DNA from: Muribaculaceae bacterium
GTDB taxonomy: Bacteria > Bacteroidota > Bacteroidia > Bacteroidales > Muribaculaceae
Assembly: GCA_023664185.1 (NCBI GenBank)
Contig: JAMPGA010000003.1
Coordinates: 62,001 to 126,000, forward strand
Direction of reading: 5' to 3'
DNA: 64,000 nucleotides
The notes under the pieces were generated by a model. The model did no database searches and was not told where the DNA came from. It was given only the letters and a program-made list of their open reading frames with translations. Positions 1-64,000 of the stretch are shown here, piece after piece. The position numbers and the translations under genes are program-made. Positions within the stretch are counted from its first letter, which is position 1. Every line of letters begins with the position of its first letter.

Positions 1-77
1 GCAAGTTCCTCCTGCGACCATCCGCGATTTGCACGCAACCGTTTGATTGATTCACCTATTTGCTGTTGTAGTGCCAT
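1..77 (-). CDS. XRE-family HTH regulator, N-terminal fragment
   Basis: The first 25 residues are visible (MALQQQIGESIKRLRANRG, then WSQEEL) before the window ends. They match the first two helices of a Cro/C1-type (XRE) helix-turn-helix: an amphipathic helix with IKRLR, then the W-S-Q-E-E-L turn typical of these DNA-binding domains. XRE proteins are sequence-specific repressors or activators; the target cannot be told from this fragment. The start codon at 75-77 follows a strong promoter (86-116) by only a few bases, so the mRNA is probably almost leaderless. The HTH assignment is firm for so short a piece; anything beyond the HTH is unknown. Confidence 0.75.
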   Translation of the reverse strand, partial: MALQQQIGESIKRLRANRGWSQEEL

Positions 78-85
78 TTATACGG

Positions 86-116
86 CAAATGTACCACAAA
101 GAAAGCCTCAAATCAA
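86..116 (-). promoter_or_regulatory. Bacteroidetes-type promoter for the XRE gene
   Basis: Read on the minus strand, TTG (116-114), exactly 20 nt, then TACATTTG (93-86) fit the Bacteroidetes sigma-ABfr consensus TTG-N19-21-TAnnTTTG. Transcription should begin near position 80, leaving only a few nucleotides before the ATG at 77. Confidence 0.65.
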
Positions 117-160
117 CGGCCAATAGTGCACATTGGCTCGCTGTGCCTACCGCCAGCTCA

Positions 161-718
161 CTATTTCAATCGATTGAGTTGGATATACTCACTGATATCT
201 TTCTGATTATCCTCCTCATTATTCACTTCTTCAATCTCAACTAATTCGAAACTGTTGAACTCCACAGACTCAAACTCAATCGTATTATTCTTATATGTGT
301 AAGTGCTTGAATACCCACATCCCGTGCTGCCCGTCATGCTTCTGATATGATCCTCATTGCGATAAAACATGGTGTGGCCGCCACTGGTAGAAAGAATTTT
401 CCGGACAGTTCCATCCACAGCCAGATATACCCAAAGCTTTTTGTCAGCTTCACACGAACCGTTGACTATCCACAACTCCGGCACCCCGTCATTTGAGATG
501 TCGGCCAGGAAGTATTCCGAGTGGACAAACGGTTCACCTACAGAGTTTAGCGTATCGATTACAGCCTTAAACGGAATCAACAGAGCCTCATCGTCTTGCT
601 CCGAAGAATTAGCGCTCGACACCGAGTCAGCAATCTCCTCGGCCTCATGACCTTGACTGCGTGTTGAATCATTACAACCAAAACCTAAGATTGACAGAAT
701 GGGGAGTGTATTTATCAT
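161..718 (-). CDS. Hypothetical lipoprotein
   Basis: From the ATG at 718 the protein begins MINTLPILSILGFGCNDS: a hydrophobic stretch ending in a lipobox-like L-G-F-G-C, then a polar, acidic, Ser-rich linker typical of an exported lipoprotein. The body (about 185 aa) has one recognisable feature, the segment YFLADISNDGVPELWIVNG, which resembles the calcium-binding-like D-x-(N/D)-x-D-G-x-x-(E/D)-L motif of FG-GAP/VCBS or 'VCBS-like' lipoproteins. A longer frame starts at 787, but a well-formed promoter (739-771) lies inside that extension, so I use the downstream ATG. The n-region then lacks a positive charge, which is odd for a signal peptide; this is the main doubt about the start. Function unknown. 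It is transcribed divergently from the SIS-domain gene. Confidence 0.6.
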   Translation of the reverse strand: MINTLPILSILGFGCNDSTRSQGHEAEEIADSVSSANSSEQDDEALLIPFKAVIDTLNSVGEPFVHSEYFLADISNDGVPELWIVNGSCEADKKLWVYLAVDGTVRKILSTSGGHTMFYRNEDHIRSMTGSTGCGYSSTYTYKNNTIEFESVEFNSFELVEIEEVNNEEDNQKDISEYIQLNRLK

Positions 719-738
719 AGCAAAATATGTCTTTTTGA

Positions 739-771
739 CAAAGATAATAATAGATTTCCATTCCTGCAAAA
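739..771 (-). promoter_or_regulatory. Promoter for the lipoprotein gene
   Basis: On the minus strand TTTTG (771-767), 20 nt, then TATCTTTG (746-739) match the Bacteroidetes consensus exactly. It decides the start codon of the gene, since it lies downstream of the first in-frame ATG. Confidence 0.65.
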
Positions 772-800
772 CTACAAATGCCATCAAATGATGCTATTTA

Positions 801-830
801 TTCGTAAATCCGGATTTTTTTATAAATTTG
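801..830 (+). promoter_or_regulatory. Promoter for the SIS-domain gene
   Basis: TAAATTTG at 823-830 fits the -7 box; TTCG at 801-804 is a weak -33 element at 18-nt spacing. Transcription from here argues for the ATG at 851, not the upstream one at 788. Confidence 0.45.
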
Positions 831-850
831 CGTCAATAAATCAAGCTAAT

Positions 851-1858
851 ATGAAAGAAATACTCGCATATTCAGAAACCCTTATCAACTGGGGTAAACA
901 ACAAGATCTTAACTACCTCCGTAAATTCCTATTCTCGGAACCTAATCGGCCTCTTATCTGTATCGGTTCAGGAGGTTCGTTCTCCATTTGCAGACTCTAT
1001 GCAATACTATATGGCACGAAAGGGAGTATAAGTTATGCCATAACCCCTTACTCAGCATATAATCTCTCAGAGGAAGCAATCCGAAATAGCAAAATCCTTC
1101 TCATAAGCAATAGCGGTCACAACAAGGACATCATAGCCATTGCCAAACACTGCTCGGCTATCAATCCTATGTGGACAGCTAACATCACAAGCGCGGATGG
1201 CCCAAAGAATGACGTAAAGAATCATATAGTAGAATCCAACTCTTTCAACTTCAAGAGCGAATTCAAGGATGGCTTCATTTCTGTCGGCTCTGTCATTGGT
1301 AATTACGTCTTGTCTATAGCTGCCTTTAAGCCTAATTTTACGGCCACTGCGTCACACCCGGACTATGCTCATATCAATTTTTCTTCAGCCAAACACTTCA
1401 TCGTCCTCTATGGTGGTTGGGGCGAGCCTGCTGCCATAGACCTTGAAAGTAAGTTGGTTGAGACCGGCACTGCTACATGTGCAGTCAGCGACTTTCGTAA
1501 CTTCTGCCATGGGCGCTTCATCTTTCCCGGCAACCATTGTGGTCATAATAAAAAGACCGAAGTCCCCGACGATTGCATAGTTGTCTTACTCACTACACCT
1601 CGGGAAGCATCGTTTGCCAATAAGATTAGAGAGGTTCTTCCCGAGCGCTGTAGGATAGTTGAATTGTCCTCCAACTCAAAAGGAGCCGAATCGGCAATCG
1701 AACTTCTTATCTCTGCTTCTTATCTTGCCAATGAGGTGTGTAGACAGCAAGGGATCAAACCAATGAGTCCTGCCAACTTCGGAGGAATTGATAAACGTCG
1801 GCCTGCAAACATTCCCTACATCTCCGATCTTAAAGCGTCAGGTCCACTTTCTATATAA
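851..1858 (+). CDS. SIS-domain protein, sugar-isomerase-like
   Basis: About 335 aa from the ATG at 851. The N-terminal half has I-G-S-G-G-S-F-S (about residues 37-44), the phosphate-binding turn of SIS domains, and L-L-I-S-N-S-G-H, the second SIS Ser-rich strand. The C-terminal half holds a second SIS-like unit with YGGWGEPAAIDLESKL and F-R-N-F-C-H-G-R-F. This matches the GlmS/fructosamine-deglycase arrangement in which E-x-K-L and H-G lie at the active site. SIS proteins bind phosphorylated sugars for isomerisation, deglycation or regulation; substrate unknown here. No glutaminase domain is present, so it is not GlmS. The neighbours (XRE, WG-repeat, WYL-like) look accessory and give no pathway. 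The in-frame ATG at 788 is rejected because the promoter lies within that extension. Confidence 0.7.
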   Translation: MKEILAYSETLINWGKQQDLNYLRKFLFSEPNRPLICIGSGGSFSICRLYAILYGTKGSISYAITPYSAYNLSEEAIRNSKILLISNSGHNKDIIAIAKHCSAINPMWTANITSADGPKNDVKNHIVESNSFNFKSEFKDGFISVGSVIGNYVLSIAAFKPNFTATASHPDYAHINFSSAKHFIVLYGGWGEPAAIDLESKLVETGTATCAVSDFRNFCHGRFIFPGNHCGHNKKTEVPDDCIVVLLTTPREASFANKIREVLPERCRIVELSSNSKGAESAIELLISASYLANEVCRQQGIKPMSPANFGGIDKRRPANIPYISDLKASGPLSI

Positions 1859-1901
1859 GGCGCCAGATTCTAAACCGTGTAGAATATTTCCCGTTTTCAT
1901 T

Positions 1902-1976
1902 TTAGAGCCAGTCCCATAATATATGTTAACGCTGTGGTCGCTTCGGCATTAACATATATTATGGAACCGGCTCTTA
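1902..1976. repeat. Inverted-repeat element, copy A (75 bp)
   Basis: Left arm TTAGAGCCAGTCCCATAA... (1902-1932) and right arm ending ...GGCTCTTA (1947-1976) are reverse complements with a few mismatches, around a core of about 14 nt. The arms match those of copies B (17911-18082) and C (33455-33626), so this looks like an internally deleted member. It sits between two convergent genes. The last three bases, TTA, are the stop codon of the minus-strand gene at 1974-2426. No coding potential. Confidence 0.85.
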
Positions 1977-2426
1977 CTCAAGGACGCGTTCTATCCACTT
2001 GAGTCCCATTAGGTTCGGATGGTCAATTGGCTTAGTAAAGAAACCAACAGGTAGCACGGTATAATCCATACCACATCCTTCAACCTTTTCCTCGGCAGCC
2101 TCAAACACACTTGCCCCTTTCTGCAAAGTGAAATCAGAATCATCTAATGTGATGTCTGAGTTTTCTATCGTATTTAAAGGCACGCGTTTCAGAGTGTATA
2201 CACTGTATTGCACATCGTCAAGACCATGGGTCAGGATATCTTCCCGAATCAAATCCGCCACTTCGGATACCGATTTCGGGGCTTCGTCATCGTCATCGTC
2301 TACGAGTTCCTCAAAAACATCCTCTGCAATACGGGCTATTGCGCTATCGCCGAGCTCCGCAAAGACGGTATAAGTTTCTTCAATCCGGAGGAGTACCCAA
2401 ATATACTTGTTTTCCATACCTGACAT
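1974..2426 (-). CDS. Hypothetical acidic protein
   Basis: 150 aa, not recognised. It is soluble, with no signal peptide or membrane segment, and has a strongly acidic run (E-L-V-D-D-D-D-D-E-A, about residues 40-49) in the middle. Its start codon follows the stop of the WG-repeat gene directly (TAA at 2427-2429, ATG at 2424-2426), so the two are almost certainly co-transcribed and probably translationally coupled. Its stop codon is contributed by the outermost bases of repeat copy A. The Met at residue 4 is an alternative start. A partner or immunity-type protein for the WG-repeat protein would be a guess from position only. Confidence 0.6.
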   Translation of the reverse strand: MSGMENKYIWVLLRIEETYTVFAELGDSAIARIAEDVFEELVDDDDDEAPKSVSEVADLIREDILTHGLDDVQYSVYTLKRVPLNTIENSDITLDDSDFTLQKGASVFEAAEEKVEGCGMDYTVLPVGFFTKPIDHPNLMGLKWIERVLE

Positions 2427-2987
2427 TTATTCTTCATCGAATAGCCACGACTGAACACAGTCGGTGGTATCTGTTACGCAGTCCAAATTCTTATTAAGGA
2501 AATACTTACAACCATCTTTGATCACTACGGCACGATGCTTTTCATCGGCTTCAACGGCATCGAAGACAGGCTCAACAATATGACCTGTTGCATCGGTAAG
2601 TCCCCATTTGCCATCTTTTGTCGTCCAGAATATATCAAGGTCGGGCTGAATCGAGTCATATATGGCAGGAAGGATAATATCCCCCGCGTTTCCTGCCAAA
2701 CCCCACTTGTCCCCTTTCCTGAACAAGACAGGCGTGATACATTTAACTCCGGCGGGGATAATTTCATCTGCGCTGAATATCTCCGTTCCCTTATCACTTA
2801 AGAGAAAGCTTCTGCCATCACGCAAAGTAATGGCAAATGCATGGTATAAGTTGAATCTGTGAAACTCCTTTACTCTGGAGTATTTGGCCGGCACAATCAC
2901 CCTGCCGTTAGGGTCTACAACCCCTTCCAAGCCGTTCTCATTGAAGCGGCGGTTAGGTACATGGGTATTAAAATCATCTTTCATCAT
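2427..2987 (-). CDS. WG-repeat protein
   Basis: 186 aa with three to four WG-type repeats: G-L-E-G-V-V-D-P-N-G-R-V-I-V-P-A-K-Y-S near residue 18, GDKWGLAGNAGDIILPAIYD near 95, and DGKWGLTDATGHIVEPVFD near 123. The pattern (WG-(L/V)-x-(D/N)-x-x-G-x-(I/V)-(L/V)-P-x-x-Y/F-D) is the KWG/WG repeat, which forms beta-propeller- or beta-solenoid-like binding surfaces and is common in Bacteroidetes. There is no signal peptide, so it is probably cytoplasmic. It is the first gene of a two-gene unit with the acidic protein downstream. Ligand unknown. Confidence 0.75.
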   Translation of the reverse strand: MMKDDFNTHVPNRRFNENGLEGVVDPNGRVIVPAKYSRVKEFHRFNLYHAFAITLRDGRSFLLSDKGTEIFSADEIIPAGVKCITPVLFRKGDKWGLAGNAGDIILPAIYDSIQPDLDIFWTTKDGKWGLTDATGHIVEPVFDAVEADEKHRAVVIKDGCKYFLNKNLDCVTDTTDCVQSWLFDEE

Positions 2988-3071
2988 GTCAATGATTTGA
3001 TTATTGTTATATAATAGTTACATGTAATCGTGAAAACCAATCCTGGTTTCCTGGGATGGGGAATCACTCCG

Positions 3072-3254
3072 TTATCCGAAGAAAAACTCCAGTATAATTC
3101 CGGCCAACCATATGAGGCCGAGCATTACTCCCAACAGGACTATTGTAAGGACAAGTTGCAGCAGGAATCCCGTGAATGAAGGGAAATAGGCCTGTGATTC
3201 GTTTTCGTTGAGGAGGAGATAGGTATCGTCGCTCGATTTTCTCATTACTCTCAT
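3072..3254 (-). CDS. Small membrane protein
   Basis: 60 aa: about 30 polar residues at the N terminus with R-K-S-S-D-D-T-Y-L-L-L-N-E-N-E, then one long hydrophobic segment (about residues 30-58, rich in L/V/I/G) ending in F-F-F-G. This is a plausible single-pass or hairpin membrane protein. It has its own -7 box (TAACTTTG on the minus strand, 3320-3313) at a sensible distance. Family not recognised. A frame-shifted longer frame (3064-3315) has no such organisation. Moderate confidence because of the short length. Confidence 0.5.
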   Translation of the reverse strand: MRVMRKSSDDTYLLLNENESQAYFPSFTGFLLQLVLTIVLLGVMLGLIWLAGIILEFFFG

Positions 3255-3312
3255 AGCGGTAATTTATTTGGTTAACTAAGTTTATCTTGCCATCCTTTTT
3301 TGTTTGACATTG

Positions 3313-3342
3313 CAAAGTTAAAGCGTCAAAAGTTCCTTAAAC
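3313..3342 (-). promoter_or_regulatory. Putative promoter for the small membrane protein
   Basis: TAACTTTG on the minus strand at 3320-3313 fits the -7 box. The -33 element is weak (TTT near 3341-3339, 18-nt spacing). Confidence 0.4.
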
Positions 3343-3410
3343 AGATTTTATAAAAAAAACATTATTTTTTCTGATAGCTATACTGACTGATCATGGGACA
3401 GACCTTTAGA

Positions 3411-3442
3411 TTTGTCCATATCGCTCAGAATTACTATCTTTG
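3411..3442 (+). promoter_or_regulatory. Promoter for the 608-aa WYL-like gene
   Basis: TTTG (3411-3414), 20 nt, then TATCTTTG (3435-3442) is a full match to the Bacteroidetes consensus. The gene starts 38 nt further on. Confidence 0.7.
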
Positions 3443-3479
3443 TGCGTAACCAGTCCCCTCACAAAAAATCAGATTTCAT

Positions 3480-5306
3480 ATGGCAAAAGATAAAGAAAAG
3501 ACTTCCCCCTCATTCTCACAGGCATCTCTATTAAAAGAGTTGAGACAAAAATTAAAAGAATTCCGTCAAAATAACTCCGTCACTCAGCAATCAGATGATG
3601 GAGATTTAGTAAAAGTGCCCAACGTTTTAACCCACTCTATCTTCCCTGAATTCAGCACTAAAAAGGATGACTTATGCTTTAAGATTGGAGATCGCAATTT
3701 GTCGCCAGAAGATGCTGAGTGTATTTATGATATTCTAAATCAAACCTGGGCTGAAGAGCTTAACTTATTGGGACGCAAAAGAATCTCTGATGATTTAAAG
3801 ACGCTTGTTGTTGAAAATCTCGCTAATAATGGCTACTCCTTCTCTACCGACGATTTCAGTGATATTATAAGAGTTGCAAGAAAAATAAGAAATAATAGGA
3901 AAAAGGAAGAATGTGATATCAGCACATATCGGCAAGCATCATTGAATAATTATGACTACGAAAGGCTTAAGGCAGAGTATTCTGAATTATCCTGTGTCAC
4001 AGGAGAATCAACATCTGAATGCCTTCCGGTGCTAAGCTCTATAATCCGGGAAGCAAAATCCGGGGAGGATGATGATTATCCCGGTAGGCATCTCGATTTC
4101 AGCAATATAAAGGGACGGACAGCATGGAGGTATCAGTGTCTGCGTATTATGGATGAAAAGTTGTATACCACCGAAACAGCTGTATCTGATGATGAAATGA
4201 GTGACTACATCATTGATAAAGCGAATAAACTCGGCATCTTGATAGATAATGCCAAGACTTCGAACCTGAATAATCGATTGGCTAAGAATTATGTAATTCT
4301 TGACCAACTGATTTCTGTGGAACATAATGCCGGCTGCAGACAGGATTATGAAAGCAACGTCTACTGCCGTGGGCGAAGGGGACACATATATAACACGGTT
4401 TCGCCGGATAGCCATGAGAGAGTGACTGCCTTCAAGGTTGTGTACACTTACTATGAGGCAATTGCAATAAAGAAAGAACTCGAAGCTGTTATTGCCAAAT
4501 TTTTCAATGGTGACATAGAGAAATTCTCAGAAAATTACCCATTGCTTGCATCGCTCTATAATTTCGATAAAATCATAGAATCACATTTGGCGAACAAACA
4601 AAAGACTAATAAGTACTATGACGCAATAGTGGTGAATTATCTGCCAGTCGACAAAGCTGAACTGAAAAAGACAATAGAGAACGTAATAGCGACAGGACAG
4701 ACAATCACCATCAGAGAAAATGGGATAGAAACAAATTTTCGGCCAATAAAAATTAATAAAAAAGGCAGGAAATGGGCTCTTTTAGCCAAAGATGTAGCTA
4801 CCAGAGTGTTGTCACAAATAACTCCGGAAAGACTTGCCAATGCAACGCTTAATGCAACAAAATGGATATTTGACGCCAATGATGATGAAGAATCATTCGA
4901 GGATGGCATCATCGGTCTCGGTTCTCTCTATGATGGAACACCTAAAAAAGTAACGTTGTCACTGACACAGCGTAACACTGAAATCGACATAGTTAGGAAC
5001 TCAATGTTGTTTAAACAACTCAAGCCGGTCACTACCGACTCATACATCAAGAGAAACAACTATGAAGACTCTGGTACTGAGTTTCTTACGATAATATGTA
5101 CAGTGTATATCAATGACGATTTTTTCAAAGAGGTTTTTGACTTCGATACAAATGGTCATCTTATCGATATCGGACCCGACGATGTGAGAAGCTCATACGC
5201 TTCTTATTTTGAGCGACGCTCGGGAAAGAAGAAATGGATCCCTTACCAAGACCGTCCATTAACAAACAAGGTGATCAAGGCGGGCAAACGCGGCATGAAG
5301 GAGTGA
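3480..5306 (+). CDS. 608-aa protein with divergent WYL-like C-terminal half
   Basis: The N-terminal third is charged, begins with a short coiled-coil-like stretch (LLKELRQKLKEFRQ), and is not recognised. From about residue 395 the order of segments resembles a WYL domain. L-K-K-T-I-E-N-V-I-A-T-G-Q-T-I-T-I corresponds to the leading helix and strand, N-F-R-P-I-K-I to the strand with the conserved P, and K-W-A-L-L-A-K-D sits where W-Y-L-x-A-x-D is usual. A WCX-like tail follows: K-K-V-T-L-S-L, later I-N-D-D-F-F-K-E-V-F-D-F, and IGPDDVRSSYASYF near residue 580. WYL proteins are often ligand-responsive regulators, frequently near defence genes, but a clear winged HTH is not visible and the second WYL residue is Ala, so function is open. 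The gene is AT-richer than the later part of the window and ends at a two-way terminator. Confidence 0.55.
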   Translation: MAKDKEKTSPSFSQASLLKELRQKLKEFRQNNSVTQQSDDGDLVKVPNVLTHSIFPEFSTKKDDLCFKIGDRNLSPEDAECIYDILNQTWAEELNLLGRKRISDDLKTLVVENLANNGYSFSTDDFSDIIRVARKIRNNRKKEECDISTYRQASLNNYDYERLKAEYSELSCVTGESTSECLPVLSSIIREAKSGEDDDYPGRHLDFSNIKGRTAWRYQCLRIMDEKLYTTETAVSDDEMSDYIIDKANKLGILIDNAKTSNLNNRLAKNYVILDQLISVEHNAGCRQDYESNVYCRGRRGHIYNTVSPDSHERVTAFKVVYTYYEAIAIKKELEAVIAKFFNGDIEKFSENYPLLASLYNFDKIIESHLANKQKTNKYYDAIVVNYLPVDKAELKKTIENVIATGQTITIRENGIETNFRPIKINKKGRKWALLAKDVATRVLSQITPERLANATLNATKWIFDANDDEESFEDGIIGLGSLYDGTPKKVTLSLTQRNTEIDIVRNSMLFKQLKPVTTDSYIKRNNYEDSGTEFLTIICTVYINDDFFKEVFDFDTNGHLIDIGPDDVRSSYASYFERRSGKKKWIPYQDRPLTNKVIKAGKRGMKE

Positions 5307-5417
5307 CTATCCAATAGCTATACACCCGCCTCAAAAATCCATACAACTTTTTGTACACTTTTTCGTTCATTTGTACACACAAAATGATGCCAAATGCACG
5401 AACCCCCTAAGAACACA

Positions 5418-5457
5418 TTAGGCTGTAACCTCCTTTTTATCGGAGCGTTACAGCCTA
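5418..5457. terminator. Two-way terminator hairpin
   Basis: TTAGGCTGTAACCTCC and GGAGCGTTACAGCCTAA (one bulge) form a long stem around a T-rich loop between two convergent genes, the WYL-like gene and ppdK. Confidence 0.7.
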
Positions 5458-5483
5458 ACTATCTGTTATATAGCGTTAACCGC

Positions 5484-8198
5484 TTAATCCTCTATGGCAG
5501 CCTGGGCCGCTGAGACGCGGGCGATGGGGACGCGGAAGGGTGAGCAGGAGACGTAGTTCATGCCGAGTTTGGCACAGAACTTAACTGACGAGGGTTCGCC
5601 GCCGTGTTCGCCGCAGATGCCGACTTTGAGGTCGGGATTTGTGGCTCGACCCTTTTCTACGCCCATCTTGACGAGCTGGCCTACTCCTTCCTGATCGAGA
5701 ACTTCGAAGGGATCGGTCTTGATAATTCCGTGCTCCTTGTAGAATTTGAGGAACTTGGGAGCATCGTCGCGCGAGAAGCCGAAGGTCATCTGTGTGAGGT
5801 CGTTTGTGCCGAATGAGAAGAATTCGGCTACCTCGGCGATCTGGTTGGCCACGAGGGCTGCGCGAGGCACTTCGATCATGGTGCCGACTTTGTAGGTTAC
5901 AGTATGGCCTACTTCCTCAAACACCTTGGCTGCTGTGAGATGGATGACTTCGGCCTGGTTCTGTATCTCTTTGAGGGAGCCTACGAGAGGTATCATGATT
6001 TCGGGGTGCACATCTATTCCGCGTGCCTTGACGGCGAGGGCGGCTTCGATGATGGCACGTGTCTGCATCTCGGTGATTTCGGGGTATGTGATGCCCAGAC
6101 GGCAACCACGGTGTCCGAGCATGGGGTTGAACTCTTCGAGTGAGTCTACCTTGGCTTTTACTTCTTCGAGTGTGAGACCCATTTCCTCAGCGAGCTCTTT
6201 CTGTGTGGCTGTCTGATGAGGCACGAATTCGTGCAGAGGGGGATCGAGAAGACGGATTGTCACTCCGTAGCCGTCCATGGCTTCAAAGATCCCTTCGAAG
6301 TCGCCACGCTGCATGGGGAGGAGCTTGGCGAGTGCGCGACGACGACCTTCTACGTCGGACGAGAGAATCATCTCACGCACGGCCTTGATGCGATCGCCTT
6401 CGAAGAACATGTGTTCTGTGCGGCATAGGCCGATGCCCTGTGCGCCGAATTCGCGTGCTTTTTTGGCATCGCGGGGTGAGTCGGCATTTGTGCGGACGAG
6501 GGTCTTGGTATATTTGGCCGCCAGATTCATGATGGCGCCAAAGTCGCCTCCGAGTTCGGGGTCGGTTGTGGGAACCTGGCCGTCGTATACGTCGCCGGTC
6601 GAGCCGTTGAGCGAGATCCAGTCTCCTTCCCTGTAGGTCTTTCCGCCCATCGCTACGGTCTTGGCTTTGTAGTCGACGTTGATTTCGCCGGCACCTGATA
6701 CGCAGCATTTACCCATGCCACGAGCCACAACGGCTGCGTGAGAGGTCATGCCGCCACGCATTGTGAGGATGCCCTGAGCCACGGCCATACCACGAAGATC
6801 CTCGGGAGAGGTCTCGATGCGTACAAGGACCACTTTGCGTTTTTTCTCTGCCCATGATTCTGCATCGTCGGCCGAGAATACGATCTGGCCACATGCTGCA
6901 CCAGGAGATGCGGGCAGACCCTTGGCTACGACTTTGGTGCGCTTGAGAGCGGCCTTATCGAATACGGGGTGGAGAAGCTCGTCGAGTTTCTGGGGTTCCA
7001 TGCGCAGCAGGGCTGTCTTCTCGTCGATTTCGCCTGCACGCAGAAGATCCATGGCTATCTTCACCATGGCGGCGCCTGTGCGCTTGCCGTTGCGGGTCTG
7101 GAGCATCCAGAGTTTGCCGTCCTGGATGGTGAACTCCATGTCCTGCATGTCTTTGTAATAGTCCTCGAGTTTGCCGGCGATGGCTATGAGCTCTGCGGCG
7201 CATACGGGCATTGACTCCTCAAGTGAGGGGTATTTAGCCACACGCTCTGCCTCTGATATTCCCTGGAGGGCAGCCCAGCGGCGTGAGCCTTCGACGGTGA
7301 TCTGCTGAGGTGTACGGATACCGGCCACCACATCCTCGCCCTGTGCGTTGATGAGATACTCGCCGTTGAATATGTTTTCGCCAGTGGCTGCGTCGCGACT
7401 GAAAGCCACACCCGTAGCCGAGTTGTTGCCCATGTTGCCATAGACCATAGCCTGAACGTTGACGGCTGTACCCCACTCTTCGGGTATCTGGTTCATGCGG
7501 CGATAGATGATGGCGCGTTCGTTCATCCAAGAGTCAAACACGGCGCAGATGCCACCCCAGAGCTGTTCCCAAGCATCATCGGGGAAGTCTTTTCCGGTAA
7601 AGTCTTTAACAGCAGTCTTGAAGAGTTTCACGAGCTGCTTGAGGTCGTCTACATTAAGCTCTGTGTCAAGTTTCACACCCTTTTCAGCCTTGACCTTGTC
7701 CATGATCTCCTCGAAGGGATCGATATCGGTCTTCGACTTGGGCTTCATGCCGAGCACCACGTCGCCATACATCTGCACGAAGCGGCGGTAGCTGTCCCAT
7801 GCGAAGCGGGGGTTGCCGCTCTTTTCGGCGAGCGAAGCCACTGTGGCGTCGTTCATGCCGAGATTGAGCACGGTGTCCATCATGCCGGGCATAGATGCGC
7901 GGGCACCCGAACGTACTGAAACGAGCAGAGGGTTGGAGGGGTCGTTAAACTTCTTGCCTGTGAGCTTCTCTACATGCTCGATGGCTGCGTGGACATCTTT
8001 TTCAAGACGCTTCACTACTTCGTCGCGGCCATACTGGGTATATTCGGTGCAGACCTCGGTTGTAATGGTGAAACCGGGAGGCACGGGCATACCGAGAAGG
8101 TTCATTTCGGCAAGGTTGGCACCTTTGCCGCCAAGGAGATTGCGCATCGAGGCGTTGCCCTCAGCTTTGCCGTCTCCAAACGTATAAACTCTTTTCAT
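5484..8198 (-). CDS. ppdK: Pyruvate, phosphate dikinase
   Basis: 904 aa, usual for the family. It interconverts pyruvate + ATP + Pi and PEP + AMP + PPi in the cytoplasm, and in anaerobic Bacteroidetes can serve glycolysis or gluconeogenesis. The N-terminal ATP-grasp nucleotide-binding domain starts with R-N-L-L-G-G-K-G-A-N-L-A-E-M. The swivelling phosphohistidine domain has G-G-M-T-S-H-A-A-V-V-A-R-G-M-G with catalytic His near 487. The C-terminal PEP-binding TIM barrel has the R-x-x-L-D-P-P-L-H-E-F-V-P loop and G-I-C-G-E-H-G-G-E-P-S-S with the active-site Cys near 862. Those motifs (not PpsA-type) and the length separate it from PEP synthase. It is monocistronic, with a strong promoter and a leader of about 70 nt, and is convergent with the WYL-like gene. 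Confidence 0.97.
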   Translation of the reverse strand: MKRVYTFGDGKAEGNASMRNLLGGKGANLAEMNLLGMPVPPGFTITTEVCTEYTQYGRDEVVKRLEKDVHAAIEHVEKLTGKKFNDPSNPLLVSVRSGARASMPGMMDTVLNLGMNDATVASLAEKSGNPRFAWDSYRRFVQMYGDVVLGMKPKSKTDIDPFEEIMDKVKAEKGVKLDTELNVDDLKQLVKLFKTAVKDFTGKDFPDDAWEQLWGGICAVFDSWMNERAIIYRRMNQIPEEWGTAVNVQAMVYGNMGNNSATGVAFSRDAATGENIFNGEYLINAQGEDVVAGIRTPQQITVEGSRRWAALQGISEAERVAKYPSLEESMPVCAAELIAIAGKLEDYYKDMQDMEFTIQDGKLWMLQTRNGKRTGAAMVKIAMDLLRAGEIDEKTALLRMEPQKLDELLHPVFDKAALKRTKVVAKGLPASPGAACGQIVFSADDAESWAEKKRKVVLVRIETSPEDLRGMAVAQGILTMRGGMTSHAAVVARGMGKCCVSGAGEINVDYKAKTVAMGGKTYREGDWISLNGSTGDVYDGQVPTTDPELGGDFGAIMNLAAKYTKTLVRTNADSPRDAKKAREFGAQGIGLCRTEHMFFEGDRIKAVREMILSSDVEGRRRALAKLLPMQRGDFEGIFEAMDGYGVTIRLLDPPLHEFVPHQTATQKELAEEMGLTLEEVKAKVDSLEEFNPMLGHRGCRLGITYPEITEMQTRAIIEAALAVKARGIDVHPEIMIPLVGSLKEIQNQAEVIHLTAAKVFEEVGHTVTYKVGTMIEVPRAALVANQIAEVAEFFSFGTNDLTQMTFGFSRDDAPKFLKFYKEHGIIKTDPFEVLDQEGVGQLVKMGVEKGRATNPDLKVGICGEHGGEPSSVKFCAKLGMNYVSCSPFRVPIARVSAAQAAIED

Positions 8199-8277
8199 AT
8201 TAATAATTAGTATTGATAATTTGTTTTATGTTCCGAGATTAAACAGGTATTGCAGTTGTTTGTGCTGTTATGATTTG

Positions 8278-8308
8278 CAAAGATAGTTATTTTTCATACT
8301 CGTGTCAA
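8278..8308 (-). promoter_or_regulatory. Promoter for ppdK
   Basis: On the minus strand TTG (8308-8306), exactly 20 nt, then TATCTTTG (8285-8278). Transcription would start near 8271, about 70 nt before the ATG. Confidence 0.75.
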
Positions 8309-8344
8309 TTTTTTTGGGTATCTTTACAAAAATTTCATACTCTT

Positions 8345-9586
8345 TCACTCATAGTTGATAGCTTTTGAGGGTGAAATAGTAGCTATTATGCCTGAAGGTA
8401 TAAGAAGCACGACACATGAGATGACTATAACTGCCAGATTGAGCAGGCACACCACGCCCCAATCCAATGCCATAGGGACGTGGTCGAGATAGTAGGCATC
8501 GGGTTCGAGCGGTATTATGGCAGTGTATCTCTGTATCAGGATAATGGCAATGGCTATCACGTTGCCCGCTATAAGCCCGAGTGCCAGAATGCGCAGGGTG
8601 AGCAAGATGAATGTCTGACGCAACAGGCGGTTTGACGCTCCGATAGCCTTGAGAATTCCTATCATATTGACCCTGCGCAATATCAATATGAAGAGCGAGG
8701 ATATCAGAGTCAACACCGACAGCAGACACATCAGCGAGAGTATGACAACGACATTCGTGTCGAGCAGCGCGAGCCAGTTGAAATACAGAGCGGCCGACTC
8801 ATGTATATTACTCACCCCCAGCGGCGCATCCTCCGGATTGGAATAATATCTGGCCAAAAGCATGTCTGACAGGCGGCGCGATTCACTGTCGATCTCTGCA
8901 TCGTTGCCCAAACTGTTGATTTCTATCATAGCTCCGCAGGTATCGGGCATCATCACTACTCGGCGTAGCATCTGCGGCGAACCATATACCACGTGCTTAT
9001 CATAGTCGCTGAAATGTGAGTCGTATATGCCTGCCACCTTCAGCCGTCGGGCTCTATACACTCCATCGCCCATGAAGTAGGTGTCGATCTTTTGCCCTGC
9101 ATCCACCCCAAGCCTGGATGCCAGGATGCGGGATATGACCACATCATAAACCGTAGAGTCAACTCCGGGCTTGGGCACCGAGCCCTCGGAGAGATTTTTC
9201 TCGATAAACGTGCGATCGTGGTCGGTAAGACCTTTTATCACTATGCCAGAGAAGTCACTTTCGGTCTTCATTATGGCCGGCTGGCGCAGAGTGAGCTCCG
9301 CTTCGGCCTTATCGGGAAGTATGGCTGACACTGCCTCTACTGAAGATTGATTCACCCACGACTGCGCTCCACCCAGATCGCCTCGGGGAAACACGGTGAT
9401 CTGCGAGTCGAAGCCTATGATTTTTTGCCTGATTTCGTCCCTGAAGCCCGACATCACCGAGATGGACAACATCATGACGATGACAGACAGAGCTATACCT
9501 GTCACCGCCACAGCTATACCACCTCTCCCCTTCCCTTTGCGGTAAGAGAGCGGCAGACGGCTGGCCAGAAAGAATGATAGCGACAT
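8345..9586 (-). CDS. FtsX/LolC-E type ABC transporter permease
   Basis: 413 aa with the LolC/E-like layout. A short N-terminal tail with S-x-R-K-G-K-G-R-G precedes TM1 (about residues 25-48, V-T-G-I-A-L-S-V-I-V-M-M). A large periplasmic domain with G-F-D-S-Q-I-T-V-F follows, and three C-terminal TM helices (from about residue 265) include the FtsX-family motif around L-I-L-R-R-V-N-M-I-G-I-L-K-A-I-G-A. In LolCDE such subunits release lipoproteins from the inner membrane to LolA. No LolD ATPase is adjacent; ftsE at 17188 is a separate locus. A MacB-like or other MetI-unrelated exporter role cannot be excluded. It has its own promoter just upstream, between it and the MATE gene. Confidence 0.82.
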   Translation of the reverse strand: MSLSFFLASRLPLSYRKGKGRGGIAVAVTGIALSVIVMMLSISVMSGFRDEIRQKIIGFDSQITVFPRGDLGGAQSWVNQSSVEAVSAILPDKAEAELTLRQPAIMKTESDFSGIVIKGLTDHDRTFIEKNLSEGSVPKPGVDSTVYDVVISRILASRLGVDAGQKIDTYFMGDGVYRARRLKVAGIYDSHFSDYDKHVVYGSPQMLRRVVMMPDTCGAMIEINSLGNDAEIDSESRRLSDMLLARYYSNPEDAPLGVSNIHESAALYFNWLALLDTNVVVILSLMCLLSVLTLISSLFILILRRVNMIGILKAIGASNRLLRQTFILLTLRILALGLIAGNVIAIAIILIQRYTAIIPLEPDAYYLDHVPMALDWGVVCLLNLAVIVISCVVLLIPSGIIATISPSKAINYE

Positions 9587-9618
9587 TTGCTTCAGATCTG
9601 AAATGAGTGAATCCGTTG

Positions 9619-9648
9619 CAAATGTAGCAATAAATTTTATACCGTCAA
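9619..9648 (-). promoter_or_regulatory. Promoter for the LolC/E-like permease
   Basis: Minus strand: TTG (9648-9646), 19 nt, TACATTTG (9626-9619). Confidence 0.65.
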
Positions 9649-9657
9649 AAAATCATA

Positions 9658-11049
9658 TCACTCCGGTTGCAGTCTGACCGACATCTCGGACATGACCCTC
9701 AACTTGCGCATCATCACCACTATCATTATGACCGTCACGCATGTGGCCAGCAGATCGGAGATCGGGAACGAAGCCCAAATGCCGTCGAGTCCATATTGCT
9801 TGGGAAGTATGAGCAGCAAGGGTATGAGGAAGAGAACCTGGCGTGTGAGCGACAGAAAAACAGAGGCTCCGGCTTTGCCAAGCGACTGAAACAGCGTGGT
9901 GGATATAATCTGAAATCCCACCACACAGAAGCAGGTCATGGAGATGTTCAGGCATCTTACAGTCTCATCTATGAGGTGCTGATCAGTGGTAAAGGCTCGT
10001 GCTATATATCCAGGAATAGCCATACCCACCACCTGGCCTGTCACCACGATTGCTGATGCGGCAGCCACAGCAAGCCAGTAAGTGCGTTTGAGCCTGTGAA
10101 ACTGTCCGGCTCCATAATTATATCCAAGTATCGGCTGCATTCCCTGACACAGACCCACCACCACCATGGTCATAAGCGATGTATAAGAGGTGAATATGCC
10201 GGCAGCGCCTACAGCAATATCGCCGCCATAGAAGGAAAGAGATTTGTTGATGATCACATTTATAAAACAGGCGGCAGCGTTGACCAGACTCGGGGCGGCT
10301 CCAATGGCTATGATGGGCAGAATTATCTTGAGAGAAGGCTTATACATGAGCCTCTGACGCAGGAACCGGATATTGCTCCTTGGATTGAAGAAATGAGCCA
10401 TCACGAAAATCGCCGATACACACATTGAAATATCTGTGGCGATAGCCGCTCCCTTTATGCCCAGATGAAGCACAAAAATGAATAAAGGAGCAAGAATAGC
10501 GTTGAGCCCCGCACCTATAAACATGGTGATCATGGCCTTTACAGGATAGCCTGATACTCTCATGAAATTGTTGAAGGTGAATGCAAAGTTTGTCATCAAC
10601 ATTCCTGGAAGGATGTAGAGCATGAAATCGCGCGCATAAGGCAGCGTCACCTCACTGGCCCCGAAGGCCATCAGTATCTCGTCGACAAATATAGCGAATA
10701 TACTCAAATAAAACACTATGATGCACACCAGTGTCACCAACGCATTGCCGAGCGTGCGAGACGCCCCCTCGTTATCCTTGCTGCCAAGCAGAATGGAAAT
10801 GCGAGCTGAGCCGCCTGCTCCGATGAGCACACCGAGAGCCGCCGACAGATTCATCACCGGAAACGTAATGGCAAGCCCGGCTATGGCCTCGGGCCCCACG
10901 CCCTGACCTATAAAGATTCTGTCGACCACATTATATAATGCCGTCACCATCATTCCGACAATGGCCGGAAGACTGTAACGCCACAGCAGTCTGCCCACCG
11001 GCATCTCACTGAGTTCGGTAAGCTTCTTTATATCGTTGCTATTGTTCAT
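9658..11049 (-). CDS. MATE-family multidrug/cation exporter
   Basis: 463 aa with about 12 hydrophobic segments in two similar halves. Typical MATE features are L-L-W-R-Y-S-L-P-A-I-V-G-M-M near the N terminus, Y-N-V-V-D-R-I-F-I-G-Q-G-V-G-P-E-A-I-A-G-L at TM1-2, and the second-half equivalent with Q-G-M-Q-P-I-L-G-Y-N-Y-G-A. These inner-membrane antiporters expel cationic drugs or metabolites using Na+ or H+. The GYNYGA segment places it in the DinF/NorM-like group most common in Bacteroidales. It is transcribed toward the LolC/E-like permease, which has its own promoter, so they need not be an operon. Substrate unknown. Confidence 0.92.
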   Translation of the reverse strand: MNNSNDIKKLTELSEMPVGRLLWRYSLPAIVGMMVTALYNVVDRIFIGQGVGPEAIAGLAITFPVMNLSAALGVLIGAGGSARISILLGSKDNEGASRTLGNALVTLVCIIVFYLSIFAIFVDEILMAFGASEVTLPYARDFMLYILPGMLMTNFAFTFNNFMRVSGYPVKAMITMFIGAGLNAILAPLFIFVLHLGIKGAAIATDISMCVSAIFVMAHFFNPRSNIRFLRQRLMYKPSLKIILPIIAIGAAPSLVNAAACFINVIINKSLSFYGGDIAVGAAGIFTSYTSLMTMVVVGLCQGMQPILGYNYGAGQFHRLKRTYWLAVAAASAIVVTGQVVGMAIPGYIARAFTTDQHLIDETVRCLNISMTCFCVVGFQIISTTLFQSLGKAGASVFLSLTRQVLFLIPLLLILPKQYGLDGIWASFPISDLLATCVTVIMIVVMMRKLRVMSEMSVRLQPE

Positions 11050-11126
11050 TGCACTTAGATTTCACTGCAAAGTAACCAAAAAATTCGTTAATAAACATCG
11101 TGTGCAAAAAATTTTAACTCAAAAAT

Positions 11127-11157
11127 TTGTCTATATGAGCGAAAAAAGCTAATTTTG
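11127..11157 (+). promoter_or_regulatory. Promoter for rplU-rpmA
   Basis: TTTG (11127-11130), 19 nt, TAATTTTG (11150-11157). Transcription from about 11163 leaves a leader of about 95 nt before rplU. Confidence 0.7.
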
Positions 11158-11162
11158 CAGTC

Positions 11163-11257
11163 GATTTAGCCAAACCGGGCTCGCAAAGCAGTGATAAGGC
11201 CTCAAGCCCCGACAATCACTCGCCCGATGGAATAACCTGTAATACAATCATTAACAG
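11163..11257 (+). promoter_or_regulatory. Structured 5' leader of rplU-rpmA (putative)
   Basis: The 95-nt untranslated leader can pair CGGGCT (11176-11181) with AGCCCCG (11205-11211). GTGAT (11191-11195), inside that loop, can instead pair with ATCAC (11215-11219). The two are mutually exclusive or form a pseudoknot. Autogenous control by L21 leader structures is known in other bacteria; its use here is inference. Confidence 0.3.
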
Positions 11258-11578
11258 ATGTACGCAATTGTAGAAATTCAGGGACAGCAGTTTAAGGCAG
11301 AGCCTGAGAAGTTCCTGTATGTTCACTATCTCGGCGATGCAACCAAAGAAGGAGACACAGTGGAATTCGACCGTGTTCTTCTCGCTCAGTCCGATGACAC
11401 CGTCAAGGTGGGCGCCCCCGTGCTCGAAGGAGCCAAGGTGGTTTGCCAGGTTCTCACCCCCCTCGTGAAAGGCGACAAAGTGATCGTCTTCAAGAAGAAG
11501 CGCCGCAAAGGCTATCGCCGCAAAAACGGCCATCGCCAGTTCTTCACAAAAGTGTTAATTAAAGAAGTCGTAGCTTAA
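11258..11578 (+). CDS. rplU: 50S ribosomal protein L21
   Basis: 106 aa, normal length. It begins [15 protein letters not shown], the conserved L21 strand (YAVIE-x-GGKQ-x-V in other bacteria), and ends with [16 protein letters not shown], the rRNA-binding basic tail with R-x-x-G-H-R-Q. It binds 23S rRNA domain I in the large subunit. It is followed 21 nt later by rpmA, the usual pairing. The promoter and structured leader lie directly upstream. Confidence 0.97.
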
Positions 11579-11599
11579 TCCCCAAAATCAGAAAAAGAA

Positions 11600-11860
11600 A
11601 TGGCACATAAAAAAGGTGTCGGCAGTTCTAAGAACGGCCGTGAGTCAGAAAGCAAACGACTCGGAGTAAAGATTTTCGGTGGACAGGCTTGCAAAGCCGG
11701 CAACATCATCAAGCGTCAGCGTGGCACAGTGCATCACCCCGGTCTTAACGTAGGCATGGGCAAGGATCACACCCTCTTCGCTCTCATCGATGGTGTAGTT
11801 GTCTTCACCGAAGGAAAAGAAGGACGCAAGTTCATCAACGTGAAACCTGCCGAGGCATAA
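11600..11860 (+). CDS. rpmA: 50S ribosomal protein L27
   Basis: 86 aa, the usual length. The start [20 protein letters not shown] is the canonical L27 N terminus, which reaches into the peptidyl-transferase centre; [10 protein letters not shown] and H-P-G[14 protein letters not shown] follow. No extra N-terminal cleavage extension of the Firmicutes type is present. It is second in the rplU operon and ends at a strong intrinsic terminator. In many Bacteroidales serS follows; here a repeat element does. Confidence 0.97.
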
Positions 11861-11904
11861 ATAGCCTCCCCCGGTGTTTCCACAACGAACACTACAAAAA
11901 AGCT

Positions 11905-11950
11905 TAAGCCCGGGCTGGAAAGCAATTTCCTCCGGGCTTATCTTTTTATT
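11905..11950 (+). terminator. Intrinsic terminator of rplU-rpmA
   Basis: TAAGCCCGG and CCGGGCTTA enclose an 18-nt loop; the stem (11905-11940) is followed by TCTTTTTATT. Confidence 0.85.
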
Positions 11951-11960
11951 AGACGTATTC

Positions 11961-12324
11961 TTAGAGTGTGTCTAATAAAGGATGTTAACGTGTAGGGCGG
12001 CCAATCTTTAGACGATTTTTGCCTAACGATAAGGAAGTATGGCCGTAGCCACATGACCGCAGAGTTAGGCAAAAAGCTGCAAAGAGTGGCCGAGCCGATG
12101 TAACTTTCGTTAATTCACACTCGTTAAAACAATATTTCATAGATAACAAAAGTCTTATGAGGCTAAATGACGCGGAAAGGAAGAATGATTTGACTTCATG
12201 GTATGGATGTCTTTATCGCTTTGTTTCAGTCGTGTACATCCAGTCCACCCCTGAAACTGCATCGATAAATACATCTCATAACATGAACCCTACGCGTTAA
12301 CACCCATTATTAGACACACTCTTA
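11961..12324. repeat. Long inverted-repeat element, type D (364 bp)
   Basis: The terminal arms are about 37 bp with few mismatches: left TTAGAGTGTGTCTAATAA... to GTAGGG (11961-11997), right CCCTACGCGTTAACACCC... to CTCTTAA (12288-12324). The interior contains further inverted repeats: TTTTTGCCTAAC with GTTAGGCAAAAA, GTTTCAG with CTGAAAC, and GATGTCTTTATCG with CGATAAATACATC. No long reading frame is present. The arms share the skeleton TTAGAG-n2-TGTC-n2-ATAA and GTTAACG with copies A, B and C, and the core shares GTGGCCGAG with B and GTCGTGTACATC with the reverse strand of C, so it looks like a larger relative. The element fills almost the whole gap between rpmA and the methyltransferase gene, ending 9 nt before that ATG. 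Confidence 0.8.
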
Positions 12325-12333
12325 ACAAGCGTA

Positions 12334-12861
12334 ATGAAGAAGAAAACAATTTGGGATCTCGCCAGGGTGAGCATCGACGAATATCGTCAACAGAAAAAGA
12401 TTCCCCTTATAATCGTTTTAGACAACATACGTAGCCTCAACAACATAGGTGCCATATTTCGCACATGCGACGCCTTTTCCATCGAAAGCATAGCACTGTG
12501 TGGCATTACAGCCTGCCCCCCATCCACGGAGATCCACAAAACAGCCCTTGGCGCAGAGGATTCGGTGAAGTGGGAATATTTCGACAACACCCTTAAGTGT
12601 GTGGCCCGGTTGAAGGAGCAGGGTTATACATTATGCTGCCTTGAGCAGGTGATGGGTAGTGTAATGCTCCAGGACTTCAAACCCTTGCGCGATGGCCACT
12701 ATGCTCTGGTGCTGGGCCACGAAGTGAACGGAGTCGACCAGGCCGTGGTAGACCTTTGCGATGTATGCATCGAAATTCCTCAGCGGGGCGTGAAACACTC
12801 TCTCAACGTCAGCGTCTCCGGAGGAATAGCCATGTGGCATTTCTTTTCGCATCTTTCTTGA
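12334..12861 (+). CDS. SpoU/TrmH-family RNA 2'-O-methyltransferase
   Basis: 175 aa with the SPOUT fold motifs. Motif 1 is L-D-N-I-R-S-L-N-N-I-G-A-I-F-R-T-C-D (about residues 31-48, catalytic-type Asn and Arg). Motif 2 is A-L-V-L-G-H-E-V-N-G-V, and motif 3 is IPQRGVKHSLNVSVSGGIAM, which forms the trefoil knot binding S-adenosylmethionine. Such enzymes methylate ribose 2'-OH in tRNA or rRNA. It has only the catalytic domain, without the N-terminal substrate-binding domain of RlmB, so it resembles the TrmH/TrmL-size group; the target base is undetermined. Repeat element D ends 9 nt before its ATG, so its promoter must lie inside or across that element. Confidence 0.88.
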   Translation: MKKKTIWDLARVSIDEYRQQKKIPLIIVLDNIRSLNNIGAIFRTCDAFSIESIALCGITACPPSTEIHKTALGAEDSVKWEYFDNTLKCVARLKEQGYTLCCLEQVMGSVMLQDFKPLRDGHYALVLGHEVNGVDQAVVDLCDVCIEIPQRGVKHSLNVSVSGGIAMWHFFSHLS

Positions 12862-12879
12862 GAAAAATTTCAGTCACTC

Positions 12880-12910
12880 TTGCATTTCAATCAAAAATTT
12901 TGTAATTTTA
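12880..12910 (+). promoter_or_regulatory. Promoter for clpP-clpX-recQ
   Basis: TTG (12880-12882), exactly 20 nt, TAATTTTA (12903-12910); one mismatch in the -7 box (A for the final G). Confidence 0.55.
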
Positions 12911-12926
12911 CACTACGAAATAAGAA

Positions 12927-13655
12927 ATGCGAACTATGAACAACGACTTTAGAAACTATGCAGTCCATCATCTTGGCATGAACGGACTTGCTCTCGACCA
13001 ATACACGGCCGCCACACAGGCAAAGATTACATCATCATACATCTCTCCCACCATCATCGAAGAGCGCCAGCTAAACGTGGCACAAATGGATGTGTTCTCA
13101 CGATTGATGATGGATCGCATCATATTCCTGAGCACAGATGTCAACGACTACACTGCCACCGTGGTGCAAGGTCAGCTTCTGTATCTCGACTCCGTGGATC
13201 CGGGCAAGGATGTGAGCATCTACCTCAACTCGCCCGGCGGCTCGGTGATAGCCGGTCTTGGTCTGTATGACACCATGCAGCACATTAAGAGCGACGTATC
13301 CACTATATGTATCGGTATGGCCGCATCGATGGCTGCCGTCCTGCTCGTGGCAGGCACCAAAGGCAAGCGTTGCGCCCTGCCCCATTCACGCGTCATGATC
13401 CACCAGCCACTGGGCGGTGTGCAGGGTCAAGCCTCGGATATTGAAATCACAGCACGCGAGATACTCAAATACAAAGCCGAACTCTACAAGATCATCGCCG
13501 ACCACTCTGGAATGTCGCTCGAAAAGATTGAGGCCGATGCCGACCGCGACTACTGGATGACCGCCGAGGAGGCCAAAAACTACGGTATGGTAGACACCAT
13601 CTTATATCCCCAACCCAAAATCTCAACCCAACCTATAAATGGTATAAATGGCTAA
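12927..13655 (+). CDS. clpP: ATP-dependent Clp protease proteolytic subunit
   Basis: 242 aa. The serine peptidase has the full triad: Ser134 in G-M-A-A-S-M-A-A, His159 in M-I-H-Q-P-L-G-G, and Asp208 in A-D-R-D-Y-W-M (numbered from this start). The N terminus is about 30-40 residues longer than E. coli ClpP, as is common in Bacteroidales, and is probably a propeptide. Met4 (ATG at 12936) is an alternative start. ClpP forms tetradecameric barrels degrading substrates unfolded by ClpX. The last 8 bases overlap the start of clpX, implying translational coupling. Trigger factor (tig), the usual gene before clpP in this phylum, is not here; the methyltransferase occupies that place. Confidence 0.96.
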
Positions 13656-14904
13656 AAAGTCCAATAGCAGCAACAGTGTAAGGTGCTCCTTCTGCGGGAA
13701 GGAGCCATCTTACTCTGACATACTCGTACCCTCTCCCTTAGGTGAGACTTACATCTGCAGTGACTGTGTGCAGCAGATAGAAGGATTGCTCAAAGATTAT
13801 TTTGCCGAACCCGAAAAAACTCCCGCCGACAAGAAAAGCTCCAAAAAGGCCGATGGTAAGCCAGGCAAGTTGCCCACTCCCAAGGAGATATGCAACTTTC
13901 TGGATCAATATGTGATAGGACAGGACGAAGCCAAGAAATTTCTCTCCGTAGCTGTCTACAATCACTACAAACGCCTTGCCCAGGCCGACGACGAAGTGGA
14001 TATCGAAAAAAGCAACATCATAATGGTGGGTCCCACTGGCACTGGCAAAACCCTCCTGGCCAAGACTATAGCCCGCCAGCTCGATGTCCCCTTCGCAATT
14101 GTCGACGCCACCGTGCTCACCGAAGCCGGATATGTGGGCGAGGATATCGAGAGCCTGCTGGTGCGTCTGCTCCAGGCCTCAGACTATGATGTGGCCAAGG
14201 CCGAAAGGGGCATAGTGTTTATCGATGAGATAGACAAGATAGCCCGCAAAGGCGACAACCCATCAATCACCCGCGATGTCTCGGGCGAAGGTGTGCAGCA
14301 AGGTCTGCTCAAACTGCTCGAAGGCTCTGTGGTGAATGTTCCGCCAAACGGTGGCCGCAAGCACCCCGAGCAGAAAATGATTGCCGTAAATACAAAGAAC
14401 ATACTCTTTATCTGCGGCGGTGCTTTCGACGGAATTGAGCGCAAGATAGCTCACCGACTCAACACCCACGTCGTGGGCTTCACCGGCCAGAACACACGTG
14501 CTAAGGTCGACAAGGACAACTATCTGCAATATGTGGCTCCACAGGATCTGAAATCCTTCGGACTTATCCCTGAGATAATCGGCCGTCTGCCCGTGCTGGT
14601 TCACCTCGACCCGCTCGACCGCAGCGCCCTTCTCAAGGTGCTCACCGAGCCCAAAAACGCCATAATCCGTCAGTATCAGAAACTGTTTGCCATGGACGGT
14701 GTGAAACTCACCTTCATGCCCGAGACTCTTGACTTCATAGTCGACAAGGCCATTGAATACAAGCTCGGCGCCCGAGGTCTGCGCACCATCGTGGAGACAA
14801 TCATGATCGACCCGATGTTTGAAACCCCCTCCAAGAAAATCAAAGAACTCACCATTACCCGCGAGTTTGCGGAAGAAAAGGTTAAGAAAGCCTACTTAGG
14901 CTGA
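13648..14904 (+). CDS. clpX: Clp protease ATPase subunit ClpX
   Basis: 418 aa, normal length. It has an N-terminal C4 zinc-binding dimerisation domain (Cys13, Cys16, Cys37, Cys40), then the AAA+ module: Walker A G-P-T-G-T-G-K-T, Walker [11 protein letters not shown], the pore motif G-Y-V-G, and sensor 2 in L-G-A-R-G-L-R. It unfolds proteins and feeds them to ClpP. The start overlaps the clpP stop (ATGGCTAA), and recQ follows within 75 nt, so the three genes form one unit. Confidence 0.98.
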
Positions 14905-14977
14905 TTTGACCCACATCCCTGAAGATTTTCATAAAGATAACCCCTCCCCTCAAGCTTCACCGATACCATCAATCACC

Positions 14978-17152
14978 ATGACCACATCCCTTCAGAACGC
15001 ACTTAAAGAACACTTTGGATTTGACTCGTTCAAAGGCCATCAGGAGGCTATAATCCGCAGCCTCATGGACGGACGGGACGTCTTTGTGCTTATGCCTACC
15101 GGGGGCGGTAAGTCTCTGTGCTATCAGCTTCCGGCTCTGCTTATGGAGGGTACGGCCATAGTGATTTCACCCCTCATTGCCCTGATGAAAAATCAGGTCG
15201 ATGCCATACGCCACTACAGCGAGACTGACCACGTGGCCCATTTCCTCAACTCATCGCTATCAAAAGCCTCCATCGACCTGGTAAAGACCGACATTAAAGA
15301 AGGTCGCACCAAACTGCTGTATGTGGCTCCCGAGCAGCTGACAAAGGAGGAAAACATTGAATTTCTGCGCAATGTTCCCATATCGTTTTATGCCGTCGAC
15401 GAGGCCCACTGCATCTCGGAGTGGGGCCACGACTTCAGGCCTGAATACCGCAACATCCGCCCGATAATCAATGTAATAAACGTCCGCCCCGTCATAGCCC
15501 TCACGGCTACGGCCACCCCCAAGGTGCAGCACGACATACAGAAAAACCTTGGCATGACGGACGCCGTGGTCTTCAAATCGTCGTTCAACAGAGAGAATCT
15601 CTACTACGAGATACGCCCCAAGACATCGGCCATAGACAAAGAGATCATCCGATATATCCGTTCCAATCCCGGCAAATCGGGAATCATTTACTGCTTGAGC
15701 CGCAAAAGCGTCGAGGAGCTTGCCGAGCTCCTGAAGGTCAACGGCATCAAGGCACTCCCCTATCATGCAGGCATGGATCCGGCCACGCGCAGCGCCAACC
15801 AGGATGCCTTCCTGCTCGAGCAGGTGGATGTCATCGTAGCCACCATAGCTTTCGGAATGGGTATCGATAAGCCGGATGTCCGATTCGTGATACACTATGA
15901 CATACCCAAATCCCTCGAAGGCTATTATCAGGAGACCGGCCGCGCAGGCCGCGACGGGGGCGAGGGTGTGTGCATAGCATTCTACTCTGTGAAAGATCTC
16001 CAGAAAATGGAGAAATTCATGCAAGGGAAACCCGTGGCCGAACAGGAAATAGGCCGCCAACTCCTTCTCGAAACCCAAGGCTACGCCGAGTCAAGCTCGT
16101 GTCGTCGCCGTTCACTCCTCTTCTATTTTGGTGAACAGTATCTTGTTGAAAACTGTCAGAATTGTGACAATTGTCTAAATCCCAAGAAAAAAGTGGAAGC
16201 TAAAGATGATTTGTGCGCGGTGCTGGAAACAGTTATCGCTCTTAAAGAAAAGTTCAAAGCAGACCATGTCACCGACGTCCTTCTGGGACGCTCCACTGCC
16301 AACGTCCGCTCTTATGGCCACGAGGACCTCGAAGTATTTGGCTGCGAAAGCGGCACCGACGAGCGCCTTATTTCGGCCGTCATCCGTCAGGCCATCCAGT
16401 GCGGTTATCTCGACCGTGATATAGAAAACTATGGACTCCTGAAGATTACACCCAAAGGCAAGAGCTTTTTGGCCAAGCCTGAATCCTTCAAGGTGGTTGA
16501 GGACTCCGAATTCTCCGAAGAACAGGAACCCGACTTACTCAAAAACAGCGCCTCCGGGGCTGCCGATCCCGAGCTGTTCAGCATACTGAAAGATCTGAGA
16601 AAGAAGGTGGCACGCAAACTCGATCTGCCCCCCTACGTCATTTTCCAGGATCCTTCGCTCGAAGCCATGGCCACAACCTACCCCATCACCCTCGATGAGC
16701 TCCAGAACATCCCCGGAGTCGGACAGGGTAAGGCCAAGAGATATGGCGATGAATTCATAAGCGTGATACGCCGCCATGTGGAGGAAAACGAGATAGATCG
16801 CCCCGAGGATCTGAAGGTGCGTACAATCCCCGACGTTAAATCAACCAAGCAGTTTATAATCAAGCTTATAGACCGCAAGATACCCCTCCCCGAGATTGCC
16901 AAAGCCAAAGGTCTGGAGTTTTCTGAACTGCTCGACGATATCGAAAACATAGTCTATTCCGGTTTCAAGATCAATATGGACTATTATATTAACGAGATTA
17001 TCGACGAAGACTCGCAGGAAGAATTTTTCGACTTCTTCCGCGAAGGTGAGACCGACGACCTCAACCGAGCCTACCGCGAATTTGGCAGCGACTTCTCGGA
17101 AGACGAAATACGTCTGGCTCACATAAAGTTCATGTCGGAGATGGGCAACTGA
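14978..17152 (+). CDS. recQ: ATP-dependent DNA helicase RecQ
   Basis: 724 aa from the ATG at 14978. The frame extends back to a TTG at 14906, but that N terminus is low-complexity and unlike RecQ, whereas MTTSLQNALKEHFGFDSFKG is a typical start. Superfamily 2 helicase motifs are present: F-K-G-H-Q-E-A-I (motif 0), M-P-T-G-G-G-K-S (Walker A), V-D-E-A-H-C-I-S-E-W-G-H-D-F-R-P (DEAH plus RecQ loop), A-F-G-M-G-I-D-K-P-D-V-R, and Q-E-x-G-R-A-G-R-D. A RecQ-Ct zinc site (C-R-R-R, then C-Q-N-C-D-N-C) and an HRDC domain (around L-Q-N-I-P-G-V-G-Q-G-K) follow, then an acidic C-terminal extension. It unwinds DNA in recombination and repair. Last gene of the clpPX unit. Confidence 0.96.
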   Translation: MTTSLQNALKEHFGFDSFKGHQEAIIRSLMDGRDVFVLMPTGGGKSLCYQLPALLMEGTAIVISPLIALMKNQVDAIRHYSETDHVAHFLNSSLSKASIDLVKTDIKEGRTKLLYVAPEQLTKEENIEFLRNVPISFYAVDEAHCISEWGHDFRPEYRNIRPIINVINVRPVIALTATATPKVQHDIQKNLGMTDAVVFKSSFNRENLYYEIRPKTSAIDKEIIRYIRSNPGKSGIIYCLSRKSVEELAELLKVNGIKALPYHAGMDPATRSANQDAFLLEQVDVIVATIAFGMGIDKPDVRFVIHYDIPKSLEGYYQETGRAGRDGGEGVCIAFYSVKDLQKMEKFMQGKPVAEQEIGRQLLLETQGYAESSSCRRRSLLFYFGEQYLVENCQNCDNCLNPKKKVEAKDDLCAVLETVIALKEKFKADHVTDVLLGRSTANVRSYGHEDLEVFGCESGTDERLISAVIRQAIQCGYLDRDIENYGLLKITPKGKSFLAKPESFKVVEDSEFSEEQEPDLLKNSASGAADPELFSILKDLRKKVARKLDLPPYVIFQDPSLEAMATTYPITLDELQNIPGVGQGKAKRYGDEFISVIRRHVEENEIDRPEDLKVRTIPDVKSTKQFIIKLIDRKIPLPEIAKAKGLEFSELLDDIENIVYSGFKINMDYYINEIIDEDSQEEFFDFFREGETDDLNRAYREFGSDFSEDEIRLAHIKFMSEMGN

Positions 17153-17187
17153 TATCCCTCACAGCAATTTCATCTATTCCCACACCT

Positions 17188-17853
17188 ATGGAGCCGATAA
17201 TAGACTATCGCGACGTGCAGATAAACCGTGACTCTCTCATAGCGCTCAAGCATGCCACACTGCGCGTGGAGCCGGGCGAATTCGTGTATCTTATCGGCAA
17301 AGTGGGAAGCGGAAAATCCAGCCTGCTAAAATCCTTTTACGCCGATATCCCCGTAGCATCGGGTGAAGCGTTTGTGATGGACTATGACCTGCGCAACATC
17401 AAAAAATCACAGATACCATATCTGAGACGCAAGATCGGCATAGTGTTTCAGGATTTCCGCCTTCTTTCCGACCGCTCCGCCCGCGACAATCTCAGCTTTG
17501 TGCTGAGAGCCACAGGCTGGAAAGACAAAAATGCCATCAACGAGAGGATAGACGAAGTGCTCACCAGCGTGGGGATGCTCAACAAACACTATAAGCATCC
17601 TTACGAGCTTTCGGGAGGCGAACAGCAGCGACTTGTTATAGCAAGAGCCCTGCTCAATAACCCGCCCCTTCTGCTGGCTGACGAGCCCACCGGAAATCTC
17701 GACCCGGCCACCGGAGAATCCATCGTGAGCCACCTCCATGAGATAGCCCGCAACGGGACTGCTGTTGTTATGGCCACCCACAACATGAGCCTTGTGGAAC
17801 AATTTCCTGCTCGCGTGGTGACCTGCTCAGGCCGAACACTCATACACAACTGA
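17188..17853 (+). CDS. ftsE: FtsE-like ABC ATPase
   Basis: 221 aa, single nucleotide-binding domain: Walker [11 protein letters not shown]-loop I-V-F-Q-D-F-R-L-L, signature L-S-G-G-E-Q-Q-R-L, Walker [13 protein letters not shown], and H-loop A-T-H-N. The V-F-Q-D-F-R-L-L sequence and the length are those of FtsE, which with FtsX couples septal peptidoglycan hydrolysis to division. No ftsX is adjacent, as is common in Bacteroidetes. LolD-type function is the alternative. It lies 35 nt after recQ and is followed by a terminator and repeat copy B. Confidence 0.87.
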
Positions 17854-17878
17854 ATCTATTGAAGCTTCACCTTACTCA

Positions 17879-17906
17879 AGACGTCCATCATCCGGGCGTC
17901 TTTTTT
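17879..17906 (+). terminator. Intrinsic terminator after ftsE
   Basis: AGACGTCC and GGGCGTCT form the stem (17879-17901), followed directly by a six-T run. Repeat copy B starts 5 nt later. Confidence 0.75.
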
Positions 17907-17910
17907 CATT

Positions 17911-18082
17911 TTAGAGCCTGTCCCATAATATATGTTAACGCCGAGGTCGCATATCTCGGAGGGATTTTGGAGGTGGCGTGAGGGAGCAATGCTGTGGTAT
18001 TGTGGCCGAGCGCCAGCGCCAAAAGCACTCGAGAGATGCGAGATAGCCTCAGCGTTAACATATATTATGGGACAGGCTCTTA
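17911..18082. repeat. Inverted-repeat element, copy B (172 bp)
   Basis: Left arm TTAGAGCCTGTCCCATAA... (17911-17941) and right arm ...TTATGGGACAGGCTCTTA (18052-18082) are perfect or near-perfect complements about 31 bp long. The core continues the palindrome: GAGGTCGCATATCTCG against CGAGAGATGCGAGATAGCCTC, TTTTGGAGGTGGCG against CGCCAGCGCCAAAA, and CAAT with ATTG at the tip. The whole element can thus fold as one nested hairpin. It has exactly the same length as copy C but a different core. No gene of its own. It lies between ftsE and the NADH dehydrogenase gene. Confidence 0.88.
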
Positions 18083-18143
18083 CCACACTCAACAATCTGC
18101 CCCTTTTGTTTGTCTTTATATTGTATGATAATTCAAAAACCCT

Positions 18144-19439
18144 ATGGATAAGCAGAAGATAGTTGTTCTCGGTGGAGGCTTTGCCGGACTGAACTTTATA
18201 AAAAGGATCAACTCCTCCAGATATGCCATTACTCTCGTGGATCGTAATAACTTCCACGGTTTTCCGCCATTGTTTTATCAAGTGGCATCTTCAGGACTCG
18301 ATCCCACCGATATCTCCTTCCCATTCCGTCGCGAAATGCGCCACTCCACCGACGATGGTTCACGATTTCATCTCGGGAGTGTGAAGAGTGTGGATATGTC
18401 GCGAAAGGTCGTGGTGACCGACACCGGCGAGATCCCATACGACAAGCTTGTGATAGCCATGGGCACCACAAACAACTTCTTTTCCTCCCCCGAACTTCTC
18501 GATAAAGTCTACACGCTGAAATCCATGGACGAAGCCATCCGTCTGCGCAACGAGATACTGTATCGCTGCGAGATGGCTGCCGTAGAAAAAGACCGCAGCA
18601 AACAGCGTGCCATGCTCAGTTTTGCCGTGGTTGGTGGCGGTCCGGCAGGCGTGGAGATTGCCGGTGCAATAGGGGAAGTAAAAAGATATGTTATACCCAA
18701 AGAGTTTCCCGAAATCAACCCTGAGGATATGACTATACACCTGCTCGAGGGTACCGACCGCCTGCTGAGAACCATGAGCGAGAAGTCATCTGAAACCGCA
18801 GCCAAAGATCTCAAGCACCTTATGGTGGAAGTCAAGCTGGGTAAAATCATGAAGAGCTACGACAACGATATCATCACTCTCAACGACGGATCGACAATAC
18901 CCGTGGGTATGGTGATTTGGACAGCCGGAGTGACAGGCGTGCCGTTTGAATTTATCGGAGCTACCGACGTGAAAGCAATGCAGGGGCCCGGAGGTCGTGT
19001 TAATACCGACGACCATTGCCGCGTAGTGGGTTGCAAAGATATATATGCAATTGGTGACATCGGTTATTTTTCAACACCGAAATATCCACGTGGCTTGCCA
19101 CAATTGGCACAAGTAGCCATTCAACAAGGGAGATATGTGGCCGAAATGCTCAACACCGGAAAAGATAAGGGTGCCTTCAAATATCACGACAAAGGGTCTA
19201 TGGCCACCATCGGCCGAAACCGTGCCGTGGCCCAAATGCCCGGCGGAGCTACACTCACCGGATGGTTGGCATGGATGGCATGGATGTTTATCCACCTCAT
19301 CTCGCTCCTTGGCATGAGAAACAAGCTCAATGTCCTCACCAACTGGGTCTGGGCATACTTCACCCACAACACCGCACTGCGCCTACTTCTTAAAGGCTCT
19401 CCCCACCCCAAGCGAGGCAATATGCACGACCGAGGGTGA
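18144..19439 (+). CDS. ndh: Type II NADH:quinone oxidoreductase
   Basis: 431 aa. The N-terminal FAD-binding Rossmann motif is I-V-V-L-G-G-G-F-A-G-L-N, and the second, NADH-binding motif is A-V-V-G-G-G-P-A-G-V-E-I-A-G (about residue 165). I-Y-A-I-G-D-I-G contacts FAD, and L-P-Q-L-A-Q-V-A-I-Q-Q-G is the quinone-site A-Q-x-A-x-Q motif of NDH-2. A hydrophobic, Trp-rich C-terminal region (L-A-W-M-A-W-M-F-I-H-L-I) anchors it to the inner membrane. It passes electrons from NADH to menaquinone without pumping protons, consistent with the menaquinone genes menBCE in this window. It is monocistronic, 61 nt after repeat copy B. No clear promoter was seen between them. Confidence 0.92.
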   Translation: MDKQKIVVLGGGFAGLNFIKRINSSRYAITLVDRNNFHGFPPLFYQVASSGLDPTDISFPFRREMRHSTDDGSRFHLGSVKSVDMSRKVVVTDTGEIPYDKLVIAMGTTNNFFSSPELLDKVYTLKSMDEAIRLRNEILYRCEMAAVEKDRSKQRAMLSFAVVGGGPAGVEIAGAIGEVKRYVIPKEFPEINPEDMTIHLLEGTDRLLRTMSEKSSETAAKDLKHLMVEVKLGKIMKSYDNDIITLNDGSTIPVGMVIWTAGVTGVPFEFIGATDVKAMQGPGGRVNTDDHCRVVGCKDIYAIGDIGYFSTPKYPRGLPQLAQVAIQQGRYVAEMLNTGKDKGAFKYHDKGSMATIGRNRAVAQMPGGATLTGWLAWMAWMFIHLISLLGMRNKLNVLTNWVWAYFTHNTALRLLLKGSPHPKRGNMHDRG

Positions 19440-19482
19440 CAAATTAGGCTCACCAAATGCGCGCCATTTCGACATTTTTTTG

Positions 19483-19490
19483 TAACTTTG
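19483..19490 (+). promoter_or_regulatory. -7 box of the argS promoter
   Basis: TAACTTTG, 36 nt before the argS ATG. No convincing -33 TTG at the expected distance. Confidence 0.45.
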
Positions 19491-19526
19491 CAAGATATAA
19501 GCAAATAAACAATCATCAATAGATAA

Positions 19527-21314
19527 ATGTCGATAGATAGTATTATAGCACAAGCGGTGTCGAAGGCCGTCAAAGAGCTCTATGGCATAGAGACTTCGCC
19601 GGAAGGAATTCAGCCCAAAGACACCCCGAAGGAATTTGAGGGCAACCGTACTGTCGTGGTGTTCCCCTGGGTCAAGGCAGCCCGCAAAGCGCCTGAAGCC
19701 GTGGGCACTGCCATTGGCGAATGGCTTGTGGCCAACGAGCCTGCCATTGAGAAATTCAATGTTGTGAAAGGTTTCCTCAACCTCACCATATCCCCCTGCT
19801 TCTGGAACGGTGTGCTTGCTCACATCGCCCAGACTCCCGACTACGGCATCAAGAAGGCCGGCGAAGACGCTCCTCTCTATATGGTGGAATATTCGTCGCC
19901 CAACACCAACAAGCCTCTTCACCTGGGTCATGTGCGCAACAACCTGCTTGGATTCTCCCTGTCGGAAATCCTCAAAGCCTGCGGCAACCGTGTCATCAAA
20001 ACCAACATAGTCAACGACCGTGGCATCCACATCTGCAAATCCATGCTGGCATGGCAGAAATGGGGCGACGGAGCCACTCCGGAGTCGACCGGCAAGAAGG
20101 GCGACCACCTCATAGGCGACTTCTACGTGCTCTTTGACAAGAACTTCAAAGCAGAAGTGAAAGAGTTGATGGATAAGGGCATGACCGAAGACGAAGCCAA
20201 AGCCGAATCGCCCTTGATGAAAGAGGCTCGCGAGATGCTCGTGAAGTGGGAAGCCAAAGATCCCGAGGTGCGCAAACTGTGGCAAACCATGAATCAATGG
20301 GTTTACGACGGTTTTGACGTGACCTATCACCGCATGGGTGTGGACTTCGACAAGATCTACTATGAGAGCGACACTTACCTCGAAGGTAAGGAGAAGGTGC
20401 TCGAGGGTCTTGAGGCCGGGAAAATGTATCGCAAGGAGGATGGATCCGTTTGGGCCGACCTCACCGACGAGGGTCTCGACCACAAACTACTGCTTCGCAG
20501 CGACGGCACCTCGGTGTATATGACACAGGATATCGGCACTGCCAAGCTCCGCTTCCGCGATTACCCCATAGACAAGATGATCTACGTGGTGGGCAACGAG
20601 CAGAACTATCACTTCCAGGTGCTCTCCATCCTCCTCGACCGTCTCGGCTTCAAATGGGGCAAAGACCTCGTACACTTCTCCTACGGCATGGTCGAACTCC
20701 CTGAGGGGAAGATGAAGTCGCGCGAGGGCACTGTGGTGGATGCCGACGATTTGATGGACGATATGGTCAACACAGCCCGCACCGTATCGGCAGAGCTCGG
20801 CAAGCTCGACGGACTTTCGGCCGAGGAGACCGAGGCCATTTCTGAAATGGTGGGTCTTGGAGCTCTGAAATATTTCCTGCTCAAGGTCGATCCTCGCAAA
20901 AACATCACTTTCAACCCCAAGGAGAGCATCGACTTCAACGGCAACACCGGCCCCTTCATCCAGTATACCTACGCACGTATCCGCTCAGTGCTCCGCAAAG
21001 CCGAGGCTGAGAAACTGGCTGAAGCACCCTACGACAAGGTGGTTCCAGGCGAAAAAGAGATAACACTCATACAAGCTCTCTCCGACTTCCCCGCGGTGGT
21101 TCAGACAGCCGGACGCACTTTCTCGCCCTCCGAGATAGCCAAATATGTATATGAGCTGGTGAAGATCTACAACCAGTTCTATCACGACTGCTCGATACTG
21201 AAAGAGGAAGATGTAGCCGTGCGCACCCTGCGCCTCGAGCTGAGCCGCCAGACTGCAAGAGTCATCAAAACCGGCATGGCCCTTCTCGGTATCAAGGTGC
21301 CCGAAAGAATGTAG
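19527..21314 (+). CDS. argS: Arginyl-tRNA synthetase
   Basis: 595 aa, class I aminoacyl-tRNA synthetase. It has an N-terminal Add-1 domain (about residues 1-115), then E-Y-S-S-P-N-T-N-K-P-L-H-L-G-H-V-R-N, which contains the HIGH-type signature (HLGH). V-V-G-N-E-Q-N-Y-H-F is in the catalytic core, and G-M-V-E-L-P-E-G-K-M-K-S-R-E-G-T holds the KMSKS-equivalent K-M-K-S-R. The C-terminal DALR anticodon-binding domain has E-I-A-K-Y-V-Y-E-L and ends V-P-E-R-M, as usual. It charges tRNA-Arg. The stop codon overlaps TAGACACACCCTTAA, which closely resembles the end of repeat D. Confidence 0.97.
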   Translation: MSIDSIIAQAVSKAVKELYGIETSPEGIQPKDTPKEFEGNRTVVVFPWVKAARKAPEAVGTAIGEWLVANEPAIEKFNVVKGFLNLTISPCFWNGVLAHIAQTPDYGIKKAGEDAPLYMVEYSSPNTNKPLHLGHVRNNLLGFSLSEILKACGNRVIKTNIVNDRGIHICKSMLAWQKWGDGATPESTGKKGDHLIGDFYVLFDKNFKAEVKELMDKGMTEDEAKAESPLMKEAREMLVKWEAKDPEVRKLWQTMNQWVYDGFDVTYHRMGVDFDKIYYESDTYLEGKEKVLEGLEAGKMYRKEDGSVWADLTDEGLDHKLLLRSDGTSVYMTQDIGTAKLRFRDYPIDKMIYVVGNEQNYHFQVLSILLDRLGFKWGKDLVHFSYGMVELPEGKMKSREGTVVDADDLMDDMVNTARTVSAELGKLDGLSAEETEAISEMVGLGALKYFLLKVDPRKNITFNPKESIDFNGNTGPFIQYTYARIRSVLRKAEAEKLAEAPYDKVVPGEKEITLIQALSDFPAVVQTAGRTFSPSEIAKYVYELVKIYNQFYHDCSILKEEDVAVRTLRLELSRQTARVIKTGMALLGIKVPERM

Positions 21315-21378
21315 ACACACCCTTAAACTTTTTGTCTGCTCGTTTGTCTAAACTCTATAACTAACATTCTATCTAACA

Positions 21379-22110
21379 ATGTACGAAATAGGAAAAACTC
21401 CTCCTCCCTACTACGGGAGCAACGACAACAACCACAGTGCCTCGCAGATGGTCAAGACCACATCCTCGGTGATGCGTCTTGTGTATCTGAAGATGACACT
21501 TGGCCTTCTTTTCACAGCCTTTATATCGTTGTTCTGCTCAAGCTCGATGAGCTACATGCAGTTCATGGCCGCCAACTCCTGGTTCTACTGGGGACTGTTC
21601 ATCGCCGAAATCGTGATAGTAGTGATGCTCTCGGCCAGAATAACCAAGATGAGCTCTATGACAGCCACACTGCTCTTCTATGCGTTTGCAGCGGTCAACG
21701 GCATGGCCTTGGCGCCGATATTTATAATATACACGGCCACATCCATTGCCAAGACCTTCTTCATTTGCGCAGGCACATTCGGAGCCATGAGCATATATGG
21801 CTATTTCACCACTCAGGATCTCACCAAGTGGGGCAACTTCCTGTTCTATGCCCTTATAGGACTGATCATAGCCTCGCTGGTCAACATCTTCACAAAATCA
21901 TCCACTCTCGACTGGATCATCTCCATAGCCGGTGTGCTGATATTTGTGGGACTGACTGCTTGGGACACTCAGAAGATCAAGCAAATGGCGCAATACGCTC
22001 CGGCATCAATGACAGGTCACCTGGCCACTATCGGAGCGCTCTCGCTCTATCTCGACTTCATTAACCTGTTCCTCTATCTACTCAGATTCTTTGGTAATTC
22101 AAGAGACTAA
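21379..22110 (+). CDS. Bax inhibitor-1/YccA-family membrane protein
   Basis: 243 aa with seven hydrophobic segments after a polar N-terminal tail of about 30 residues (G-K-T-P-P-P-Y-Y-G-S). Family marks are V-Y-L-K-M-T-L-G-L-L-F-T-A at TM1, A-A-V-N-G-M-A-L-A-P-I-F, and the C-terminal S-L-Y-L-D-F-I-N-L-F-L-Y-L-L-R-F-F-G, which carries the conserved LYLDFINLF. The family includes pH-sensitive Ca2+ leak channels and, as YccA, modulators of the FtsH protease. A Ca2+ pump is encoded 5 kb away, but no direct link is visible. The saccharopine-dehydrogenase-like gene follows 6 nt later, suggesting co-transcription. Confidence 0.92.
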   Translation: MYEIGKTPPPYYGSNDNNHSASQMVKTTSSVMRLVYLKMTLGLLFTAFISLFCSSSMSYMQFMAANSWFYWGLFIAEIVIVVMLSARITKMSSMTATLLFYAFAAVNGMALAPIFIIYTATSIAKTFFICAGTFGAMSIYGYFTTQDLTKWGNFLFYALIGLIIASLVNIFTKSSTLDWIISIAGVLIFVGLTAWDTQKIKQMAQYAPASMTGHLATIGALSLYLDFINLFLYLLRFFGNSRD

Positions 22111-22116
22111 TCTAAA

Positions 22117-23313
22117 ATGGCAAAAGTAGTAATCATCGGAGCCGGCGGTGTGGGCACCGTAGTGGCTCACAAATGCGCCCAGCATCCCGAGGTCTTCTCG
22201 GAGATAGTCATAGCCTCGCGCACGCGCAAAAAATGCCAGGCTGTAGTCGACGCCATAAACAAGCCTTATGTATCGGCCGACGTGGTCGACGCCGACAGTG
22301 TGCCCCAGCTTGTCGAGCTCTTCAACCGCCACAAACCGGCATTGGTAATCAACGTAGCCCTTCCCTATCAGGATCTCACCATTATGGACGCCTGCCTGAT
22401 ATGTGGTGTGAACTATCTTGATACCGCCAACTACGAGCCTAAAGACGAGGCTCACTTCGAGTATTCCTGGCAGTGGGCCTACAAGAAGCGTTTCGAGGAT
22501 GCCGGCCTTACAGCTATCCTCGGTTGCGGTTTTGACCCTGGTGTCTCTGGCGTGTTTACAGCCTATGCAGCCAAGCACTATTTCTCCGACATGGAGTATC
22601 TCGACATCGTGGACTGCAATGGCGGTGACCATGGCAAAGCTTTTGCCACCAATTTCAACCCGGAGATCAACATTCGCGAGATCACTCAGAACGGCCGATA
22701 TTATCAGGACGGCGAGTGGGTTACTACCGGACCTCTTGAAATCCACAAGACCCTCACATACCCCAACATCGGCGAGCGCGAAAGCTATCTGATGTATCAC
22801 GAAGAGCTCGAGAGCCTCGTGAAGAACTACCCCTCCATCAAGCGTGCCCGCTTCTGGATGACCTTCGGCCAGGAGTATCTCACACACCTGCGCGTGATTC
22901 AGAACATCGGCATGGCCCGCATTGACGAGGTGGATTTCAACGGCCAGAAGATTGTTCCCCTTCAGTTCCTCAAAGCCGTGCTGCCTAATCCTCAGGATCT
23001 GGGCGAGAACTATCATGGTGAGACTTCCATCGGTTGCCGCATCTCAGGTCTCGACAAAGAGAAGAAGCATCTCACATACTACATCTGGAACAACTGCTCA
23101 CACGAGGCTGCTTATCGCGAAACCGGCATGCAGGCCGTGAGCTATACAACCGGCGTCCCCGCTATGGTGGGAGCCATGATGTTCCTGACCGGCAAATGGG
23201 CTAAGCCCGGTGTCCACAATGTAGAGGAATTCGATCCCGATCCCTTCCTGGAGCAGCTGGCCAAAGATGGTCTGCCCTGGAATGAGAGCTTCAACCTCGA
23301 CCTCGAAGTCTAA
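22117..23313 (+). CDS. Carboxynorspermidine dehydrogenase-like (saccharopine dehydrogenase family)
   Basis: 398 aa. The NAD(P)-binding Rossmann motif is V-V-I-I-G-A-G-G-V-G-T-V-V-A. Later family marks are A-L-P-Y-Q-D, N-Y-L-D-T-A-N-Y-E-P, G-C-G-F-D-P-G-V-S-G-V-F-T-A, and C-S-H-E-A-A-Y-R-E-T-G-M-Q-A-V-S-Y-T-T-G-V-P-A. This pattern is that of bacterial CANSDH/LYS9-like proteins, which in gut Bacteroidetes make carboxy(nor)spermidine from aspartate semialdehyde and a diamine in polyamine synthesis. The decarboxylase nspC is not in the window. Lysine-pathway saccharopine reductase is less likely in this phylum. It follows the Bax-inhibitor gene by 6 nt and ends in a strong terminator. Confidence 0.85.
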   Translation: MAKVVIIGAGGVGTVVAHKCAQHPEVFSEIVIASRTRKKCQAVVDAINKPYVSADVVDADSVPQLVELFNRHKPALVINVALPYQDLTIMDACLICGVNYLDTANYEPKDEAHFEYSWQWAYKKRFEDAGLTAILGCGFDPGVSGVFTAYAAKHYFSDMEYLDIVDCNGGDHGKAFATNFNPEINIREITQNGRYYQDGEWVTTGPLEIHKTLTYPNIGERESYLMYHEELESLVKNYPSIKRARFWMTFGQEYLTHLRVIQNIGMARIDEVDFNGQKIVPLQFLKAVLPNPQDLGENYHGETSIGCRISGLDKEKKHLTYYIWNNCSHEAAYRETGMQAVSYTTGVPAMVGAMMFLTGKWAKPGVHNVEEFDPDPFLEQLAKDGLPWNESFNLDLEV

Positions 23314-23336
23314 GCACATACCGCATCAATACACTA

Positions 23337-23372
23337 CTCCTTCAGCTCTGACTGGGCTGAAGGAGTTTTTTT
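23337..23372 (+). terminator. Intrinsic terminator
   Basis: CTCCTTCAGC and GCTGAAGGAG form a 10-bp stem with a 9-nt loop, followed by seven T. Confidence 0.9.
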
Positions 23373-23394
23373 GTAGATTATTCTCTTGATTTTT

Positions 23395-23425
23395 TTGGAG
23401 ATATAAGCCAATTCAGCTAACTTTG
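23395..23425 (+). promoter_or_regulatory. Promoter for the secreted beta-helix gene
   Basis: TTG (23395-23397), exactly 20 nt, TAACTTTG (23418-23425): full consensus. Confidence 0.75.
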
Positions 23426-23449
23426 CCCCAACACCGATAACCAAATGCC

Positions 23450-25909
23450 ATGAACAAACAGCTTTCTCTCACTGCTCTCTGTATCTCAGCCATTTCCCTG
23501 ATATCTACCGCCACCACCGTGGAATACCAAGGAACTTCATATGAGCTGAGCTCCAACACTTTGCTTCTCTCCGAAAAACCTTGCGACTCCCCCTACGCAT
23601 TTACAGACCCTATAAAAGCCTTTGAGGCCGTCAACACTGCCTCTGCCGGCACTGTGACCCTGCTGGTCGAACCATCGGTATACTGGCTTGACGATCCCGA
23701 CGACCCGACAATTCGGCGTAATGCCTCCAACACCAACTCGGCGCCTTTTGCTTTTGAAATAGAATGCGACACACTTAACATCTATGGACTCTCATCAAAC
23801 CCTGAGGATGTGGTGTTTGCCGTAAACCGCGGTCAAACACAAGGTGCACTGGGCAACTACACAATGTTTCAATTCTCCGGCCACAGTCTTCGCACTGAGA
23901 ACATCACCTTTGGCAATTATTGCAATGTAGATCTCATATATCCTCGCGACCCCTCCAAAAACCGTCCGAAGCGCCGCGATGCCATCGTTCAAGCTCAATT
24001 GGGCATATGCCGCAACACCGACCGACTGTTAGCTCAGAACTGCCGTTTCATAAGCCGACTCAACCTTTGTCCGTTTGTAGGTGCACGCCGTTCGCTCTAT
24101 AAAGACTGTTATTTCGAATGCACCGATGATGCGCTTTCGGGCTCGGGCGTATATCTCGACTGCAGCTTCACATTTCATAGCGGCAAGCCATTCTATTCTA
24201 CAGCCTCAACAGGAGCCATATTTCTGAATTGCGATATTCACTCGCTCACCGACGGCACACAGTATTTCACCAAAATACCCGGGCAAATGACTGTGATAGA
24301 TTGCCGCTTCACCTCCGACAACAACCTGCAGCTGCAGTGGACACGCGATGCCTCTGATATTCGCTGCTATCAGAGCAACAACACCCTAAACGGGCAGCCC
24401 GTCACCATCGATGCCGACCGCAGTAGCCTCTGGATGGATATCTCTGACAGCCCGATGCTCGATGCCTTCAAAATTAAGGCCGATGGGGATTGGCTTTACA
24501 ATACCTCAAACCTTCTTGGTGGCGACGACCAGTGGGATCCTCTTGGTGTAGCCGACAAAGTAAAAGAGGCCCAGGAAAGAGATGAGAAACGCTACCTTAA
24601 TCTTCCTGTAACCCTCAGGCTTTCCACTGATAAGCGCAGCCTCTCTCCAAAGTCAGACACTGTTGTGGTAAAGCATTCAGCACGCTTATGGGGTGATTAT
24701 GACACCCCAGACTTCACCGCAGACTGCCAATGGAATGCTCCTAACACCCTGCTTCTTGAAAGCAATGGAGGCAAAGGTATCAAAGCCATCAGCAACAATA
24801 GGTTCCCGCAGACAGTCGACGCCTCGGTCAGCGCCACCACGCCATATGGACTCACCGGAGCCGCTCTGCTCAATATTGATCCGTTTCTTCTTGAAGCTCC
24901 CAAAGTAAAGGTTTCTCCGAGCATAACATCATCAAGAAACGAACTTACCCTCAGTTATCTGCTCGACAGGGAGGATGACAGTGATGACGACAGCTATATA
25001 ATCTGGTACAGGTCCACACGCTCAGATCTGGCCGATTCAGTGGCGGTTTATCATGGACGTGGAGTGGCCGCACACAGATACCCCCTTTCTGTGGCCGACA
25101 AAGGCTACTATCTCTCTGCCACTGTATTCCCGAAATATGGCGACACCTACATGGGTGAACCCATTGTTTGCCAAACAGAGAAGCAGATTCAAAAGGTAAG
25201 CCCCAAGGATCAGAAGCAACTGTCGACCACATTTGCTGAGATACCTCTACGCCACACGCAGCCCGGACTCAAAGGCTTCTGGCACTTTGATGTATTCAAG
25301 CCCATTGACACACGCCGCCACGACTGGACACCTTCCGAAGATATCGGTTGGTATTACGGCCGAGGAGCCGATGCTGCCACCGGCATCGGACTGGTACAAA
25401 CCACCAAGGGAGCCAGATTCTCATACACCCCTGCTCTTGAAAGCTATAAAGGTATGGACCTTAGCATCGTAGCAGAACCATCGAAGAGACCAGGACAGGG
25501 ATTCGGAAGCGCCACCGGGCAATACATGGATATATGCATCAATTTCAACCCCGTTGCGCTCACCGGCTATGCCCTACGCATAGAACGCAAGCCCGATTAC
25601 GACAAGGCTGTGACCTTTACACTCGTCAAATATGAAGACGGGATAGTCACTCCGCTGAGCGAGTCGGTTCCCACCAGCTGCTACCGCACACCCTGTCATA
25701 TCAACGTGGCCATGAAAGGCTCACAGCTCACTGCCTCTGCCTACACCGAAGCTCCCTCTGTAAGCAATCCGGCCAAAGGAGTGCTCCCCTCTGTTGAGCT
25801 TGCTGCCGAAGTAACTCCCTGCCAAGGCACTTCTATAGCCGTCCAGCACACGGGCTCGGCAGGAGCCTCAGCCACGCTGTTGCGCGATCTCAAGGTGGTG
25901 TGGGAATAA
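23450..25909 (+). CDS. Secreted right-handed beta-helix protein, pectinesterase-like
   Basis: 819 aa with an N-terminal signal peptide (MNKQLSLTALCISAISLIST, cleavage near residue 22). Residues about 80-330 read as short strands with repeated C-x-F and asparagine-ladder turns (AQNCRFISRLNLCPFVG, Y-K-D-C-Y-F-E-C, G-V-Y-L-D-C-S-F, I-F-L-N-C-D-I, M-T-V-I-D-C-R-F). This is a right-handed parallel beta-helix like those of CE8 pectin methylesterases and polysaccharide lyases. The first helix part (A-V-N-T-A-S-A-G-T-V-T-L-L-V) is also CE8-like. The C-terminal half, about 400 residues, looks like beta-sandwich domains and is not recognised. No lipobox and no clear T9SS tail are visible. A glycan-degrading or glycan-binding role is inference; no catalytic residues were assigned and no SusC/D genes are adjacent. 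Confidence 0.7.
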   Translation: MNKQLSLTALCISAISLISTATTVEYQGTSYELSSNTLLLSEKPCDSPYAFTDPIKAFEAVNTASAGTVTLLVEPSVYWLDDPDDPTIRRNASNTNSAPFAFEIECDTLNIYGLSSNPEDVVFAVNRGQTQGALGNYTMFQFSGHSLRTENITFGNYCNVDLIYPRDPSKNRPKRRDAIVQAQLGICRNTDRLLAQNCRFISRLNLCPFVGARRSLYKDCYFECTDDALSGSGVYLDCSFTFHSGKPFYSTASTGAIFLNCDIHSLTDGTQYFTKIPGQMTVIDCRFTSDNNLQLQWTRDASDIRCYQSNNTLNGQPVTIDADRSSLWMDISDSPMLDAFKIKADGDWLYNTSNLLGGDDQWDPLGVADKVKEAQERDEKRYLNLPVTLRLSTDKRSLSPKSDTVVVKHSARLWGDYDTPDFTADCQWNAPNTLLLESNGGKGIKAISNNRFPQTVDASVSATTPYGLTGAALLNIDPFLLEAPKVKVSPSITSSRNELTLSYLLDREDDSDDDSYIIWYRSTRSDLADSVAVYHGRGVAAHRYPLSVADKGYYLSATVFPKYGDTYMGEPIVCQTEKQIQKVSPKDQKQLSTTFAEIPLRHTQPGLKGFWHFDVFKPIDTRRHDWTPSEDIGWYYGRGADAATGIGLVQTTKGARFSYTPALESYKGMDLSIVAEPSKRPGQGFGSATGQYMDICINFNPVALTGYALRIERKPDYDKAVTFTLVKYEDGIVTPLSESVPTSCYRTPCHINVAMKGSQLTASAYTEAPSVSNPAKGVLPSVELAAEVTPCQGTSIAVQHTGSAGASATLLRDLKVVWE

Positions 25910-26022
25910 AATGTAGTAAGTTTTTTTGCAAACTGTTTCGCGATTGAAAAAAAGTTATTACTTTCGCAGCAGATAAAAGCAAAGACATATCTGCTTACCC
26001 CAAAATCAAACATTACAAACTT

Positions 26023-26577
26023 ATGGTATATAATTTTCGCTTGGTCTCAGATGAGGTTGACAACTTCAAACGTGAGATACAGATTGACTCCGATGCCACT
26101 TTCCTTGACCTGCGCAACGCCATTTGCGACAGTGTGGGTTATGACAAGACCCAGCTGAGCTCCTTCTTCATCTGCAACGACGGATGGGAACGCGAACAGG
26201 AGATATCTCTTGAGGATATGGACACCGACTCGTCGGAGGATGTCTATCTGATGGAGGACACTCCTCTGATTGACTTTGTGGAAGATGAAGGTCAGAGACT
26301 CGTATGGGTATTCGACTATATGGCAGACCGCTGCTTCTTTATTGAGATGAAAAAATCTGTCCCCGGCAAGCATCTCAAGGAGCCCCTCTGCTCTGTGGCT
26401 GTAGGTGAGGCTCCTGCCCAATCGGTTGACCTTGAAGAGTTTGGTAAACTTGATGTGAAGAATCTTACACAGGCCCAGCCCACCGACCTCGACGATGATT
26501 TCTACGGCTCAAGCGAATACAACGACGACGAATTCGATACCAGCGGATTCGATGAAATGAATTTCGACGAGGAGTGA
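26023..26577 (+). CDS. pRiA4b ORF-3-like (IS1096 passenger-like) protein
   Basis: 184 aa. The N-terminal half (MVYNFRLVSDEVDNFKREIQ, then T-F-L-D-L-R-N-A-I-C-D-S-V-G-Y, F-F-I-C-N-D-G-W-E-R-E-Q-E-I, and Q-R-L-V-W-V-F-D-Y-M-A-D-R) follows the pattern of the plasmid pRiA4b ORF-3-like family: a strand, a helix, the F-x-x-x-x-x-W-E motif and a D-Y-M-x-D-R-C-F-F-I-E strand. The C-terminal 50 residues are highly acidic and low-complexity, ending F-D-E-M-N-F-D-E-E. The family is common in Bacteroidetes chromosomes and its function is unproven. It precedes the TerD-like gene by 66 nt on the same strand and may share its transcript. Confidence 0.72.
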   Translation: MVYNFRLVSDEVDNFKREIQIDSDATFLDLRNAICDSVGYDKTQLSSFFICNDGWEREQEISLEDMDTDSSEDVYLMEDTPLIDFVEDEGQRLVWVFDYMADRCFFIEMKKSVPGKHLKEPLCSVAVGEAPAQSVDLEEFGKLDVKNLTQAQPTDLDDDFYGSSEYNDDEFDTSGFDEMNFDEE

Positions 26578-26643
26578 GAACTTTAGGGGATCTTAAAGTG
26601 TTAAAATAATATACAATTCCCCTTTATTAATAATCTTCTCATC

Positions 26644-27321
26644 ATGTCAATCCGTCTCGTCAAAGGTCAAATCATCAGTCTTGAAAACAGCGATGGAACT
26701 CCCCTATCCGATATCTGTGTCGGATGCGGCTGGGGTGCAATCGTGAGAAACACCGGTTTCCTTAATCTCACAAAAAAGATTGAAGAGATAGACATTGACC
26801 TAAGTGTCGTAATGTATGACGGTGAAGGGCGGCTTGTGGATCATCTCTACTCTCCGCTCTATAGGCTTGACTTCCTGCGCCGCTACGGCCTTCCCCAAGG
26901 CAAGGTCTATTCTAAAGACCGTGCCCTGCACCACAGCGGCGACGAGCGAACCGGCACAACCTCGCCCGAGCAGCATTACGACAACGAGGTGGTGACCGTG
27001 GATCTCGACAAAATCTCACCAGAGATCCACACCATATTCTTCTTCCTGAACAACTGCGGAAGAGAAGATTTTCTAATCATACCCAATGTGCATATTCGGA
27101 TATATGTCGGGACTCCTACCAAGGTTAACAGCGTTATAGCATCCTACCGTATCCCCCACTCCAAGCATCTCGCAGGAACAACGGCCATGGTGATGGGCAA
27201 ACTGGAACGCAGCGACAACGGTTGGATTTTCACCGCCATCGGAGATGCCTATTCCGACCCCAACATCTGCGAAACTATCGGCAGGATATCTCAGCATTAC
27301 ATCCACCAGACCACAATTTAA
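26644..27321 (+). CDS. TerD-family protein
   Basis: 225 aa. Recognised by the TerD pattern: V-x-x-G-W-x near the N terminus (V-G-C-G-W-G), D-I-D-L-S-V-V-M-Y-D (the acidic strand of the Ca2+ site), L-H-H-S-G-D-E-R-T-G, D-N-E-V-V-T-V-D-L-D-K-I, and a late I-R-I-Y. In TerD the H-S-G-D-x-x-x-G and D-D-E/D-N-E segments bind two Ca2+ ions. The family is linked to tellurite, phage and stress resistance, but the other ter genes (terB, terC, terZ) are missing here. The gene runs 9 nt ahead of a P-type Ca2+ ATPase, and this pairing suggests calcium handling. Lone TerD-like genes in Bacteroidetes are not functionally assigned. Confidence 0.85.
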   Translation: MSIRLVKGQIISLENSDGTPLSDICVGCGWGAIVRNTGFLNLTKKIEEIDIDLSVVMYDGEGRLVDHLYSPLYRLDFLRRYGLPQGKVYSKDRALHHSGDERTGTTSPEQHYDNEVVTVDLDKISPEIHTIFFFLNNCGREDFLIIPNVHIRIYVGTPTKVNSVIASYRIPHSKHLAGTTAMVMGKLERSDNGWIFTAIGDAYSDPNICETIGRISQHYIHQTTI

Positions 27322-27330
27322 CAATATCTA

Positions 27331-30021
27331 ATGAGTCATAATCATCATATCTCAGGGCTCACGGATTCTCAAGTTATTGAGAGCCGTGAGCTTAATGGTG
27401 TGAATATACTCACCCCGCCTGAAAAGATATCACTGCTAAAACAATTCCTGGAAAAGTTTACCGATCCGCTCATCATAATTCTTCTCATAGCCGGTGTGCT
27501 CTCCGTTGGTATATCTTTCTATGAGTATTTCGGGCTCCACGAAGGATTTTCAGTGTTCTTTGAGCCGATAGGTATTTTCGTGGCCATCTTGCTGGCCACT
27601 GGGCTCTCATTCTATTTTGAAGCAAAGGCCGACAAGGAGTTCTCGCTTCTCAATCTTGTCAACGATGATGAGCCGGTGCAGGTGATACGCAACGGAAACC
27701 ACACCGAAATTCCCAAGAAAGATGTGGTAGTGGGCGATATCGTGCTGCTCAGCACCGGGCAGGAAATACCGGCTGATGGAACCCTGCTTGAGTCGGTGAC
27801 TCTGAGTATCGACGAGTCCACTCTGACCGGCGAGCCATCTTGCCACAAGACCACCGACCCGGAGCTTTTCGACAAGAATGCCACCTTCCCTTCCAACCAT
27901 GTGATGCGTGGCACAAAAGTGATCGAAGGACACGGCGTCATGGAAGTGACAGCCGTGGGCGACAAGACTGAAAACGGCAAAGTCTATGAAGCCGCACAGA
28001 TAGACGACAGTGTCAAGACACCGCTCAACGAGCAGCTTGACGGTCTGGGCAAGCTCATTACTAAAATCAGCTATGGCATAGCAGCCCTCATCGTAGTAGG
28101 TAGAATATTCATGTACGTTTCGCTCCACCAGTCTGACTTTGAATGGGTGGGGTTCGTAACATATTTTCTGCAGACACTGATGCTGGCCGTAACACTGGTG
28201 GTGGTGGCATGTCCCGAAGGCCTGCCTATGGCCATAGCGCTGTCGTTGGCTTACTCGATGAGGCGCATGCTCAGATCAAACAACCTGGTCAGAAAAATGC
28301 ACGCCTGCGAGACGATGGGCGCCACAACAGTGATATGCACCGACAAAACCGGCACCCTCACCCAAAACCGCATGCAGGTTTACAAATCGGACTTCTATGG
28401 TCTGCCCGATGGGAAGCTGGGCAACGATATTTTGAGCCACCTTATCACCGAGGGTATAGCCGTCAACTCAACCGCTCAGCTCGACCTCTCAGACCCCACC
28501 TCTCCCAAACCGCTGGGCAACCCCACTGAAGGCGCTTTATTGCTGTGGCTCCACTCACAGGGAATTGATTTTCAATCGCTGAAAGACAAAGCTACTGTAA
28601 TTGAGGAACTCCCGTTTGCCACCGAACGCAAATATATGGCTACGGTTGTCAGAAGTTCGGACGGCCGAAAGATACTCTATGTAAAGGGCGCTCCGGAGAT
28701 AGTGATGAGCTTATGCCGTAATCTCCCCGCCGGAGTCACACGAAGCAGCATAGAGGAGCGTCTCTCTGAATATCAGCATCAGGCCATGCGCACACTCGGA
28801 TTCGCATGGCAGGAAGTTAAGGAAGGTGAGATTGTCATAGCCGACAGCCGCGTTGAGGCCGGAAATCTGAGTTTTCTCGGCATTGTGGCCATATCAGACC
28901 CAGTGCGCAATGATGTGCCTGAGGCCGTAAATGAAGTGCTCGATGCCGGCATAAAGATCAAGATCGTCACCGGCGACACGCCCGGAACCGCCAAGGAAAT
29001 AGGCCGTCAGATAGGGCTCTGGACTGATGCAGATGATGACAAAAACATTATCACCGGGCCGGAATTCGAGCAGCTATCCGATGATGAGCTTAAGCAGCGT
29101 GTCGAAGACTTTAAGATTATAGCCCGCGCTCGTCCGCTCGACAAGAAACGGCTCGTTGAAGCCTTGCAGGCCAACAATGAGGTAGTGGCTGTGACCGGCG
29201 ACGGCACCAACGATGCACCCGCCTTGAAGAGCGCTCATGTAGGCCTCTCCATGGGCGACGGAACCTCAGTGGCCAAGGAAGCTTCCGACATCACCATCCT
29301 CGACAACTCATTCACATCTATAGGCCGAGCCGTGATGTGGGGACGCTCTCTTTATCAGAACATACAGCGTTTCATCCTCTTCCAGATGACTGTAAATGTG
29401 GCGGCCTGCCTCATAGTGCTCGCCGGTGCCTTCATGGGCACCGAGTCGCCCCTAACTGTCACCCAGATGCTGTGGGTCAACCTCATCATGGACACCTTTG
29501 CCGCCATGGCTCTGGCATCTCTCCCACCCTCACAGGCCGTGATGCACGACAAGCCACGCTCTCGCACAGCATTTATCATAAACCGTGCCATGTGGGTGAA
29601 TATGCTTGGCGTGGGATTCATATTCTTTGCCATACTTCTGGGGCTACTGTGGCTTCTTGAACATACAGACATTACATCCATACCTGACCTATGGACTTGC
29701 CGCGTCTCGTCGGCCGGTCACAACCTTACCCCATATGAGCTTTCGCTGTTCTTCACCTTCTTTGTCTTCCTTCAGTTCTGGAACATGTTTAATGCCCGAG
29801 CATTCGAGACCGGGCGCTCGGCGCTGAGGATGAAAGGTTGCGGAGAATTCGTCACCATCATAGTGTTCATACTGATGGGACAGATCCTGATAGTAGAGCT
29901 TGGAGGCCCGCTGTTCAATGTAACCCCCATCCGCTTCACCGACTGGCTCATAATTATCGGTAGCACATCACTGGTTTTATGGATAGGCGAGGCTCTGAGA
30001 TTGATTGGCCGAAAAAAGTAA
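27331..30021 (+). CDS. P-type Ca2+-transporting ATPase
   Basis: 896 aa, P2-type pump. The actuator domain has the S-T-L-T-G-E-P-S loop (TGE). The M4 segment has V-V-V-A-C-P-E-G-L-P-M-A-I-A, whose P-E-G-L is the IIB/IIA calcium signature. The phosphorylation motif C-T-D-K-T-G-T-L-T has Asp338. Nucleotide-binding K-G-A-P-E, the hinge V-T-G-D-G-T-N-D-A-P-A-L, and M6 with W-V-N-L-I-M-D-T-F-A (N and D as Ca2+ ligands) follow. It should expel Ca2+ (or Mn2+) from the cytoplasm. It lies 9 nt after the TerD-like gene, so the two are very likely co-expressed, and it ends at the terminator that overlaps the nusB promoter. Confidence 0.94.
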   Translation: MSHNHHISGLTDSQVIESRELNGVNILTPPEKISLLKQFLEKFTDPLIIILLIAGVLSVGISFYEYFGLHEGFSVFFEPIGIFVAILLATGLSFYFEAKADKEFSLLNLVNDDEPVQVIRNGNHTEIPKKDVVVGDIVLLSTGQEIPADGTLLESVTLSIDESTLTGEPSCHKTTDPELFDKNATFPSNHVMRGTKVIEGHGVMEVTAVGDKTENGKVYEAAQIDDSVKTPLNEQLDGLGKLITKISYGIAALIVVGRIFMYVSLHQSDFEWVGFVTYFLQTLMLAVTLVVVACPEGLPMAIALSLAYSMRRMLRSNNLVRKMHACETMGATTVICTDKTGTLTQNRMQVYKSDFYGLPDGKLGNDILSHLITEGIAVNSTAQLDLSDPTSPKPLGNPTEGALLLWLHSQGIDFQSLKDKATVIEELPFATERKYMATVVRSSDGRKILYVKGAPEIVMSLCRNLPAGVTRSSIEERLSEYQHQAMRTLGFAWQEVKEGEIVIADSRVEAGNLSFLGIVAISDPVRNDVPEAVNEVLDAGIKIKIVTGDTPGTAKEIGRQIGLWTDADDDKNIITGPEFEQLSDDELKQRVEDFKIIARARPLDKKRLVEALQANNEVVAVTGDGTNDAPALKSAHVGLSMGDGTSVAKEASDITILDNSFTSIGRAVMWGRSLYQNIQRFILFQMTVNVAACLIVLAGAFMGTESPLTVTQMLWVNLIMDTFAAMALASLPPSQAVMHDKPRSRTAFIINRAMWVNMLGVGFIFFAILLGLLWLLEHTDITSIPDLWTCRVSSAGHNLTPYELSLFFTFFVFLQFWNMFNARAFETGRSALRMKGCGEFVTIIVFILMGQILIVELGGPLFNVTPIRFTDWLIIIGSTSLVLWIGEALRLIGRKK

Positions 30022-30044
30022 TCCTCAATCCTTGTAACTTTTTA

Positions 30045-30077
30045 TTCCGCGACACTCTTTGGTTGCGGAATTTTTTT
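30045..30077 (+). terminator. Intrinsic terminator of the TerD-ATPase unit
   Basis: TTCCGC and GCGGAA enclose a 14-nt loop, followed by seven T. The T run abuts the nusB -7 box, so the stem occupies the nusB -33 region. Confidence 0.8.
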
Positions 30078-30078
30078 G

Positions 30079-30086
30079 TAACTTTG
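30079..30086 (+). promoter_or_regulatory. -7 box of the nusB operon promoter
   Basis: TAACTTTG, immediately after the preceding terminator's T run and 29 nt before the nusB ATG. The -33 TTG lies at 17- or 13-nt spacing inside the terminator stem-loop, so it is not ideal. Confidence 0.55.
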
Positions 30087-30115
30087 CAGCCGTAACAGAA
30101 GTCCTTTTAGAAAGT

Positions 30116-31552
30116 ATGATAAATCGTGTACTGATACGTATCAAGGTTGTGCAGCTCCTCTACTCCTATCTGCTCACACAAAACGAATTCAAGATCGAAA
30201 GTCCGGTTGAGAATGCGTCAAGAGACAAGAAGTATGGCTATGACCTGTACATGGATCTTCTCCTCCTTGTGCTTGAACTCTCGGGCATCGACACCACCGG
30301 AAGTCGTGCCACAAGCCTGATAAACGGCCTCACTCTCAACAAGCACATCCACCGCAATCAGCTGGCAAAAGCATTGAACAGCATTGACACCATCCGTGAG
30401 ACAATACTGTTGGGTAAAGGCAACACGGCCCAGTTCAGAGAGATTGCTCCCACCATTTATGAGGCAATTTCTGACTTACCTGCCTATAAGCAGTATGCCA
30501 AAATCAAACAGCCGATGATGTCGGACGATGTTGAGCTCTGGCTGTCGATAATCACCAATCTTATAGAAAAGAATCCCTATTTCATGGAAGCTGCGCGCAG
30601 CAATCCGCAGTTTACAGTCGCCGGATTCAACCGTGGTGTTCAGTCGTTGCTCCACACTCTGAGCGACTACGGAGATACCGACTCTCTTCTCGTGCACGCC
30701 CGCATCTCGCTTGACAAAGCGCTCGACCAGGCCTACGATCTCTACAACGGCCTGCTGCTGCTCGCTGTGGAGATAACCCGCGCCAGATACAACCAGCTGG
30801 AACGGGCTAAGGAAAAATTCTATCCCACCGACGAGGATCTGCATCCCAACATGCGCTTCGTGGAAAACAAGTTTGTACGTGCCCTCACCGAAAACGAAAC
30901 CTTCCATGAGTTTGTAGAATCCGAACGTCTGAACTGGGAAACCGAAGTCTCCCTGATCGACGGTCTCATCAACAGCATTATCTCCAGCGAGACCTATGCC
31001 AAATATATGGCTATGCCTGGCGAGACCACATTCCAGCAGGATGCTGAGCTCTGGCGCAACATCTTCAAGGATATAATATTCCCCTCCGACGAGCTGGCCG
31101 AGGTGCTCGAATCAAAATCTATCTACTGGAACGACGACCTCCACATCATGGGCACCTTTGTGCTCAAAACCATCAAGCAGTTTGCCCATAGCAAAGACAA
31201 TGGCGCAGAGATCGATCTGCTACCCAAGTTTAAAGACGAGGAAGACCGCAAATTTGGCCCCAACCTTTTCATTAGCGCCGTGAAGCACTATGAAGAGTAT
31301 CGCAACCTTGTGGAAAAATTCGTCAACACCTCCCGTTGGGATGCCGACCGTCTGGCTTTTATGGATATAGTAATCATGGTTACAGCCATAACCGAGATTC
31401 TCGATTATCCCTCTATACCTCTGGCTGTGTCGCTCAACGAGTATATCGAGATAGCCAATGCCTATTCCACCCCCCGCAGCGGCGCGTTTATCAACGGCAT
31501 TCTCTACTCCGTCACATCATACCTCAAAGAGGAGGGACGCCTAAACAAATAA
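30116..31552 (+). CDS. nusB: Transcription antitermination protein NusB, enlarged
   Basis: 478 aa from the ATG at 30116. The frame extends to a TTG at 30059, but this crosses the promoter. The start MINRVLIRIKVVQLLYSYLL is the Bacteroidales NusB N terminus. The C terminus, with L-A-F-M-D-I-V-I-M-V-T-A-I-T-E-I-L-D-Y-P and SLNEYIEIANAYSTPRSGAF, is the canonical NusB core that binds boxA RNA with S10. The protein is about three times the length of E. coli NusB and clearly longer than ordinary Bacteroidetes NusB. The N-terminal unit appears twice: Y-D-L-Y-M-D-L-L-L-L-V-L-E-L at residues 42-55 and Y-D-L-Y-N-G-L-L-L-L-A-V-E-I at 207-220. First gene of nusB-yajC-ybbR-coaE. Confidence 0.88.
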   Translation: MINRVLIRIKVVQLLYSYLLTQNEFKIESPVENASRDKKYGYDLYMDLLLLVLELSGIDTTGSRATSLINGLTLNKHIHRNQLAKALNSIDTIRETILLGKGNTAQFREIAPTIYEAISDLPAYKQYAKIKQPMMSDDVELWLSIITNLIEKNPYFMEAARSNPQFTVAGFNRGVQSLLHTLSDYGDTDSLLVHARISLDKALDQAYDLYNGLLLLAVEITRARYNQLERAKEKFYPTDEDLHPNMRFVENKFVRALTENETFHEFVESERLNWETEVSLIDGLINSIISSETYAKYMAMPGETTFQQDAELWRNIFKDIIFPSDELAEVLESKSIYWNDDLHIMGTFVLKTIKQFAHSKDNGAEIDLLPKFKDEEDRKFGPNLFISAVKHYEEYRNLVEKFVNTSRWDADRLAFMDIVIMVTAITEILDYPSIPLAVSLNEYIEIANAYSTPRSGAFINGILYSVTSYLKEEGRLNK

Positions 31553-31595
31553 CTGACAAATAAACTCATCCCCCTAATCCCCCAGTAATCCTATT

Positions 31596-31904
31596 ATGCT
31601 TAACACTATTCTCCTTCAGGCCGATGGCGGAAGCGCCGGCCTCATGAACATCATCATGATCATTGCGCTCATCGCAATCTTCTACTTCTTCATGATCCGC
31701 CCACAGCAGAAAAAGCAGAACGAAATCAAGAAATTCCGCGAAGGCATCAAGACCGGCGACGAGATTGTGACCGCCGGTGGCATCTATGGCAAAGTCCGCG
31801 CCATCAACGAAAACACCTTCGTGATTGAAATAGCCAAGGAGGTCAAGATCACTATCGATAAAGGTTCTGTCTATCCCTCCATCCAGGCCACACAGAATCG
31901 TTAA
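31596..31904 (+). CDS. yajC: Preprotein translocase subunit YajC
   Basis: 102 aa. A single N-terminal membrane segment (I-I-M-I-I-A-L-I-A-I-F-Y-F-F-M) is followed by I-R-P-Q-Q-K-K-Q-N-E, the conserved R-P-Q-x-K-K motif. A small cytoplasmic domain has G-D-E-I-V-T-A-G-G-I-Y-G-K-V. YajC associates with SecDF and SecYEG in protein export. It lies 43 nt after nusB and 21 nt before the YbbR-like gene, in the usual Bacteroidetes order. Confidence 0.96.
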   Translation: MLNTILLQADGGSAGLMNIIMIIALIAIFYFFMIRPQQKKQNEIKKFREGIKTGDEIVTAGGIYGKVRAINENTFVIEIAKEVKITIDKGSVYPSIQATQNR

Positions 31905-31925
31905 ACCGATAATCCCTCTCTACTC

Positions 31926-32894
31926 ATGAAGCAGCAGGTGAGTATTCTTGCCGCACGCATAGGAGCAGCACTCCGTTCCCGACGTGGAAAGAATGTGCTG
32001 CTCTATCTGCTTTTTCTGGCGGTGGCTTTCGTGTTCTGGATATTTATGTCGCTCGACACTGAGCGCCAGCGCGACTTCGAACTGCCACTCGAACTGCAGG
32101 AAGTGCCCGACAGTGTGACGCTGATCGGCCAGATGCCTCAGACCCTGGCCGTGAGCGTAAAAGGCAAGGACTCACAGCTGCTCAGATACTCGTGGGGCAA
32201 ACAATCCACCATAAAATTTAAATGGAACGAGAATGCAAGCGACGACATTCTCCTCATAAGCCACACTCGCCTGGAGACAAGGCTACGCGACTACTTTGGA
32301 GCCAATGTACAGATAGCCTCTTTCCGCCCCGACTCAATTCGCATCAGCTACACCACCCAGCCCGGCGTAAAAGTGTCGCTCAACATCCAGGCCGACATAC
32401 ATCCCAATTTGCAATATATCGTCTCAGGTCCCATCAAGGCCAATGTCGATTCAGTCACCCTTTACTCAGCCACCGATATCCCCCACTCTCTCCGAATGGT
32501 GTCGACAGAGCCTCTGGTAAAATCAGGGCTTAAAGACACGGCCAGGTTTGAGGTAAAGGTAAAACCCATAGACGGCATCAGGATTATACCCGACAAGGTC
32601 ACCGTGACCGTGCCGATCGAGCCGCTCATCTCTCGCAAACGCGCAGTGCGAATCGAGACATTCAATGTGCCCGATGGAAAGTCGCTTGTCACATTCCCCT
32701 CCATGATCGAAGTGTCATATCTGGTGCCCATGAGCTCTTACAACGACGATTATCCCATAAAAGCTTTTGTCGACTACAACGACACACGCCTCCCGGGCAA
32801 CAAAATCCCCGTGAGCCTGTCGGCAATACCGTCGTTATACCGCAATGTGTCGAAGAGCATTGACAATGTGGAGTATATAATTGAAAATGAGTAA
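31926..32894 (+). CDS. YbbR-like (CdaR-type) domain protein
   Basis: 322 aa. One N-terminal TM helix (about residues 24-42, L-L-Y-L-L-F-L-A-V-A-F-V-F-W-I-F) is followed by a long beta-rich extracytoplasmic part. It holds two to three YbbR units, recognisable by L-P-L-E-L-Q-E-V-P-D-S-V near residue 55 and V-S-G-P-I-K-A-N-V-D-S-V-T-L near 160. In Firmicutes such proteins (CdaR) regulate the c-di-AMP cyclase; no cyclase gene is adjacent. The gene is a fixed member of the yajC-coaE cluster in this phylum. Its stop overlaps the coaE start (ATGAGTAA), so translation is coupled. Confidence 0.85.
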   Translation: MKQQVSILAARIGAALRSRRGKNVLLYLLFLAVAFVFWIFMSLDTERQRDFELPLELQEVPDSVTLIGQMPQTLAVSVKGKDSQLLRYSWGKQSTIKFKWNENASDDILLISHTRLETRLRDYFGANVQIASFRPDSIRISYTTQPGVKVSLNIQADIHPNLQYIVSGPIKANVDSVTLYSATDIPHSLRMVSTEPLVKSGLKDTARFEVKVKPIDGIRIIPDKVTVTVPIEPLISRKRAVRIETFNVPDGKSLVTFPSMIEVSYLVPMSSYNDDYPIKAFVDYNDTRLPGNKIPVSLSAIPSLYRNVSKSIDNVEYIIENE

Positions 32895-33504
32895 GTGCGT
32901 CACAGCCGTTTGCGGCGGCATAGGGAGCGGTAAGAGTGTGGTATGCAACGTGCTCCGCACCATGGGTTATCCTGTCTACGACTGCGACTCTGAAGCGCGC
33001 TCTATCATGGACGCTGACGAGTGCATACTTGACGAGATAGCACGTCAGATCAGCCCGGAGTGTGTCACTGAAGGCATTATAGACCGGCGCAGATTATCGG
33101 AAATTGTCTTTGCCAATGCCGACAAACTCACTATCCTTAACTCCATTGTTCACTCGGCAGTGAAACGCCATCTCTCGGAGTGGATAACACGCCAGGAAGC
33201 CGACCGTGTATTCGTGGAGACTGCCATTCTCTATCAGAGCGGACTTGACAGGATGGTCGATGAAGTCTGGGAGGTCGTAGCTCCAAAGGATGTAAGAATA
33301 GGCAGGGTGATGCTGCGCAACGGCCTTACAGAATCGCAAGTCGAGGCTCGCATACAATCGCAGGACTCCTTCAGACCTGATAAAGTGCACGGCAATGTCC
33401 ACATAATAACCAACGACGGCACACACCCACTACTTCCCAGAGTTGAAAAGCTTCTTAGAGCCTGTCCCATAATATATGTTAACGCTCAGGCGGTCAGCCA
33501 TTGA
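32887..33504 (+). CDS. coaE: Dephospho-CoA kinase, C terminus supplied by a repeat
   Basis: 205 aa from the ATG at 32887, which overlaps the YbbR stop; a TTG six bases upstream is less likely. P-loop kinase: C-G-G-I-G-S-G-K-S (Walker A, about residues 8-16), Y-D-C-D-S-E-A-R (the D-x-D/A-R substrate motif), V-H-S-A-V-K-R-H-L, V-E-T-A-I-L-Y-Q-S-G, and R-I-Q-S-Q-D-S-F-R. It catalyses the last step of CoA synthesis. The final residues (R-A-C-P-I-I-Y-V-N-A-Q-A-V-S-H) and the stop are read from repeat copy C, so the ancestral C terminus was probably replaced; all catalytic motifs lie upstream of the junction. Confidence 0.93.
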   Translation: MSKCVTAVCGGIGSGKSVVCNVLRTMGYPVYDCDSEARSIMDADECILDEIARQISPECVTEGIIDRRRLSEIVFANADKLTILNSIVHSAVKRHLSEWITRQEADRVFVETAILYQSGLDRMVDEVWEVVAPKDVRIGRVMLRNGLTESQVEARIQSQDSFRPDKVHGNVHIITNDGTHPLLPRVEKLLRACPIIYVNAQAVSH

Positions 33505-33626
33505 GCAACTTTGTTCGTGTGATGAGGAAGTGTACATGATGTACACGACCGAAGAACACGGACAAAGATACCAACGGATGGCCGAGGCGACCTCAGCGTT
33601 GACATATATTATGGGACAGGCTCTTA
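33455..33626. repeat. Inverted-repeat element, copy C (172 bp)
   Basis: The arms TTAGAGCCTGTCCCATAA... (33455-33485) and ...ATTATGGGACAGGCTCTTA (33596-33626) match those of copy B almost base for base. The core differs from B but is again palindromic: CTTTGTTCGTGT against ACACGGACAAAG, with GTGTACAT and ATGTACAC at the tip. The length equals that of B. It separates convergent coaE and the ClC gene and is read as the 3' end of both. Confidence 0.9.
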
Positions 33627-34951
33627 CCCACAAGAACTGTGCCATATGAGAATCCGGCGGCCAGCATAACGGGAAATGTCATCCCGTAATATCCCGTCAT
33701 CTCAATCACTATGAAAATAGCCATCAGTGGGGCATGGATCACACCGGCCATGACACCAGCCATAGCGCTTACAGCAAAATTGTTGACAGGCAGTCCAAGC
33801 CCGCAGAGGTCGTTGAAGCCACCTGCAAAAAACATTCCAGCCATACATCCGGCAAATAGTGTAGGAGCGAAATCTCCCGCCACACCACCTCCGCTATTCG
33901 AGGATATGCAGGCCATCGGCTTTGCCAAAGCCACTCCCAGACAAACCATGACTGCAAGCGTAAGATCGGGAGCTATACCCTGGCGATTGAAAATGCTGTA
34001 ACGTATCAGTGCATCGGTATCGCCGTCGATAATACTGGCCATCGTGGAATACCCTTCGCCATATAATGCGGGAAAAGCAAACAGAAGCACAGCTAAAATG
34101 GCACCGGAGAATAAAGCCGTAAGCCAGCGGTTGCCTATCTTGTTGAAAATGTGTCTGAGAATACGACCTATGTAGGTGTAGTAGAGAGAATAAATGCCAC
34201 ACACTACACCAAGCAACATGATCCATCCGCTCATCTTCGGGTCGAACATCTGCACATGCGTCAATGGCACATCAAGAGTGAATCCGGTGAGAGCATAGCA
34301 GCTCATGCCAGCCACAAGACAAGCCACAATCAGGGCTATCAAAGGCACTGTGGCCATCTCCATACCCATCACCTCAACAGTAAACAACACTCCACCTATT
34401 GGAGCTTTGAAGATAGCGGCTATGCCCGCACCGGCACCACATCCAATCATGATACGCATCAGTCGGGATGGCAGACCGAATCGTCGGGCAAGATAGCTGC
34501 CAAACGATGCTCCAGAAGTGGCTATAGGTCCTTCGGCTCCGGCCGAGCCACCAAACCCCAGAGTGAAGACCGAAGCCACAAGAGGCCCCCATGAAAACAC
34601 TCCTGGAATATGGTAATTGCCTGCCTTCAGCATTCCCTCCACCTTGTCGGTGCCATGCTCAAGATTGCGTCGAGCCACATATTTCTGAAATGCCACGGCA
34701 AGTAGAATTCCCACGACCGGAATCATCAAAAGAGCCCAGTTGGGATGATCGGGCCTCAGATGCCCCACCAGAAACAAAGAAACCCCCTTAATAGCACCCT
34801 TCAGCACAAAGGCTGTAACGCCGAGAAGCATGCCCATTGCTCCGGCCAACGCAAACAGCGAAATGGCCGGAGGAAGTGGCCCAAGCCTCCAATCGTCGGG
34901 AGTCTGGGGCAAGGATGTGTGATGATTTGATGTCGGATCAAGCGTTGCCAT
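33593..34951 (-). CDS. ClC-type chloride channel or H+/Cl- antiporter
   Basis: 452 aa, about 10-12 hydrophobic segments. ClC motifs: G-G-S-A-G-A-E-G-P (about residue 130, with the gating Glu), G-A-G-I-A-A-I-F-K-A-P-I-G-G-V-L-F, and G-G-V-A-G-D-F-A-P-T-L-F (the G-x-F-x-P anion-site loop). No CBS domains. The gating Glu is kept, which allows antiport; channel or antiporter cannot be decided from what I see. The last ten residues (K-S-L-S-H-N-I-C-Q-R) and the stop come from repeat copy C, as with the facing coaE. Monocistronic; a -7-like TAATTTTG lies on the minus strand at 34980-34973, without a good -33 element. Confidence 0.93.
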   Translation of the reverse strand: MATLDPTSNHHTSLPQTPDDWRLGPLPPAISLFALAGAMGMLLGVTAFVLKGAIKGVSLFLVGHLRPDHPNWALLMIPVVGILLAVAFQKYVARRNLEHGTDKVEGMLKAGNYHIPGVFSWGPLVASVFTLGFGGSAGAEGPIATSGASFGSYLARRFGLPSRLMRIMIGCGAGAGIAAIFKAPIGGVLFTVEVMGMEMATVPLIALIVACLVAGMSCYALTGFTLDVPLTHVQMFDPKMSGWIMLLGVVCGIYSLYYTYIGRILRHIFNKIGNRWLTALFSGAILAVLLFAFPALYGEGYSTMASIIDGDTDALIRYSIFNRQGIAPDLTLAVMVCLGVALAKPMACISSNSGGGVAGDFAPTLFAGCMAGMFFAGGFNDLCGLGLPVNNFAVSAMAGVMAGVIHAPLMAIFIVIEMTGYYGMTFPVMLAAGFSYGTVLVGKSLSHNICQR

Positions 34952-35037
34952 ACTTCATTAACAAATCATGACCAAAATTAAGAATCACATTATAGTTAAA
35001 ACATGTTAATATGCCCATCAAATACCTCTAAAATACA

Positions 35038-35045
35038 TAACTTTG
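35038..35045 (+). promoter_or_regulatory. -7 box for the first secreted-tail gene
   Basis: TAACTTTG, 66 nt before the ATG at 35111; -33 element not evident. Confidence 0.4.
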
Positions 35046-35110
35046 TAACAGTGGAAACTCAGAAATATAATTCATCACAAACACATACATTAACCTTAAA
35101 CCAATCGAGT

Positions 35111-35797
35111 ATGAAAAAAATCTTTACTCTTCTTACTCTGGCCGCTATGGCCTTCTCAGCTTCGGCTACCGATGTTTATTCATGGAAATCGGACGCCGGC
35201 ACAGTAACTGAAGTTGGCGGAAAAGCCACCCACGAGAACGGCGACCCCTCGAAGGCAAATCGCGTCAACTATGCCAACGCCGACAACTACACCATCTGCC
35301 TCAACGGCAAGAAGGCCGATATGGGCGGTGATCCCAGCGACAACGCAGGCTACATCCAGATAGCCCTTGACCAGCCCCTCGAAGCAGGCTGCACCCTCGA
35401 GCTCGCAGGATACCTCAACAAAGGCGAAGAGAAATCAGCCAATGCCTATGTAGTGTTCCTCGACGCTGCCGGCAACACTCTCTCAGACTTCTCTGAAGAA
35501 GAGAGCTATCCCGACTATGTTCTCAACCCCGAGCAGGTGCCCGGCGTGCACAACATCGCTGCTCCCGAAGGCTGCAAAACCATCCGCATGACTCGCAACC
35601 AGGCTCAGACCAACGTGTTCCTCATCACCGTTAAGGTGACTAAGGAAGGTGGCAACTCAGGCATCGCCGATGTTGTAGCCGCAGAAAACGCTCCTGTTGA
35701 ATACTTCAATCTTCAGGGTGTGCGCGTAGAGAACCCCGCAAACGGCCTCTACATCCGTCGTCAGGGCTCAACCGTCACCAAAGTTATGGTGAAATAA
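35111..35797 (+). CDS. Secreted protein with Por/T9SS-like C-terminal tail (1)
   Basis: 228 aa from the ATG at 35111. The frame is open back to 35003, but the signal peptide MKKIFTLLTLAAMAFSASA begins here. The mature N-terminal part (about 160 aa; D-V-Y-S-W-K-S-D-A-G-T-V-T-E-V-G-G-K-A) is rich in Gly, Asn and Asp, beta-like, and unrecognised. The last 45 residues (from G-I-A-D-V-V, with E-Y-F-N-L-Q-G-V-R-V-E-N-P, G-L-Y-I-R-R-Q-G and K-V-M-V-K) follow the pattern of the Por secretion (T9SS type A) sorting domain, with its Y-(N/D)-L-x-G-x-x-V, G-x-Y-I and final K-V-x-V-K strands. This would export and possibly anchor the protein at the cell surface. The tail is nearly identical to that of the next gene. 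Confidence 0.72.
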   Translation: MKKIFTLLTLAAMAFSASATDVYSWKSDAGTVTEVGGKATHENGDPSKANRVNYANADNYTICLNGKKADMGGDPSDNAGYIQIALDQPLEAGCTLELAGYLNKGEEKSANAYVVFLDAAGNTLSDFSEEESYPDYVLNPEQVPGVHNIAAPEGCKTIRMTRNQAQTNVFLITVKVTKEGGNSGIADVVAAENAPVEYFNLQGVRVENPANGLYIRRQGSTVTKVMVK

Positions 35798-35824
35798 TCA
35801 GAGTAACTTCACAGAACCATCATG

Positions 35825-35856
35825 CTCCGACGCCTACAGGGTGTCGGAGTTTTTTT
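35825..35856 (+). terminator. Intrinsic terminator
   Basis: CTCCGAC and GTCGGAG enclose an 11-nt loop, followed by seven T. Confidence 0.9.
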
Positions 35857-35876
35857 GATAAATTTTAACAAAAAAA

Positions 35877-35907
35877 TTTGTTGTTTATAAAAAAATCAAT
35901 ACCTTTG
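35877..35907 (+). promoter_or_regulatory. Promoter for the second secreted-tail gene
   Basis: TTTG (35877-35880), 19 nt, TACCTTTG (35900-35907). Full consensus; the leader is about 75 nt. Confidence 0.7.
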
Positions 35908-35986
35908 CAAGGGTATTTCGGAAAGGTTATCTAATCTTTCCCTCTTCTAATCTTAAACTATTCACCATTTATCCAAAACAATCTGT

Positions 35987-36778
35987 ATGAAGAAAATTTT
36001 TACTCTTCTTGCTGTTGCCGCACTGGCAGTTTCTGCTAAGGCAGAAGTTAAGACAGTCGATGTGACTGTTACATGGCCCATGGCCAAGGCTGTAGAAACA
36101 GGCGAAACCAACGAGGACGGAACTCCCAAGATAGCCTACGAGATGGATCTCACTCCCGTGGTCACCGAAGGTCTCTCTACCTATCTCACTGTTGGAGAAC
36201 CTACTCTCGGTGCAAATCTCAAATGGGGTACACCCCGTAAGACTCAGGACATGGTCGAAGCTCTTGTTCAGCCCCTTGAGCAGGTAAAAGAGGCCACCGA
36301 TGGTCACTCACTATCATTCAAGCTTGCAGCCAACGCCGGCTACACCTTCGAGCCCACAAGCCTTACATTCCAGGCTAATGTTATTGGTACTAGCGGTGGT
36401 TACTACAACCTCTCATACACCTTCGGTGGTGACCCCGTTACCCTCACAGAGGGCTTCCACCCCAACCGTAACAATGAGGAAAACGGCTACTACAGCAATG
36501 AGTCATATGCTCTCAGCGGAGCTGCTTCTGCCAATCCTCTTGAGGTTACATTCATGATCTACAGCCTTGCTGATAACAAGCAGATGGGCTTTGCCAACGT
36601 TACCATCGCAGGTAAGCTCACCGGCGACATCGACCTCTCAGGCATCGCCGACGTTGTTGCCACAGAGAACGCTCCCGTTGAATACTTCAACCTCCAGGGT
36701 GTGCGCGTAGAGAACCCCGCAAACGGTCTCTACATCCGTCGTCAGGGCGCTACCGTAAGCAAAGTGCTGGTTAAGTAA
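35987..36778 (+). CDS. Secreted protein with Por/T9SS-like C-terminal tail (2)
   Basis: 263 aa with signal peptide MKKIFTLLAVAALAVSAKA. The central region (about residues 20-215: V-K-T-V-D-V-T-V-T-W-P-M, later S-F-K-L-A-A-N-A-G-Y-T-F-E-P-T-S-L-T-F) looks like an all-beta domain, unlike the mature part of its neighbour. The C-terminal 45 residues match those of the gene at 35111 at all but a few positions, and the DNA is nearly identical over the same stretch. This indicates tail duplication or gene conversion onto unrelated bodies. Own promoter and terminator, so expressed separately. Export by T9SS is inference from the tail; no por genes are in the window. Confidence 0.72.
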   Translation: MKKIFTLLAVAALAVSAKAEVKTVDVTVTWPMAKAVETGETNEDGTPKIAYEMDLTPVVTEGLSTYLTVGEPTLGANLKWGTPRKTQDMVEALVQPLEQVKEATDGHSLSFKLAANAGYTFEPTSLTFQANVIGTSGGYYNLSYTFGGDPVTLTEGFHPNRNNEENGYYSNESYALSGAASANPLEVTFMIYSLADNKQMGFANVTIAGKLTGDIDLSGIADVVATENAPVEYFNLQGVRVENPANGLYIRRQGATVSKVLVK

Positions 36779-36804
36779 TCAACTCCCACTAACGAATCTA
36801 CAAG

Positions 36805-36840
36805 AAAGAGTCGGACTCCAAAGTCCGGCTCTTTCATTTT
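36805..36840 (+). terminator. Intrinsic terminator
   Basis: AAAGAGTCGGACT and AGTCCGGCTCTTT (one mismatch) enclose a 4-nt loop, followed by CATTTTTATTT. Confidence 0.85.
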
Positions 36841-36872
36841 TATTTAGATTTATTATAAAACCATTCCGAATT

Positions 36873-36920
36873 ATGATGCGTTTTTAGTTGTAACTAACTA
36901 ACTAACTAAAAACGCAACAT
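36873..36920 (+). promoter_or_regulatory. Palindromic leader directly before the 76-aa gene
   Basis: ATGATGCGTTTTTAGTT (36873-36889) and AACTAAAAACGCAACAT (36904-36920) pair at 16 of 17 positions around a loop made of tandem AACT units. The hairpin ends one base before the start codon (36922), so it could mask the initiation site or serve as a dyad operator. No TAnnTTTG promoter is visible near it. Confidence 0.6.
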
Positions 36921-36921
36921 T

Positions 36922-37152
36922 ATGGATATACAGAACATTCTCTCGCAGCTCATCTCAAAGTTTGGCAACAACTTTGATATCACCGCCGTGACCGAACATC
37001 TCAAGGGTATGGACACCGGCAACCTCTCTATCACCGAAATCATCGAAAAGGTAAAAGGCGCCGGCCTGATCGGCGACCTTGACGGCGACGGCGTACAGGA
37101 AAGTGCCATTGAAGAAATCAAAGGCAAAATCGGCAGCCTGTTTGGAAAATGA
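36922..37152 (+). CDS. Small protein with an EF-hand-like loop
   Basis: 76 aa, not recognised. It is mostly amphipathic helices, with D-I-Q-N-I-L-S-Q-L-I-S-K-F near the start and E-I-I-E-K-V-K-G-A-G-L-I-G in the middle. Then comes D-L-D-G-D-G-V-Q-E-S, an EF-hand or dockerin-like acidic loop (D-x-D-x-D-G-x-x-x), and a final helix A-I-E-E-I-K-G-K-I-G-S-L-F. A single EF-hand-like loop suggests Ca2+ binding, but that is inference. It stands alone between a palindromic leader and a perfect two-way terminator, so it has its own transcript. The size, clear boundaries and sensible composition support a real gene. Confidence 0.7.
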   Translation: MDIQNILSQLISKFGNNFDITAVTEHLKGMDTGNLSITEIIEKVKGAGLIGDLDGDGVQESAIEEIKGKIGSLFGK

Positions 37153-37177
37153 CCGTAGCATTAAGAATGCTATTAGT

Positions 37178-37214
37178 AAACAGTAAACCGCCTCTTTGAG
37201 GCGGTTTACTGTTT
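37178..37214. terminator. Two-way terminator
   Basis: AAACAGTAAACCGCCTC and GAGGCGGTTTACTGTTT are exact complements (17 bp) with a 3-nt loop, between the 76-aa gene and convergent carB. Confidence 0.92.
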
Positions 37215-37236
37215 ATATCTTAACCTTATAAAGGGC

Positions 37237-40200
37237 TTAATACTCGTCCCAGCTCTTTATCTCTATTGAGTCGAGGGGATGGGTGGTGAAGGCGTCGATA
37301 TAGGCCGAGGCCAGACGTGCGTTAGTGAGCAGAGGGATATTTAGGTCGATAGCTGCACGGCGTATCTTGTATCCGTTTGTCAGCTCGGCTGCGGTGAAAT
37401 TCTTGGGTATGTTCACCACCATATCTACCCTGTGTTCGTGGAGCAGGTCGATGGCCTGGGGCTGCATATCGGGCTGTGAGGGCCAGTAGACGCGAATGGC
37501 GGGTATGCCATTGTCGTTGAGATAGGCATGTGTGCCACCGGTGGCATATATTGTATAACCGCGGTTGGCCAGCTCGTGGGCTGCGTCCAGGAGATCGGCT
37601 TTCTGTTTGGCTGTGCCGGTCGACATGAGGATAGCCTTTGAGGGAACACGGTTGCCCACAGAGATCATAGCCTTGATGAGAGCCTCGGATGAATCATTGC
37701 CTATACACCCAACCTCACCGGTCGAAGCCATGTCGACACCCAGCACGGGGTCTGCACCCTGCAGACGCGAGAAGCTGAACTGCGAAGCCTTGATGCCGAC
37801 ATAGTCGAGGTCGAAGGCGTTCTTGGAGGGCTTTTCGGGCTTAAGGCCGAGCATAACCTGTGTGGCCAGGTCTATAAAGTTGATCTTAAGCACCTTCGAC
37901 ACGAACGGGAACGAACGCGATGCTCGCAGATTGCACTCTATCACCTTGATATCGTTGTTCTTGGCAAGGAACTGGATGTTGAACGGGCCTGAAATCTCAA
38001 GAGCCTTGGCTATCTGGCGCGATATCTTGCGAATGCGACGCATGGTCTCCACATAGAGCTTCTGAGGCGGGAATTGTATGGTGGCATCGCCTGAATGCAC
38101 GCCGGCATATTCTATATGCTCGGAAATGGCGTAGGCTATGATCTCGCCGTTGTCGGCCACAGCATCCATCTCTATCTCCTTGGCCGACGATATGAACTGC
38201 GAAACCACCACAGGATGCTGCTTTGACACATTGGCAGCGAGACGCAGGAAGCGTGTCAGCTGATCCTGATTGTGGCAAACGTTCATAGCAGCGCCCGAAA
38301 GCACATAGCTGGGACGCACCAGCACCGGGAAACCTACCTCGGCAATGAATCCGTTGATATCCTCGAGGCTTGTGAGCTCGCGCCAGCGCGGCTGGTCGAT
38401 GCCCAGACGGTCGAGCATGGCCGAGAACTTATTGCGGTCTTCGGCGTTATCTATACATTTTGCCGATGTGCCGAGTATGTTTACCCCCTGTTCGTCGAGA
38501 CGTGTCGCCAGGTTGTTGGGTATCTGTCCACCCACCGAGAGGATGGTGCCATGGGGCTGCTCAAGCTCCAATATATCCATGACACGCTCAAATGTGAGCT
38601 CGTCAAAGTAGAGGCGATCGCAGATGTCATAGTCGGTGGAAACGGTCTCGGGATTATAATTGATCATAACCGAGCGCCATCCCTGTTTCTTCACTGTTAG
38701 CAGCGCGTTGACCGAGCACCAGTCAAACTCTACCGACGATCCGATGCGGTAGGCTCCCGAACCGAGCACCACAATGGAACGATGGTCGTGGAGATAATTG
38801 ACATCGTTTTCCGAACCGTTGTAGGTGAGATACAGATAGTTGGTCTGAGCCGGATATTCGGCGCCAAGAGTGTCGATCTGTTTTACCACTGGGATTATGC
38901 CAAGACTCTTGCGATAGGCACGCACCTGAAGCAGAGCCTTTTCGGCCTCGGTCATATCTTTCTGGAGCACCTCGCGGGCTATCTGGAAATCGCTGAATCC
39001 CTGCTCTTTTGCCTGGCGGAGCAGTGTGGCGGGGAGCGACTCTATCTCGTTGTACTGGCGCAGCTCGGAAGCTGTGTTCACTATGTTCTGCAGTCTGTAC
39101 AGGAACCAGCGGTCGATCTTGGTGAGATTGTGTATCTGTTCTATGGTATAGCCCTTAAACATAGCCTGAGCTATGGCAAGGATGCGCTTGTCGGTAGGCT
39201 CTTTTAGAGCATGTTCAAGTTCGGGCAGATCGTGCTGATTGTTGCCCACAAAACCGTGCATACCCTGGCCTATCATGCGCAGGCCCTTCTGTATGGCCTC
39301 CTCAAACGTGCGGCCGATGGCCATAACCTCGCCAACTGACTTCATCGACGAGCCGATCTCACGGCGCACACCGTGGAATTTGCCCAGGTCCCAGCGAGGG
39401 ATCTTACATACCACATAGTCGAGGGCAGGCTCGAAGAAAGCCGAAGTCACCTTGGTAACCGAGTTCTTCAGATCGAACAATCCATAGCCCAGGCCAAGTT
39501 TGGCTGCCACAAAAGCCAAGGGATAGCCAGTGGCTTTAGATGCCAGAGCCGACGAACGGCTGAGACGGGCATTCACCTCAATGACACGGTAATCCATCGA
39601 AGCGGGGTCGAAGGCATACTGCACGTTACACTCGCCCACGATGCCTATATGACGAATTATTTTGATGGCAAGCTTGCGCAGCCAGTGGTAATCTTCGTTT
39701 GAAAGAGTCTGCGAGGGAGCCACAACAATCGACTCGCCGGTGTGGATACCCAGAGGGTCGAAGTTTTCCATGTTGCAGACGGTGATACAGTTGTCAAAGC
39801 GGTCGCGCACCACTTCATATTCCACCTCTTTCCAACCCTTGAGCGATTTCTCGACAAGCACCTGAGGCGAGAATGCCAGAGCCTTCTCAACGAGCGAAAC
39901 CAGCTCCTCTTCATTGTCGCAGAAGCCCGATCCGAGTCCACCGAGGGCATATGCCGCACGGACTATCACGGGATATCCCAGATCGGAAGCTGCGCGTATG
40001 GCATCGTCAACCGTGTTGACGGCCTCGCTCTTGATGGTCTTTATATCGATTTCGTCGAGTTTCTTCACAAAGAGCTCGCGGTCCTCGGTGTCCATGATGG
40101 CCTGAACCGGAGTGCCGAGCACCTCCACATTATATCTGTCGAGCACACCCGAGCGAAAGAGCTCCACGCCGCAGTTGAGCGCGGTCTGTCCGCCAAAGGC

Positions 40201-40461
40201 CAGCAATATACCATCGGGGCGCTCCTTGGCAATCACCTTTTCTACAAAATAAGGTGTCACCGGCAGGAAATATATCTTGTCGGCAAACCCCTCGGAGGTC
40301 TGCACAGTGGCGATATTCGGGTTTATGAGCACCGTGGTAATCCCCTCTTCCTTCATGGCTTTCAGAGCCTGGGAACCGGAATAATCAAACTCGCCGGCCT
40401 CGCCTATTTTGAGCGCACCGCTGCCGAGCAGGAGTACTTTCTTGATGTTTTCGTTACGCAT
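37237..40461 (-). CDS. carB: Carbamoyl-phosphate synthase large subunit
   Basis: 1074 aa, the usual length. Two homologous ATP-grasp halves each open with a K-V-L-L-L-G-S-G-A-L-K-I-G-E-A-G-E-F-D type motif (residue 9 on; second copy I-V-V-L-G-S-G-A-Y-R-I-G-S-S-V-E-F-D-W-C near 570). A-Y-A-L-G-G-L-G-S-G lies in the first half and S-Y-V-L-S-G-A-A-M-N-V in the second. The C-terminal MGS-like allosteric domain begins near residue 945 (I-L-M-S-T-G-T-A-K-Q-K). It makes carbamoyl phosphate for pyrimidines and arginine, using ammonia channelled from CarA. It follows carA by 28 nt on the same strand. Pyrimidine genes pyrK-pyrD are also in this window but 15 kb away. Confidence 0.98.
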   Translation of the reverse strand: MRNENIKKVLLLGSGALKIGEAGEFDYSGSQALKAMKEEGITTVLINPNIATVQTSEGFADKIYFLPVTPYFVEKVIAKERPDGILLAFGGQTALNCGVELFRSGVLDRYNVEVLGTPVQAIMDTEDRELFVKKLDEIDIKTIKSEAVNTVDDAIRAASDLGYPVIVRAAYALGGLGSGFCDNEEELVSLVEKALAFSPQVLVEKSLKGWKEVEYEVVRDRFDNCITVCNMENFDPLGIHTGESIVVAPSQTLSNEDYHWLRKLAIKIIRHIGIVGECNVQYAFDPASMDYRVIEVNARLSRSSALASKATGYPLAFVAAKLGLGYGLFDLKNSVTKVTSAFFEPALDYVVCKIPRWDLGKFHGVRREIGSSMKSVGEVMAIGRTFEEAIQKGLRMIGQGMHGFVGNNQHDLPELEHALKEPTDKRILAIAQAMFKGYTIEQIHNLTKIDRWFLYRLQNIVNTASELRQYNEIESLPATLLRQAKEQGFSDFQIAREVLQKDMTEAEKALLQVRAYRKSLGIIPVVKQIDTLGAEYPAQTNYLYLTYNGSENDVNYLHDHRSIVVLGSGAYRIGSSVEFDWCSVNALLTVKKQGWRSVMINYNPETVSTDYDICDRLYFDELTFERVMDILELEQPHGTILSVGGQIPNNLATRLDEQGVNILGTSAKCIDNAEDRNKFSAMLDRLGIDQPRWRELTSLEDINGFIAEVGFPVLVRPSYVLSGAAMNVCHNQDQLTRFLRLAANVSKQHPVVVSQFISSAKEIEMDAVADNGEIIAYAISEHIEYAGVHSGDATIQFPPQKLYVETMRRIRKISRQIAKALEISGPFNIQFLAKNNDIKVIECNLRASRSFPFVSKVLKINFIDLATQVMLGLKPEKPSKNAFDLDYVGIKASQFSFSRLQGADPVLGVDMASTGEVGCIGNDSSEALIKAMISVGNRVPSKAILMSTGTAKQKADLLDAAHELANRGYTIYATGGTHAYLNDNGIPAIRVYWPSQPDMQPQAIDLLHEHRVDMVVNIPKNFTAAELTNGYKIRRAAIDLNIPLLTNARLASAYIDAFTTHPLDSIEIKSWDEY

Positions 40462-40489
40462 GACTGTGTATTTCTGATGGTTGAAGGGA

Positions 40490-41560
40490 TTAAAGCATCG
40501 AGATAAACTCGTCGAAAAGGAATTCAGTGTCTTTGGGGCCGGAGCTTGCCTCAGGGTGGAACTGGGCTGAGAAGAAGGGCTTGGTCTTGTGGCGGATACC
40601 CTCGTTGGTGCCGTCGTTCATGTTTATAAACAGAGGCTCCCAGTCGGAGGGCAGAGTGTCGTTGTCTACAGCAAAACCATGGTTCTGCGAGGTGATGAAA
40701 CACTTCTCCGAATCGGCGCGGCGCACGGGCTGATTGTGAGAACGATGACCGTATTTAAGCTTGTAAGTAGTGGCGCCTGCGGCTTTTGCCAAAAGCTGAT
40801 TGCCCATGCAGATGCCGCAGATAGGCTTGCCTATCTCCATGGCTTTGCGGATCATCTCCACAGCCTCGCCGGCCATGTCTGGATTGCCGGGGCCGTTTGA
40901 AATGAACACGCCATCGTAGGGGATGGTGGTGAAATCATAGTTCCAGGGCACGCGTATCACCTTGACGCCGCGACGTGTGAGACAACGGATTATATTGTGC
41001 TTCACACCGCAGTCCACCAGCACCACAGTCTTTGAGCCATCGCCATGTATCTCAACCTCCTTGCAGCTCACTTTGCCCACAAGGTTCTCCTGGTTCGGAT
41101 CGTAAAACTCTGGCTCTTCGCAACCCTCAATCACGATTTTGCCCAGCATTGATCCATGCTCACGCAGATGCTTTGTGAGGGCTCGGGTGTCTATACCATA
41201 AATGCCGGGTATTTTTTCCTCCTGGAGCCATTGCGACAGCGAGCGGTCGGCCTGCCAGTGTGAATGATCGTAGCTGTAATCCTGTGCCACAATAGCCCGG
41301 GCATGGATATGATCGCTTTCATAATACTCACTGACATCATCTTTTTCTCTGCGCGGGGGCACACCGTAGTTGCCGAGCATTGGATATGTAGTCACAAGTA
41401 TCTGCCCTTCATACGAGGGATCGGTAAGGCTCTCGGGATAGCCTGTCATCGCGGTGTTGAACACTACTTCGCCGGCCGTGGAGGCTTCATGGCCGAAAGA
41501 CTTGCCTTCAAAGGTGGTGCCGTCCTCGAGTATGAGGGTGGCGCGCTTAAACTGTCGCAT
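40490..41560 (-). CDS. carA: Carbamoyl-phosphate synthase small subunit
   Basis: 356 aa. The N-terminal CPSase small domain has L-I-L-E-D-G-T-T-F-E-G-K-S-F-G and G-E-V-V-F-N-T-A-M-T-G-Y-P-E-S-L-T-D-P-S. The C-terminal class I glutamine amidotransferase has the triad Cys251 (G-I-C-M-G-N-Q), His335 and Glu337 (F-H-P-E-A). It hydrolyses glutamine and passes ammonia to CarB. First gene of carAB, with a promoter about 55 nt upstream. Confidence 0.98.
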   Translation of the reverse strand: MRQFKRATLILEDGTTFEGKSFGHEASTAGEVVFNTAMTGYPESLTDPSYEGQILVTTYPMLGNYGVPPRREKDDVSEYYESDHIHARAIVAQDYSYDHSHWQADRSLSQWLQEEKIPGIYGIDTRALTKHLREHGSMLGKIVIEGCEEPEFYDPNQENLVGKVSCKEVEIHGDGSKTVVLVDCGVKHNIIRCLTRRGVKVIRVPWNYDFTTIPYDGVFISNGPGNPDMAGEAVEMIRKAMEIGKPICGICMGNQLLAKAAGATTYKLKYGHRSHNQPVRRADSEKCFITSQNHGFAVDNDTLPSDWEPLFINMNDGTNEGIRHKTKPFFSAQFHPEASSGPKDTEFLFDEFISML

Positions 41561-41614
41561 TCGTTAAGTGGTTCTTTTTGAGCCCTGGGGAGCGGGGCCG
41601 GGTGATTGACTGTG

Positions 41615-41645
41615 CAAAGTTACAAATTTTTCAGCTACCCCGAAA
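41615..41645 (-). promoter_or_regulatory. Promoter for carA-carB
   Basis: Minus strand: TAACTTTG (41622-41615) with TTTCG (41645-41641) upstream as a weak -33 element at about 18 nt. Confidence 0.5.
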
Positions 41646-41867
41646 CTTTTTTACCTCTTGTTTGTTTCATATAAAAGAGTTTCTTTGATATCGTGGCATC
41701 AGAAGTGTTTAACAATGTTAATTTCATTGAAATCATTCGCCAAATGGTGTGGATTTGAAAATAAATCATTACCTTTGGTGTGCAACTTTCAATGATGGTT
41801 GTTACGCTTCAAGCTTACCCATATCGCTACCAATTTCTACAACACCTAAAATCAATCAGAGCAAACG

Positions 41868-42620
41868 ATGAAGAGCGTTAAAGACACATTACTGGAGCGC
41901 CGCAGCATACGTCGCTACGAGCGCGAAGAGGTCAGTCAGGAAGACATGGATCTCATCTATGATGCCATCCGCAACACCCCCACAAGCTACAATGGACAGC
42001 AATTTTCGGTGATCGATGTGACTGATCCGGAATTAAAGCTGAAATTATATGCACTCATAGGACAGAAGCAGGTCAAGACCTGTTCGCACTTTCTTCTGTT
42101 TCTTGCAGATTACAATAAAATTTCGCTCATCGGCGAGGAGCTGGGCGAGGATATGCCCGATTTCACCGACACCGTCGACGGACTGGTGGTAGGTGTGGTC
42201 GACGCCTCTCTGGCCATGATGAGCGCTCTTACTATGGCCGAATCCCTTGGGCTGGGCTGCTGCCCTATCGGCTATGCCCGCACAGTGGCTCCGGAGGCTG
42301 TGTCGCAGCTGCTCGGGCTCCCCAAACGCACTTTTGTAGTTTGCGGCCTCTCGATTGGTGTGCCTCGCGAGCATCCCGATCTTAAGCCCAAACAACCGCG
42401 CGAGCTGGTGATTTTCAAGGACAAATATCCTGCTGATGACGAGGCTATGACTCAGGAGCTCAACAAATACAACGAGACCATACGCGAGTTCAACGCCACA
42501 CGTGAGGGCGACAAGACCGACAATGACTGGGCTTCGCACATCATATCATATTACCGCGAGGCCATGAACCATGGCATGCTCCGCTCTCTGCAGCGCAGAG
42601 GTTTTGATGTGAAACGATAA
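41868..42620 (+). CDS. Nitroreductase-family NAD(P)H oxidoreductase
   Basis: 250 aa, FMN-dependent nitroreductase fold of the NfsA/FRP-like size class. R-R-S-I-R-R-Y (residues 11-17) binds the FMN phosphate, P-T-S-Y-N-G-Q-Q-F and A-L-T-M-A-E-S-L-G-L-G-C-C-P-I-G-Y lie in the core, and I-G-V-P (residue 163 on) precedes the K-P-K-Q-P-R tail contacting FMN and NADPH. The C-terminal 60 residues form the helical extension seen in NfsA. Substrates could be quinones, flavins or nitroaromatics; no specific one can be chosen. TACCTTTG at 41770-41777 may be its -7 box. It ends at a two-way terminator shared with the large gene that follows. Confidence 0.88.
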   Translation: MKSVKDTLLERRSIRRYEREEVSQEDMDLIYDAIRNTPTSYNGQQFSVIDVTDPELKLKLYALIGQKQVKTCSHFLLFLADYNKISLIGEELGEDMPDFTDTVDGLVVGVVDASLAMMSALTMAESLGLGCCPIGYARTVAPEAVSQLLGLPKRTFVVCGLSIGVPREHPDLKPKQPRELVIFKDKYPADDEAMTQELNKYNETIREFNATREGDKTDNDWASHIISYYREAMNHGMLRSLQRRGFDVKR

Positions 42621-42640
42621 CGCTCATCTCAATATTCCAC

Positions 42641-42674
42641 AAAATAGGCTCCGGAAAAATCCGGAGCCTATTTT
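42641..42674. terminator. Two-way terminator
   Basis: AAAATAGGCTCCGGA and TCCGGAGCCTATTTT are exact complements with a 4-nt loop, between the nitroreductase and the convergent alpha-2-macroglobulin gene. Confidence 0.92.
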
Positions 42675-42684
42675 GTGTTTCTTC

Positions 42685-45600
42685 TCATCTTCCCACTTTC
42701 AACTCCCCTCCTGCCGAGTGAGCAGAATAGCGTGGGGCATATTGACTCTGAGCCGAGACAATGCCGCTGGCAAAATCTCCTTGGGTATTGACCCAGACAT
42801 CATAGGTGAGGATACATAATCCGCGGGGCAGATGATTGATAAAAATACGTGTCTCTGCATCAAGGTTTTCGCGATAGAAATATAAACCTTCACTTAACAT
42901 CCGTCCCGGCAGTTGATCCACCGGTTCAAGCGCAGCCGAACGTTCGTCGGACAGCACAACATAATCCATATCCATGTCGACCCGGAGTGTGAGCTTGACG
43001 GTCAATCGGTCGCCCACCTTTATATCTGTGGATGGATGAACCGGCTCAACGCTTCCGTCCGCCTGATTGAGCAGGAGGGATTTCTCAATGGCGAGCTCAG
43101 GGCATGAACAGCTTTTCACCTGAGTGATTGAGTCATTGAACTGCGAATATACTGCTCCCCACGCCGGTGTATCGGCATGTTTGACTATATTAAGTTCTCC
43201 GCCATGTGTGGGCAGCGGCATGGTGAATTCGCCTGTATACCGAGCCACCTCAGAGGGTGTCAGAGCCTCTCCGTCAAGGGTCACATCACACCCACGAGCC
43301 GGAGCAATCCAGCGGGCCGACGACTGCAGGAAGACTGCAATGACATCTGTGGCAGCCACTGATGAACCCCAATCCTGGGCACCCTTCTGTGCCACCAGCC
43401 ACTGGCGTATGCCGTCGATCTCCACACATCCGGGCTCTATCGTAGCAAAGGCTTCAAGCATGGCAGAAGCCGATTCGATCATATCGTTCTCAATCGACGG
43501 GAACCATACACCCTTGTCTGCCGATCTCTGTTCAAACTGACGAATGGATTCGAGAATAGTCCGAGCCATGGATTTGTAATCGTGGCGATAGAGCGCACCG
43601 GCATAAATGGCTTTAGTAGTGAGCGACGAGTGTTTCCAATTCTTGAGAATATAACCAATTGCAGCATCGGCAATCACTTTATTGGGCTCTTCCACCCCGT
43701 TATTGGCAAACATATCGTGGAGCACCAGGTAGGACGTGAAATCCCCTTTTGGATTCTTTCGGTATGCCTCCAAGGTCTGTCGGGTGTCACATTGCAATGC
43801 CTTTGTGAGCATCTCTTTTAGCTTAACGGATTGCGGCAGATAACCGAGGCACGAAAGCCGTCCGGATAGTGTGAGCACACACATCGTGGCCCAGGATGAC
43901 CGTGAAGGGTATTGCTGATACCAGCTCCAACCATCCTCAACAAACAGTTTTGAAAGCAGCTCAATGTTTTCATCTATAGTCTTTCTCACCAGCTTCTTGT
44001 CAAAAATGAGGCATAGACGCGACATTCTTTCTGTATCCGACCGGGCATTCAGCATCCAAGGCGTAGCATTCAGAAGCACCATTTTGAGCTCTTCGTTCTG
44101 CTGGAGCATGGAGGTCAACGTAGACGCCGACTTGTCTGAGGTGTTCCAATATTCAATAGCCTCGGCAATGGCCGGATTATCTCTCAGCAGTCCGGCAGCA
44201 ACCGATGCGCTGAAAAGCGACCGCATGGCTTCCGGTGAGGTTGTGGCCTGAGAGTCGAGAAGGCCCGGTAGAGCCGTAACTACGTACCATACCGGATTTT
44301 CACACAGTTGTAAGGTCTGCCGCCCGTCGGCCGGAATGCTCTTGATATCAATTGAAAAATCCGTAATGTCCGGAGCCATGTAGAAGGGGACTGTTTCTAT
44401 TACAGGGGTTACAGCCGGAAGGATGGGTATAAGACACTGCTCACCATCTGAGCCGCCCGACAGTGATTGAGCCTTAACGCGATATCCCACAAAAGCGCCT
44501 GTATAGGGAGCGTTAACACGTATGTTGACGGTGTCGGATGAAACCGGGCTGAGACTCAGGATTCGCTCAAGCGAGTCAGTGACATGGCCACTGTTAGGAT
44601 CAAAGAGTTCGACAGTCACTTTTGCAGTCATGGCCGAATCAGTGGCGTTCATAACCAGGCAAGGGAGCTGTGCCACATCGCCCGAGCGGAGGAATCTGGG
44701 CAGATTTGGCTGCACCATTACGGACTTTGAGGCTACCATGTTGCATGAATATGAAGCGGTTAGCACAGAATCGGTCCAGGCTACCGCGCGCAATCCCCAG
44801 GTGGTATTGGCATTTGGGAGGTTGAATTCAAGCTGCAGTGTTCCGTCAGTTCCTGTAGAAAGCTGTGGCATGAAGAATGCCAGTGGCACATTGCTGTCGC
44901 GATATTCGACATCGGTAGTTGGCTGCTCGGCAGGTGTACTTTCTTCTTCTACCGTTACCTCATCACTGGAGCCACTGTCGGCTGTCACCGCTTCGGCTTT
45001 ATACATCATTTCGTTTTCCACGATGATATTATCCGAGGCTCCTCGGGCGGCGACTTTGCTCGTGAGCATGGCGCCATAAAGACGCTGTTGCACAAGGCCG
45101 TAGCCGTAGGTCTCAAATGTGGGATCGGTGAGAGACGGACAGGCTTTTCCGGGTGTGTTTTTGCCGTTTACATACGCGCTTATTGAACTTCCAAACGGAG
45201 CGCTGTTCCAATAAAGTTTTGAGGGATAGGAGTATGCCGGTCTGAAATTCCAGTCCGAAGATACAAGGGCATCAAGAGCAGCGTTATACATATCGGCAAC
45301 GACGGCAGCTTCACGACCACGGCCATCCAGATCGGTGACTCTTACGGTCCATTTCTCTGATGAGCCCGGCGTTAGTCGGTCTCTGAAAGTATCAAGCACT
45401 ATCCGGAGCCCCTTTTCGGAATTTCCTCTTACCAAGGTAATCGCTTTGTTATCGGTTCTGAAAAGGCCGGTTGCTGCCACAGTCATGTAAGCACGATCTA
45501 CCCCCACAGGCAGAGACACTTCGAGTTTGTGCATACCTGAAGGAGCCTTAACCCATTCCCTTGAGAGCAAAGAATCTCCTGAAGTCAACATTACTAAAAG

Positions 45601-48183
45601 GTGGGTGTCGCAATCGGTGGCATAAAGCCAGCTGCCTTGGCCACGGGCATCTGTGGTGAGTTGCATTTCAGGGCTCCACAGCAAAGTGCCGGGAAGAGGT
45701 GACAGAGAATCTGTAGCTCTGTATATCACGCTATTGAATGTCAGTGTCTCGGCTCTATAAGGCTGAGGGAGGGAAAGTCGGAAAATATATCGTCCGGAAG
45801 GAATACCAGCCATATCTACACTCCCCTTTCCATTGGCTATGCTTCCTCTGCTCAACACGGTTGAATCCATATTCATCAACTCATAATCTACAGGTATTGA
45901 GACAATAGAGTCGTTGGAGTCAACTATCTGAGCCGCAAGAGAAATTCTATCTTTGACAACTTCTATATTATCAGCAATCTTAGCCTTGATGATGTAGCGA
46001 TCACCCACGGTAAACCTTATCTTTGTGGTCTGTGACTCGCCTGTGGGAGATAAAGCCGTAATGGAGGCCGTGTAGAATCCATCAGGGACGGGGGAATCCA
46101 TGAGAACTGATTTCGGCACTGTCACTTCAAAATGGCCGTCGGCACCTGCTATGGTATCGGTAGTATAAAACTGATATTCCTGGCTTGCAAACCACCAGCG
46201 AGGCCGCTGAGCCACTGAGAGTTCTACACTTATTTTAGCTCCATTAAGCGGGAAACCCGAATAAGTCCTGACGATGCCAGAGAGGGTTACATCACTTTCG
46301 GCCGGGACGCTCCGCAGAGCTTTGGTGTCATCAAAAAGGAATGTCGGCAGCTTATAGTCGGAAACCATAAAATTCACCACACCCCAGCGGTTGTCTATCC
46401 TTATATTATAGTTGCCAGTGAGTCCGGAGGTCGGGAGCACAAACTGACCCGATATGCGTCCCCACTGATCAGAAGTGAGACTAAGGGTATCGAGCTGAAC
46501 CCCGGATGCATCGACAAGAATAGCCGAGAAATCCTTTCCGGCACACACTCGCCGCTCATCCAATCTATATTCATAGGCCACGGCACACCATCTCACCGTG
46601 TCACCCTGGTGATATAGGGGCAGGGATGAGTACCCTTGGAAAGCCTTCTGCCAATCCTTTTGGGAATTGGAGCGGAAAGTATAGGCATACTGAGGATATG
46701 CAAATCTATCACTGCCTCGGCGAGCCGTGACAGTGCCGGAGCCGGATTTTACAACAAGACTTCCGTCGCCGCTGGTCTTGCCTAATAGCACATCTCCTTT
46801 CATGTTTGAGTTTGAATCGTAGTTTATATATAGATCCACTCCTTGCAGGGGCGCACCGTCGCGGGCATCGAGAGCCCACATAAGCGTCTCATCAAAACGA
46901 GACTGCCCGAGACATAGGTTGCTCACATAGATCTTTTGCCATGACTTATTGGCACTCCTGTTCATCCCCTCAAATTCCGGCACTATAATATAGAGTCCCG
47001 GGGTCTTGAAGGTATAATTGACCACGGTATCTACCGAAAACGGAACTGTCCTGCCAGGCGCCGAAAGCCGGACGGCATCAATCGGGGTGCCCAACGAGCT
47101 GCCACGTCGCTGTCGGTAACAATTGTCTGCGACGCTCGATGATGATACATCATATACATTGAGCACCACTGTATTTAGATTGCGGAGATTTATCTTCAGA
47201 CTGTTTTCCACTCCGGGGCCTGTGATCTGCGGAGCGGAAATTCCCGCTCCGCGCTCAGCCATTTGCCTGAGCATATTCTCCAGGCAGCCGCGGCGCCAAT
47301 ACTGCGGGAAAGAACTCAAAAAGTTTTCTATGGCATCATATAAGACCTTCCTGTCGGCCGAGTCAGCAGCAGGGATATCGAAATTGCATAATATATCACC
47401 AGCATATTCGCTCTTGTTATTAGCCAGAAATAGCTCCATCATTTGCCTGAATCTCGTGTCATAGCTATTGCGGCAGTCGCTCAAAAACAGCAATCTACCC
47501 AGCTGGGCTTTGATATAGGGAGCCGAGCCAGGCACAGACATATTCATCAAATCGTTGTATAGCCCGACAATCTTATACTCAGACGGTTTCGAAGTATAGT
47601 CGCGCTGCGAAGAGAGAATATCTATGGCTTTATTCACCACAAAATCATATACCGTCGGGTAATATATACGTGTTTCAAAATCCTGGGTTATCACGGATTT
47701 GAACTCAGACAGTGCGTCATTGGGCTGCATTTTCACACACATCAGAGCGCTATCCGTCAGCTCCTCTATTCTGTATCTGAACTGCGATCCGCTCCATTCA
47801 GTATAGAGTTCGGGCAACGGCGACATGGGCAGATTGCGCCGGTCATATTTCCATTTCTGTTGAAAATATAGCTCTTTGTAAATCTCTGCCTGAAGTATTT
47901 TGATTACCGACAAAGCCGCAGGCATCTTTACTTCCCGGCTCACCACTTCTATCCTGGCGAGCAACGGAGTGATGCTGTCAGGATTGATCATTGAGCCGGA
48001 AATATACAGGTCCATAAGCTCGCGAATGGCTTCAACGTCATCACCAGATTTGAGAGCACGACCGAGCTGAGCGTCGGCTTGCCGGCTGACCGTCTGAGGA
48101 AAAGCAAAGTCTGGCTTCCCATTAGCTCCCCACATAGACATATGGAAAAGCATCAACAGTGAAAATATGAAACGTGTCTTCAT
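42685..48183 (-). CDS. Alpha-2-macroglobulin family protein
   Basis: 1832 residues with an N-terminal signal peptide (MKTRFIFSLLMLFHMSMWGA) and no lipobox Cys, so it is probably periplasmic. The first 300 residues are helical and Bacteroidetes-specific. Macroglobulin beta-domains follow: MG2/MG3-like around R-I-V-L-D-T-F-R-D-R-L-T-P-G, and MG7/MG10-like around L-A-F-F-M-P-Q-L-S-T-G-T-D-G and L-P-N-A-N-T-T-W-G-L-R-A-V-A-W-T-D. An alpha-helical toroid (about residues 1300-1650) and a C-terminal MG domain complete it. The thioester C-x-E-Q motif is absent, as in many Bacteroidetes members. Bacterial A2M proteins are thought to trap proteases or act with PBP1C; no pbpC is adjacent. Genes upstream form an ECF sigma/Spy-like cluster, suggesting envelope-stress control. 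Confidence 0.86.
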   Translation of the reverse strand: MKTRFIFSLLMLFHMSMWGANGKPDFAFPQTVSRQADAQLGRALKSGDDVEAIRELMDLYISGSMINPDSITPLLARIEVVSREVKMPAALSVIKILQAEIYKELYFQQKWKYDRRNLPMSPLPELYTEWSGSQFRYRIEELTDSALMCVKMQPNDALSEFKSVITQDFETRIYYPTVYDFVVNKAIDILSSQRDYTSKPSEYKIVGLYNDLMNMSVPGSAPYIKAQLGRLLFLSDCRNSYDTRFRQMMELFLANNKSEYAGDILCNFDIPAADSADRKVLYDAIENFLSSFPQYWRRGCLENMLRQMAERGAGISAPQITGPGVENSLKINLRNLNTVVLNVYDVSSSSVADNCYRQRRGSSLGTPIDAVRLSAPGRTVPFSVDTVVNYTFKTPGLYIIVPEFEGMNRSANKSWQKIYVSNLCLGQSRFDETLMWALDARDGAPLQGVDLYINYDSNSNMKGDVLLGKTSGDGSLVVKSGSGTVTARRGSDRFAYPQYAYTFRSNSQKDWQKAFQGYSSLPLYHQGDTVRWCAVAYEYRLDERRVCAGKDFSAILVDASGVQLDTLSLTSDQWGRISGQFVLPTSGLTGNYNIRIDNRWGVVNFMVSDYKLPTFLFDDTKALRSVPAESDVTLSGIVRTYSGFPLNGAKISVELSVAQRPRWWFASQEYQFYTTDTIAGADGHFEVTVPKSVLMDSPVPDGFYTASITALSPTGESQTTKIRFTVGDRYIIKAKIADNIEVVKDRISLAAQIVDSNDSIVSIPVDYELMNMDSTVLSRGSIANGKGSVDMAGIPSGRYIFRLSLPQPYRAETLTFNSVIYRATDSLSPLPGTLLWSPEMQLTTDARGQGSWLYATDCDTHLLVMLTSGDSLLSREWVKAPSGMHKLEVSLPVGVDRAYMTVAATGLFRTDNKAITLVRGNSEKGLRIVLDTFRDRLTPGSSEKWTVRVTDLDGRGREAAVVADMYNAALDALVSSDWNFRPAYSYPSKLYWNSAPFGSSISAYVNGKNTPGKACPSLTDPTFETYGYGLVQQRLYGAMLTSKVAARGASDNIIVENEMMYKAEAVTADSGSSDEVTVEEESTPAEQPTTDVEYRDSNVPLAFFMPQLSTGTDGTLQLEFNLPNANTTWGLRAVAWTDSVLTASYSCNMVASKSVMVQPNLPRFLRSGDVAQLPCLVMNATDSAMTAKVTVELFDPNSGHVTDSLERILSLSPVSSDTVNIRVNAPYTGAFVGYRVKAQSLSGGSDGEQCLIPILPAVTPVIETVPFYMAPDITDFSIDIKSIPADGRQTLQLCENPVWYVVTALPGLLDSQATTSPEAMRSLFSASVAAGLLRDNPAIAEAIEYWNTSDKSASTLTSMLQQNEELKMVLLNATPWMLNARSDTERMSRLCLIFDKKLVRKTIDENIELLSKLFVEDGWSWYQQYPSRSSWATMCVLTLSGRLSCLGYLPQSVKLKEMLTKALQCDTRQTLEAYRKNPKGDFTSYLVLHDMFANNGVEEPNKVIADAAIGYILKNWKHSSLTTKAIYAGALYRHDYKSMARTILESIRQFEQRSADKGVWFPSIENDMIESASAMLEAFATIEPGCVEIDGIRQWLVAQKGAQDWGSSVAATDVIAVFLQSSARWIAPARGCDVTLDGEALTPSEVARYTGEFTMPLPTHGGELNIVKHADTPAWGAVYSQFNDSITQVKSCSCPELAIEKSLLLNQADGSVEPVHPSTDIKVGDRLTVKLTLRVDMDMDYVVLSDERSAALEPVDQLPGRMLSEGLYFYRENLDAETRIFINHLPRGLCILTYDVWVNTQGDFASGIVSAQSQYAPRYSAHSAGGELKVGR

Positions 48184-48201
48184 CTTAGAGTGTATCTAAA
48201 T

Positions 48202-48226
48202 AAAAAAGGGAGCTCAGCGGCTCCCT
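48202..48226 (-). terminator. Terminator between the Spy-like and A2M genes
   Basis: On the minus strand GGGAGC and GCTCCC enclose a 6-nt loop, followed by six T and ATTT. It may limit read-through from the sigma-factor cluster into the A2M gene. Confidence 0.75.
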
Positions 48227-48237
48227 GTCTTACAATT

Positions 48238-48711
48238 TCATCTCTTGTCTTTCTTGTCTGTCTTGCGCTGTTCGCGATGTTTGTTCAGCAACTGTTTTGC
48301 AAACTTTCGCTCGACATCCTTGAATTTCATGAGTTGGTCGGGAGTCAGAATCTTCTTGAATTCCTTGAAGTACTTCATTTCTATCTGACCCTCCTTCATC
48401 TTACATTCAAATTGCGCTTCGGCCGCTTTCTCTTTTTCAAGATCGGTAGCAGCTGCGCCTTTCTTTTTCACTTCGCGGCTCATCTTGTAGGTCTGCTCCA
48501 CAAGAGTGCGTATTTCCTTGTCCATCTTTGTGTATAGGGGGATGAACCGGGTCTTCTGCTCCTCGGTCAGCTCAAGTTTTTTGGCCACAAACTCATTTTT
48601 ATATTGCTGCATCTCTTTCATCCATTCCCCTTTGTCGGGCCTGGGCTCCTTCTGGGCCATGACTCCCAGAGAAAGGAAGATAGTGACGATCAATAGAAAT
48701 ATACGTTGCAT
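48238..48711 (-). CDS. Spy/CpxP-like periplasmic protein
   Basis: 157 aa from the ATG at 48711; the frame can be extended two codons to a TTG. A signal peptide (QRIFLLIVTIFLSLGVMAQ) is followed by a charged, almost entirely helical protein with K-L-E-L-T-E-E-Q-K-T-R-F and I-L-T-P-D-Q-L-M-K-F, two L-T-x-x-Q motifs of the Spy/CpxP family. Such proteins are periplasmic chaperones or feedback inhibitors of envelope-stress sensors. It follows the putative anti-sigma gene and the ECF sigma gene on the same strand, a common arrangement in Bacteroidetes. A terminator separates it from the A2M gene. Confidence 0.82.
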   Translation of the reverse strand: MQRIFLLIVTIFLSLGVMAQKEPRPDKGEWMKEMQQYKNEFVAKKLELTEEQKTRFIPLYTKMDKEIRTLVEQTYKMSREVKKKGAAATDLEKEKAAEAQFECKMKEGQIEMKYFKEFKKILTPDQLMKFKDVERKFAKQLLNKHREQRKTDKKDKR

Positions 48712-48738
48712 AATCAATTTTGAATTCTAAGAGAACGT

Positions 48739-49170
48739 TTAAATTTCGATTGTGTAAGTATCAGAGTCTGTGGCGACTTCCGTAAGCTCGGCCGGAGTGT
48801 AGCCCTGATCGTAGAGATCTTCCATCAGGAAATACTCGTCCATATCGTTTTCGTTGAATATATATTCGCTCACGAAATGGTCGTTGCCTATAGCCTCGGC
48901 GAGGATGGCACTGTTTTCAACTCCCAGTCCGGCCGACGACCGTATCAGATCGAACATATTCATCATACACCAAACGCCCAGGAACATGGCCGCGAGATAA
49001 ACATAAGGCCTGACTTTCTGCCATATGGATCGCGGAGCCACACCGGCTGGACGGCTCTCCCACTCCTGCTTGGGCAGGGAAGCCTCCATCTTGGCGGCGA
49101 AAGACTCGAAGTATCCCTCCGGGACAGTCATGCCGTCGTTGTGACCGACTTTTTCAAGTATATCTTTCAT
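48739..49170 (-). CDS. Putative anti-sigma factor, single-pass
   Basis: 143 aa. The N-terminal cytoplasmic part (M-T-V-P-E-G-Y-F-E-S-F-A-A-K-M-E) has the V-P-E-G-Y-F pattern found at the start of many Bacteroidetes proteins encoded directly after ECF sigma factors. One membrane segment lies at about residues 56-76 (Y-V-Y-L-A-A-M-F-L-G-V-W-C-M-M), and the external tail is very acidic with N-D-M-D-E-Y-F-L-M-E-D-L-Y. No zinc-binding anti-sigma (ZAS) His-Cys motif is seen. The anti-sigma role is inferred from topology and position: 47 nt after the sigma gene and 27 nt before the Spy-like gene. Confidence 0.68.
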   Translation of the reverse strand: MKDILEKVGHNDGMTVPEGYFESFAAKMEASLPKQEWESRPAGVAPRSIWQKVRPYVYLAAMFLGVWCMMNMFDLIRSSAGLGVENSAILAEAIGNDHFVSEYIFNENDMDEYFLMEDLYDQGYTPAELTEVATDSDTYTIEI

Positions 49171-49217
49171 AACTGATGATTCTTTTAGTTATTTAGACTC
49201 TGCTGATGGCAAGAAGT

Positions 49218-49796
49218 TTAATCGTTATCCGAAAAAAATTGTTCTATTTTTTTCACGGCAAGATGATATGAAGCCTTCAATGCTCCCACCGAGGTGCCGA
49301 GTATCTCGGACATCTGTTCATATTTCATCTCGTCATAATATCTCATGTTAAACACAAGCCTTTGCTTTTCAGGCAGTGTGGCTATAGCTTCGCGCAACTT
49401 TTGAGCCAGGGCATCGCCGTCGATATCCCTGTCGGCCTCTATCAGATTTATAAGGTGGCTTTCCTCATCGTCGAGCGACAAGCCAAGGCGTTTGCGCTCC
49501 TTCTCCAGATGAGAGAGACTTTCGTTGATGGCTATCTTATATAGCCAGGTCGACAGCTTGGCATCGCCACGGAAATTCTCTATGTTTTGCCATGCCTTCA
49601 AAAAAGTGTTCTGAAGTAGATCGTTGGCATCATCGTGGTTTTGCACCATTCGGCGTATCTGGCGGTATAGCAGCTCGCTGTAGAGTCTTATCAACTCGCC
49701 AAACGCTGTGCGGCATGTAGCCGGATCGCGCAGACGAGCCACAAGCCCCTCATTGTCGAGGCTCTGCTCTTCAATTATATTTTTGTCGTTTGCCAT
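49218..49796 (-). CDS. ECF RNA polymerase sigma factor
   Basis: 192 aa. Region 2: Y-S-E-L-L-Y-R-Q-I-R-R-M-V-Q-N-H-D-D-A-N-D-L-L-Q-N-T-F-L-K-A-W-Q, with the D-A-x-D-L-x-Q-x-x-F core-binding motif, then F-R-G-D-A-K-L-S-T-W-L-Y-K-I-A-I-N. Region 4: L-P-E-K-Q-R-L-V-F-N-M-R-Y-Y-D-E-M-K-Y-E-Q-M-S-E-I-L, the -35-recognising HTH. There is no C-terminal extension. It directs transcription of a stress regulon, probably including this cluster (anti-sigma, Spy-like). TATCTTTG lies upstream on the minus strand. Confidence 0.93.
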   Translation of the reverse strand: MANDKNIIEEQSLDNEGLVARLRDPATCRTAFGELIRLYSELLYRQIRRMVQNHDDANDLLQNTFLKAWQNIENFRGDAKLSTWLYKIAINESLSHLEKERKRLGLSLDDEESHLINLIEADRDIDGDALAQKLREAIATLPEKQRLVFNMRYYDEMKYEQMSEILGTSVGALKASYHLAVKKIEQFFSDND

Positions 49797-49846
49797 CCGG
49801 TTCGCGCAGAATTGGGTGATTTATTTTGATAGTCAATTTGGATATA

Positions 49847-49879
49847 CAAAGATAACTATTTTATCAATAAGGCTGAAAA
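49847..49879 (-). promoter_or_regulatory. Promoter for the ECF sigma gene
   Basis: Minus strand: TATCTTTG (49854-49847), with TTTTC (49879-49875) as an approximate -33 element 20 nt upstream. Confidence 0.5.
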
Positions 49880-49986
49880 TCGAGACCGAGATTTTAGATT
49901 TTTTATAAATTTCGTTAATACACCACCACCCCGGCTTCCTATTTCAGAAACCGGGGTGGCATGATTGGGTTGAGATGTTCCGCTAA

Positions 49987-50262
49987 TTACTTGCGGATGC
50001 CGAGCTCCTTCTGAGCGATGATGGCGCGGTAGCGGTTGATGTCCTTGCGGATCAGGTAATCCAGAAGGCGACGACGCTTACCTACGAGAGCCTTAAGAGC
50101 GCGAGCTGTTGTATAATCTTTGTGATTTGCCCGAAGGTGTTCGGTCAAATGAGCAATACGGATGGAGAATAATGCAATCTGTGCTTCAGGTGAGCCAGTG
50201 TCAGTCTTGCCCTTACCGTACTTCTCAAAGATTTCTACTTTTTCATCAGAGTTCAAATGCAT
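49987..50262 (-). CDS. rpsO: 30S ribosomal protein S15
   Basis: 91 aa. Conserved G-K-G-K-T-D-T-G-S-P-E-A-Q-I-A-L-F-S-I-R-I-A-H-L-T-E-H-L, then K-D-Y-T-T-A-R-A-L, and V-G-K-R-R-R-L-L-D-Y-L-I-R-K-D-I-N-R-Y, the S15 four-helix bundle with its H-L-T-x-H-L and D-x-x-x-R 16S rRNA-binding residues. It nucleates central-domain assembly. Single gene with a full promoter. A GC-rich hairpin (CCACCCCGG/CCGGGGTGG at about 49925-49960) lies after the stop but has no clear T run. Confidence 0.97.
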   Translation of the reverse strand: MHLNSDEKVEIFEKYGKGKTDTGSPEAQIALFSIRIAHLTEHLRANHKDYTTARALKALVGKRRRLLDYLIRKDINRYRAIIAQKELGIRK

Positions 50263-50319
50263 TGAGACAGATGTTTAAAGTGGGTGAATATTGAGATTAT
50301 GTTTGCTTGAAACAGCGTG

Positions 50320-50351
50320 CAAAAGTAGTCATTATTTGTGAAGTGTGCAAA
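50320..50351 (-). promoter_or_regulatory. Promoter for rpsO
   Basis: Minus strand: TTTG (50351-50348), exactly 20 nt, TACTTTTG (50327-50320). Confidence 0.7.
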
Positions 50352-50369
50352 TATTCGATTGGTTTTTTG

Positions 50370-50377
50370 TAACTTTG
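50370..50377 (+). promoter_or_regulatory. -7 box for menB-menC-menE
   Basis: TAACTTTG, 28 nt before the menB ATG; the -33 element is not evident. It is divergent from the rpsO promoter. Confidence 0.5.
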
Positions 50378-50405
50378 TGTCGTCAAAAATCAAAATATCC
50401 ACTTT

Positions 50406-51224
50406 ATGAAACGTGAATGGACCAAAATAAAGCAGTATGAAGACATTCTTTTTGAACGCTTTGGGCGCATTGCAAAAATCACTATAAACCGCCCGAGGGT
50501 CTACAATGCCTTCCGTCCACAGACCAATACTGAGATGCTCGATGCCATGAACTTTTGCCGCACAAGCCCGGAAATAGGTGTCATCATCCTCACCGGTGCA
50601 GGCGACAAGGCTTTTTGCTCTGGAGGCGACCAGAACTACAAGGGTCTTGGCGGCTACATCGATGCCGACGGCACTCCGCGTCTCAACGTGCTTGAGCTGC
50701 ACAAGGCCATTCGTTCAATACCCAAACCGGTTATAGCCATGGTAAACGGCTACGCCATCGGTGGGGGCAATGTGCTCAACGTGGTGTGCGACCTCTCAAT
50801 AGCATCCGAGAATGCACGTTTCGGACAGACCGGCCCAAAGGTGGGAAGTTTTGACGCCGGATTCGGATCTTCTTACCTGGCGCGGTGCGTAGGTCAGAAA
50901 AAGGCTCGTGAGATATGGTATCTCTGCCGCCAGTACACAGCAGCCGAGGCTCTGGAAATGGGAATGATAAACGCAGTAGTCCCCTTCGAAAGGCTCGAGG
51001 ACGAGACCGTGGAATGGTGCGAAACTATACTGAAGCGCTCCCCCATGGCCATACGTATGATAAAGCGTGCTCTCAACGCCGAACTCGACGGACAGGCCGG
51101 ACTGATGGAGTTTGCCGGAGATGCAACACTGCTTTATTATCTTATGCCCGAAGCGCAGGAAGGTAAGAACGCTTTCCTTGAAAAACGCGATCCCGACTTC
51201 GAACAATTCCCCATGTTCCCCTGA
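50406..51224 (+). CDS. menB: 1,4-dihydroxy-2-naphthoyl-CoA synthase
   Basis: 272 aa, the MenB length. Crotonase fold: [16 protein letters not shown] near residue 25, then [12 protein letters not shown], whose S-G-G-D-Q MenB signature forms the oxyanion hole. [10 protein letters not shown] and [19 protein letters not shown] follow, with Asp in S-F-D-A-G, a MenB active-site segment. It closes o-succinylbenzoyl-CoA into dihydroxynaphthoyl-CoA for menaquinone. Its stop overlaps the menC start by one base, giving menB-menC-menE as one transcript. Confidence 0.96.
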
Positions 51225-52270
51225 TGATCCGCGCCGCATGGAGCCGATACCGGCTTGACTTCCGCTTCACAGCCATAACCTCGAGGGAGAGGATGAACCA
51301 CAAAGACACCTATTATATTAAGGTGTGGAATTCATCCAATCCCGACATCTATGGCCTGGGGGAAGCGGCATTGTTCAAAGGGCTGAGCATTGACGATCGC
51401 CCGGACTATGAGGCCCGGCTTGCCACAATCTGTAGAAATCCTCAGCACGCCCTTGAAGGATCTGATCTCGACGCATGGCCCTCGATACGCACAGGTCTTG
51501 AGACTGCGCTGCTCGATCTGCAGAATGGCGGCCGTCGGACGGTATTCCCCTCGGAATGGAGCGCAGGACACTCTTCGATCAAGATAAACGGCTTGGTATG
51601 GATGGGTAGTGCCGACGAAATGACACGCCGCATGCGAGAGAAGATCGAAGCAGGATTTGACTGTATCAAAATCAAAATCGGAGGCATCGACTTCGACCGC
51701 GAACTCCAGTTGCTGTCGTTGCTACGAACCGTTGCGCCCAAGGCTCAGCTAAGGCTCGACGCCAACGGCGCTTTCGCTCCAGATGAAGCGTTGAGGAAGC
51801 TTGAGAAGTTGGCCATGTTCGGCATTCATTCCATAGAGCAGCCTATAAAAGCCGGACAATGGAGAGAGATGGCTGAAATATGCCGATACTCCCCCATCCC
51901 AATTGCTCTCGACGAGGAACTTATACCATTGACCGACATCGACTCGCGCCAACGCATGCTTGAAGCAATCCACCCCTCCTACATAATCCTTAAGCCTACC
52001 CTTACAGGTGGGTTCTCCAAAAGTCGTGAGTGGATAGACCTGGCTTCGAAGTATGGCGCCGGATGGTGGATTACATCAGCTCTGGAAAGCGACATAGGCC
52101 TCAATGCCATAGCCCAATGGACAGCAACCCTCTCTCCCACCCTTCCACAAGGTCTGGGCACAGGTCAATTATACTCCAACAACATTCCTTCGCCCCTCAC
52201 TCTCAAAGAAGATCATCTGTATTACAACGCAGACAAACCATGGCATATCCCTCAGCTGAAATGGTTCTAA
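51224..52270 (+). CDS. menC: o-Succinylbenzoate synthase
   Basis: 348 aa, enolase superfamily. The N-terminal capping domain has the segment around G-L-G-E-A-A-L-F. The barrel carries I-K-I-K-I-G-G (the K-x-K acid/base motif, about residue 146-148), L-R-L-D-A-N-G-A-F (first metal Asp), H-S-I-E-Q-P-I (Glu), I-A-L-D-E-E-L (Asp), and K-P-T-L-T-G-G-F. It dehydrates SHCHC to o-succinylbenzoate. The start overlaps the menB stop (the ATG shares its A with TGA), and its 3' end overlaps menE. N-succinylamino-acid racemase activity is the usual alternative for this subgroup, but the men neighbours settle the role. Confidence 0.93.
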   Translation: MIRAAWSRYRLDFRFTAITSRERMNHKDTYYIKVWNSSNPDIYGLGEAALFKGLSIDDRPDYEARLATICRNPQHALEGSDLDAWPSIRTGLETALLDLQNGGRRTVFPSEWSAGHSSIKINGLVWMGSADEMTRRMREKIEAGFDCIKIKIGGIDFDRELQLLSLLRTVAPKAQLRLDANGAFAPDEALRKLEKLAMFGIHSIEQPIKAGQWREMAEICRYSPIPIALDEELIPLTDIDSRQRMLEAIHPSYIILKPTLTGGFSKSREWIDLASKYGAGWWITSALESDIGLNAIAQWTATLSPTLPQGLGTGQLYSNNIPSPLTLKEDHLYYNADKPWHIPQLKWF

Positions 52271-53208
52271 CCCCGGAGGCGCAAGCTTTTGCCGACGAAT
52301 GGCTCGGACCTCTCGACTATATACAGGCTCATACATCCGGATCGACAGGATCGCCAAAGCCCGTTAAGCTGTTTAAGAGCGATATGAGGCTTTCGGCTCG
52401 CGCCACCCTGTCGTTCTTCGGTCTCGGATCTGGGTCAATGCTCCTGCTTCCGCTTTCTCCCACCTATATAGCCGGAAAAATGCAGATTGTCAGGGCTTTT
52501 ATGGGAGGCTGCAGTCTGATATGCGAAACGCCCCGAAACAATCCTTTCGCCACGCTTTCGCCCGATAGAGTCCCCACTTCATCCATGGTGGCCATAGTGC
52601 CATCGCAGATCGAAGGGCTTATGCAATCTCCGGCATTCAGAAAATTCGGCAATATACTCATCGGTGGTGCTTCCATCCCTCCCCACATGGAGGAAAAACT
52701 ATTGAAAATCAAGGCTAATGCTTGGGTTTCCTATGGAATGACTGAGACCTGCAGCCACGTGGCTTTGCGAAAGCTTGGAACTACAGCCTATAAGCCGCTG
52801 CCGGGATTCACATTCACGCTCGACTCAAGAGGATGTCTGGTGATATCCTCTGGCGCCATGTCGTTCGGGCAGATCGTCACAAATGATATGGTGCACATTC
52901 ACCCCGACAACTCATTTGAATTTCTGGGACGCTACGACAATGTGATAAACTCGGGTGGATACAAAATCCACCCCGAGCAAGTGGAAAAGTCATTTTCATA
53001 CCATATTCCTCAGGGCTATACTGCATATGTCACCTCTCGAGCATCTGACAAGTGGGGAGAAGAGGCAGTGATTGTGACGGACTGGCCGGAGTTGTCGATG
53101 GATCACCTGTCAGACATTCTCTCCATCTCGAGGCCTAAGGATATAATTTTCAGAGAAGCCATTCCACGAACCGATTCCGGCAAAATTATACGCGAAAAGT
53201 TGAGATAG
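52261..53208 (+). CDS. menE: o-Succinylbenzoate-CoA ligase, short form
   Basis: 315 aa from the ATG at 52261, which overlaps the menC stop; the ATG at 52240 would add seven residues. AMP-forming adenylate enzyme: A-H-T-S-G-S-T-G-S-P-K-P (A3 phosphate loop, near residue 21), W-V-S-Y-G-M-T-E-T (A5), F-L-G-R-Y-D-N-V-I-N-S-G-G-Y-K-I-H-P-E (A7-A8), and the catalytic Lys in D-S-G-K-I-I-R-E-K. It is much shorter than usual MenE (about 450-490 aa): the roughly 120 residues normally before the phosphate loop are missing and the protein starts almost at the P-loop. The position after menB-menC supports activation of o-succinylbenzoate. Confidence 0.88.
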   Translation: MVLTPEAQAFADEWLGPLDYIQAHTSGSTGSPKPVKLFKSDMRLSARATLSFFGLGSGSMLLLPLSPTYIAGKMQIVRAFMGGCSLICETPRNNPFATLSPDRVPTSSMVAIVPSQIEGLMQSPAFRKFGNILIGGASIPPHMEEKLLKIKANAWVSYGMTETCSHVALRKLGTTAYKPLPGFTFTLDSRGCLVISSGAMSFGQIVTNDMVHIHPDNSFEFLGRYDNVINSGGYKIHPEQVEKSFSYHIPQGYTAYVTSRASDKWGEEAVIVTDWPELSMDHLSDILSISRPKDIIFREAIPRTDSGKIIREKLR

Positions 53209-53230
53209 TCAGCGGATATTCCTAACTTTG
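53200..53230 (+). promoter_or_regulatory. Promoter for the YbhN-like gene
   Basis: TTG (53200-53202, inside the end of menE), exactly 20 nt, TAACTTTG (53223-53230). The ATG is 24 nt on. Confidence 0.7.
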
Positions 53231-53253
53231 CATCTTCAGCAATACCTTGAATC

Positions 53254-54321
53254 ATGAGCGACACCAACAGGCAGAATGACCCCGAACGCTTCAGATACCT
53301 GCGTCTGGCCTGGAAGATTTTTCTTCCGGTGGCCATAGGTGTGGCCGTTGTGGTGTGGTTGTTTCACAGAGAGTTTGATGCCAATGTCTGGCACACCATC
53401 CACTGGAACGCCCGTGTGATAGGGTGCATATTTCTGGCCTGGATATTTATGGTGGGGCGCGACTTTGGGCTATCCTGGAGATTCCGCACACTCACCGACA
53501 GAAAGTTGAGATGGAACCAGGCTATCAGGGTAAACATGCTGTGTGAGTTCACCTCTTGCGTCACCCCTTCGGCAGTGGGAGGAAGTGCTTTCGGCATGCT
53601 CTATCTGCATCGCGAAGGGATACCCCTCGGCCGGGCCACCACGCTGATGATGACAACTCTGTTTCTCGACGAACTGTTTTTCGTGGCGTCACTGCCTGTG
53701 ATGATGATCCTTATTCCTTACAAAGACCTCTTTGGATTTGCCGGCAGTGTGTTTTCGACAGGACTTCAGACAGTGTTCTGGGCCATATATGCCGTCCTGC
53801 TGGCATGGACTGCCCTGCTGTTTACCGGTATACTTGTAAAGCCAAAGGTAATACACTCAATCATAAACCGTGTATTTAAGTTCAAGTGGCTCAAAAGATG
53901 GGCGGCCAAAGCCGACAAAACCGGCTACGAGATGGAGCTTACAAGCGCCGAACTGCGCCAGCGCAACTGGAAATGGTGGATCAAAGTTTCCGGCGCAACG
54001 GTTTTGTCGTGGTGCTCAAGATATCTGGTGGTCAACGCCCTATTTCTCGGTTTTGTGCCTGCGGCAAGCCAGTGTGTGGTGTTTGCCCGACAGTTTGTGG
54101 TGTGGGTGGTACTTATGGTCAGCCCCACCCCGGGCGGCTCGGGTGTGAGCGAATGGCTTTTCACCACATATTACGGAGATCTTATTCACTCGGCCGGGAT
54201 GGCACTCGTCATAGCACTGTTCTGGAGAATGGTATCATATTATATTTATCTCATTATCGGTGCCTGCATAGTGCCCGGATGGATAAGACAAGGTTTCAGA
54301 AACAAACACAATAAACAATGA
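53254..54321 (+). CDS. YbhN/UPF0104-family membrane protein (flippase-like)
   Basis: 355 aa with about eight TM helices. Family marks are E-F-T-S-C-V-T-P-S-A-V-G-G-S-A-F-G (about residues 100-115, the conserved P-x-x-x-G-G loop of the LPG-synthase TM region) and V-S-P-T-P-G-G-S-G-V-S-E (about residue 290), the second P-T-P-G-G-x-G-x-x-E loop. It resembles the N-terminal flippase module of MprF without the catalytic part. Members are thought to move lipids or lipid-linked sugars across the inner membrane; the substrate is unknown. The last four bases overlap the start of the NfeD-like gene (ATGA), so the two are coupled. Confidence 0.85.
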   Translation: MSDTNRQNDPERFRYLRLAWKIFLPVAIGVAVVVWLFHREFDANVWHTIHWNARVIGCIFLAWIFMVGRDFGLSWRFRTLTDRKLRWNQAIRVNMLCEFTSCVTPSAVGGSAFGMLYLHREGIPLGRATTLMMTTLFLDELFFVASLPVMMILIPYKDLFGFAGSVFSTGLQTVFWAIYAVLLAWTALLFTGILVKPKVIHSIINRVFKFKWLKRWAAKADKTGYEMELTSAELRQRNWKWWIKVSGATVLSWCSRYLVVNALFLGFVPAASQCVVFARQFVVWVVLMVSPTPGGSGVSEWLFTTYYGDLIHSAGMALVIALFWRMVSYYIYLIIGACIVPGWIRQGFRNKHNKQ

Positions 54322-55673
54322 GACGTCTCATCAACTTTCTACTCGCACTTATCTTCACAGCAACCACGGTTGCGGGAACCACAAATGTTTATATGCTCCG
54401 TCTCGACGACGAAATAGGCTCAACAACGTGGCACTATACCCGCCAGGCTCTGAAGGAGGCCAACGAAAACGGAGCCGAAATGATACTTGTACACCTCAAC
54501 ACCTATGGGGGCTCAGTGGTTCATGCCGATTCAATCCGCACGGCTCTCCTTAACTCCCCTCTGCCGGTAGTGGCCTTTGTCGACAATAATGCGGCATCTG
54601 CAGGCGCGCTGATAGCCCTGGCGTGTGACACAGTGGTGATGAGACGCGGCGCTACAATGGGAGCGGTCACCGTGGTCAATGGTGCCGACGGACAGCAGAT
54701 GCCCGACAAATACCAGTCGTATATGCGTGCCATGATGAGATCTACGGCAGAGAGCCACGGGCGCCTCGCCGACGGCAGCTGGCGCAGAGACCCTCTGGTG
54801 GCCGAGGCTATGGTAGACAGTCGTGTGGTGGTCCCGGGGTTGATCGACAGCACACGTGTGCTGACATTCACGGCCGACGAAGCCATCAAATGGCATTATG
54901 CCGATTCAAAAGCCGAATCGGTGAAAGAGGCTCTATCCAACGTCGGAGTAAATGAATTTGTACTTGACGAGTATAATCCCACATGGACCGACCGTCTGAT
55001 AGGCTTCTTCACCAACCCGGCAGTGCAGGCTGTGCTCATAATGATAATAATGGGAGGTATATACATGGAGCTCCACACAGCCGGTATGGGCTTCCCCACC
55101 GTGGCAGCCATCACAGCCGCGTGTCTTTATTTCCTGCCCATCTACATCACAGGTATCGCTTCGCCATGGATAATATTGATTTTCGTGGCCGGTCTGATAC
55201 TGATACTGCTGGAAATATTTGTTGTGCCGGGATTTGGAGTCACCGGTATCACAGGCATAATATGCGTATGTGCGGCACTGATTCTGGGGATGATAGAAAA
55301 CTATACATTTAGCATCACACACACCTCTACCACAGCAGTATGGTGGTCTATCGGAACCTTTACGGCCGGTGTGGTATTGGCGGCTGCTCTGGTGATATAT
55401 CTCACCTCATCATATGGTCCCAAGTGGGTGAGACGCCGTATAGGACTCACAACCGAGCTGCGCAATAAGGATGGATTTATCGGTGTCGACATGCAGCCTG
55501 TCAAGTTTATAGGACACTGCGGCACTGCCGCCACCGATATGCGTCCGGCCGGCAAGGTGGAGATTGACAATGAAAGGTATGACGCCGTTTCGATTGATGG
55601 ATTCATTCATTCCGGGACGGAAGTTAAGGTCACCAAATATGAGAACGCCCAGATATATGTGAGAAAAATTTGA
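54318..55673 (+). CDS. Long NfeD protein (membrane-bound ClpP-class serine protease)
   Basis: 451 aa. A signal peptide (MRRLINFLLALIFTATTVAG) precedes a ClpP/SppA-like protease domain with L-N-T-Y-G-G-S-V-V-H-A-D (oxyanion Gly-Gly) and V-D-N-N-A-A-S-A-G-A-L-I-A-L-A (nucleophile Ser near residue 96). A Lys in P-D-K-Y-Q-S-Y-M may be the base of the Ser-Lys dyad. Four to five TM helices (about residues 235-360) and a C-terminal NfeD OB-fold with G-K-V-E-I-D-N-E-R-Y-D-A-V-S follow. Long NfeD proteins degrade stomatin-like partners in the membrane. No stomatin (floA/slp) gene follows here, unlike the usual pair. Translationally coupled to the YbhN-like gene. Confidence 0.9.
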   Translation: MRRLINFLLALIFTATTVAGTTNVYMLRLDDEIGSTTWHYTRQALKEANENGAEMILVHLNTYGGSVVHADSIRTALLNSPLPVVAFVDNNAASAGALIALACDTVVMRRGATMGAVTVVNGADGQQMPDKYQSYMRAMMRSTAESHGRLADGSWRRDPLVAEAMVDSRVVVPGLIDSTRVLTFTADEAIKWHYADSKAESVKEALSNVGVNEFVLDEYNPTWTDRLIGFFTNPAVQAVLIMIIMGGIYMELHTAGMGFPTVAAITAACLYFLPIYITGIASPWIILIFVAGLILILLEIFVVPGFGVTGITGIICVCAALILGMIENYTFSITHTSTTAVWWSIGTFTAGVVLAAALVIYLTSSYGPKWVRRRIGLTTELRNKDGFIGVDMQPVKFIGHCGTAATDMRPAGKVEIDNERYDAVSIDGFIHSGTEVKVTKYENAQIYVRKI

Positions 55674-55703
55674 ACCGACCCGGATCGATGGAACACTCTT
55701 CAT

Positions 55704-55735
55704 TTTGGCCGATTCACACTAAATGATTATCTTTG
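55704..55735 (+). promoter_or_regulatory. Promoter for pyrK-pyrD
   Basis: TTTG (55704-55707), exactly 20 nt, TATCTTTG (55728-55735). It lies over the in-frame TTG at 55733, so pyrK starts at the ATG at 55760. Confidence 0.72.
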
Positions 55736-55759
55736 CATAATTCATTATCACACCCTCAG

Positions 55760-56548
55760 ATGAAACAGATAAAGGATTTCACTGTCGTCCGAACAGTAAA
55801 ATACAACGATGGGACTGCCGACCTCTACACTTTGATGAACGTCACTCCCACCGACGGCTCGCCACTTCCCGAAATTCTTCCAGGCCAGTTTGTGCAGATA
55901 GCCGTAGATGCCCCCGGAGTATTTCTGCGCCGTCCCATATCGGTAAACGACGTAGACCGTCAGACAAACACACTTGACCTTCTCATACGCCGTGCAGGCA
56001 AAGGCACCGCCGCTCTCATCAGCCTCGAGGCTGATGACCAGGTCAACATAATGCTCCCGCTTGGAAATGGATTCTCCACCGACTCACTCACAGCGCCCGG
56101 CAGGCTGCTGCTTGTGGGCGGAGGTGTCGGGGTGGCTCCCCTCCTCTACCTGGGCAGATGTCTGAAGGAAAAAGGTCTTTCTCCCGAATTTCTACTCGGA
56201 GCCAAAAGCGCTGCCGACATGCAGATGTTCCGCCTGGAGGATTTCAATGCCTACGGACCTGTACATATCTCCACTGAAGACGGCTCGATGGGCGAAAAAG
56301 GATTTGTCACCACTCACTCTGTGTGGCAAGAACCTATAAGCCGAATCAGTTGCTGCGGCCCGGCACCCATGATGAAGACTGTCGCAGCCATAGCACGCGA
56401 AAACGGCACTGAATGTGAGGTTTCGCTCGAAAATATGATGGCCTGCGGTCTGGGAGCATGCCTTTGCTGCGTGGAAAACACCGTTAAAGGCAATGTGTGT
56501 GTATGCACAGAGGGTCCTGTGTTCAACATCAATCAATTAAACTGGTAA
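55760..56548 (+). CDS. pyrK: Dihydroorotate dehydrogenase electron-transfer subunit
   Basis: 262 aa from the ATG at 55760. The FAD domain has R-R-P-I-S-V-N-D (about residue 55). The NAD(P) domain has [14 protein letters not shown] (near residue 115). The C-terminal [2Fe-2S] site has [12 protein letters not shown] and a last Cys in [10 protein letters not shown]. With PyrD it forms the type 1B (NAD-linked) dihydroorotate dehydrogenase. pyrD begins 5 nt after its stop. First gene of a chain of closely spaced genes that runs through addA to 62017. Confidence 0.95.
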
Positions 56549-56553
56549 TAGAC

Positions 56554-57462
56554 ATGGCAAATCTATCGGTCAACATAGGCTCTCTCCATCTTGACAATCC
56601 CGTCCTCACTGCATCGGGCACTTTTGGCTACGGCGAAGAATTCGAACCGTTCATCGACCTGAACAGGCTGGGCGGATACATAGTCAAAGGCACCACACTC
56701 AACCATCGCGAAGGCAACCCTTATCCCCGCATGGTCGAGACGCCTTCGGGCATGCTGAATGCCGTAGGGCTGCAGAACAAGGGTGTGGACTACTTCATTG
56801 AGAATATCTATCCTCGTATCACTGAAAAATACAGCTCCAAACTCATTGTCAACGTCTCCGGAGCCAAGGTAGAGGACTATGTCGAGACTGCGCGCCGGCT
56901 CGACGCTCTCGACAATGTCAGTGCCATCGAGGTGAATATATCATGTCCCAACGTCAAGGAGGGTGGCATGGCTTTCGGAACTACTACTGCCGGCGCTGCC
57001 GAAGTGACAAAAGCTGTTAGAGACGTTTATCACAAAACTCTGATAATAAAACTTTCGCCAAACGTCACCTGCATTGCCGACATAGCCAAAGCTGTGGAGG
57101 CTGAGGGTGCCGACTCCGTCTCGCTCATCAACACTCTCATGGGCATGAGCATCGATGTTGAGCGCATGAAGCCGCATCTCTCCACCATCACCGGCGGCCT
57201 ATCAGGTCCCGCTGTGCGTCCGGTGGCTGTCAGGATGGTATGGCAGACGGCCAAGGCAGTAAAGATACCCGTGATAGGCCTGGGTGGCATAATGAACGGA
57301 CGCGACGCCATAGAGTTCATGCTGGCCGGAGCACGCGCCATAGAAATCGGCACAGCCAACTTCATAGACCCGGCTGTGACAATGAAGGTAATAGACTTCA
57401 TGGAGGATTACTGCACCCGCCACGGCATCAAGGACATAAATGAAATAGTAGGATGTATATGA
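56554..57462 (+). CDS. pyrD: Dihydroorotate dehydrogenase, type 1B catalytic subunit
   Basis: 302 aa from the ATG at 56554. The start [24 protein letters not shown] is the PyrD-1B start, with F-G-Y-G contacting [13 protein letters not shown] (about residue 128) has the catalytic base Cys of class 1. [15 protein letters not shown], and the FMN-phosphate loop [11 protein letters not shown] follow. Cytoplasmic; makes orotate and passes electrons via PyrK to NAD+. Its stop overlaps the start of the next lipoprotein gene (ATGA), so they are co-translated. Confidence 0.97.
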
Positions 57463-57860
57463 AATCATTTATCTTCCCGGCTCTGATTGTCGGCATGATG
57501 GCTTTACTTACAGCTTCTTGCAGCAGGCTCTCCTCTGAAGCAAAAGAGATTGTGGGCTCATACTACAACCCCGAGCTGTCGCAAAACGAGCCGGTGATGG
57601 AACTGCGCTCCGACGGCACTTGCCTTGTCAGAGCCATCCGTCCGGGTGTGCTGACCTACAGCGTGGAGGGACAGTGGAACGTACGCAACGACTCTTTGGT
57701 GATGGAACTCGATTCAAACACACTTAAAACCGATGGCGATCCGCATCTTGTAGGTAAAATACCCACCACCTATTCCAGCAAAATCATCGATCATTCCGAC
57801 TTCAACCTTCAACTCGAACAAGGAGGCGCCACTTATTTATATCAGCGCCACAATCACTGA
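57459..57860 (+). CDS. Hypothetical lipoprotein, lipocalin-like
   Basis: 133 aa from the ATG at 57459, which overlaps the pyrD stop; another ATG lies at 57453. The lipoprotein signal peptide ends L-L-T-A-S-C-S (Cys near residue 21). The mature part ([41 protein letters not shown]) reads as alternating beta strands, with the G-x-W-x-x-x-x-x-x-L pattern of lipocalin-like or DUF4488-type Bacteroidales lipoproteins. Role unknown; co-transcribed with pyrK-pyrD by overlap. Confidence 0.75.
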
Positions 57861-57882
57861 AACCCTACAACTCTGACTATCA

Positions 57883-58341
57883 ATGAAAATCTCCAGACTC
57901 CTCTTCATTCTCTCTCTCACCATAATTGTTTTCTCCTCGTGCAACTCAGGCAATCTGTCTGAGCGTGTGGCTGCGGCCGAGATGGCCATGGCTGCCGAAG
58001 ACGTGGAGATGACACGAAAGTTGTGCGACGACATTATGTCTGACTCAGTGGCACGCGGGTCAGTTACAGCCACTGAGCTGGCCAGACTCTCCATACTCTA
58101 CATGCAGCTCAACGAGCGCACTGACGACCACGAAGCCGTCGATCTGGCCGCCGATTGCTATAGAGAAGCGTTTAAAGCCAACGCCGATTCGGCACGTAGG
58201 TTCTATGAGTCTCTGCCTGTCGATGAGGTTAAGTATATCATGACACTTTCCTCCATAGTCCACTCCATGGACAATCCCCACCAGCTTGAAGATTATCCCG
58301 ACGAATCCCACGAGTTTGCCGACTCCCTGGCAGCCGAATAA
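57883..58341 (+). CDS. Hypothetical helical lipoprotein
   Basis: 152 aa. Signal peptide MKISRLLFILSLTIIVFSSC, with lipobox V-F-S-S-C (Cys20). The mature part is helical, acidic and TPR-like (L-A-R-L-S-I-L-Y-M-Q-L-N, A-V-D-L-A-A-D-C-Y-R-E-A-F-K-A-N), so it may be a short protein-binding lipoprotein. It is 22 nt after the previous lipoprotein and 23 nt before the SUI1-like gene, within the same run. No family recognised. Confidence 0.72.
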   Translation: MKISRLLFILSLTIIVFSSCNSGNLSERVAAAEMAMAAEDVEMTRKLCDDIMSDSVARGSVTATELARLSILYMQLNERTDDHEAVDLAADCYREAFKANADSARRFYESLPVDEVKYIMTLSSIVHSMDNPHQLEDYPDESHEFADSLAAE

Positions 58342-58364
58342 CCTATTACTCCACATCAACGTTA

Positions 58365-58688
58365 ATGGACTGGAAAGATTTACTCAACCAAAAAGTGCAA
58401 ACGGACGAACTGCCGTGCGAAGATTCTACCCCGGCTGAAGTAGAAAATAAACAGAAAAAGAAAGATGTGCTGCACATCAGCATCGACCGAAAAGGGCGTA
58501 AAGGCAAGACGGCAACAATCGTCTACGGCTTTACATGCCCCGACACGGAGGTGGCCGATATAGCCTCAAAGCTTAAAACCGGGCTCGGTACAGGCGGTTC
58601 GGCACGCGGTGGGGAAATACTCATTCAGGGAGAAGTGGCTGAGAAAGTCAGAAATATGCTTGTGAAAATGGGTTATAAAGTGAGCTGA
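58365..58688 (+). CDS. SUI1/eIF1-like translation factor (YciH)
   Basis: 107 aa. The C-terminal SUI1 domain (about residues 40-107) has R-K-G-R-K-G-K-T-A-T-I-V-Y-G-F, A-S-K-L-K-T-G-L-G-T-G-G-S-A-R-G-G-E-I-L-I-Q-G and the final helix to G-Y-K. The T-G-G-S-x-x-G-G-E-I motif is diagnostic of YciH/eIF1. YciH affects initiation fidelity in E. coli; the family's bacterial role is only partly known. The AddA-like gene starts 2 nt after its stop, so the two are translated together. Confidence 0.93.
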   Translation: MDWKDLLNQKVQTDELPCEDSTPAEVENKQKKKDVLHISIDRKGRKGKTATIVYGFTCPDTEVADIASKLKTGLGTGGSARGGEILIQGEVAEKVRNMLVKMGYKVS

Positions 58689-58690
58689 CT

Positions 58691-61600
58691 ATGATTCAGA
58701 TTTACAAAGCTTCGGCTGGTTCAGGCAAAACATTTACACTGGCTCGCGAGTATATAAAACTCATACTCGGAGTAAAGACCGACCACAACACTTACCGGTT
58801 GCGCCGACCGGGCAGCCATTCGCAACACTCTTCGGTATTGGCTATAACCTTTACCAACAAGGCCACCGACGAGATGAAAAGCCGTATAATCCACGAGCTT
58901 GCCGTGCTGGCCGGGGCTGAAAAAGGGTGGACACAACCAAGCAGCTATGCCTCATATCTGTGCAAGGAGCTGCACTGCACACCTGCCGACCTGAGCCAAG
59001 CCGCCGCCGAGGCGCTGAAATCCCTGTTGTTTGACTTCAACAACTTCAACGTCAGCACCATTGACTCATTCTTCCAAATGGTGTTGCGCTCGTTTGCCCA
59101 TGAAGCCGAAGTGTCTGGCGCCTATGACGTCGAGCTTGACGACAAAAGCGTCATAGCCATGAGCATCGACAATCTGCTGCAGGATCTGAATCACAAACGT
59201 CAGGACAAAGACTCCCGAAAGATCACCGAATGGCTCACCCGGTTCATGACCAAGCTCATAGAGGATGGTCTGGGCTTCAATATTTTCAACCGCTCCTCAC
59301 AGGTTCATGAAAACCTCATCTCGTTTATAGCCGACATCTCTGACGACACCTTCCGCGACAACGAAAAACTAATTCTCGACTATCTGCGTGATGGCTCGAA
59401 ATTTGACACCTTCCGCTCTCATGTGGAGAGCCGTATACGCAAACTGAAGGCTGACACGGCCGCGGCTTGCCAAAACGCGGTTACGGCCATGAAGAGTGTC
59501 AATCCCGTCGGCCCAGCCAAAGGGATTGTCACAAACAATGTATCTGGTCCGATAGTCAACTGGGCTGCCTCGGGCTACTACACCGGTTCGCAGAACAGGG
59601 CCGAGCTGTCGGCCACAATGCTCAAGGCCATAGACAATGTGGATGAGGCTTATGTAAAAGACGGCAAAAAATCGTCACACCGCAGTGTGCTGGATCCGGC
59701 TTTAAGCGCTGCCCTCACTGCTATAAACAAATGTATCGGCGAGATAGAACTATTAAGACTGATAAGCGGAAACATCTACCAACTGGGATTGCTGGCCCGT
59801 GTGAGCGATTATCTCGATCGCTACCGCATGGAAAACTCCGCCATCCTGCTCAGCGACACAAACGCCCTGCTCTCAAAGGTAATCGGCGACAGTGACTCGC
59901 CGTTCCTTTATGAGAAGATGGGGACACGATACAAGCACTACCTTATCGACGAGTTTCAGGATACATCGTTCAGCCAGTGGAACAATCTCAGTCACCTGGT
60001 TGAAGAAAGCATAGCCGGAGGCCATGACAATCTGGTGATTGGCGATGAAAAACAGTGCATCTACCGTTTCCGTGGCAGCGACCCTACCCTTCTCCACAAT
60101 CTACATACAGGCAGAGCCGACGATGAATTTGTCATAAAAGGTGAAAGCATTGCCGAAAACACCAACTGGCGGTCATCGGCAGCTGTTGTTGAATTCAACA
60201 ATACACTCTTCAAGGAGATAGCCCGTACCCAGAACTTCGACGACATATATGCCGGAGTGGAGCAGCAGGTGGCTCAGAAAGAGATTCAGGGATATGTGAG
60301 AGTGGAACTCTTAGAGGGAGAGAGAGGAAGTACCGAGGCTGATGACAAGGCTCTCGAGACGCTTGCTGAAAATCTTCGTCGACAGCTCCAGTCAGGCTAC
60401 CGCCCAGGCGATATTGCTGTGCTTGTGAGAACATGGCGCGAAGGTGAAACTGTGATATCATATCTTGAAAATATCAAGGTATCAGACACGACGTTCCCTG
60501 CGTTCAACATCGTGTCCGACCGCTCGCTCCTCGTCTCCCACTCTCCGGCTGTAATGCTTATCATCAGCCGATTGCGCTATCTCTCGTCAATCGAATATAC
60601 ACCCAAAGGCCACAAGCGCAGCCATCGCGAAATAGCCCGTGTGCTCAACGACTTTGAGGAGACCTTTGCCTGCACACACTCGACCACCGGCTCGCTGCTT
60701 ACGGCGATTGAACGTATGGAAACACGCCGCAATACCCGGGACGGAGAAGAACAGGAGAAGAAAGAAACTCCGGAACCGGAAGACAACATTGCTCTCGATC
60801 TGACATCGCTCGTCGAGTCGATAACCACAACTTTTGTCCCGGAGGAAAATCGCTGCCGAGAGGCCATCTTTATCACAGCGTTCCAGGATCTGGTGGCTGA
60901 TTTCGTGGCAAAAGGCAGGTCGGATATACGTTCATTCCTGGAATGGTGGGATGAAAAAGGAGTGGAGACTTCGGTATCAGGCTCCGGCGACGATCCCTCG
61001 GCGCTCAATATACTCACCATACACAAATCCAAAGGGCTGGAATTCCCTTGTGTCCACATCCCATTTGCCGGGCTTACTGAAAACACTCAGATTGTGGATC
61101 GAGCTTGGTTTGAAATACCTGAGATGCAGGGATTTCCCGACGACATCGTTCCGCCAATGATGCCTCTCGATATAACCAAAGCCATGATGTCGACTCCGCT
61201 GTCCGATCAGTATCTTGAGATTCAACGCCGCAAACAGCTCGACCTTATCAATCTGCTCTATGTAGCTTTCACACGTGCTGTAAACGAGCTCATCGTCAGC
61301 GTGAAGGTCATGAAGGAGAGTACAAATTCGAAAAGCAAGCCCATCACACCGTCTTTGGCCAAGGTGATTTCATCGTCTCTGAGAGCCACAATGCTCCCCG
61401 ACGGGAATCTCCTTGAGATAGGAACACCTACCCATCGCAGCGCTGACAAAAAGAAAGCCAAGAGCGCCATTGTGCCAGATGAGGGAGAGAGAGTATCCGT
61501 CTACGATACCTCGGCCACTCCATCGCCCTGGAGCAAGACAAGGCTCGACGGAAAAAACCGTGGCAACCTGTATGTGGCACGTGAGCGAGGCATAATCCTC

Positions 61601-62017
61601 CACGACCTCATGGCATGCGTGCAGACACCCGACGACATTGACACCGCTTTCCGCATGGCCCAAGCCTCAGAGAGCTGGGCCGACGTCACTGAGGCTGAAA
61701 CCCAGGAGCTGAAGAAGATTGTGGAGAGTCGCGTAAACGACGAAAAAGCAGCCCCTTGGTTCAAAGGATTCAATCGTGCACTGCGCGAGCGCGAAGTCCT
61801 CACAGACAAGGGCGAGATAAAACGCTTTGACCGTGTAGTCTGGACTGCCGACGGGCAGATTCATCTCATTGACTATAAAACAGGCTCGCAGCCACCCCGA
61901 CGTTACCGGAAGCAGCTGCAAGGCTATCTTAATTTTTTCAAATCCATAGGATACCCCGGTGTCAGGGCTTTTCTCTATTACCTTGACTCAGGCGAGATTA
62001 TAGAGATAGAGAGCTAA
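58691..62017 (+). CDS. AddA/RecB-like helicase-nuclease
   Basis: 1108 aa, UvrD-like superfamily 1 helicase. Y-K-A-S-A-G-S-G-K-T-F-T-L-A (Walker A, Lys13), L-A-I-T-F-T-N-K-A-T-D-E-M-K (motif Ia), Y-L-I-D-E-F-Q-D-T-S-F-S-Q-W (motif II, about residue 420), and I-L-T-I-H-K-S-K-G-L-E-F-P (motif V region, about residue 775). The C terminus has a PD-(D/E)xK nuclease domain: H-D-L-M near 975, R-F-D-R-V-V-W, I-D-Y-K-T-G near 1063, and Q-L-Q-G-Y-L. It should process DNA ends for RecA, with an AddB-like partner encoded elsewhere. Its stop overlaps that of the convergent lpd gene. Confidence 0.92.
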   Translation: MIQIYKASAGSGKTFTLAREYIKLILGVKTDHNTYRLRRPGSHSQHSSVLAITFTNKATDEMKSRIIHELAVLAGAEKGWTQPSSYASYLCKELHCTPADLSQAAAEALKSLLFDFNNFNVSTIDSFFQMVLRSFAHEAEVSGAYDVELDDKSVIAMSIDNLLQDLNHKRQDKDSRKITEWLTRFMTKLIEDGLGFNIFNRSSQVHENLISFIADISDDTFRDNEKLILDYLRDGSKFDTFRSHVESRIRKLKADTAAACQNAVTAMKSVNPVGPAKGIVTNNVSGPIVNWAASGYYTGSQNRAELSATMLKAIDNVDEAYVKDGKKSSHRSVLDPALSAALTAINKCIGEIELLRLISGNIYQLGLLARVSDYLDRYRMENSAILLSDTNALLSKVIGDSDSPFLYEKMGTRYKHYLIDEFQDTSFSQWNNLSHLVEESIAGGHDNLVIGDEKQCIYRFRGSDPTLLHNLHTGRADDEFVIKGESIAENTNWRSSAAVVEFNNTLFKEIARTQNFDDIYAGVEQQVAQKEIQGYVRVELLEGERGSTEADDKALETLAENLRRQLQSGYRPGDIAVLVRTWREGETVISYLENIKVSDTTFPAFNIVSDRSLLVSHSPAVMLIISRLRYLSSIEYTPKGHKRSHREIARVLNDFEETFACTHSTTGSLLTAIERMETRRNTRDGEEQEKKETPEPEDNIALDLTSLVESITTTFVPEENRCREAIFITAFQDLVADFVAKGRSDIRSFLEWWDEKGVETSVSGSGDDPSALNILTIHKSKGLEFPCVHIPFAGLTENTQIVDRAWFEIPEMQGFPDDIVPPMMPLDITKAMMSTPLSDQYLEIQRRKQLDLINLLYVAFTRAVNELIVSVKVMKESTNSKSKPITPSLAKVISSSLRATMLPDGNLLEIGTPTHRSADKKKAKSAIVPDEGERVSVYDTSATPSPWSKTRLDGKNRGNLYVARERGIILHDLMACVQTPDDIDTAFRMAQASESWADVTEAETQELKKIVESRVNDEKAAPWFKGFNRALREREVLTDKGEIKRFDRVVWTADGQIHLIDYKTGSQPPRRYRKQLQGYLNFFKSIGYPGVRAFLYYLDSGEIIEIES

Positions 62018-63327
62018 TAACATCCCACGGCAGCGCTTACAGCCTCTGATAGAGTGGGATGTGTGTGCACCGACTCTTTCAGAGCCTGCGCCGTGAGTTC
62101 CGCTGTCATTGCCAGCACCACCTCGGCTATCAGATCGGATGCATGTGTACCCATTATGTGGGCTCCAAGTATCTTATTGCTATCCTTCGAGATAAGGATT
62201 TTCACCATCCCCTCCGGCTCTCCCATTGCCCGGGCCTTACCGTTGGCCTGGAAAGTTGACTTACCAGTGAGATAGTTAATCTGCCGTTCCATACACTCCT
62301 GCTCTGTCAGACCAACCATGCTGCACTCCGGGCGTGTGAACACAGCACCAGGCACAGGGTTGAAATCCTTGCGCACGCCAAGCACAATTTCGCCTTGCGC
62401 CGTCGCCGCGTGTGCCAGCATGCTCAGACCATTTACATCTCCGATGGCATATACTCCCGGTGCACTCGTTTGCATCGCCGAGTCAACTTCAATGAATCTC
62501 CGCGGAGTCAGCTTGACGCCTGCTTCCGAGAGACCTGCAGGGAGCGATGGCCTGCGCCCAACGGCCACAAGCACCATCTCGCTTTCAGAAACCTTCTCCT
62601 TGCCTTTCACGGTGTATTTCACCCCACCTCCGGGCAATATTTCAGTCACCATGGCGTCTGTAACGACTGTAATGCCACGGCGTTTCAGGCTCATGCGCAG
62701 ACGTTTGGCAATCTCGGTATCAAAGTTGGGCAATATCTCCTTCATGCCTTCAATCACCGTAACTGCCACGCTAAAGCTTCTCAGTATCGAAGCGAATTCC
62801 AATCCTATGACGCCACCACCTATAATGGTTATAGAGGCGGGGAGCGTTGTGAGATTGAGGAAATCATCGCTCGTCAGGGCATTTTCTATACCCGGTATAT
62901 GTGGACGCGCCGGTGTTGAACCGGTGGCTATGACTATCTTGGGAGCCGTGTAGATTTCATCACCTACACGCACATTATCGTTACTCTCAAAGGCGGCTTC
63001 ACCGAAAACTACGTTCACATTGCCAAGCAGCTGGGCCACGCCCTCTCTGAGCGAATCGACCACTGCATCCTTGCGCTTCACCACAGCTTCATAATCGAGC
63101 GTGGCTTTTTCGGCTGAGATTCCAAACTGGCTGGCTGAAGCAATATCGTCGGCTATCTCGGCCACTCTGCATAAGGCTTTTGTGGGTATACAGCCTCTGT
63201 TGAGACATGTGCCACCCAGCTTATCTCGTTCAATCAGGGTAACGCTCATGCCCATGGAAGCAGCCCGGGCGGCTGTTTCATATCCGCCCGGGCCGGCTCC
63301 GATAATTAGAATATCACTTGAATTCAT
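62014..63327 (-). CDS. lpdA: Dihydrolipoyl dehydrogenase
   Basis: 437 aa, slightly short for the family. FAD motif I-L-I-I-G-A-G-P-G-G-Y-E-T-A, redox-active disulfide in G-G-T-C-L-N-R-G-C (Cys41, Cys46), NAD motif I-T-I-I-G-G-G-V-I-G-L-E, Y-A-I-G-D-V-N-G contacting FAD, and the C-terminal H-x-x-x-x-E pair (His423, Glu428). It reoxidises lipoyl groups; directly after gcvPB this is most probably the L protein of the glycine cleavage system, possibly shared with 2-oxoacid complexes. The start overlaps the gcvPB stop by 14 nt (ATGAATTCAAGTGA), so translation is coupled. Confidence 0.95.
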   Translation of the reverse strand: MNSSDILIIGAGPGGYETAARAASMGMSVTLIERDKLGGTCLNRGCIPTKALCRVAEIADDIASASQFGISAEKATLDYEAVVKRKDAVVDSLREGVAQLLGNVNVVFGEAAFESNDNVRVGDEIYTAPKIVIATGSTPARPHIPGIENALTSDDFLNLTTLPASITIIGGGVIGLEFASILRSFSVAVTVIEGMKEILPNFDTEIAKRLRMSLKRRGITVVTDAMVTEILPGGGVKYTVKGKEKVSESEMVLVAVGRRPSLPAGLSEAGVKLTPRRFIEVDSAMQTSAPGVYAIGDVNGLSMLAHAATAQGEIVLGVRKDFNPVPGAVFTRPECSMVGLTEQECMERQINYLTGKSTFQANGKARAMGEPEGMVKILISKDSNKILGAHIMGTHASDLIAEVVLAMTAELTAQALKESVHTHPTLSEAVSAAVGCY

Positions 63328-64000
63328 AGCGAAGTATCGGTTGAAGAGCTGCTATCGTGTCGTCGGGGCGACCAATAGGAGTGTCGTGCGGAGCGCTTTT
63401 TACAATCTCCGGATTCTCACGAGCCTCCCGGGCTATTTGGTGCATGGCGTCGATGAAGCTGTCGAGAGTCTCCTTGCTCTCTGTCTCAGTCGGTTCTATC
63501 ATCAGCGACTCATGGAACAGGAGCGGGAAATAGATTGTAGGGGCATGGAAGCCATAGTCCAACAGGCGTTTGGCCACGTCCAAGGTGGTGACACCGGTAG
63601 ATTTGTCAATTAGTCCGTCAAACACAAATTCATGTTTGCACACTCCGGTTATGGGAAGCAGATAGCTGTCCTTCAGCGACTCCTTCACATAATTGGCAGA
63701 AAGAGTAGCCAGCGATCCGGCAATCGATAGCCCCTCACGACCCAGGCTCAAGATGTAGGCAAGAGCCTTAAGCTCCACTCCAAAGTTGCCCAGGAAAGAT
63801 GATATCCTGCCGAGAGCTTTATCGTTTCCTTCGACACGGAATCTCACTGTGCCAAAGCCATTCACTTCTTCGGGCGAAAGTCTCACTACTCGCGGATTGG
63901 GCAAAAATTGCTCAAGGCCGGCGCGTACACCCACCGGGCCGCTGCCGGGACCACCGCCACCATGAGGTGTGGAGAAGGTCTTGTGGAGATTGATGTGCAT
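63314..64000 (-). CDS. gcvPB: Glycine dehydrogenase (decarboxylating) subunit 2, C-terminal part
   Basis: 228 residues visible; the gene continues past the window end (the first Met is internal). The leading I-N-L-H-K-T-F-S-T-P-H-G-G-G-G-P-G-S-G-P-V-G holds the PLP-binding Lys of P protein. Later family marks are L-S-A-N-Y-V-K-E-S-L, H-E-F-V-F-D, A-K-R-L-L-D-Y-G-F-H-A-P-T-I-Y-F-P, and M-I-E-P-T-E-T-E-S-K-E-T-L-D. The ending just after P-I-L-R-Y fits subunit 2 of the two-subunit P protein rather than one-chain GcvP, but only the far end is visible. It decarboxylates glycine onto the H-protein lipoyl arm. Overlaps lpd by 14 nt. Confidence 0.9.
   Translation of the reverse strand: MHINLHKTFSTPHGGGGPGSGPVGVRAGLEQFLPNPRVVRLSPEEVNGFGTVRFRVEGNDKALGRISSFLGNFGVELKALAYILSLGREGLSIAGSLATLSANYVKESLKDSYLLPITGVCKHEFVFDGLIDKSTGVTTLDVAKRLLDYGFHAPTIYFPLLFHESLMIEPTETESKETLDSFIDAMHQIAREARENPEIVKSAPHDTPIGRPDDTIAALQPILRYEFK

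Follow-up and report, generated by a model that had tools for sequence, protein, structure and literature searches.

Two convergent genes of a Muribaculaceae bacterium, coaE and a short clc, terminate within one copy of a short repeat, which raises the question of how both proteins came by their present C termini. We addressed it in a stretch of 64,000 nucleotides (hereafter the window), which belongs to contig C9 in a genome of 2.12 Mb and 15 contigs. An earlier note, made from the letters of the window, had proposed that a copy of the repeat (copy C) remodelled both protein ends. The features of the junction are collected in Table 1.

Table 1. Features at the coaE–clc junction, in window coordinates.
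Feature	Position	Strand	Evidence or remark
coaE (dephospho-CoA kinase)	32887..33504	+	205 aa; Pfam PF01121, E 3.6e-37; orthologue alignment
clc (short ClC-type channel/transporter)	33593..34951	-	452 aa; Pfam PF00654 (voltage-gated ClC), E 7.5e-66; orthologue alignment
Copy C, MITE derived from the IS5 family	33458..33623		166 bp; inverted repeats, genome copies, parent IS, target duplication
Left target-site duplication (TSD), TTA	33455..33457		seen in the window; compared with the G022 site
Right TSD, TTA	33624..33626		seen in the window; compared with the G022 site
Left terminal inverted repeat, GAGCCTGTCCCATAATATATGTTAACGCTCAGG	33458..33490	+	source of the CoaE tail
Right terminal inverted repeat	33591..33623	-	31/33 identical to left arm; source of the ClC tail
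Subterminal hairpin, module A, kept from the parent IS	33487..33588	+	covariance model R1, 54.3 bits, E 6e-13
Pre-insertion clc stop codon (CTA on +)	33430..33432	-	joined flanks; no longer reached
Pre-insertion coaE stop codon, TGA	33647..33649	+	joined flanks; no longer reached

One insertion at the ends of coaE and clc

Translation of the two open reading frames gives C termini of ...LLRACPIIYVNAQAVSH for CoaE and ...GKSLSHNICQR for ClC, exactly as the earlier note had written them, and both stop codons indeed lie inside the inverted repeat. The repeat itself, which had been placed at 33440-33640, is present within the narrower bounds of Table 1. CoaE residues 191-205 are derived from the element, with the first base of codon 191 coming from the TSD, while in ClC K443 is retained and residues 444-452 are element-derived. 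The ClC stop TGA (33593-33595) is supplied by the right terminal inverted repeat, in which a T-to-C change has shifted the stop two codons further, adding QR.

The state before the insertion can be read in G022, a different species of the same genus whose proteins are 67% (CoaE) and 82% (ClC) identical to those of the window. Here coaE and clc are convergent, overlap by 48 nt and carry no element. After removal of one TTA, the window flanks read CTTCTTACCCACAAGAACTG and the G022 site reads CTTCTTGCCAACGAGAACTG, both of equal length and identical at 17/20 positions. The rejoined flanks restore an overlap of 51 nt, with CoaE ending ...EKLLTHKNCAI* and ClC ...VGKKLFNSGK*, in parallel to the native G022 tails ...ENLLANENCAI* and ...VGKKILNLE*. 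CoaE thereby exchanged THKNCAI for RACPIIYVNAQAVSH and ClC exchanged KLFNSGK for SLSHNICQR, so that each protein lost 7 terminal residues through one insertion. Because the overlap coded for both genes, a single insertion necessarily changed both proteins; this was one event in an existing overlap and not two independent effects. The earlier description of two coding regions that almost meet within the element is right as to the two end positions, but the element has in fact drawn apart genes that formerly overlapped.

A collapsed or misplaced repeat joining two loci during assembly could in principle mimic this arrangement, and multi-copy repeats do break other assemblies; many contigs of genome G215, for example, end inside the element. 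Nevertheless, we regard such an artefact as highly implausible, given that copy C is just 166 bp long and its arms carry substitutions of their own, that both flanks match one contiguous G022 locus, and that the 3-bp duplication is perfect.

Alignment with orthologues places the end of similarity at the same junctions. In nearly all matches, similarity of CoaE to its relatives ends at residues 190-194, and that of ClC ends at about 436-449. The element-derived CoaE residues 191-205 are matched by the tail of none of the 27 aligned orthologues, and SLSHNICQR is terminal in none of the 25 aligned ClC relatives. Together with the native tails readable in G022, this bears out the proposal that the repeat remodelled both ends, which shared terminal residues in orthologues would have refuted. 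Past the same point, CoaE relatives mostly continue for 0-10 further residues of unrelated sequence, and judging from these alignments the CoaE tail is therefore not conserved. AlphaFold models gave a pLDDT above 90 in the CoaE core and below 60 from about residue 193, and the tail is accordingly predicted to be disordered; in ClC, the last helix runs on into the tail with lower confidence there. Since the lost tails are not conserved and the sequence upstream is intact, both altered proteins probably still work. The earlier note had attributed this tolerance to catalytic motifs lying upstream, which they do, but for ClC it is not the whole account. The short ClC clade, G022 included, lacks the EPYSIYTMRL segment that a long paralogue in the same genome (L222) keeps, and the ClC end had therefore been shortened on this branch before the insertion. 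We also considered whether ClC is a CBS-domain protein truncated by the element, and rejected this, as the long paralogue is a separate gene (C14, L222) and the short clade ends at this point in G022 as well.

A parent insertion sequence and its reduced copies

A 23-nt core of the arm, TGTCCCATAATATATGTTAACGC, recurs in 21 copies in the genome at up to 3 mismatches, compared to 0 for a reversed-pattern control, and its recurrence is thus not due to chance. The copies measure 60-374 bp and have constant ends and variable interiors. In a family survey the arm was found in 23 of 297 genomes, and a GTDB scan located it in Muribaculaceae-type MAGs. A full-length element with the same ends as the short copies is present in genome G003 (L178, G003:C42). 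It spans 1124 bp, is flanked by TAA on both sides and contains an intact ORF for a transposase of about 250 aa, which matches the NCBIfam IS5 family model NF033580 (E 4.4e-52, 177 bits at a cut-off of 110) and DDE_Tnp_1 (PF01609) in Pfam. A TNA target, together with a transposase phylogeny of its own, marks the IS1031 subgroup of IS5, of which these elements may be members. Identical TNA trinucleotides flank 19 of 25 complete elements, and TAA or TTA adjoins 102 of 110 arms from seven genomes.

Copy C corresponds to an internal deletion of this element. Its left part matches the G003 element's right end as far as GGCCGAGGCGA, where it joins the opposite end at CCTCAGCG, and its 166 bp offer no coding capacity for a transposase. 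No transposase of this IS5 family was matched anywhere in the window's own genome (G000), so the copies there look stranded.

Taken together, copy C is almost certainly an IS5-family MITE that inserted at TTA in the coaE/clc overlap and replaced both protein tails. The course of events is as follows. An IS5-family insertion sequence reduced by deletion and no longer autonomous (a MITE), probably moved by a transposase acting in trans from a full element since lost from this genome, inserted at a TTA target within the overlap of the convergent genes, and translation of coaE and of clc now runs into its two arms. The element caps a gene cleanly from either side, because every arm frame after T-N-A soon meets a stop.

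Other copies were noted in passing. Copy A (1905-1973 of the window) is a minimal element of 69 bp made up almost wholly of terminal repeats and bordered by TTA at either end; the right-hand duplication forms the TAA stop of a minus-strand neighbour (150 aa ORF). Copy B (17914-18079) has 166 bp like copy C, with hairpin B (see below) in place of hairpin A, the former matching model R1 at 114.8 bits. A 374-bp copy at L031 2086-2459 (G000:C7, about 1046985-1047358) has both hairpins and a large internal deletion, and is intermediate between the full insertion sequence and the short copies. Repeats of a different kind lie at 35109-36781 of the window, where tandem paralogous genes encode small proteins predicted to be secreted; the repeats concerned, D1 and D3, are 89% and 78% identical.

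Three recurring tails and the preference for gene 3' ends

Read from the TNA target, the arm offers three frames: LEPVP*; KSLSHNIC* (or an immediate TAG); and RACPIIYVNAEAVSH*, which stops after 15 codons. Each of them was found at the end of a further protein in one of two related genomes, G215 and G202. MiaA (L143, G215) terminates in KSLSHNIC, an MscS-like channel (L167, G202) in LEPVP, and a predicted glycosidase-like protein (L169, G215), whose identity was assigned by eye and which has no NCBIfam match, in RACPIIYVNAEAVSH. In other genomes of the same genus, similarity to MiaA breaks off at 282-300, in most cases no later than the junction, which lies at about 295. Copy C is the sole copy found in which one element terminates two genes.

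That one tail is common to CoaE and the glycosidase-like protein, and another to ClC and MiaA, might suggest an exapted tail with a selected protein function, comparable to the in-frame palindromic elements of Rickettsia. We consider this very improbable, as the frame and not the host protein sets the tail, the CoaE tail is predicted to lack order, and the ClC tail has gained two residues by drift. The Rickettsia elements resemble copy C as short palindromes turned protein-coding, but they were reported as in-frame fusions within ORFs, whereas here only C termini are altered (reviewed for in-frame MITE fusions in PMC10969869). In-frame passage of that type was not encountered here; whichever of the three frames is read, a stop follows within the arm or at the hairpin edge.

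A neighbouring gene was called for 99 arms, of which 67 face a 3' end, compared to 39% of comparable TWA sites at the same loci (p 7e-9), and 15 of these 67 lie exactly on the stop codon, where 12% were expected (p 0.01). Both p-values are approximate, because longest ORFs served as gene calls and arms that belong to one element are not independent observations. Insertions on stop codons occurred at L136, L144, L147, L148, L152, L176, L177 and other loci; there, the stop is either the TAA of the duplication or a TAG formed by TA and the first G of the element. We discarded a special targeting of stop codons, given that TAA is itself a TNA site and the excess is modest. Selection against damage explains most of the 3'-end bias, and special targeting is unneeded.

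This bias also bears on a different view of the element, namely as a host-functional repeat (a terminator or REP-like palindrome) that is kept between convergent genes and ends both transcripts, with tail replacement as a by-product. Copies lie at gene 3' ends above the null, copy C contains a strong hairpin, and it separates genes that formerly overlapped. However, selection against promoter damage would yield the same bias, minimal copies of 57-69 bp are devoid of the hairpin, and target duplications together with the parent insertion sequence show transposition. An intrinsic terminator within copy C was likewise dismissed, as no U-run follows the hairpin and no terminator-like site was found. 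On balance, a host function of this kind appears unlikely.

A covarying hairpin inside the terminal repeats

The G003 parent contains a 103-nt hairpin just inside each inverted repeat, and the element interiors hold two imperfect hairpins, A and B. A covariance model of hairpin B also matches hairpin A (copy C 33487-33588, 54 bits), and for this reason the two look homologous. Within the Muribaculaceae the same model has matches in 74 of 149 genomes, spread over 20 of 30 genera, and outside this family in only two genomes of an order-wide sample of 198. Wherever both hairpins were found among the loci read, they point inward at both ends; they start about 30 nt inside the TNA-flanked end, and GGTAAYTT often comes after them. 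The terminal repeats differ between the groups carrying the hairpin. One sibling element in the window (11964-12321, 358 bp) has such different terminal repeats (GAGTGTGTCTAATAA...), is flanked by TTA at 11961-11963 and 12322-12324, carries a hairpin at 11994-12096 that matches model R1 at 57.7 bits, and has an ATG (12335) some 10 nt beyond its end.

Pairing within the hairpin is strongly maintained. Across the best 41 distinct sequences of 78 model hits, in an alignment fitted to the model and hence favouring pairing, 93.5% of cells are paired compared to 34-50% in slid controls, and both partners have changed in 29 of 34 pairs compared to 14-19 in the controls. We refrained from counting over all 78 hits, in which opposite-strand matches create false covariation. 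Taken alone, hairpins A and B show both-side changes in 12/34 and 14/34 pairs, respectively, and the covariation observed in B was reached by 0 of 500 shuffles. Some of the positions with the highest conservation are unpaired: GA-RG-GA in the 5' strand and GA-CY-GA in the 3' strand form two tandem-GA internal loops that are nearly invariant. An excess of G-U over A-C (83 vs 12) is only suggestive as a strand indicator, given the bias from model fitting and the 41 of 83 instances that stem from one invariant column. A protein binding duplex DNA would need neither covarying pairs nor GA mismatches, from which we infer that the folded form matters, be it as RNA or as DNA. Rfam 15 returned no match for the window at the gathering threshold, and a search of four related loci at E up to 1 gave weak sub-threshold matches only and no fitting family; the hairpin is thus without an Rfam family and may already be described in ISfinder.

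A joint reading, to which we would give about an even chance, is that the element belongs to a large Muribaculaceae clade of IS5-type transposons with compound ends (inverted repeat, followed by the 103-nt hairpin with its tandem-GA loops and covarying stems, and last a GGTAAYTT-like box, both sets facing inward). It would be the folded hairpin that acts, whether as RNA, in transcripts that run into the element, or as DNA, extruded and recognised in transposition, and MITEs would bring it to gene 3' ends, where host transcripts may be shaped.

Related elements are known from other bacteria. IS5-family MITEs of Porphyromonas gingivalis, BrickBuilt and MITEPgRS, belong to the same order and resemble the copy C family in being non-autonomous, with terminal repeats of the GAG type that have counterparts in full-length IS5-family elements; they differ in repeat sequence, and a constant TNA duplication is seen in the elements described here (PMC4596501). 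A term search of the same paper returned neither a replacement of gene tails nor a covarying hairpin pair. In Coxiella burnetii, QMITE1 copies reach into functional genes at their C-terminal ends (pntAA by 42 bp, mutT by 26 bp and nagZ by 50 bp) and, although unrelated, supply C termini as copy C does; the relevant section describes no copy ending two genes and no empty overlapping site (PMC5896051). Replacement of a protein tail is hence an ordinary, known kind of event, and the compound hairpin end is more unusual. It is also less usual that two tails were replaced at once by way of an overlap already in place, whose empty site can still be read, that the three tails recur on other proteins, and that the parent family has a structured compound end.

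At the coaE–clc junction, transposition thus edited two proteins in one step. The overlap of the convergent genes allowed this, and the original and the replacement tails are both still readable. More generally, an element that targets TNA and carries stops in every frame may lead an almost harmless life at gene ends. It brings along a hairpin that covaries strongly and is widespread in this family of gut bacteria, and that may have a role in transposition or in transcript control.
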